Of a DNA stretch of 28,508 bases, positions 1 through 28,508 are shown one piece after another. Both the position numbers and the translations under genes were made by a program. Each line of letters starts with the position of its first letter. Position 1 is the stretch's first letter. The DNA lies in the IMG/VR virus record IMGVR_UViG_3300049597_000622, positions 1 to 28,508 of that record; one strand, 5' to 3'. Origin of the DNA: a virus. Below the pieces are notes generated by a model. That model was not told the origin of the DNA. It was given only the letters and a program-made list of their open reading frames with translations, and searched no databases.

Positions 1-212
1 ATTCCATTGTCAAACATAGTATATTCTTCTCCTGAACTTAGGTTATAATTTATACAAGAATGACTATCTACTGGAAACGCAAAATCGTTAATACAGAACG
101 ACCCGACAATATTTGCCCCTTCTACTATTTTGAGACATTTATCTTCAAATAATTGTAGGATTGATTGATTATTATCACAGCAATCGCATATATTGTTTAT
201 TAAGGGTAGCAT
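1..212 (-). CDS. Unknown protein, C-terminal part cut by window edge
   Basis: An open frame starts with ATG at 212 and reads to base 1 without a stop, giving 70 residues (MLPLINNICDCCDNNQ...). The C-terminus lies outside the window. It has four cysteines in the first 41 residues, including a CDCC cluster, and no membrane segment. The gene follows the stop of the membrane-protein gene at 225 by 12 bases, and its leader is an A-rich stretch containing AATAAATA, so it is probably the next member of the minus-strand late operon. I do not recognise the family. That it is a real gene is supported by spacing, strand and start context only. Confidence 0.6.
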   Translation of the reverse strand, partial: MLPLINNICDCCDNNQSILQLFEDKCLKIVEGANIVGSFCINDFAFPVDSHSCINYNLSSGEEYTMFDNG

Positions 213-224
213 CTGTATTATTTA

Positions 225-860
225 TTATTTTTTAAGCCTAGCAAATTTAGGATTTACTCTTCCGGCCTTAAATATAGGCTCGGGTTGAATATTTTTTTCA
301 ATTTTATCTTCATCATTTGAATAATCTTCAGGTTCTATATCTGTAGGTGTATCTACCTGTGCTAAATCCTCTTCTGTATCATCTGGATCCTTACTATTTG
401 ATTCTAAAATCTGATCGGTAAATTTAATGTAATAGTGAAGGGCAGTAAGCGACATCATCGGAAGAGTACCTCCTTGAATTATTGCCAATAGTCTTCGATG
501 ATCAGTATTATCCCAGTCTTCAAAAAATGGCTTTATTAATTCAACCCAGGATAGGAAATCTTGACCGTTTACATTTATATCTTTGTATTCAAAGAAGATG
601 TTTCCTATGATTTGAATGCAAGTCACTAGGCCAAATAGAAACCAAATTGAGGCGCGATTTATCTTTATAGTTGCTGCTGAAACTGAAGCTAATGCAAAAA
701 TTTCTATTGCAATAGAGAGATAGATTGCCCAGCTTATAGGATTACCTAAATCATACCAGCTAACTACATGGCTAATTGACATAATTACTACCAACAATAT
801 TGGAAGCAAAAATGAATTTTGAATTATTAGATTCTTATTTCTTTTTAACCAATTAATCAT
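225..860 (-). CDS. Multi-pass membrane protein, possible holin-like
   Basis: This is a 211-residue protein with about three hydrophobic segments, near residues 15-35, 40-65 and 70-90, and a weaker one around 125-145. An acidic, Asp/Glu-rich cytoplasmic-type tail follows (about residues 155-190), and the end is basic (FARLKK). Its ATG overlaps the end of the upstream gene by eight bases, so translation is probably coupled. Next to it is a small protein with one N-terminal membrane segment and a coiled coil. A pair of such proteins late in a phage operon would fit a lysis module (holin plus spanin-like partner), but no family motif proves this. It could equally be a superinfection-exclusion or other inner-membrane protein. 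The membrane topology is read from the sequence; the lysis role is inference. Confidence 0.6.
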   Translation of the reverse strand: MINWLKRNKNLIIQNSFLLPILLVVIMSISHVVSWYDLGNPISWAIYLSIAIEIFALASVSAATIKINRASIWFLFGLVTCIQIIGNIFFEYKDINVNGQDFLSWVELIKPFFEDWDNTDHRRLLAIIQGGTLPMMSLTALHYYIKFTDQILESNSKDPDDTEEDLAQVDTPTDIEPEDYSNDEDKIEKNIQPEPIFKAGRVNPKFARLKK

Positions 861-1164
861 TTGATTCTATTTTATCTTTTATTTTAGATAGACTAGTTTT
901 TCCTTTATCTAAATCATCTTCATATATCAGGTAGTCTAGCATTACCAATTCAAGTGCGTCTTTTATTTCCTTTTGAGAGGAAGTTTTCTTATCTAAGTTA
1001 GAAACAACAGTAGATAGGGAATCAATCTTTGCTTCTAATCTATCTGATTTGTCTTCTATTTTAGATACTTTGCTACTGGTGCACCCTTTTCCTAAATATA
1101 ATAGAAAAAATAGGGCAGCTAAGATCTGCCATACCCATTTATTAATAAATTCTTTGATGTTCAT
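853..1164 (-). CDS. Small single-pass membrane protein with coiled coil (spanin-like?)
   Basis: A 103-residue protein with an N-terminal hydrophobic segment at about residues 10-26, followed at once by GKGC and then a charged heptad-like region (residues 30-85) that should form a coiled coil. One N-terminal membrane anchor with a periplasmic coiled coil is the layout of phage inner-membrane spanins such as lambda Rz. The Cys after the membrane segment is not in a good lipobox, since Lys sits two residues before it. The gene overlaps the following membrane-protein gene and is preceded by an AATAAATA box 15 bases before the ATG, so it probably starts a transcription unit. Function is inferred from architecture only. 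Confidence 0.6.
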   Translation of the reverse strand: MNIKEFINKWVWQILAALFFLLYLGKGCTSSKVSKIEDKSDRLEAKIDSLSTVVSNLDKKTSSQKEIKDALELVMLDYLIYEDDLDKGKTSLSKIKDKIESND

Positions 1165-1179
1165 ATGAGTTCTTTTTAT

Positions 1180-1187
1180 TATTTATT
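1180..1187 (-). promoter_or_regulatory. AATAAATA late-type box before 853-1164 gene
   Basis: On the minus strand this reads AATAAATA, one base different from the T4 late promoter TATAAATA, and lies 15 bases before the ATG at 1164 in the 41-base gap after the tail-anchored gene. Same spacing class as the boxes before fibre genes. AT-richness makes chance matches common, so the consistent placement is the main support. Confidence 0.4.
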
Positions 1188-1205
1188 TTAAAAAAATAAA
1201 AGAAG

Positions 1206-1670
1206 TTAAATAAAAATGAGAGCTAAAGAACCTATTATTAAGGTTGGAATTCCAAAAAGATATGATACGCTATAGATATAATCTCTCTGGTTATATTTTC
1301 TATCTTCAAATTTTATTTGAATGATATATCCATAGTAATCTTCAGTTTTGACTCTTTCATAATCTACAAAAATTGAATCCAATATGCCTTCTTTTTGCAA
1401 AAAATCAGTATACTTTTTAAGCTTATCTCCCACATATCTTAATTCTGCAGGTTCAATTGTAAGTTCATCATAAGTTAAAATCTGCTCGTTTAAATTAATT
1501 CCTAAAAGAAGAAATTTATTTTGGCGAGTAATTCCCATTTCTTGGAGTTTACCTGTGCTTTCAAGATTATCTACAATCTTGATATAGATCTTTCTATATT
1601 TTCTGATTTTAGAATATTCTCGATATCTATTTAAAACTCGAGAAGGATAAATGTAGTCTTTAATTTTCAT
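1206..1670 (-). CDS. Unknown C-tail-anchored protein
   Basis: A 154-residue protein with a basic N-terminus rich in Arg, Lys and Tyr (residues 1-35), a mixed alpha/beta middle, and a hydrophobic C-terminal segment (about residues 136-154) that runs to the last residue. This looks like a tail anchor in the inner membrane. Its start codon overlaps the stop of the sigma-factor gene (shared ATGA), so the two are probably made together. No known family is recognised. It may belong with the two other membrane proteins downstream, but nothing in the sequence assigns it a job. Confidence 0.6.
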   Translation of the reverse strand: MKIKDYIYPSRVLNRYREYSKIRKYRKIYIKIVDNLESTGKLQEMGITRQNKFLLLGINLNEQILTYDELTIEPAELRYVGDKLKKYTDFLQKEGILDSIFVDYERVKTEDYYGYIIQIKFEDRKYNQRDYIYSVSYLFGIPTLIIGSLALIFI

Positions 1671-2296
1671 ATGTCAAATATATGGTTTAGTGTTTCTTTA
1701 AATTCAGGATTCTTTAAAAGTACGTTATCCCTTACGTCAATTCTAATTTTCCTAAGCTTGGTTTTAACTGTATTTTCGTTTATATCGTATTTTACAGATA
1801 TCTCCTTAATCTTTTCATTCTTTATCATCTTATCAATTGCTATATTTCTAAGAGTAGAGTCTTCGATTTGATTTATTGCCGATACTGTCTCAGAATACAG
1901 ATGGTCTATTTCGGACTGAACTCCGTCTGAGTCATATTCAATTGAAATATCTCCACCGCTGCCCATATATTCTAGGCTCACAGTAGGATGCTGATTCTTT
2001 TTGTAGAGATAAAAAAGGGTCTCGTTACGAGTAATTGTATAAATCCAAGTTGTAAACTTGGCCTTATTAAAATCAAATTTATCTATATTTTTAAATATTT
2101 TTTTTAAAGACCACTGAAGAGCCTCTACTGTATCATCATCATTTCTACAAAAGGTCCACACAAAATACTTTAATTTTGGATAAATTAATTCGACAAGCTC
2201 ATTCTTTTGTCTTTCAGTTATCGAACAATCTTGAAATTTCGATGCAATGTAATTAATTCTTTCATTTGCTTGTTGGTTAGTTGTTTCAAATCCCAT
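1667..2296 (-). CDS. Phage RNA polymerase sigma factor, ECF-like (gp55-type role)
   Basis: A 209-residue protein with the two-domain plan of a group 4 (ECF) sigma factor. Region 2 spans about residues 35-100 and includes the core-binding/-10 recognition pattern around FDFNKAKFTTWIYTITRNE. Region 4 spans about residues 133-190 with a helix-turn-helix near IKEISVKYDINENTVKTKL. It should bind host core polymerase and redirect it to phage promoters, as T4 gp55 does for late genes. T4 gp55 is 185 residues, so the size fits. Tandem TATAAATA boxes lie 27 and 45 bases before the ATG, inside the upstream gene, suggesting it may help drive its own expression. It sits in the same operon as the terminase. 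The sigma assignment is strong; 'late sigma factor' is inference from context. Confidence 0.85.
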   Translation of the reverse strand: MGFETTNQQANERINYIASKFQDCSITERQKNELVELIYPKLKYFVWTFCRNDDDTVEALQWSLKKIFKNIDKFDFNKAKFTTWIYTITRNETLFYLYKKNQHPTVSLEYMGSGGDISIEYDSDGVQSEIDHLYSETVSAINQIEDSTLRNIAIDKMIKNEKIKEISVKYDINENTVKTKLRKIRIDVRDNVLLKNPEFKETLNHIFDI

Positions 2297-2300
2297 GTTT

Positions 2301-2609
2301 TTAGTTAGCTTTTACATTATTTTTATTTATATCACGAATGATATTTATACAAGTTTGACACTTTTCATACTCCTCTAACTCTTCGAAGAATTCAATGCAC
2401 CGATTTAGCCATTCTACGAATTTATCTCTAGATAAAATTATGGGATATTTAGTATCACCTGTACTAATTTCAACAATTTCAATTTTTTCAATCTTAGAAT
2501 CGTTATAATTATTTTCTATAGATTTTATAATGTTATCATAAATTTGCCATCGATATTGAACAAATAATTGTTCTACCGTTAGCTTTCCGTGAAATTGTAA
2601 TTTACTCAT
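2301..2609 (-). CDS. Small unknown protein
   Basis: A 102-residue, predominantly acidic protein with a beta-type N-terminal half and a helical C-terminal half carrying a CQTC pair at about residues 86-89. A single CxxC pair could be a redox or half metal site, but there is no second pair. It is encoded between TerL and the sigma factor and ends four bases before the sigma ATG. The leader at 2610-2652 contains TATAATTA rather than the late-type box. I do not recognise the family. Confidence 0.55.
   Translation of the reverse strand: MSKLQFHGKLTVEQLFVQYRWQIYDNIIKSIENNYNDSKIEKIEIVEISTGDTKYPIILSRDKFVEWLNRCIEFFEELEEYEKCQTCINIIRDINKNNVKAN
2324..2349 (-). promoter_or_regulatory. Tandem TATAAATA boxes before sigma factor gene
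   Basis: Minus-strand TATAAATA occurs at 2324-2331 and again at 2342-2349, 27 and 45 bases before the sigma ATG. Both match the T4 late promoter exactly. They lie inside the coding region of the upstream small gene, so if used they give the sigma gene its own start. Chance cannot be excluded in AT-rich DNA. Confidence 0.45.
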
Positions 2610-2652
2610 GTTGAACAGTATTAATCGTAAATTAATTATACCACAATCCTAA

Positions 2653-4629
2653 TTAAGATTTAAAGAATCTGTTTTTTATTTTTTCTATCTGATCTTGGGT
2701 CTCAATATCAAATACGTTTCTTTTAATAGTTTTACCACTTGCTGCTGTATACGTATCAGTGTTCATTCTTCTAATCTCATCATAATCATATAGAGAAGAC
2801 TTTCCATTATTTCTATGAACGTTAAATATTTTTTCCTCTACTTCTTTAAGATATTCAGATGGTGCTCTCTCAAAGGTTTCAACGGCAATTTCCCAAAATT
2901 GACTCGATTCAAATATTGAGGACATGTTAACTGACGTCATTGCCATATCATCTGTTCCGTTTTGTCCTCTATATAAACCACCTTTAGATTTTCCAAAAGA
3001 TCCAAGCTCAGAAACCGTTATCCAATCATTTGGAATAATTCGGTCAATTGCAACTAGATATTTAAACTTCTCACAATATTTAATTTTGTTAGTTGGACCT
3101 AATCTTAGACCAGGTTTAAATGAGAGTGCTGCCTGAGTATGCTTAGTATGTACCATCTGTCCGGGCCAATATTTATCATTTTCCTTAAATCGGTTTAATA
3201 AGATGTCCCCCTTGTGATTTAATTCCAGTACAATTCTAGTTTGATCAGTATTGAATATTTCATATATAATATGTTCGCACACTACTGAAAATTCGTTAAT
3301 ATCAACTTGATTAGATCTAAAATATCCAATTTGAACTAGCGAAACTGCATCGACCTCATTTTTTACAATGTTTATCTTTTTACTCAATTCCCTAACTGGC
3401 AAAGGAACTGCTTTATAGATATTAAGAACCGAGTAGTCTCCTCCGATTCCATCTGCAGTATCAATGCTAAATACATAATTAGTTAGATCCTGTTTAAAAT
3501 CTGAGACTGTTCTATTTAGATAATTTCGATGGAAGAAAATATATTGATTGTAATCAAATAGATCCTCCTGTAATATTAAATTTACATTCTCGTATCCTTG
3601 TTTAATAATATCTAATTTTCTTAGATCCTTTGAATTTAGAAGTAATTTGTCTGAAGAATAGAACTGTAGGCCATATTCCTGATTGAAATCTTCTTCTGAT
3701 CCAAGATCTGCAATTTTCCTTTTTTTCCATTCTTCATCACGACCTGCAATCTGCCACCAGTCAACTCTTAAAGGATAAAAGCTTGATTTTTTGCCTATTG
3801 CATCTGTCCATATTTCCCAGAATTTATTTTTACCATTAGGGGTAGACGTTATGATTATTCTACCGTTAGGGTCAGCTGTTACTGTTGGAAAAATTGCTCG
3901 ATAAAATTCATCTAAGTTAGCTTCGTTAATGTGAGCAAACTCATCTATATATAATAAGTTAACTGATAGACCAATACCTGATTTTTTAGTTGTTGTTCGT
4001 CCTACTAATCTACTATTTGAATCGAATTTTACATTACTTGCATTAACAACATCAATCCCAGGCTTCATAAAGAACGGAAGACCTTCTAAACTGATTTTAA
4101 ATTTATCTATTAATTCTTTAGTGGTTGTAAAATTATCTGCTACGCATAGAGCAGTTTTATCGGGATGAAATAGTAGAAACCATAGAATAAAAATGGCAGA
4201 GGTTACTGTTTTACCAGTTTGACGACTTGCCATTAATATATTGAGATTGTTATCTTTATACGCTTTTAAAATCTGATTTTGAAAGTCTCTAAGACCTCCT
4301 GCGTCCTTTACTATCATTCTACCGTTGTTGGTTTGAATGACGCAATAATTTAACGCAAAATAGATTAAGGAAGATTTACACTTTGACATCTCTTCGATTT
4401 CTTCTGGAGTATATTCAAATGGTAAATTTTCTCTTCTTAAGTTTATATCATTATCTTTAAATGGAGACATTCCTAATTTTCGAACGTCCTTTACCCCGCT
4501 ATTGATGTCATCAATTAATTGATTTATCTTCTCAGTTGTCCAGATATAATTATTGTCCTTAGAGTCTCCGCCTATAGCAGATACCCGAGTTGTGGAATAT
4601 CCTCCACTATTGGACATTATATCTTTCAT
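2653..4629 (-). CDS. terL: Terminase large subunit (T4 gp17-like DNA packaging motor)
   Basis: A 658-residue ATPase-nuclease that pumps DNA into the prohead and cuts the concatemer. The ATPase domain shows Walker A SRQTGKT at residues 135-141, Walker B LLYIDE at 225-230 with catalytic Glu230, and the coupling motif TSTPNG at 261-266. The nuclease domain has the expected acidic residues: Asp390 in FSIDTADG, Glu469 in IVLELNH and Asp560/Asp561 in NGTDDMA. The length is close to T4 gp17 (610 residues). It starts at ATG 4629, three bases after the TerS stop; a second in-frame ATG four codons downstream (Met5) is also possible. TerL, TerS and the baseplate gene form one minus-strand unit. The RNase H-like acidic set appears intact, so the motor should be active. 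Confidence 0.97.
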   Translation of the reverse strand: MKDIMSNSGGYSTTRVSAIGGDSKDNNYIWTTEKINQLIDDINSGVKDVRKLGMSPFKDNDINLRRENLPFEYTPEEIEEMSKCKSSLIYFALNYCVIQTNNGRMIVKDAGGLRDFQNQILKAYKDNNLNILMASRQTGKTVTSAIFILWFLLFHPDKTALCVADNFTTTKELIDKFKISLEGLPFFMKPGIDVVNASNVKFDSNSRLVGRTTTKKSGIGLSVNLLYIDEFAHINEANLDEFYRAIFPTVTADPNGRIIITSTPNGKNKFWEIWTDAIGKKSSFYPLRVDWWQIAGRDEEWKKRKIADLGSEEDFNQEYGLQFYSSDKLLLNSKDLRKLDIIKQGYENVNLILQEDLFDYNQYIFFHRNYLNRTVSDFKQDLTNYVFSIDTADGIGGDYSVLNIYKAVPLPVRELSKKINIVKNEVDAVSLVQIGYFRSNQVDINEFSVVCEHIIYEIFNTDQTRIVLELNHKGDILLNRFKENDKYWPGQMVHTKHTQAALSFKPGLRLGPTNKIKYCEKFKYLVAIDRIIPNDWITVSELGSFGKSKGGLYRGQNGTDDMAMTSVNMSSIFESSQFWEIAVETFERAPSEYLKEVEEKIFNVHRNNGKSSLYDYDEIRRMNTDTYTAASGKTIKRNVFDIETQDQIEKIKNRFFKS

Positions 4630-4632
4630 ATC

Positions 4633-5355
4633 TTAAATTATTTCAGTAATATCAATGAAATCTTCGCCTGACTTATTCTCTTCTTCATTAATCACTATAT
4701 CTGATTTACGAAGCAAATTTAATTTATTATTTGGATCTATTAAATTAGCATCTCCATCATCTGAAATATCTGAATCAGGTAGATTTTGTATTACATTTTT
4801 AGTTCCAACCGAGATAAAGTATTTTCCTTCAATATCGCTGGATTCTACGCGGGCAGAATCTGGATTTGCAGGGGCATCATTGTTTAATTTTTTATAAGTA
4901 TCCTCTAAGAAAAGAATGTAGTTAGCCTGCATTTTAGTTATGTTTGCCATCTTATCCTGCAATTGACCCATCACCTCCAATAATCTAGGTTGAACATTTC
5001 CAGTTGCTATTTCTTCCATAATCTTCATTATGGATATTTTAAGAGTTTTTAATTGAAAGAATAAATTTGAAATATTAATAGTGTCTAATTCTTTCTTATG
5101 TCGAGCATAGTCATTTTTTTCAAATATTCCAATATCTACAAAATTCTTAAAAAGAGAATCTGTTATTTCTCTTGCCTTTTGAGTAAATTGATCGCTCATT
5201 TGATCAAAGTCGTATTGGCTTTCCGATCTAATCTCATTAGATAATTCATTATCTAGAACCATATCCTCATTGTCAGAACTGATGCTACTTAATAGATTTT
5301 CTATTTCGTTTTTAAGGATTTTTCTGTTATCCTTACTTATTTTTCCGTTTGCCAT
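4633..5355 (-). CDS. terS: Terminase small subunit (T4 gp16-like)
   Basis: A 240-residue protein, longer than T4 gp16 (164 residues). The central helical segment, residues 121-157 (PRLLEVMGQLQDKMANITKM and onward), lines up by eye with the conserved gp16 core, which has the same PRxxEVxxxLxxxM spacing and forms the oligomeric coiled coil. The N-terminal 90 residues and the acidic C-terminal tail (Asp/Glu rich, ending DFIDITEII) are extra. gp16 forms a ring that selects viral DNA and stimulates the gp17 ATPase. Position directly upstream of TerL supports the call. Its ATG overlaps the stop of the preceding gene (TAATG), so translation is coupled. The assignment rests on motif memory plus context, not on a search. 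Confidence 0.8.
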   Translation of the reverse strand: MANGKISKDNRKILKNEIENLLSSISSDNEDMVLDNELSNEIRSESQYDFDQMSDQFTQKAREITDSLFKNFVDIGIFEKNDYARHKKELDTINISNLFFQLKTLKISIMKIMEEIATGNVQPRLLEVMGQLQDKMANITKMQANYILFLEDTYKKLNNDAPANPDSARVESSDIEGKYFISVGTKNVIQNLPDSDISDDGDANLIDPNNKLNLLRKSDIVINEEENKSGEDFIDITEII

Positions 5356-5600
5356 TAATTGATTTTATTGTCGTTCTTATCTACTGCCGGATTCGCATAT
5401 GCTTTAATGGTCTTAACTGCTTCAATCCATTCATATACACAATCATTAGCCGACTTAATGAACCTATCTAATGTTTCGTTTATTCCAAACATTTGAGAAG
5501 ATAGAGTATTTTTCATTATATTATCTTTATAATCGTATCCTAAATTTATTCTTCTATCCTTTCTACTTAAAGTTTCTCTATATATGCTATCTTTTAACAT
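5355..5600 (-). CDS. Small unknown protein between baseplate and terminase genes
   Basis: An 81-residue protein with a basic N-terminus (ETLSRKDRRINLGYDY) and a helical middle with a CVYEWIEAVKTIKAY pattern. It has no membrane segment. It lies between the gp6-like gene (13-base gap) and TerS (one-base overlap), so it is made with the packaging genes. It could be a small structural or assembly factor, but the sequence gives no proof and no family is recognised. The leader contains a TAAATAAA stretch rather than a perfect late box. Confidence 0.6.
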   Translation of the reverse strand: MLKDSIYRETLSRKDRRINLGYDYKDNIMKNTLSSQMFGINETLDRFIKSANDCVYEWIEAVKTIKAYANPAVDKNDNKIN

Positions 5601-5613
5601 GGTACAAATTTAT

Positions 5614-7293
5614 TTAATTTAATTGTCTTGGTACAATATCAGTTATTCTAATATTAACTGCTCCTAGCGGATTTAATACACCAGTAGGATCAACAGGTCC
5701 TATTCCAGAAGCATATTGGTTTCCAAATCGGTCACTAAATCCTCCTCTAATTATTGGAAGCTGACCGTCTGTAATTATAATATCATTATAATCATCTAAT
5801 CCAATTAAAGCAGCTCCCGGATTTGCAGACTTAGCTGCCTCATTTAATTCCCCTACAATTGTAACTGCAACTGAGTCAACTCCTTTTACTTCTTCGATTA
5901 TTTTAATTAAATCACTTTTTGGAATTCTATTTCTTCGAGTATTATTAATGAAATATAAACCTAAAGAAGAATAGATATCGGATTTAATTAATTCTACGGG
6001 AACATCATCGAATACGATTATACTAAGATTAATTACATATTTAATTATTACAGGATCAATTATTTTAATGTCAGTTGAAACTAATTTACTTCCTGATTTT
6101 TCAAGATATTTCAACAATTCAGACTTTTGAAATTGACTCATTCTAAATATATCTAAATCTGCGCCAAAATAGGATTGCGGAGTATTGAATGATCTAGTTA
6201 TATCAGGTATTAAAAATAAATTTAACATTCTATCATCAACCGGATCTAAATATATTGAAATCAAAGAAAAAAGTCCTAATCGTCTAAGAACAATTTCATA
6301 ATGATCTGGATTAACTAAAGCAAAGCTTTTAGAGTTTTTTGGAGCAATTAATCTAGTTAAATCTGCGCTTTCAGGATTGGTTCCAAAATAAGGAGGATTT
6401 TCAGTTTTAATTTTAATAAATTTATTTAGATCTACTTCTTCTCCAGTAATAGTAAATCCAGTATCATCAAAAGAAAAATTGACTGACGAAGTATTGGTAG
6501 TCTTAATATTTCCGCCAGGTCCTTCTGTTACTATATATTCAACAGTTATCTTTGATCCAGGAGGAGGAATTAATCCGTAAGATCCGTTTCCAAAATATAA
6601 ATCTAATCCAGATGTTATACCTGTTTTAATAATAAATCCAGGGGCACTTAATGGAATATCTAACATCGATTCATATCTTTTCCATTTTTGATCATTAACA
6701 TATACATTTACATAAAAATTATCTATAAAATAACTTTGAGGGCTGGCAACTGAAAAGCTAGTCAATGGCTTCCCAGACCCTGTGAACGTTTGAGATTCTA
6801 TAATCCCTTGTCTTATTTGTAATTTAAGACCATTATCTTCTCCTCTAAGAGAAAATTTTATTTGATCTTGGGGTAAATCTAATAAATATATTAATCCGTT
6901 GTTTTCGCTTGTTAATCTGGTTAGATTTGAAATAATTACATAATCTGCCGGAAGATCGGTTTCATCCGTTTCTAATGATAGGGATATTTCTCCAATGGCT
7001 GAAGTTGCTCTACTTGGATTATGCCCGGCGAGCGAAGCTAATGAATATATTGATGTCAATCGAGTTGCCTCATTTATATTCAATTCAGTTATAGAATCTT
7101 CTATATAATAGAATATTAATTGAGTTAGATTCTCTATTACAATTAAAATTTGTCCAAATGGAGAAGCTGCCGTAAATACAGCCTTGCTTTGATTAAATCT
7201 GGCAGTTAGATAATTAATTGTATCTAGAGTAATATCCTCCACTGTTGCCTTAAACGAGCTTAGTATCTTATATGGCGAAAATTGACTTGGCAT
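5614..7293 (-). CDS. Baseplate wedge protein, gp6 / baseplate J-like
   Basis: A 559-residue structural protein of the contractile-tail baseplate. Baseplate J hallmarks are visible: FGNGSYG at about residues 234-240 followed by a PPGSKITVEY segment and a Gly-Asn turn (GPGGN, about 258-262), then a GTNPESADLTRLIAP segment at about 304-318 preceding a Tyr-containing segment (PDHYE). T4 gp6 is 660 residues and makes the wedge ring that holds the baseplate together, so this is a somewhat short member. Two TATAAATA boxes lie 21 and 56 bases before the ATG, making it the likely first gene of the minus-strand unit that continues into TerS and TerL. J-family membership is firm; equivalence to gp6 rather than another J-type protein is inferred from the T4-like context. 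Confidence 0.85.
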   Translation of the reverse strand: MPSQFSPYKILSSFKATVEDITLDTINYLTARFNQSKAVFTAASPFGQILIVIENLTQLIFYYIEDSITELNINEATRLTSIYSLASLAGHNPSRATSAIGEISLSLETDETDLPADYVIISNLTRLTSENNGLIYLLDLPQDQIKFSLRGEDNGLKLQIRQGIIESQTFTGSGKPLTSFSVASPQSYFIDNFYVNVYVNDQKWKRYESMLDIPLSAPGFIIKTGITSGLDLYFGNGSYGLIPPPGSKITVEYIVTEGPGGNIKTTNTSSVNFSFDDTGFTITGEEVDLNKFIKIKTENPPYFGTNPESADLTRLIAPKNSKSFALVNPDHYEIVLRRLGLFSLISIYLDPVDDRMLNLFLIPDITRSFNTPQSYFGADLDIFRMSQFQKSELLKYLEKSGSKLVSTDIKIIDPVIIKYVINLSIIVFDDVPVELIKSDIYSSLGLYFINNTRRNRIPKSDLIKIIEEVKGVDSVAVTIVGELNEAAKSANPGAALIGLDDYNDIIITDGQLPIIRGGFSDRFGNQYASGIGPVDPTGVLNPLGAVNIRITDIVPRQLN

Positions 7294-7314
7294 TATATTA
7301 GATGTAATTTATAT

Positions 7315-7357
7315 TATTTATACCGAAATTATTAAATTGGATCGCGAATTATTTATA
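7315..7357 (-). promoter_or_regulatory. Tandem TATAAATA boxes before gp6-like gene
   Basis: The minus strand reads GTATAAATAATA at the first site and GTATAAATAATT at the second. The nearer box (7315-7322) is 21 bases before the gp6-like ATG, and the farther (7350-7357) is 56 bases before it. They are exact matches to the T4 late promoter core. Position in a true intergenic region makes this the best promoter candidate in the window. Confidence 0.6.
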
Positions 7358-7395
7358 CTGATTTTAATACTGTTTATCAAATACAATTAATCTTA

Positions 7396-7403
7396 GATAA
7401 ATA
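7396..7403 (+). promoter_or_regulatory. GATAAATA late-type box for the plus-strand operon
   Basis: Plus-strand GATAAATA lies 22 bases before the ATG at 7426 of the first operon gene. It differs from TATAAATA only at the first base, and its spacing matches the minus-strand boxes. It is the only such candidate for the whole 7426-12178 operon. Support is moderate to low. Confidence 0.35.
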
Positions 7404-7425
7404 ATCTAAAGATATTGACTAATAA

Positions 7426-8742
7426 ATGGAATTTGGATTAGATCGAAGCGACCTTTATTTAAATTCAAGCCTATCATTTAAGTTTGAATTTAAGTCTCCT
7501 CTCAGAAGAAGAGACATGGCATCAAAGATTGCAAACAATACTGGCAAAAAAGTAAAGTGGTTTAAAGGAGTAGATGAATCTTTTAAACCTAACACCGATG
7601 TGTTTAAGCTTTCCAACAAATATTCTCATTCATCTAAGACCTTTATTTTTGAAACAGGTCTTTTGCCATATCATGACGCGATAAGATTAATGCTGCAAAG
7701 TATGAATATAATTGATCATTTTGGTCAAACTGATGATCGATGTCAGCTCACGGTAGGCATCTCAATGAATGAACATAAACTAAATTTACCATTTGGAATA
7801 TCAAAATTAAATAAATTTAAGTATTTAATTGGACTGGACGAAGATCAAATCTTAGAATCATGGAACACCGATGATACTGAAAGAAAGAAAATACCTCAGG
7901 GTAATTACTTCTACTTTCATTCTAAGCATCCGTATACTTCGTATATTTCAAATTCAATAATTGAAAAGGCAGATTCGAGCCAATTCAATTTTCCAGAGTC
8001 GGATTTCTTTGGACATCAGTTTAATAAAATAAATGAAGGTATAATTGAAATAACCTACATTGGCGGAAAAGATTATCAAAAAAGGAAAATTGAAGCAAAG
8101 GGGACGATTAATTCTATCATAAACCGAATATACAATACCTTATCTGAAAACTTTAGTTATGATATTAATGAAAGATCTAAATTAAACTCATTAATTGAAG
8201 AATATAAAAGAGCAGTAGATAGTACTAAAAATCCATTAAACCTAAAGTCAAATTATCCTAACATTAAACTATATCACGATCTTAGATCTCAAGAATTTTT
8301 AATTGAATCTACGTATCCTGTTTTTAGAGAAAAAATATTCGATTTAGTTGTTTTTGGAGGGGTTCACATTGCTGATATTAATTGGGACAACACTAGAAAA
8401 ATGCTTCAGGTAAAGGGAGCAAAGATAGATAAAAATGTCGTAATCGAAGGAATTGAGTTCTATAATTGTACAGTCGAGGCAGATGCTAAAAATTGTCTAT
8501 TTAATGCATGTGAAATCAGGAATTCAAAATTAGAAGAGTGCGACGTGATTGCATCTAATTTTATAAAAAATTCTAAATTGATTGAATGCAAATATCACGG
8601 AACCAATAATACTATTTCTAAGAGCTATATTGATAATGATCCAAAAAATATGATTTCAGCTGAACTTAGAGACTGTTTAGTTAATCGAGGATCTTTTAAA
8701 ATAGGATCTGTGATAGATGATAAAACAATATTAATACAATGA
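7426..8742 (+). CDS. Possible amidoligase-like protein with Cys-rich beta-helix end
   Basis: A 438-residue protein. The first ~200 residues contain FEFKSPL (20-26), FETGLLPYHDAI (74-86) and then a C-x-L-T-V-G-I-S-M strand (106-114). This order resembles COOH-NH2 ligase (amidoligase) domains, which carry an E-x-[ST]-P strand and a later [ST]-x-H-x-N strand. Here the expected His of the latter is replaced by Thr, so activity is doubtful. Residues about 330-400 form short repeats with regularly placed Asn-Cys and hydrophobic residues, suggesting a right-handed beta-helix or pentapeptide-like coil. It opens the plus-strand operon and overlaps the next gene by four bases (ATGA). No capsid-targeting peptide is visible at its N-terminus. 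Gene reality is clear; the enzyme family is tentative. Confidence 0.4.
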   Translation: MEFGLDRSDLYLNSSLSFKFEFKSPLRRRDMASKIANNTGKKVKWFKGVDESFKPNTDVFKLSNKYSHSSKTFIFETGLLPYHDAIRLMLQSMNIIDHFGQTDDRCQLTVGISMNEHKLNLPFGISKLNKFKYLIGLDEDQILESWNTDDTERKKIPQGNYFYFHSKHPYTSYISNSIIEKADSSQFNFPESDFFGHQFNKINEGIIEITYIGGKDYQKRKIEAKGTINSIINRIYNTLSENFSYDINERSKLNSLIEEYKRAVDSTKNPLNLKSNYPNIKLYHDLRSQEFLIESTYPVFREKIFDLVVFGGVHIADINWDNTRKMLQVKGAKIDKNVVIEGIEFYNCTVEADAKNCLFNACEIRNSKLEECDVIASNFIKNSKLIECKYHGTNNTISKSYIDNDPKNMISAELRDCLVNRGSFKIGSVIDDKTILIQ

Positions 8743-9317
8743 TAACTAGAATTAAAAGCTTTAGCAGATACCTAGGAGAATCTAAAATCTCAGATTCTTT
8801 GCAATATCACGTTGATCAAGGAATGTCGATTACTGAATCCGTATATAGGCCAGGCAGCTCTGCTCATATTAAACTATTAGTAGAGGCCAGAATGCTTTTT
8901 GAAATGAGATCTCTTGAATTAGGAAGGCTCGATGGTTATTTATTTGAGACCACCGATCTTGGTAAAACTGGCATATATCAAGGAGTTGAAGTTGCGTTAG
9001 ATATGCCACTAGAGGATTTTTCAATTGAAGAAGCCAAATATCAAGGCAGGGAAGTTGAATTAGGAAGACCTATGCGTGGGGGATCTAAAAAATACGTAGT
9101 ATACGTTAAGAATCCTTCTACTGGAAATATTAAAAAGATACAGTTTGGAGACCCTGGATTAAGCGCAAAGGTAAGTAATCCAAAGGCTAGAAAAAGTTTT
9201 GCAGCTCGACATCGATGTGCTGAAAAAAAGGATCGGACGATGGCTGGCTATTGGGCCTGTAGAATTAATAGATATGCTCATCTTTGGGGAGGAAAAACTT
9301 ATCCGGGATATTGGTAA
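8739..9317 (+). CDS. Putative capsid-targeted T4-like phage protein with RHxC...YWxC domain
   Basis: A 192-residue protein in three parts. The N-terminus MITRIKSFSRYLGE|SK has the form of a T4 capsid-targeting peptide ending in L-x-E. Residues 20-95 (LQYHVDQGMSITESVYRPGS..., ending VALDMPLED) resemble a conserved but uncharacterised domain of T4-like cyanophages. The C-terminal part, residues 100-192, has a basic GGSKKYVVYV strand, then FGDPGLS and the RHRCAEKKDRTMAGYWACR signature with two cysteines, as in other phage proteins of unknown function. Further [L/I]-x-E sites occur (SITE|S, LLVE|A), so processing could be multiple. It overlaps both neighbours (ATGA before, TAATG after). Capsid location is inferred from the peptide; function is unknown. 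Confidence 0.6.
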   Translation: MITRIKSFSRYLGESKISDSLQYHVDQGMSITESVYRPGSSAHIKLLVEARMLFEMRSLELGRLDGYLFETTDLGKTGIYQGVEVALDMPLEDFSIEEAKYQGREVELGRPMRGGSKKYVVYVKNPSTGNIKKIQFGDPGLSAKVSNPKARKSFAARHRCAEKKDRTMAGYWACRINRYAHLWGGKTYPGYW

Positions 9318-9862
9318 TGAAATATTTAATAGCATATAGTTTATTTGAATCGAATAGATCTGAAACTAAGGTCAATTTACCAAACATCAGCGATTTAAAA
9401 ATAACGTCTATAAAAACAATTGAAGGTAAAAATAAATGGCATCATTCTAAAGATAAATTAATTCATATGATTTTAGATTTAGGAGAATGGGAAAAATTTC
9501 CATCGAATAAAATCCCTAATTTCTATGATAACCTTAAGAAATATTTGCCATCGATGGATGATCATAGATGTTCAATTGGAAGAAAGGGAGGATTTTTCTC
9601 AAGAGTTAAGAGGGGAACTTGGTTGGGACATATAATTGAGCACATTGCTTTAGAATTACAAACTCTTGCCGGGGATGATACTGGATTTGGAAGAACTAGA
9701 GAAACTAGAAAAAAAGGAGAATATAATGTAATATTCAATTATGAAAATAAAGAAGTTGGAATTAAAGCTGCAAGAGAGGCAGTTAATGTTGCAAAGAGAT
9801 TAATACAAAATAGCGATCCTAAAATAAAATCAATAGTTAAAAATCTAAACATTAAAAAATGA
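9317..9862 (+). CDS. Standalone cyanophycin synthetase N-domain-like protein with HxxEH motif
   Basis: A 181-residue protein from ATG 9317, chosen because it overlaps the upstream stop as TAATG and places a targeting-type peptide (MKYLIAYSLFE|SN) at the N-terminus; an in-frame ATG at 9284 would add 11 residues inside the upstream gene. The rest matches, in order, signatures of the N-terminal domain of cyanophycin synthetase: PSNKIPNFY (62-70), HRCSIGRKGGF (83-93), GTWLGHIIEHIALELQ (100-115), FGRTR (124-128) and YNVIFNYE (136-143). The ATP-grasp and Mur-ligase domains of CphA are absent. HIIEH (104-108) is the HxxEH metal site of this domain, which in some CphA1 enzymes is known to hydrolyse cyanophycin to make primers. 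A hydrolase acting on a peptide-like substrate is therefore plausible. Homology is strong; substrate is unknown. Confidence 0.8.
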   Translation: MKYLIAYSLFESNRSETKVNLPNISDLKITSIKTIEGKNKWHHSKDKLIHMILDLGEWEKFPSNKIPNFYDNLKKYLPSMDDHRCSIGRKGGFFSRVKRGTWLGHIIEHIALELQTLAGDDTGFGRTRETRKKGEYNVIFNYENKEVGIKAAREAVNVAKRLIQNSDPKIKSIVKNLNIKK

Positions 9863-10125
9863 TTTATTTTGATACTGAAATAGATAATTATGTTATACGA
9901 GAGTTTGATGAAGATTCTGATTCAGATGACCTAACTTGGCATCGAGATGCAGAAGATAGAATTATAAGCTCAATTAAAGAAACTGATTGGATGATACAAA
10001 TTGAAGATCAATTGCCTGAGGTAATAATTAATGAAATTGAAATTAAATCAGGGGTTTGGCATCGGTTAATTAAAGGAACTGGAGATTTGACCCTAAAAAT
10101 AATAAAAGAAAATGGAAAACAATGA
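9859..10125 (+). CDS. Small cupin-like protein, unknown role
   Basis: An 88-residue, acidic protein. A beta-rich pattern contains TWHRDAEDR near residues 26-34, DWMIQIEDQLP near 43-53, and SGVWHRLIKGTGDL near 64-77. Two WHR motifs placed at either end of a short beta stretch resemble a minimal cupin/jelly-roll fold, and similar small proteins occur in T4-like phages of cyanobacteria. Only two histidines are visible, so a full cupin metal site (usually three His plus Glu) is not evident. It overlaps the previous gene by four bases and the next by 14, so it is part of the same operon. It lacks the targeting-type peptide of its neighbours. Fold is inferred; function unknown. Confidence 0.5.
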   Translation: MIYFDTEIDNYVIREFDEDSDSDDLTWHRDAEDRIISSIKETDWMIQIEDQLPEVIINEIEIKSGVWHRLIKGTGDLTLKIIKENGKQ

Positions 10126-10672
10126 ATTTAAATCATTTGCAGATACCAGAGAGGCCGGTGCTGAAAAGATTGTAAATAATGCAAAGGAAAAGGGAGGACT
10201 TGCCCTTTTAACTTGGCACCATTTTAAAGTTAAACTTCCTTACTATAAAAAAGCAGCCGCTGGAAAATTTGATTTAGCCGGGGCAAAAAAGGAATTTAAT
10301 GAAACTTATAAAAAAATATCTACTTCTATGACTCAGATAGAATTTCAGAGGGAAGTTGGTAGATTGGAAGTATTAGGTGAATTAATTATTAGGGAGGAAT
10401 CTAATAAAATAAATGAAAAGGCTGAGGTGCTTAGTTATTCTCAATATGTAACTGAAAAAAAAAAGATTAATCCGGTATATTTAACTAAAGATGCTAAAGC
10501 AATGAAAAACGAGATTAAGAAACATGCTAACAAAGATGATGATGACCCAACAGCATACACAAGTGATCCCAAAGGAGAATGGAAAGCTGATTATAATCAA
10601 AAAACAGGTAAACGATGGGGAACTCAAAAGAGTAAACACACTAAGAATTTTGAAAAAATGTTTGGAAAATGA
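10112..10672 (+). CDS. Two-part phage protein with an internal targeting-like site
   Basis: A 186-residue protein. The first half, residues 1-97, is helical and basic (ALLTWHHFKVKLPYYKKA, then a KEFNETYKK helix and EFQREVGRLEVLGELI). In the middle lies LSYSQYVTE|KKK (107-118), which looks like the N-terminal targeting peptides of neighbouring proteins but is internal. The second half, residues 118-186, is Lys-rich with a DDDDP run and ends GEWKADYNQKTGKRWGTQKS..., a pattern I associate with uncharacterised T4-like phage proteins. It therefore looks like a fusion of two proteins, or a precursor cleaved by the prohead protease. It starts inside the preceding gene (14-base overlap) and ends overlapping the next start. 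No enzymatic function is evident. Confidence 0.55.
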   Translation: MENNEFKSFADTREAGAEKIVNNAKEKGGLALLTWHHFKVKLPYYKKAAAGKFDLAGAKKEFNETYKKISTSMTQIEFQREVGRLEVLGELIIREESNKINEKAEVLSYSQYVTEKKKINPVYLTKDAKAMKNEIKKHANKDDDDPTAYTSDPKGEWKADYNQKTGKRWGTQKSKHTKNFEKMFGK

Positions 10673-11346
10673 TATTAAATTTTAATGAATATTTAATCCT
10701 TGAACAAGGTACGAACTCTTGTCCGTTAGCTACTCAAGATCTAAAGGTAAATACTCAAAATCGTAACGAAGCAATAGAGGCAGACTATATTAAATATGGA
10801 CCACTAAACCTCAATGACGAAAAATATTGGGACGAGTATGCTAAAAAATGGAATACTGAACCTGAGGTTGCAAAGCAATCTAATTGTGGAAATTGTGTAG
10901 CTTTTGATATTTCACCAAGAATGAAAGATTGTATGCCAGGGGAGGTTTCAGATCCGGATGGAAAACTTGGTTATTGTTGGATGCATCACTTTAAATGTCA
11001 CTCTGCTCGTACGTGCTATACTTGGGCGGCAGGAGGACCTATTGAAGAAGATTCAGTTTCAGCAAATTGGCAAAGTAAGAACGAAGGAAAAGTCGATGAA
11101 AAAAGAAAAACTAAAAACTCTCCAGACTGGCATGATTCAGATGCACCAGATGCTAATGGAAAATTTAAAAAACTTGGGGTAAAAGAACTTGCAAAATGGT
11201 TAATTAGAACTAGAGGAGGAGATATGCGTAAGATTACCGGAAGCCTAAACCAACAGATAGTATTTAATCGAAACGATAATCCAGCATACGCTAAAAAGAT
11301 GGAGAGCGTTAGAAGGGAAGTAAAAAAACAATTAAATAAAAAATGA
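10669..11346 (+). CDS. Cys-rich putative capsid-targeted protein, unknown function
   Basis: A 225-residue protein opening with MILNFNEYLILE|QG, a targeting-type peptide ending I-L-E. The body has seven cysteines (18, 73, 76, 88, 103, 110, 116) and nearby His106, His107 and His111, in the order CP...CGNC...C...GYCWMHHFKCHSARTCYTW. This arrangement suggests a metal or Fe-S binding domain. The C-terminal segment (about residues 168-222) is separate, with LGVKELAKWLIRTRGG and a Lys-rich final helix. Similar two-part proteins occur in T4-like phages, without assigned function. Overlap with the next gene is ATGA. The metal-binding idea is inference from the Cys/His pattern; capsid location is inference from the first 12 residues. 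Confidence 0.55.
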   Translation: MILNFNEYLILEQGTNSCPLATQDLKVNTQNRNEAIEADYIKYGPLNLNDEKYWDEYAKKWNTEPEVAKQSNCGNCVAFDISPRMKDCMPGEVSDPDGKLGYCWMHHFKCHSARTCYTWAAGGPIEEDSVSANWQSKNEGKVDEKRKTKNSPDWHDSDAPDANGKFKKLGVKELAKWLIRTRGGDMRKITGSLNQQIVFNRNDNPAYAKKMESVRREVKKQLNKK

Positions 11347-11624
11347 AAATCTTTACATTTTTAGAATACTTAGTAGAATCTTCAAATTCAGATACTGCTT
11401 TAAAAAATAAATCTGAAAAAACTGGGATTCCAAAGGGAATCTTGAAACAGGTTTACAATAGAGGACTTGCTGCATGGAAAACAGGACATCGTCCTGGAGT
11501 AGGTCAACATCAATGGGCAATGGCTAGAGTTAATTCTTTTGCAACTAAATCTTCTGGTACCTGGGGAGGAGCGGATAAGGATCTAGCAGCTAAAGCTAGA
11601 AAGGCTAAGAAAAATAAAAAATAA
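11343..11624 (+). CDS. Small basic putative capsid-targeted protein
   Basis: A 93-residue protein with N-terminus [14 protein letters not shown], the best match in the operon to the T4 capsid-targeting consensus. After the predicted cut, the protein is very basic and contains [20 protein letters not shown] and a [18 protein letters not shown] segment, a conserved unit seen in many tailed phages and large viruses without known function. It ends in a Lys/Ala-rich tail ([11 protein letters not shown]) suited to binding DNA. It overlaps the previous gene by four bases, and the next gene starts after a five-base A-rich gap. A packaged DNA-binding or internal head protein is a reasonable guess; this is inference. 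Confidence 0.6.
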
Positions 11625-11629
11625 AAGAA

Positions 11630-12178
11630 ATGATTTTAAACGCTAGAAATAACGGATTTGTTTTTCTATTTCCACCTGATTTTTTTGCAGAAAAGGTTAA
11701 GGAAAAATATAAGAAATACTATCAAAGTCTAATCTTGCCCTATGATACAATAGAGGATTTTATGTCTTCTACTGTACAGGGAATAGATTTCTCAGGGTGG
11801 TCAATGCAGCCTGTTACCCAAACCCGATTATTAGGTAAAAGACAGGAGTATAAAAATTCGACTCCAATCCCAGATCTATTCACTAGGGAATTTACTCTAA
11901 CCTTTAAAATGGCAGATGCTTATCTAAATTATTGGATCTTTTTGGACAATGCTCTTAATTACTTAGATTTTGAAAATAAAAATCAAGTGCTTTCACCCAT
12001 GACATTAAGCATGTTAAATAACGAAGGATATTTAGTATCTAATGTGGTATTCAATAAACCAATTCTTAAATCTCAAGATTCTCTAAAACTTTCATATAGT
12101 TCAAATACTCCAAACTTTGGTACTTTTACTGCTAAATTCGCATACTTTGATTTTGATCTAGATATTAATTTTGATTAA
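11630..12178 (+). CDS. Tail-tube-type structural protein (gp19/gp54-like candidate)
   Basis: A 182-residue, beta-rich protein with FLFPPDFF at residues 13-20, a [21 protein letters not shown] segment around residues 50-70, then a strong [21 protein letters not shown] pattern and a C-terminal [12 protein letters not shown] strand. The order (loop naming a short helix, 'REFTLTF', Tyr/Asn helix, final beta strand) resembles contractile-tail tube and tube-initiator proteins, which are about 160-200 residues in T4-like phages. It is the last gene of the plus-strand operon and starts after an A-rich leader. Equivalence to gp19, gp54 or another tube-fold protein cannot be settled by eye. Confidence 0.5.
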
Positions 12179-12198
12179 AACTATTTTGATAATTCTTA

Positions 12199-12206
12199 TA
12201 TAATAA
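12199..12206 (+). promoter_or_regulatory. TATAATAA candidate box before glycosyltransferase gene
   Basis: Plus-strand TATAATAA lies 16 bases before ATG 12223 in a 44-base gap after the tube-like gene. It matches the late box at six of eight positions in order. The leader also holds AGGA, one of the few purine-rich SD-like tracts in the window. Support is low. Confidence 0.3.
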
Positions 12207-12222
12207 TTAAACAGGAATAAGT

Positions 12223-14193
12223 ATGGGAATAGTTTTGTGTATGATCGTTAAAAACGAAAGCAGAGTCATTGAGCGATGCTTGGCTAGTACAGTGGGAATA
12301 ATTGATGAATATTGTATAGTAGATACTGGATCGACCGATGGAACCCAAGAAATAATAATTAAATTTTTTAATGATCGCGGAATAAAGGGAAGAGTGATCG
12401 ATCGAGAATGGAAGAACTTCGGCCATAATCGAACTGAGGCTCTTGATTTAGCTAGAGAATCTTCGTGCAATTGGATCTTAACTATAGACGCAGATATGGT
12501 CCTAATTAATGAGGGATTTAATAAATCTGAATTAGATACCAATTATTCTCATTACGAGGTGTTTCAACAAAATCCTGGAATTAAGTACACTAATATTCGC
12601 GTAATGAATTCTAAATATAGATGGAAATCAGTTGGAGTTACTCATGAATATTTAGCTGCGGATAATTGTAATGTAGGAGGAAAACTCTTAGAATCGATAT
12701 TAATTAATGATATTGGAGATGGTGGAAGCAAGGAAGATAAGTTTGAACGTGACATCAAATTATTAACGCAGGGATTAATTGACGAGCCTAATAATGAAAG
12801 ATATGTATTCTACTTAGCTCAATCCCATAAAGATACTCAGAATTTTGAAAAGGCAATCGAATTTTATAAGAGAAGAGTTTTAATGGGAGGATGGTATGAA
12901 GAAGTATGGTACAGTTACTATATGATTAGTAACTGCTATTCTCAATTAAATAAATTGGATGAAGCCGCAGAATGGGCAATTAAAGGACATGAATATCATT
13001 CAGGAAGAGCCGAGGCTCTATATGAGATGTGTAAAAAATTCAGAGAGATTGGAAAACATCAAGACGCACTTAAATTCTACAATCTTGGAAAAGATATAAC
13101 TTATCCTAAAGAGGACAGGCTCTTTGTGAATTATTCTTTATATGAGAATAAATTATTTGAATATGAGATGTCGATCCTATATTATTATTTAAATCCATCT
13201 ACTAGAAATTTAGGCTCTAGAATATCAATTTCATATCTATCAGATAATCCAGCTAATCATACAATAGGATCAGTATTTAATAATTTAAAGTTTTACGCAA
13301 ATACTCTCACTAAAGATGGATTTAAGATAGAATCGATAGAAATAGATCCTTCTATAATTCCAGATGGTTTTATAAACTCATCTCATTGTAAAATAGATTC
13401 AGATTTGCATAATATTAGACTAGTTAATTATAAAATAGATCGATCTAATGGAGCATATCACTATCAATCTGACGGAAGACATATGGGTTGGGAGGAACTT
13501 GCAAAAGAACCCGTTAAAACACTAAATTTGCTTAATGGAAAATGGATCATGCAAGAAGAATATAGAGTTCCAATACATGAGGGTGCAAGAGTAGAAGGCA
13601 TTGAAGATCTTAGATTATTTAAGGCAGAGGATGGATCGATTAAATTCCTGGCAACTTCCCAATTTATAAGTCCTAATCAAGGAAATAGAATATGTTCTGG
13701 AATATATGATGTTGAGAATAAAAAGATTATAGTTGATCAGGTATTCGATAGTCCAACAGGATCAGGCTGCGAAAAGAACTGGGTATTTTTGAATGAGAAT
13801 GAAATTATTTATGGTTGGAATCCAGTTACAGTCTATTCATATCCAAGTATGAGTGAGGCTAGAAAATTTGAAGTCCCAGTCTTATTTTCTTTTTTTAGAG
13901 GATCCACTTCTGCAATTGAGATAGGTGGTCTATTATACATAGTAGTTCATTCAGTTAACTATGAAAACCCAAGGACATATCTTCATTATTTAATAATTAT
14001 GGAAAAGAACGGTAAGCCTGTGATGCACAGTTCTCCATTCTCTTTTGAAGGAGAACCGATCGAATATTGTCTCTCTATAAATTCAGTTAATGACGAAGAA
14101 TTAGAATTTAATTATTCAACTTGGGACAGTACCTCAAAATCAATCAGGGTCCCTCTTACCTATTTCTATAATAAAATGTTCTATCTAAAATAA
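12223..14193 (+). CDS. GT2 glycosyltransferase-TPR-GH130-like propeller fusion
   Basis: A 656-residue three-part protein. Residues 1-125 are a GT-A family 2 glycosyltransferase: VKNES (9-13), VDTGSTDGT (33-41) for the nucleotide, and the DAD metal motif (89-91). Residues about 187-290 are TPR-type helical repeats (YVFYLAQSHKDTQNFEKAIEFY and two more). Residues about 330-656 look like a five-bladed propeller of the GH130 type: EGIEDLRLF (458-466), CEKNW (516-520), FRGSTSAI (558-565), VVHSVN (574-579), FEGEPIEYCLSI (608-619). GH130 members are glycoside phosphorylases or hydrolases. The protein could make and trim, or make and bind, a glycan. It probably has its own promoter (TATAATAA at 12199-12206, 16 bases before ATG). 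GT2 is firm, TPR likely, and the propeller assignment is moderate. Confidence 0.85.
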   Translation: MGIVLCMIVKNESRVIERCLASTVGIIDEYCIVDTGSTDGTQEIIIKFFNDRGIKGRVIDREWKNFGHNRTEALDLARESSCNWILTIDADMVLINEGFNKSELDTNYSHYEVFQQNPGIKYTNIRVMNSKYRWKSVGVTHEYLAADNCNVGGKLLESILINDIGDGGSKEDKFERDIKLLTQGLIDEPNNERYVFYLAQSHKDTQNFEKAIEFYKRRVLMGGWYEEVWYSYYMISNCYSQLNKLDEAAEWAIKGHEYHSGRAEALYEMCKKFREIGKHQDALKFYNLGKDITYPKEDRLFVNYSLYENKLFEYEMSILYYYLNPSTRNLGSRISISYLSDNPANHTIGSVFNNLKFYANTLTKDGFKIESIEIDPSIIPDGFINSSHCKIDSDLHNIRLVNYKIDRSNGAYHYQSDGRHMGWEELAKEPVKTLNLLNGKWIMQEEYRVPIHEGARVEGIEDLRLFKAEDGSIKFLATSQFISPNQGNRICSGIYDVENKKIIVDQVFDSPTGSGCEKNWVFLNENEIIYGWNPVTVYSYPSMSEARKFEVPVLFSFFRGSTSAIEIGGLLYIVVHSVNYENPRTYLHYLIIMEKNGKPVMHSSPFSFEGEPIEYCLSINSVNDEELEFNYSTWDSTSKSIRVPLTYFYNKMFYLK

Positions 14194-14198
14194 AAATC

Positions 14199-14930
14199 AT
14201 GTATATACTAAATCCTAAAAAACAATTCATTAAATTAGATCCTGAATCCTTTTTTATAAATGACCCTAATGTTGGAGCCTGGATGTTCAGTTCAGGCATA
14301 CCTGAATGGGGACATATTCAATGGTGTATTGATAATTTTATAAATTCAGAAGTTAACTTTGTAGACATCGGTGCTCATATTGGTACTTATAGCTGGACGA
14401 TTGCTCCTCATGCAAAACATACTTATTCCTTTGAGTGTAACCCGGAGGTTTATAACTGTATGTGTGCAAATATTTTTTTAAAAGATTTAAATCATAAGAT
14501 AACAGCCTACAGTTTCGGATTATCATCTGATGAAGGTGAAGCCACTTATTATGTTAGATCTAAAGACGGCGGAGGAAATGGATTTACTTTTCTAGGAGAA
14601 AAGAGAGAAGAGTCATCATTAGGTACACTCAAGTTGCCTCTAAAGAGATTAGATGATCTAAATATAGAGAATATTGGCCTAATTAAGATTGACGTAGAGG
14701 GTCACGAAATACATGTTCTTAAAGGAGCATTAAAGACTCTAGAAAAAAATAATTGGCCTCCTATTTTATTTGAAAGCTGGGACGAATGGAGAGAAACTAG
14801 AGAGCACATGATACCTGCGTCTAAATTGAGATCTGAGTTATTTCAATTCTTGAATAATATTGGATATTCAATCGTGCCAGTTGGAAATAATTCTGAGATC
14901 TTCCTAGCTGAGTTTAACCGAAACTCCTGA
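14199..14930 (+). CDS. FkbM-family SAM-dependent methyltransferase
   Basis: A 243-residue Rossmann-fold methyltransferase. SAM motif I is VDIGAHIG (55-62), an acidic Glu79 in SFEC follows, and the FkbM signature LIKIDVEGHEIHVLKGA lies at about 161-177. The family methylates hydroxyls of sugars and related molecules. It follows the glycosyltransferase by five bases (A-rich AAATC before ATG), so the two probably act on the same glycan, for example O-methylating a transferred sugar. Its last 17 bases overlap the end of a convergent minus-strand gene (14914-15501). The family assignment is strong; substrate is unknown. Confidence 0.9.
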   Translation: MYILNPKKQFIKLDPESFFINDPNVGAWMFSSGIPEWGHIQWCIDNFINSEVNFVDIGAHIGTYSWTIAPHAKHTYSFECNPEVYNCMCANIFLKDLNHKITAYSFGLSSDEGEATYYVRSKDGGGNGFTFLGEKREESSLGTLKLPLKRLDDLNIENIGLIKIDVEGHEIHVLKGALKTLEKNNWPPILFESWDEWRETREHMIPASKLRSELFQFLNNIGYSIVPVGNNSEIFLAEFNRNS

Positions 14931-15500
14931 TTTTATACCATATCTTAGCAAGTATAGTTCCATTCCCAGTGGCAGGGTCTGAAAAATTATCAGTACTGAA
15001 TGAAAGTGCTCGATTTAATTCTATAGTATTATGAATGGTATTACTACCTTCAATTTGATGTTTAGTAGGTTCAATAATGCAAACTCTATTATTTGTATCG
15101 GACAATAAATCAGCATTTATTACTGCACTCTGAGCATATCCGATCCCTAATCTTTTTGCTCCTCCTGGGTATGTATATGCGGTTGAAATGTGAGTATATT
15201 CCAGAATTACTTTAGGAATATCATAATAGAACCCGACCCCAGGTGCGGCTAATAAAGAAATGGGAGAAGTTCCCATGCTTAATATTTGAGCCGAACTGAT
15301 AGGAACACTAACATAATCATAATTATATTCAGAAAATATAGGTAAAACCTGAGCAGCTGAGGTTTTAAAATAGACTAGTTTATTTGATTTATCATAAAAA
15401 TAAGTACTATTCGGAACTGATGCCCAGTCCGATGAAGAATCGACTACCCTAGTGTAGTTGATTGCTCCTGCCATTGCTGTTGTTACTGTCGTTACTGCCA

Positions 15501-15501
<1 letters not shown>
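14914..15501 (-). CDS. Beta-rich protein, probable fibre-associated
   Basis: A 195-residue protein with a Thr/Ala-rich start (MAVTTVTTAMAG) and a beta-rich body containing QILSMGTSPISLLAAPGVGF and an AYTYPGGAKRLGIGY segment. The sequence ends AKIWYKIRSFG. A strand order of [LT]-x-x-P-[IV]-x-L-[LV]-A-A-P-G-x-G is a recurring feature of phage fibre-tip and head-decoration proteins. It follows the large collagen-like fibre gene directly, sharing TAATG, so it is likely made with that fibre and may cap or attach to it. Its stop overlaps the convergent methyltransferase gene by 17 bases. It could also be a fibre chaperone. Function is inferred from adjacency. Confidence 0.5.
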
Positions 15502-19274
<3,773 letters not shown>

Positions 19275-19288
19275 TTTTATTCTTTATT

Positions 19289-19966
19289 TTATACCATTTC
19301 TATACTTATCGATACTATTAAAGATAATCCAGTAGATGTATCTTGAGTATCATTTGAATTCCTATACATTAGGACGGCGACTGGATCTCCAGGATCAACG
19401 TCGGTTCCTAAGAAAGTAAGAGAAGTTGACGTTAATGTATTACCATTTGCAGTATAAACATAAGATTGCCACTCAGTTTCTGTGTCTGTTCCTAATGCAC
19501 CACCAGCAGTTGGTTTCGCTAAACCTATAAAATGTTTTATATCACCTGTAATGTTTGCCGCTGCAGCTGATGATACAATAATAATTTTAATACTTGATCC
19601 AGGCGGAAAATATGAAGGTACGGTAGTTCCAGCCATGCATCCTTGTATTGCAGGCGCAGTTCCACTAAATTCTTGAGCTCTCCATCTTTGATTTATCCAT
19701 TGGATGGTTGAACCTGCAGTCATAGTATCACCGTTCCAGACAAATCCTGTTACAGTGGTACCCATGTCATATGCATAGAATGAATCTATCTTTTTTTCAG
19801 TTGGCCCAGTTGGCCCAGTATTACCGATAGGTCCAGTTGGTCCAGTTGGCCCGTCAATAGTAGATGATATGATTTTCCATATACTACCGTCCCATTGCCA
19901 CTTATTGCCGCTCGGGCCAATATAAATTTCTCCTATTGATGATGGTATTGGAAAATTAAGAGGCAT
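19289..19966 (-). CDS. Short collagen-like fibre protein
   Basis: A 225-residue fibre protein. The N-terminus (GEIYIGPSGNKWQWDGSIWKIIS, residues 12-34) is paralogous to the start of the 1158-residue fibre. A short collagen stretch follows (39-56), then a beta-rich globular domain (57-225) with many aromatic and Gly residues, probably the receptor-binding or trimerising head. It is preceded 17 bases upstream by AATAAATA. The shared N-terminal domain implies that this short fibre and the long one attach to the same type of socket, or one caps the other. Confidence 0.75.
   Translation of the reverse strand: MPLNFPIPSSIGEIYIGPSGNKWQWDGSIWKIISSTIDGPTGPTGPIGNTGPTGPTEKKIDSFYAYDMGTTVTGFVWNGDTMTAGSTIQWINQRWRAQEFSGTAPAIQGCMAGTTVPSYFPPGSSIKIIIVSSAAAANITGDIKHFIGLAKPTAGGALGTDTETEWQSYVYTANGNTLTSTSLTFLGTDVDPGDPVAVLMYRNSNDTQDTSTGLSLIVSISIEMV
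19799..19852 (-). repeat. Short collagen-coding repeat in short fibre
   Basis: It encodes 18 residues (39-56), [18 protein letters not shown], only six triplets, linking the N-terminal attachment domain to the globular head of the 225-residue fibre. Confidence 0.8.
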
Positions 19967-19983
19967 TTAAAAAAGTTTTTTAT

Positions 19984-19991
19984 TATTTATT
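19984..19991 (-). promoter_or_regulatory. AATAAATA box before short fibre gene
   Basis: Minus-strand AATAAATA in TTTTAATAAATAATAAAAAA lies 17 bases before ATG 19966, in the 54-base gap 19967-20020 that has no gene. It shares the extended form AATAAATAATAAAAA with the boxes at 1180 and 25817. Confidence 0.45.
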
Positions 19992-20020
19992 AAAATCGAT
20001 TAGATATAAAACAAATGCGA

Positions 20021-20347
20021 TTATACTGTAATATTTGTATATAAATTGAATATTGCTTCTCCTATGGAAGAAGAACTGACTTGTGAATCGAAATCTAATC
20101 TATCAATACTTAATTCTGAGATTGTGGAACCTTCTCTAATAAGAGATACCTTTAGAGTGTTCCAATTTTCACTATTTAAAGTTGCTGAACCTTTGCGTAA
20201 CATCTCACTACATAAATAATGGTATATTCCTTCCAATTCATCTTTATTTGCTAAATCGTCAGGTCGCTCAAAGAAATCAGGGGTTAATAGATTTGCATTT
20301 ACCACTTCTTCGTTAACGTATAATTCTATCTTAAAAAAATTCCACAT
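20021..20347 (-). CDS. Small unknown protein
   Basis: A 108-residue acidic protein, with a hydrophobic N-terminus (MWNFFKIELYVNEEVV) that looks like beta strands rather than a membrane segment, a helical centre (IYHYLCSEMLRKG), and a polar end. It follows the 813-residue fibre gene by seven bases, so it is likely made from the same transcript. It may be a fibre-associated or chaperone protein. No family is recognised. Confidence 0.5.
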   Translation of the reverse strand: MWNFFKIELYVNEEVVNANLLTPDFFERPDDLANKDELEGIYHYLCSEMLRKGSATLNSENWNTLKVSLIREGSTISELSIDRLDFDSQVSSSSIGEAIFNLYTNITV

Positions 20348-20354
20348 ATTTGCA

Positions 20355-22796
<2,442 letters not shown>

Positions 22797-22813
22797 TTAG
22801 CGTCTCTTATTTT

Positions 22814-22825
22814 TATTTATTTATT
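22814..22825 (-). promoter_or_regulatory. Overlapping AATAAATA boxes before 813-residue fibre gene
   Basis: The minus strand reads AATAAATAAATAAAAAT, which contains two overlapping AATAAATA cores at 22814-22821 and 22818-22825. They are 17 and 21 bases before ATG 22796, within the 43-base gap after the gp15-like gene. Confidence 0.4.
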
Positions 22826-22839
22826 AAAATTTTTTCAGA

Positions 22840-23625
22840 TTATTCACTAGGTGGGAAATCAGAATCAATCCAATCACCATTAATTATAGTGCCAGTTCCA
22901 TTTAGTTTCTGATATGAACCGAATTGTCTAATTACATTTCCTTTAGGTCTAGTAGAAGAATCCTCAAAGCTAGGATAATAGGTTTCCATGTCAATTGAAA
23001 AAGTCATAGTAACATAGGTATCATCTGCATAAGTAAAGCTATACTTCTTATCATTGGATATAGTTTCTGGGAATGTAATTTGGGCTGGAATTCTAATTCC
23101 TCGGTATTGAAAATAGAGCACTCTATTTTTATAGTAATAATCAAATATTTTTTCTATAATTTTAAAGGTTTTATTTAAATTATCCGCCTTAATTTTAATG
23201 TCAAATTTTAAAGACATTGGTAAACTAAAGAGCCTAGAAGAATAGGCTTTCATTACCTTTTGATCATTCTCATTTCTATCTTCTTGAGTAAAAGTACCCC
23301 TAACAAATTTATTAGTAATATCAGTTGATTTTATCTGAAAACTATTTAGAGTAACTATTCCTCGAGGAACTATGTCGTAGTTTCCTTCTGCAAAATCAGG
23401 ATACTTACAATCGTCGGGTACCTCCGTGAAAAAGTCTCTCATAAATCCCTGACTACCTGCAAAATTATAGAAGAAAGGTATTTCATGCTTCTCTATCTTG
23501 CCTTCTCTTACCATATCAATTATTATTTCTCGATTAAGTAGATCTAATAGGGAAAGAGTGGCATTTCTTAAGAAGATATCCTGCGTGTTTTGATTCTGAA
23601 TGTTTTCGTGATTTGATGATTTCAT
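22840..23625 (-). CDS. Tail sheath stabiliser / completion protein, gp15-like
   Basis: A 261-residue protein. The order of features resembles T4 gp15 (272 residues): an N-terminal hydrophobic helix region with IIIDMVREGK, a strand with IPFFYNF (49-55), PRGIVTLNSFQIKS (87-100), NKFVRGTF (105-112), a SLPMSLKFDIKIKADN segment (134-149), a KTFKIIEKIFDYYY helix (152-165) and a late VTMTFSIDMETYYP strand (205-218). gp15 forms the hexameric ring that ends the tail and joins it to the head. It follows the 719-residue gene by five bases. The match is by pattern and size, so I keep moderate certainty. Confidence 0.65.
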   Translation of the reverse strand: MKSSNHENIQNQNTQDIFLRNATLSLLDLLNREIIIDMVREGKIEKHEIPFFYNFAGSQGFMRDFFTEVPDDCKYPDFAEGNYDIVPRGIVTLNSFQIKSTDITNKFVRGTFTQEDRNENDQKVMKAYSSRLFSLPMSLKFDIKIKADNLNKTFKIIEKIFDYYYKNRVLYFQYRGIRIPAQITFPETISNDKKYSFTYADDTYVTMTFSIDMETYYPSFEDSSTRPKGNVIRQFGSYQKLNGTGTIINGDWIDSDFPPSE

Positions 23626-23630
23626 ATATA

Positions 23631-25790
23631 TTATCTATTTTTACTGATATAAGGAAGATTTAATTGAGGTTTACAATTATCAATAATTAATAATTTTGAT
23701 TCATCTTTTATGTATTGTTGACTCAATATAAAATCATGCTCATCCTCCTTTAACATAGTATTGAATAATCTGATATTACTTATTAACATGTTAGAAGAAG
23801 GTATATAGTATTTTTGGTCTATTAAATTAAATTCTTGTGGTTGAAAGTCTCCCTGTGAATTTAATACTTGAACAAAATCAGTATGATTCATAATATCTGC
23901 TGGATCCTCCTTGATTGAATATATAAATCCTCCAATTTGCTTAAATTCATTAGATACTGAGATCACAAGTGCATGCCATTCTCCAGATACAAAATTATTG
24001 ACCGAGAATTGCTTTTGGAATCCGTTTATTTCTACTAATATATTCAGATCCCCTTCTGGTTCAGTTCCAATGTATCTTATAAACTGTCCAGATATTCTGA
24101 TTCCAGCTCCTGTTTCGTTGTCCCATCCGTTTATAAATTGCAATATGTCTGCGCTTGAATTAACATTAAACAGAGCGGTAAAAGAAATATTACTCAAGTC
24201 AGTCAGATTAAACTGCGGCTCCGCGTTATAAATTACAGAAGGCTCTCTTACTTTAAATTTAACTACTGGGTTTCCATTTTCATCAAATGTAGTCATAATA
24301 GGACGCTGCTTCTTAAATGAAAGATCCGAGTAGGCTTCAATTCTAATATATCTGCCAGATTCGGATTGGCCTACATGATTAGGTATTGTATCAATCGGAC
24401 CCCGTACCCGAATAAATTTAAAGTTATTTCCACTTACATTCTTATCAGTTGTGATAAGGAAATTATTTCTCCAACTAATAAATGGATCAGAGCTCTGATA
24501 AGCAAGTACCGTGTTATAACTACCAGGGTCCCCTGGATTTAAGCTAGGGAGACTTACTAGGTTGACATCAGATGCAACCGTCGGTGAGCCTGTAGTGAGC
24601 CTATACGTGGCATCAGTTGGACTAATAGAGGAGAGGTCGTAGTAATTTTCAATTAAACTATTATGATTGAATGTATATTTTAAAGGCCTCAATCTTAATT
24701 CAGGATGAATTGAGTTTCTAGACGAATCAAATCTTCGGCTGATGACTTGATACTGTTGTGGCATAGTTCCATCTTTGATATCTGCCTCGACTTCTTCTCT
24801 AAATAATTCCTCAGCTGACTGTATAACATTATCCAAGAAATGTCTAGTATCATCAGTAAGCAGCATATCAATATTTGGATTGTACTTCTTAAGGCTTATT
24901 TTCCAAAACACAGGAGTCATCATAATAGAGGATCTGTTTATATAGGATCCTTGTACTTCATACATTCTATTCAGGAGAGGAAAATATAAAAAGTCTCGAT
25001 GTCTAGGCTGAGATGCTTTTCCAAAAATAGATTGAAAATATCTATGATCTATGTGGATCTCAAAAGGTAATTGAAATTCTAATTCAAATTCAGAAAATTT
25101 AGGATCCATGGAAGGAAACTTATTTCCAGGTACCATAACTTTAATGCATTTACGATCCACATTTTTATAGAGGGTCCACTCTTTAAAAATATAGTCTCCG
25201 CTATCGGATTCAGGTAACGTTCTAAAATAAACCACTTCATGTCCATATACCTTGTTGGTATAGAAAGAGAGTTCTTTAAACATATTAACTGCACTATCTA
25301 CTTGATAGGGTCTAAATTTTGGATCAGCATTATTTATAATAGTGCTACATCTTTCATCTGAACATATCACAACCGGAGCAAATGTATTTTGTGTGCTTGC
25401 AGTAACTGAATTTAGGAATCTTAATTTTATTTCATTGATTTCGATGATTGAACCTAATTCATCGGTTGTTCCGTCATCATATTCATACTTAATCTCAAAA
25501 TAAAAGTCAGATCCGTCTTCAAATATGATATTCGCAGCCTCTCCAATATCACCAGGCTCCACCTCATACCATAGGGACCAGTCTAGTGAATTTCTAGAGT
25601 ATCTTAAATATCTTCTTAGGTAATTTAAGTCGACTGCACTAGGTGAGCTGATTATGATATCTTCTACATAATCAGTAAGAGAAGAAATATCACAAATAGA
25701 TTCTGAGGTTTTAAAAATTCTAAAATTCTTACTAAAGGTTAAGGAATTTTTCTCAGGGTCAATCAATAATTTTATTGTAGTTTTAGACAT
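23631..25790 (-). CDS. Large virion protein with FN3-like start and LamG-like end
   Basis: A 719-residue structural protein. Residues about 20-125 resemble an FN3-type beta sandwich (RYSRNSLDWSLWYEVEPGD, then FYFEIKYEYDDGT). A central region has HIDHRYFQSIFGKASQPRHRD (246-266) and FPLLNRMYEVQGSY (270-283), which looks like a baseplate or tail protein core. Residues about 525-700 resemble a LamG/concanavalin-type lectin fold: FTALFNVNSSADIL, then GEWHALVISVSNEF (603-616) and NMLISNIRLFNTML (667-680). It starts a minus-strand unit, with AATAAATA 26 bases before ATG, and is followed by the gp15-like gene. A baseplate or tail-tip role is inferred; which T4 protein it matches is not clear. Confidence 0.6.
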   Translation of the reverse strand: MSKTTIKLLIDPEKNSLTFSKNFRIFKTSESICDISSLTDYVEDIIISSPSAVDLNYLRRYLRYSRNSLDWSLWYEVEPGDIGEAANIIFEDGSDFYFEIKYEYDDGTTDELGSIIEINEIKLRFLNSVTASTQNTFAPVVICSDERCSTIINNADPKFRPYQVDSAVNMFKELSFYTNKVYGHEVVYFRTLPESDSGDYIFKEWTLYKNVDRKCIKVMVPGNKFPSMDPKFSEFELEFQLPFEIHIDHRYFQSIFGKASQPRHRDFLYFPLLNRMYEVQGSYINRSSIMMTPVFWKISLKKYNPNIDMLLTDDTRHFLDNVIQSAEELFREEVEADIKDGTMPQQYQVISRRFDSSRNSIHPELRLRPLKYTFNHNSLIENYYDLSSISPTDATYRLTTGSPTVASDVNLVSLPSLNPGDPGSYNTVLAYQSSDPFISWRNNFLITTDKNVSGNNFKFIRVRGPIDTIPNHVGQSESGRYIRIEAYSDLSFKKQRPIMTTFDENGNPVVKFKVREPSVIYNAEPQFNLTDLSNISFTALFNVNSSADILQFINGWDNETGAGIRISGQFIRYIGTEPEGDLNILVEINGFQKQFSVNNFVSGEWHALVISVSNEFKQIGGFIYSIKEDPADIMNHTDFVQVLNSQGDFQPQEFNLIDQKYYIPSSNMLISNIRLFNTMLKEDEHDFILSQQYIKDESKLLIIDNCKPQLNLPYISKNR

Positions 25791-25816
25791 CGCAAATAGG
25801 AATCTTTAATTTTTAT

Positions 25817-25824
25817 TATTTATT
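25817..25824 (-). promoter_or_regulatory. AATAAATA box before 719-residue virion gene
   Basis: Minus-strand AATAAATA, in the form GAATAAATAATAAAAATT, lies 26 bases before ATG 25790 in the 89-base divergent gap 25791-25879. The rest of that gap is AT-rich and holds no gene. Confidence 0.45.
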
Positions 25825-25879
25825 CTCAACATTTAAGTAAACTGATTCAAGTTTTTCGGTAAAATATATAATAATATAG

Positions 25880-26686
25880 ATGAGCAAATCTAAATACATA
25901 CTAGATCCCTTATGGATCACTAAGGGTGGATCTCACCTAGATGCTGAATATTACAGCTACGTTCTATTGGCAGCAAATAAAAGATTTAGAGAACACCTAG
26001 ATCAAGGAGATATTTCTAAATTTGATGAAATCATGTTTCATACTTTAAATCTAAACAATTTAGTTATTGAAGGCAGCATGATAGATTCAGATTTTAAGCC
26101 AAATTGGAAGGATCCTAAAATTGTTCAAATTAGAGAACACTTGAGGAAGGTATATGAAGTGCCAGATAATTTATTAGAAATATTTAGGAATGCCAATTAT
26201 CTTTTCACCAGTCTTCTAATAGATCACTTGGACAGAATGCTGGATGCAGTTGATAAATCTAGAGCCTATTTCATAAATCCAGATATCTATAAAGAGAAAG
26301 AAATATTCTTTATAGTTAATCAAAGAAAGAAGTCTAATTATTCTGTTTGGAAGATCAGATTTGATAGAAGATTTAAGCTGGGCCAAAAAATAGAAAAGAT
26401 AGTCGATTTAGAAGTTGACATTGAAGTACTGGACGATTTAAAGAATAAGATCATCGAGCTTAAAAATCCTAAATTAAAATCTATTAACGGAGACTTAAAT
26501 GTAATCTTCATAATAATAAATAGAAATGTGGATCAAGGCCTAGCAGTTAGATCTATGGCTGAATCTGTTTCTTTCACTAAACGAATCGGCCTCGATTATC
26601 AATTCAATCCTAATATTTTGGACGAATTATACGAGATCCTTCTTCAGGAAAGAGTCTTGCCCTTTACAATTAAATCTTGGGACTAA
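25880..26686 (+). CDS. Isolated plus-strand gene of unknown function
   Basis: A 268-residue soluble protein, rich in Asp, Lys, Ile and Leu, with mostly helical character. Visible landmarks are WITKGGSHLDAEYYSYV (13-29), an extended Leu/Asp helix region (about 105-125, LLIDHLDRMLDAVDKSRAYF), and a basic KKSNYSVWKIRFDRRFKLG stretch. No membrane segment and no catalytic motif is recognised. It is a single plus-strand gene inserted among minus-strand virion genes, and its last four bases overlap the convergent gene at 26683. The leader is A/T-rich with TATAAT at 25867-25872 but too close to ATG for a normal promoter unless the message is nearly leaderless. Function is unknown. Confidence 0.6.
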   Translation: MSKSKYILDPLWITKGGSHLDAEYYSYVLLAANKRFREHLDQGDISKFDEIMFHTLNLNNLVIEGSMIDSDFKPNWKDPKIVQIREHLRKVYEVPDNLLEIFRNANYLFTSLLIDHLDRMLDAVDKSRAYFINPDIYKEKEIFFIVNQRKKSNYSVWKIRFDRRFKLGQKIEKIVDLEVDIEVLDDLKNKIIELKNPKLKSINGDLNVIFIIINRNVDQGLAVRSMAESVSFTKRIGLDYQFNPNILDELYEILLQERVLPFTIKSWD

Positions 26687-26985
26687 AGATCGTCCTCCAC
26701 TTCTAAATTAGATTCTTCTAATATAGATTTAAGTCTAGTATACATACTGTTGTATACATCTGTTTTATCCAGTTCTTCTTTGCTCAAACCAAATCGGCGT
26801 ACAACTGATTTACTAAAGATCAAATTTTTAATAGGATCCTCTTCTCTGAGGGCCTTATTTTCATATAAGTTCAAATATACTCTGGCTTCTGATTCAGAAT
26901 CTACTTCAAATTTTGAAATATTCATGTAAGAATTAGAGATAGATCCTCCGTCTGTGTTAATTTCTGTTTTTATAATTAGTCCCAT
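26683..26985 (-). CDS. Small unknown protein beside fibre gene
   Basis: A 100-residue acidic protein with an N-terminal beta pattern (GLIIKTEINTDGGSISNSYMNI) followed by SEARVYLNLYENKALREEDPI and a helical end. The pattern of two beta strands and a charged segment resembles small tail accessory proteins that follow fibre or baseplate genes, but no family is firmly recognised. It begins 27 bases after the stop of the long fibre gene and ends by overlapping the stop of the plus-strand gene at 26686. Convergent overlap implies no separate terminator here. Confidence 0.5.
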   Translation of the reverse strand: MGLIIKTEINTDGGSISNSYMNISKFEVDSESEARVYLNLYENKALREEDPIKNLIFSKSVVRRFGLSKEELDKTDVYNSMYTRLKSILEESNLEVEDDL

Positions 26986-27012
26986 TGTTTGATTTTTATT
27001 TTTAATTAAAAT

Positions 27013-28508
27013 TTATCCAATAACATAAGATATCGAAATCTGATAATTTCCAGAATTTGGGATACCCAAGGCAATGTCGAGTTCACCTGCATCGGGTGAA
27101 GCGAAATTGATTCTTCTACCGGTACCTACGCCAGTGCCGAATGCTTGAATTGACATTCCTCGAAAGGTAACGATACTTGCTCCTCCACCTGGCTGTACAG
27201 GTAGATACATGCGATATCCTCCACTTGGCTTTACCACCAATGTTGCTTGCACTTGAACTACATTTCCAATCTTTGTCCATATTCCGCTAAAATCCGGATC
27301 AGGAGAAGTGCCATTAAATACAAAAGTTCCTGATTTTAAAGAAAGCTCTCCAGAATTTGCATAAACTACGCCACTTGGATTATATAAACTATTTGTAAAA
27401 TTGAATAGATTTCCATTGGAAAATCTAAAGTCGGGTGTAGTTGGACTAGTTCCATTTAAATCAAGCTCTCCAGATATTCTATTCTTATCTGCACCATCAA
27501 TTACTATTCCATAAACCGTTCCCGCAGTAGTTGGATTTGCAGAAAATTTATATCCATAGATATCATTTGCGAAAAAATCTGCACCTGCGTTAATTTGAAC
27601 GTTGTGTCCGAAAAAAGTGTCGTATGCATTTACACCCGAGCCTAGTATAATATTAGTGCCTCTGATATCTCCATAAAAATTATCAGTTGAGCTAGATCCT
27701 AACGCGATCAAGCTACCAACAAATGATTCTGGTATTGGAGAGGATGCAGTTCCATAATTATAGACCCCTCCAAGTCTAGATATTCTATTGCCAACAAAGC
27801 CTCCTCTCATTTCAGATGCTGCCGTATTGCTAAGGATTAAGGTTTCATTTAATATTAATTGATCTGAAACGTTAATGTCCTTAATAGCATTAATATTAAA
27901 ATTAAAGTTGGCACTTGTTGCGGTCGGTTGTGTGACATTAAACATTAGATTACTAAATCCGCCAGACGGAATTCCTCCACTTACATTATGTATTGATCCT
28001 ATCGGACCATCGGCGGCTATTCCTAACCCTGCATCTACATAAATACCACCTGGTCCAACATTGAGAGAGTGATTAACAGATAAGTTTTCTTGGATAACAG
28101 CATGCTTGTCTACGTGCAATTCACCTGCTCTTATACTATCAATATGCGCCCCAGGACTTCGGATTCCATCAATATCGATTACAAAAAGACCTCCGGATGC
28201 GACAGCTGGGGTGGTCATACTTGCTGAAACTACGTATAAGTATTTTCCAGAATATTTAAGCCTACCGGGTCTAGCTAGTCCTATTAATCTAGTTTCAGAA
28301 ATAACGTAAGGATTACTTGGATCTGAGATATCAACTTTTATAATCGTTCCAGGATTATTAGGATCAGCACCTGGGTTAAATGCTAAAACATATGCCGTAT
28401 TTCCTAAAATCTCTACATCAATAGCAATAGATGTAAATGTAGCTGACGAAATACCTAAAGATGTATCAGATAATTTAATTGGGGTAATACCCGTTCCTAA
28501 TTGTATAT
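27013..28508 (-). CDS. Large fibre-type virion protein with beta-propeller repeats, 5' end missing
   Basis: The minus-strand frame is open from the window edge at 28508 to the stop at 27013, giving about 497 residues with the N-terminus missing. An in-frame ATG at 28218 would give 401 residues, but the codons upstream continue a convincing protein: GTIIKVDISDPSNPYVIS, then GKYLYVVSASMTTPAVASGG and LFVIDIDGIRSPGA. These are LVIVD-type propeller repeats (V-D-[IV]-[SD]-x-P). The later part is Gly/Asn/Ser-rich beta sequence, and the end carries IWTKIGNVVQVQATLVV, a motif common at phage fibre C-termini. A propeller joined to a fibre shaft could bind a surface glycan or protein. The corrected frame is certain; binding is inferred. 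Confidence 0.75.
   Translation of the reverse strand, partial: IQLGTGITPIKLSDTSLGISSATFTSIAIDVEILGNTAYVLAFNPGADPNNPGTIIKVDISDPSNPYVISETRLIGLARPGRLKYSGKYLYVVSASMTTPAVASGGLFVIDIDGIRSPGAHIDSIRAGELHVDKHAVIQENLSVNHSLNVGPGGIYVDAGLGIAADGPIGSIHNVSGGIPSGGFSNLMFNVTQPTATSANFNFNINAIKDINVSDQLILNETLILSNTAASEMRGGFVGNRISRLGGVYNYGTASSPIPESFVGSLIALGSSSTDNFYGDIRGTNIILGSGVNAYDTFFGHNVQINAGADFFANDIYGYKFSANPTTAGTVYGIVIDGADKNRISGELDLNGTSPTTPDFRFSNGNLFNFTNSLYNPSGVVYANSGELSLKSGTFVFNGTSPDPDFSGIWTKIGNVVQVQATLVVKPSGGYRMYLPVQPGGGASIVTFRGMSIQAFGTGVGTGRRINFASPDAGELDIALGIPNSGNYQISISYVIG

Follow-up and report, generated by a model that had tools for sequence, protein, structure and literature searches.

The window analysed here, a stretch of 28,508 nt comprising positions 1 to 28,508 of the virus record IMGVR_UViG_3300049597_000622 (IMG/VR), encodes at positions 9317..9862 (+ strand) a stand-alone N domain of the CphA1 type, which we predict to be a zinc endo-cyanophycinase on the basis of the ORF, its matches to PF18921 and PDB entry 7lg5, and the overlay of a structural model. 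Our best reading as a whole, a packaged zinc endo-cyanophycinase attacking the nitrogen granules of the host, has about an even chance of being right. According to this reading, the N domain of a Bacteroidota-type CphA1 would have been captured by large T4-like phages and converted into a cargo of the capsid. Its N-terminal peptide would draw it into the core of the prohead as this is assembled; cleavage after (L/I)-x-E by a prohead protease of the gp21 type would free the folded domain, which would be ejected into the cell along with the DNA. A zinc site formed by Cys, His and His, in which Glu acts as general base, would then make internal cuts in the poly-aspartate backbone of cyanophycin and break up the granules. 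The additional chain ends would be open to attack by the cyanophycinase of the host itself, and arginine and aspartate would thereby become available early in infection. This scheme includes a host, a timing and a benefit to the phage that we infer.

The ORF starts with an ATG at 9317, ends with the stop codon at 9860-9862 and encodes 181 residues. Its ATG overlaps the TAA of the preceding gene and its stop codon the ATG of the next one, an arrangement resembling that of translationally coupled genes. Homology of the protein to the CphA1 N domain is practically certain. PF18921 was the sole family matched in a Pfam scan with E up to 1 (150.8 bits, E=1.9e-44, cut-off 27), phmmer matched SuCphA1 (7lg5) with E=1.9e-38, and the best solved relatives were SuCphA1, its E82Q mutant and TeCphA1. 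All five motifs that the preliminary description had assigned to the CphA N domain were found, in that order, and the profile search that it had proposed as a check yielded very strong matches (PF18921, 7lg5 and TIGR02068). Since NCBIfam TIGR02068 was covered at positions 1-148 of 862 only, with a score of 179 bits where the cut-off for the whole protein is 850, the G (ATP-grasp) and M (Mur ligase) synthetase domains are absent, as had been claimed. This coverage and the match to PF18921 alone imply that the window protein is a CphA1 N domain and nothing else. A chance or misannotated domain was ruled out by the profile, sequence and model matches. The Peptidase S51 profile of CphB (PF03575) was not found in the protein in the same scan with E up to 1. 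M16 inverzincins combine HxxEH with a downstream Glu, Asp or His as third ligand, whereas the third ligand by homology is an upstream Cys in all rows of our alignment; this distinction between the inverzincin and the CphA1 metal site is made in PMC9262961. Location of the gene in a phage is borne out by a terminase in the window's record, a baseplate gene assigned via the same gene of a 136-kb relative, and collagen-like tail-fibre ORFs in the window that were judged by eye.

The window protein begins with the capsid-targeting-like peptide MKYLIAYSLFE (9317..9349, +), predicted to be cut after E11 (L-F-E, then S) from its recurrence, its low pLDDT and the L/I-X-E rule. Internal proteins of T4 are directed into the head by a stretch of about 10 residues at their N terminus, with gp21 cleaving after L/I-X-E; when attached to foreign enzymes, such a peptide causes them to be packaged and delivered into the cell (PMC9026906, PMC9958956). 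The window protein thus resembles T4 IPI-IPIII in its peptide of about 10 residues and the L/I-X-E cut, and the T4 internal proteins are, like the phage N domain, a cargo that is not highly conserved; they differ in belonging to another phage lineage and in that the available text of these two papers lists no storage-polymer hydrolase among them. Among the other stand-alone copies, all 12 whose start is intact open with a tag-like peptide (the start of L009 is cut off). Stand-alone copies begin with MKYL, MKYI, MRYL or MKHI, followed by Y and then (L/I/V)FE, with V in place of L/I (VFE) in L005-L008 and L026 and LFE followed by S in the window.

Starts of this type also recur in other ORFs of the related records. 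The loose LxE rule matched 165 of 497 ORFs in the 436-kb record G003 (shuffle mean 105.9, maximum 136) and 46 of 154 in the 136-kb record G002 (mean 32.3, maximum 47), the latter count not being above the maximum. With the tag regexes, which were written after the sequences had been seen and gave the weakest recurrence in the 136-kb record, the narrow version matched 70/497 ORFs of G003 (shuffle mean 14.3, maximum 24) and 9/154 of G002 (mean 3.15, equal to the maximum of 9), while the wider version matched 64/497 (mean 18.8, maximum 32) and 22/154 (mean 4.9, maximum 12), respectively. At internal Met residues the wider regex matched 57/1609 positions in the 436-kb and 8/479 in the 136-kb record, and the tag count in G014 was 27/246 (mean 9.4, maximum 17). 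Six of the 30 window ORFs match the wider regex, two of which (baseplate and cupin-like) we take to be chance matches. Tag-like N termini adjacent to the N-domain gene are those of the upstream neighbour (MITRIKSFSRYLGE, followed by S; 8739..9317, +; 192 aa, phrog_7595, E=1.4e-12), of an ORF at 10669..11346 (+) in the ORF list (MILNFNEYLILE, followed by Q) and of a DUF5824 ORF assigned by Pfam (11343..11624, +). Ten chosen tagged ORFs of the 136-kb record were compared with Pfam: three contain NlpC/P60 with CHAP, GDSL, and M23 with a peptidoglycan-binding domain, and the other seven matched no Pfam family.

A gp21-type prohead protease was found in G003 and G016 and in none of the other eight of the ten virus records searched, G002 and G014 among them; these eight may be partial records. 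G003 carries, besides capsid and portal genes, a head maturation protease (phrog_207, E=1.3e-30) in a record where PF03420 stayed below its cut-off (22.5 bits vs 27), and G016 matched PF03420 with E=1.6e-22. G016 belongs to a second phage group, in whose contigs L022-L025 the domain lies at the start of the protein and continues in frame into ESIRRIL(R/N)E and then a further region, giving fusions of 297, 305, 305 and at least 611 residues. The domain, previously described as a separate protein, is one in the window, with its 181-aa ORF, but is not always stand-alone, since these four contigs carry it fused to other sequence. ORFs beginning with MNLQENIRRILREE or similar account for 14 of 90 in G016 and 6 of 112 in G017, compared to shuffle means of 0.1 and 0.2, and for none of 154, 497 and 246 in G002, G003 and G014; the tag of the first group showed no excess in G016 and G017. 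The MNLQENIRRILREE-type peptide presumably is a second capsid tag, and that one domain occurs with two tag types is, in our view, the best indication of its being sorted as cargo.

The same enzyme could act on the same substrate after being made in the infected cell, unpackaged and with another kind of leader, either late or on granules released by lysis. The case for packaging being the resemblance of the tag, this alternative would agree with the eight of ten records in which no prohead protease was found and with the position of the gene in a region of tail and packaging genes, a class for which late expression is usual. However, tag counts exceeded the shuffle maximum in G003, in G014 and, with the wider regex, in G002, and the second group combines a different tag type on the same domain with a gp21-type protease in G016; we consider the unpackaged enzyme rather unlikely. 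Packaging of the window protein in the capsid is quite probable. The capsid-targeting peptide proposed in the preliminary description is thus backed by tag recurrence and by the protease in two of ten related records, while packaging itself is a step that we infer.

An AlphaFold2 model of the window protein, built with 39 aligned sequences, had a mean pLDDT of 88.8, with 151 of the 181 residues at 90 or above and residues 1-16 below 50; a single-sequence model (pLDDT 38.8) was set aside. The folded domain comprises about residues 27-165 (9395..9811, +), as judged from the pLDDT block means, which were 85-98 for residues 21-180 except in the last block, and from the CphA1 alignment, which begins at residue 27. 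The top Foldseek match of the model was CphA1 7txv (E=5.5e-15). In the overlay on CphA1, previously suggested as a decisive comparison, VIA-align fitted 155 residues to the N domains of six SuCphA1/TeCphA1 entries with Z 24.5-26.0 and an rmsd of 1.2-1.4 Å, and the metal-ligand and general-base residues are kept in the alignment. Z values were 16.5 for TmCphA1 (T. morbirosei), 13.9 for A. baylyi CphA1 and 12.6-13.6 for CphA2; matches with Z below 8, among them EutL and microcompartment shell, were taken to show no more than a common arrangement. Hydrolase activity was shown for the N domain of SuCphA1, and TmCphA1 and CphA2 are described as being without the hydrolase motif (PMC9262961), which is present in TeCphA1. 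The nearest structures of the model bear this motif, and TmCphA1 and CphA2, with their lower Z, do not.

Seventeen IMG/VR contigs besides the window's record contain the domain. Eleven of these entered the alignment and the tree, with L002 standing for the identical window, L001 and L003; L007, L008 and L024 (copies or near-copies) and L026 (cut off) were left out. Bacterial rows were the best 80 of at least 562 confirmed loci, ordered by their similarity to the phage query, giving 91 alignment rows in total. The metal ligands of SuCphA1 are C59, H79 and H83, with E82 as general base (PMC9262961). Their counterparts in the window protein are C85 (9569..9571, +), the predicted third zinc ligand, and H105-I-I-E108-H109 (9629..9643, +), the predicted zinc ligands and general base, so the HxxEH site noted previously forms part of a complete Cx19HxxEH motif. 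The Cys and the H, E and H of HxxEH are invariant in 11/11 phage and in 80/80 bacterial rows (best 80 of at least 562). In SuCphA1 numbering, H57, C59, S60, F67, R70, H79, E82, H83, E87, Q89, R100, T101, R102 and Y110 are invariant in all 91 rows, and the hydrolase-competent set (Cx19HxxEH with H57, F67, R70 and E87) is kept in all 11 phage rows. Cx19HxxEH was seen in 16 of the 17 contigs; the remaining one, L026, ends before the motif. The phage domain is accordingly expected by homology to bind zinc and to cut, and the window protein is very probably an active hydrolase.

The side chains of SuCphA1 that touch cyanophycin are R70, S60, Y110 and E90 (PMC9262961). The first three are kept in the phage rows, and position 90 is Thr in the phages, likewise in 70 of the 80 bacterial rows (best 80 of at least 562). 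Cyanophycin is the probable substrate of the phage domain. The suggestion that it might instead act on another 'isopeptide-type' polymer was worded wrongly, since the CphA1 N domain cuts the main-chain peptide bond of cyanophycin and not the isopeptide branch (Sharon et al. 2022, PMC9262961). A repurposed metallohydrolase that kept the fold and the zinc site and turned to another polymer, such as peptidoglycan, capsule or protein, would be in line with the absence from the window protein of the M-domain residues S603 and E607, which help to hold cyanophycin, with the long stem of the phage clade in the tree, and with the hydrolase families in three of the ten tagged ORFs scanned in the 136-kb record. 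The retention of R70, S60 and Y110 and the sharing of Thr at position 90 with most of the sampled bacterial rows argue against such a change of target, which we hold to be clearly unlikely.

Residues 38-46 of the window protein (9428..9454, +) align with SuCphA1 residues 12-20, around the M-domain docking loop, and differ there by P12K, Y14K, I17H and R19K. The 80 bacterial rows (best 80 of at least 562) show a conservation of 95% or more in 65 columns, and five of these columns differ in all 11 phage rows: P12 (Lys), Y14 (Lys/Arg) and R19 (Lys) within the loop, V24 (His) and Y142 (Pro) outside it. Changes thus affect three of the six conserved columns of the loop vs two of 59 elsewhere (Fisher p=0.004, with columns and not lineages as units, taken as independent, and with the bounds 12-20 chosen after viewing the alignment, around residues named in PMC9262961). 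I17 is polar or Tyr in the phages, and Asn at this position also occurs in 17 of the 80 bacterial rows (best 80 of at least 562). On its own, the N domain of SuCphA1 became soluble only after the introduction of Y14S and I17T into this M-domain-facing loop (PMC9262961). Together with the solubility mutations, the charged and changed loop suggests that the phage domain is altered where a free-standing life would require it. A virion cargo solely targeting the nitrogen store of the host, in which the cutting domain was freed by rewriting of the loop and sorted by the genome's own tag type, and which would open the granules before viral expression, is a tentative proposal to which we give somewhat less than an even chance.

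The domain might also supply (beta-Asp-Arg)4 primers and so alter cyanophycin synthesis by the host, leaving the store filled, given that the isolated SuCphA1 N domain enabled TmCphA1 in trans to carry out primer-independent synthesis and that active N domains raised the yield about 2-fold in E. coli (PMC9262961). A phage would gain little from more storage, as we see it, the motif is already present in the 80 bacterial CphA1 loci (best 80 of at least 562) and the docking loop is changed, which makes primer supply quite improbable. The dN/dS ratios between the window and six other copies with finite dS were 0.09-0.17, with dS of at least 1.2; dS between the window and L020 was saturated, and two close pairs gave 0.39 and 0.28 from 5 and 11 differences. 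The N-domain copies are under purifying selection. A catalytically dead cyanophycin-binding or structural head protein would suit the structural-gene neighbourhood, but is highly improbable in view of this selection and of all catalytic residues being invariant across a long branch.

Among the best 80 of at least 562 bacterial loci, which are 47-57% identical to the phage query, 77 have Bacteroidota titles, L065 is titled Williamsia, and L087 and L093 are titled 'uncultured bacterium'. Seventy of these 80 frames are whole and measure 874-939 residues stop to stop, the other ten being cut by a contig end; L027 and L030, Bacteroidota CphA1 proteins among the closest sequences of this sample, were checked in full and differ from the phage protein in being full synthetases that score above the TIGR02068 cut-off. 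In a tree of 93 rows, the 11 phage rows grouped in a single clade (SH-aLRT 100) that falls among the bacterial ones, its sister being a Chitinophagaceae row (support 89) and its stem measuring 1.01 changes per site. This tree was made by a quick method from few columns, as a program warning stated, and the branches that nest the phages have supports of 85-89, under the starred level. Because of the sister support of 89 and the stem length, the donor is unsure; as the non-phage rows were these best 80 of at least 562 bacterial loci and two cyanobacterial sequences, the tree is compatible with a donor from another phylum. Judged from this tree, the phage copies are one clade among the Bacteroidota CphA1 rows sampled.

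PF18921 occurred in 48 of 395 Bacteroidota genomes, a set that includes the centre G012, picked for having CphA1, and 49 of its 50 matches lay in frames of at least 708 residues. A common stand-alone bacterial protein was rejected as the source, since the sole short frame (171 aa), from G190, belongs to a CphA1 interrupted by an insertion, beyond which G- and M-domain sequence was recognized by eye. The share of 48 in 395 genomes also weighs against assuming a cyanophycin-making host. No relative of the window protein was found in 50,697 phage records at E<=0.01, and it matched no PHROG at E up to 1. Matches were present in 20 plasmid records, and among the ten listed these are annotated as Mur ligase or cyanophycin synthetase. 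The window terminase is 27-34% identical to its relatives among the 25 matches listed, of which uncultured huge phages, phage PAU and Tenacibaculum, Prevotella Lak and Flavobacterium phages are nearest; phages of Pseudomonas and Stenotrophomonas come next. In its capsid protein, the 436-kb relative shares 70% identity with an uncultured phage of 642 kb, and the search found no N domain in the latter. The host of these phages is likely to belong to the Bacteroidota.

The search of nine virus records for Peptidase_S51 (PF03575) and Asparaginase_2 (PF01112) yielded neither family (0/9 each). In CphA1-bearing Bacteroidota a cyanophycinase is often present, and IaaA and IadA are often lacking (PMC10206079). 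This suggests that the host would continue from the new chain ends, with the final step being less certain. The SuCphA1 N domain is a slow endo-enzyme, acting over hours to days and favouring 4-mers (PMC9262961). The slowness of the parent enzyme and the absent S603 and E607 weigh against the packaged endo-cyanophycinase as a whole, as do the two families not found in the nine virus records and the frequent lack of IaaA and IadA in CphA1-bearing Bacteroidota.

Each part of this protein is of a known kind; what is new to us is their combination, in which a free-standing CphA1 cutting domain would be a tagged cargo of phages. It shares with the SuCphA1 N domain (7lg5/7txv; PMC9262961) the fold, Cx19HxxEH and the surrounding residues, with 45% identity over the aligned part; unlike SuCphA1, it is phage-borne, lacks the ATP-grasp and Mur-ligase domains, and has a charged docking loop and a tag-like N-terminal peptide. 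The cyanophycinase CphB, a serine enzyme of Peptidase S51, would act on the same substrate if our reading is true, but belongs to an unrelated family. A literature search of open-access papers found no published description of a phage-encoded CphA1 N domain, nor does the available text of PMC11265339 and PMC7466765 describe a phage-encoded cyanophycin enzyme. BFVD entry A0A6J5PU94 from an uncultured Caudovirales phage is 58% identical over 152 columns and has the same predicted fold, but is longer (245 residues) and named by its domain only; CphA1 N domains in phages have therefore already been seen by machine. In 2022 the hydrolase of CphA1 was described as a cryptic activity within a synthetase (PMC9262961). 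Evolution seems to have released it as an enzyme of its own, which supports the view that the domain is a true catalyst and gives biochemists a version that is free-standing by nature. If packaged, it would tie phage infection to the release of bacterial nitrogen reserves, probably outside cyanobacteria. It would also be, to our knowledge, the first storage-polymer hydrolase known as virion cargo. Moreover, the tag types help to guess which proteins these large phages inject.

The N-domain gene is present or absent as a one-gene cassette between the 192-residue gene on its left flank and a gene for 88 aa on its right flank (9859..10125, +), which is cupin-like by eye and had no Pfam match above the respective cut-off. 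Contig L174, whose flanks are 91% (left) and 89% (right) identical to those of the window, is without 9317-9858, within a few bases shared at the joint, and its 192-residue gene abuts the small cupin-like gene. L174 also lacks about 430 bases inside its counterpart of the ORF at 10669, so the missing domain is not its sole difference. A decayed fragment or an assembly join was ruled out by the 17 further contigs, the purifying selection and this empty site. Relatives of the phrog_7595 gene in IMG/VR numbered 372 confirmed, of which the best 80 were kept; subtraction of L182-L184, which are of the window's own type, left 77 loci. The cupin-like gene directly follows the phrog_7595 gene in 62 of these 77 (from the best 80 of 372), lies further on in 10 and was not seen in five, three of them at a contig end. 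The N-domain motif was found in 0 of the 77 stretches, which is not a frequency, since the domain carriers L005, L008 and L020 are not among the 80 loci. With the two genes adjacent in 62 loci and no motif there, the gene pair looks older than the insert. L005 and L008 have the domain flanked by the same pair of genes, as does L020, where an additional ORF is present; its location is different in the 436- and 263-kb records, between other tagged ORFs, indicating that the domain was placed at least twice. The slot holds other inserts in other phages, for example a tagged ORF in L209 and, in L189, L243 and L260, a gene that we take to encode a GIY-YIG endonuclease.

The stand-alone gene for the CphA1-type N-terminal domain (N domain) at window 9317-9862 lies within a conserved gene pair, with a phrog_7595 gene (window 8739-9317) as first member and a gene encoding a cupin-like protein of 88 aa without Pfam family (window 9859-10125) as second. 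For the window phrog_7595 gene 372 relatives were confirmed in IMG/VR, and among these relatives the inserts between the two genes vary. Further downstream, tail-fibre-like ORFs with collagen-like GPTGxTG repeats (window 15501-18977, 19289-19966 and 20355-22796) are adjoined by glycosyltransferase-like and FkbM methyltransferase-like ORFs (window 12223-14193 and 14199-14930), both identified by eye.

In the second phage group, which carries the N domain fused to other sequence, a tagged ORF of 1057 aa, i.e. one opening with a putative capsid-targeting peptide, was found (L023:1152-4325). Inspected by eye, it seems to contain repeated tag-like ES..KS stretches, a layout that would suit a polyprotein cleaved at multiple positions. 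The ORF L023:4372-4968, immediately upstream of the group's N-domain gene, and L154:16725-17765, close to a prohead protease, look related and share an HE(T/L)AHQYQ metallopeptidase-like motif; a Pfam search assigned neither to a peptidase family, and their tag types differ (MNLQENIRRILKEE and MKKIVRLTESDLTRIIKRVISEQ).

Tagged ORFs also form a run in a 136-kb virus record (G002; L111 and L112), some belonging to the hydrolase families NlpC/P60, M23 and GDSL, apparently a set of head-borne or injected hydrolases. In a 436-kb record, the ORF of the head maturation protease (L148:7288-9387) also encodes a lengthy repeat array; its YSEYLAENLDKNI-like units all contain a potential L-A-E cleavage site, and the protein is perhaps a protease-scaffold fusion.

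In a Bacteroidota genome (G190; L147:3410-9969) the CphA1 gene is interrupted by an insertion that resembles IS66, a natural synthetase knock-out whose N domain is still intact. Cyanophycinase-like and isoaspartyl-peptidase-like ORFs, named by eye, are located nearby.
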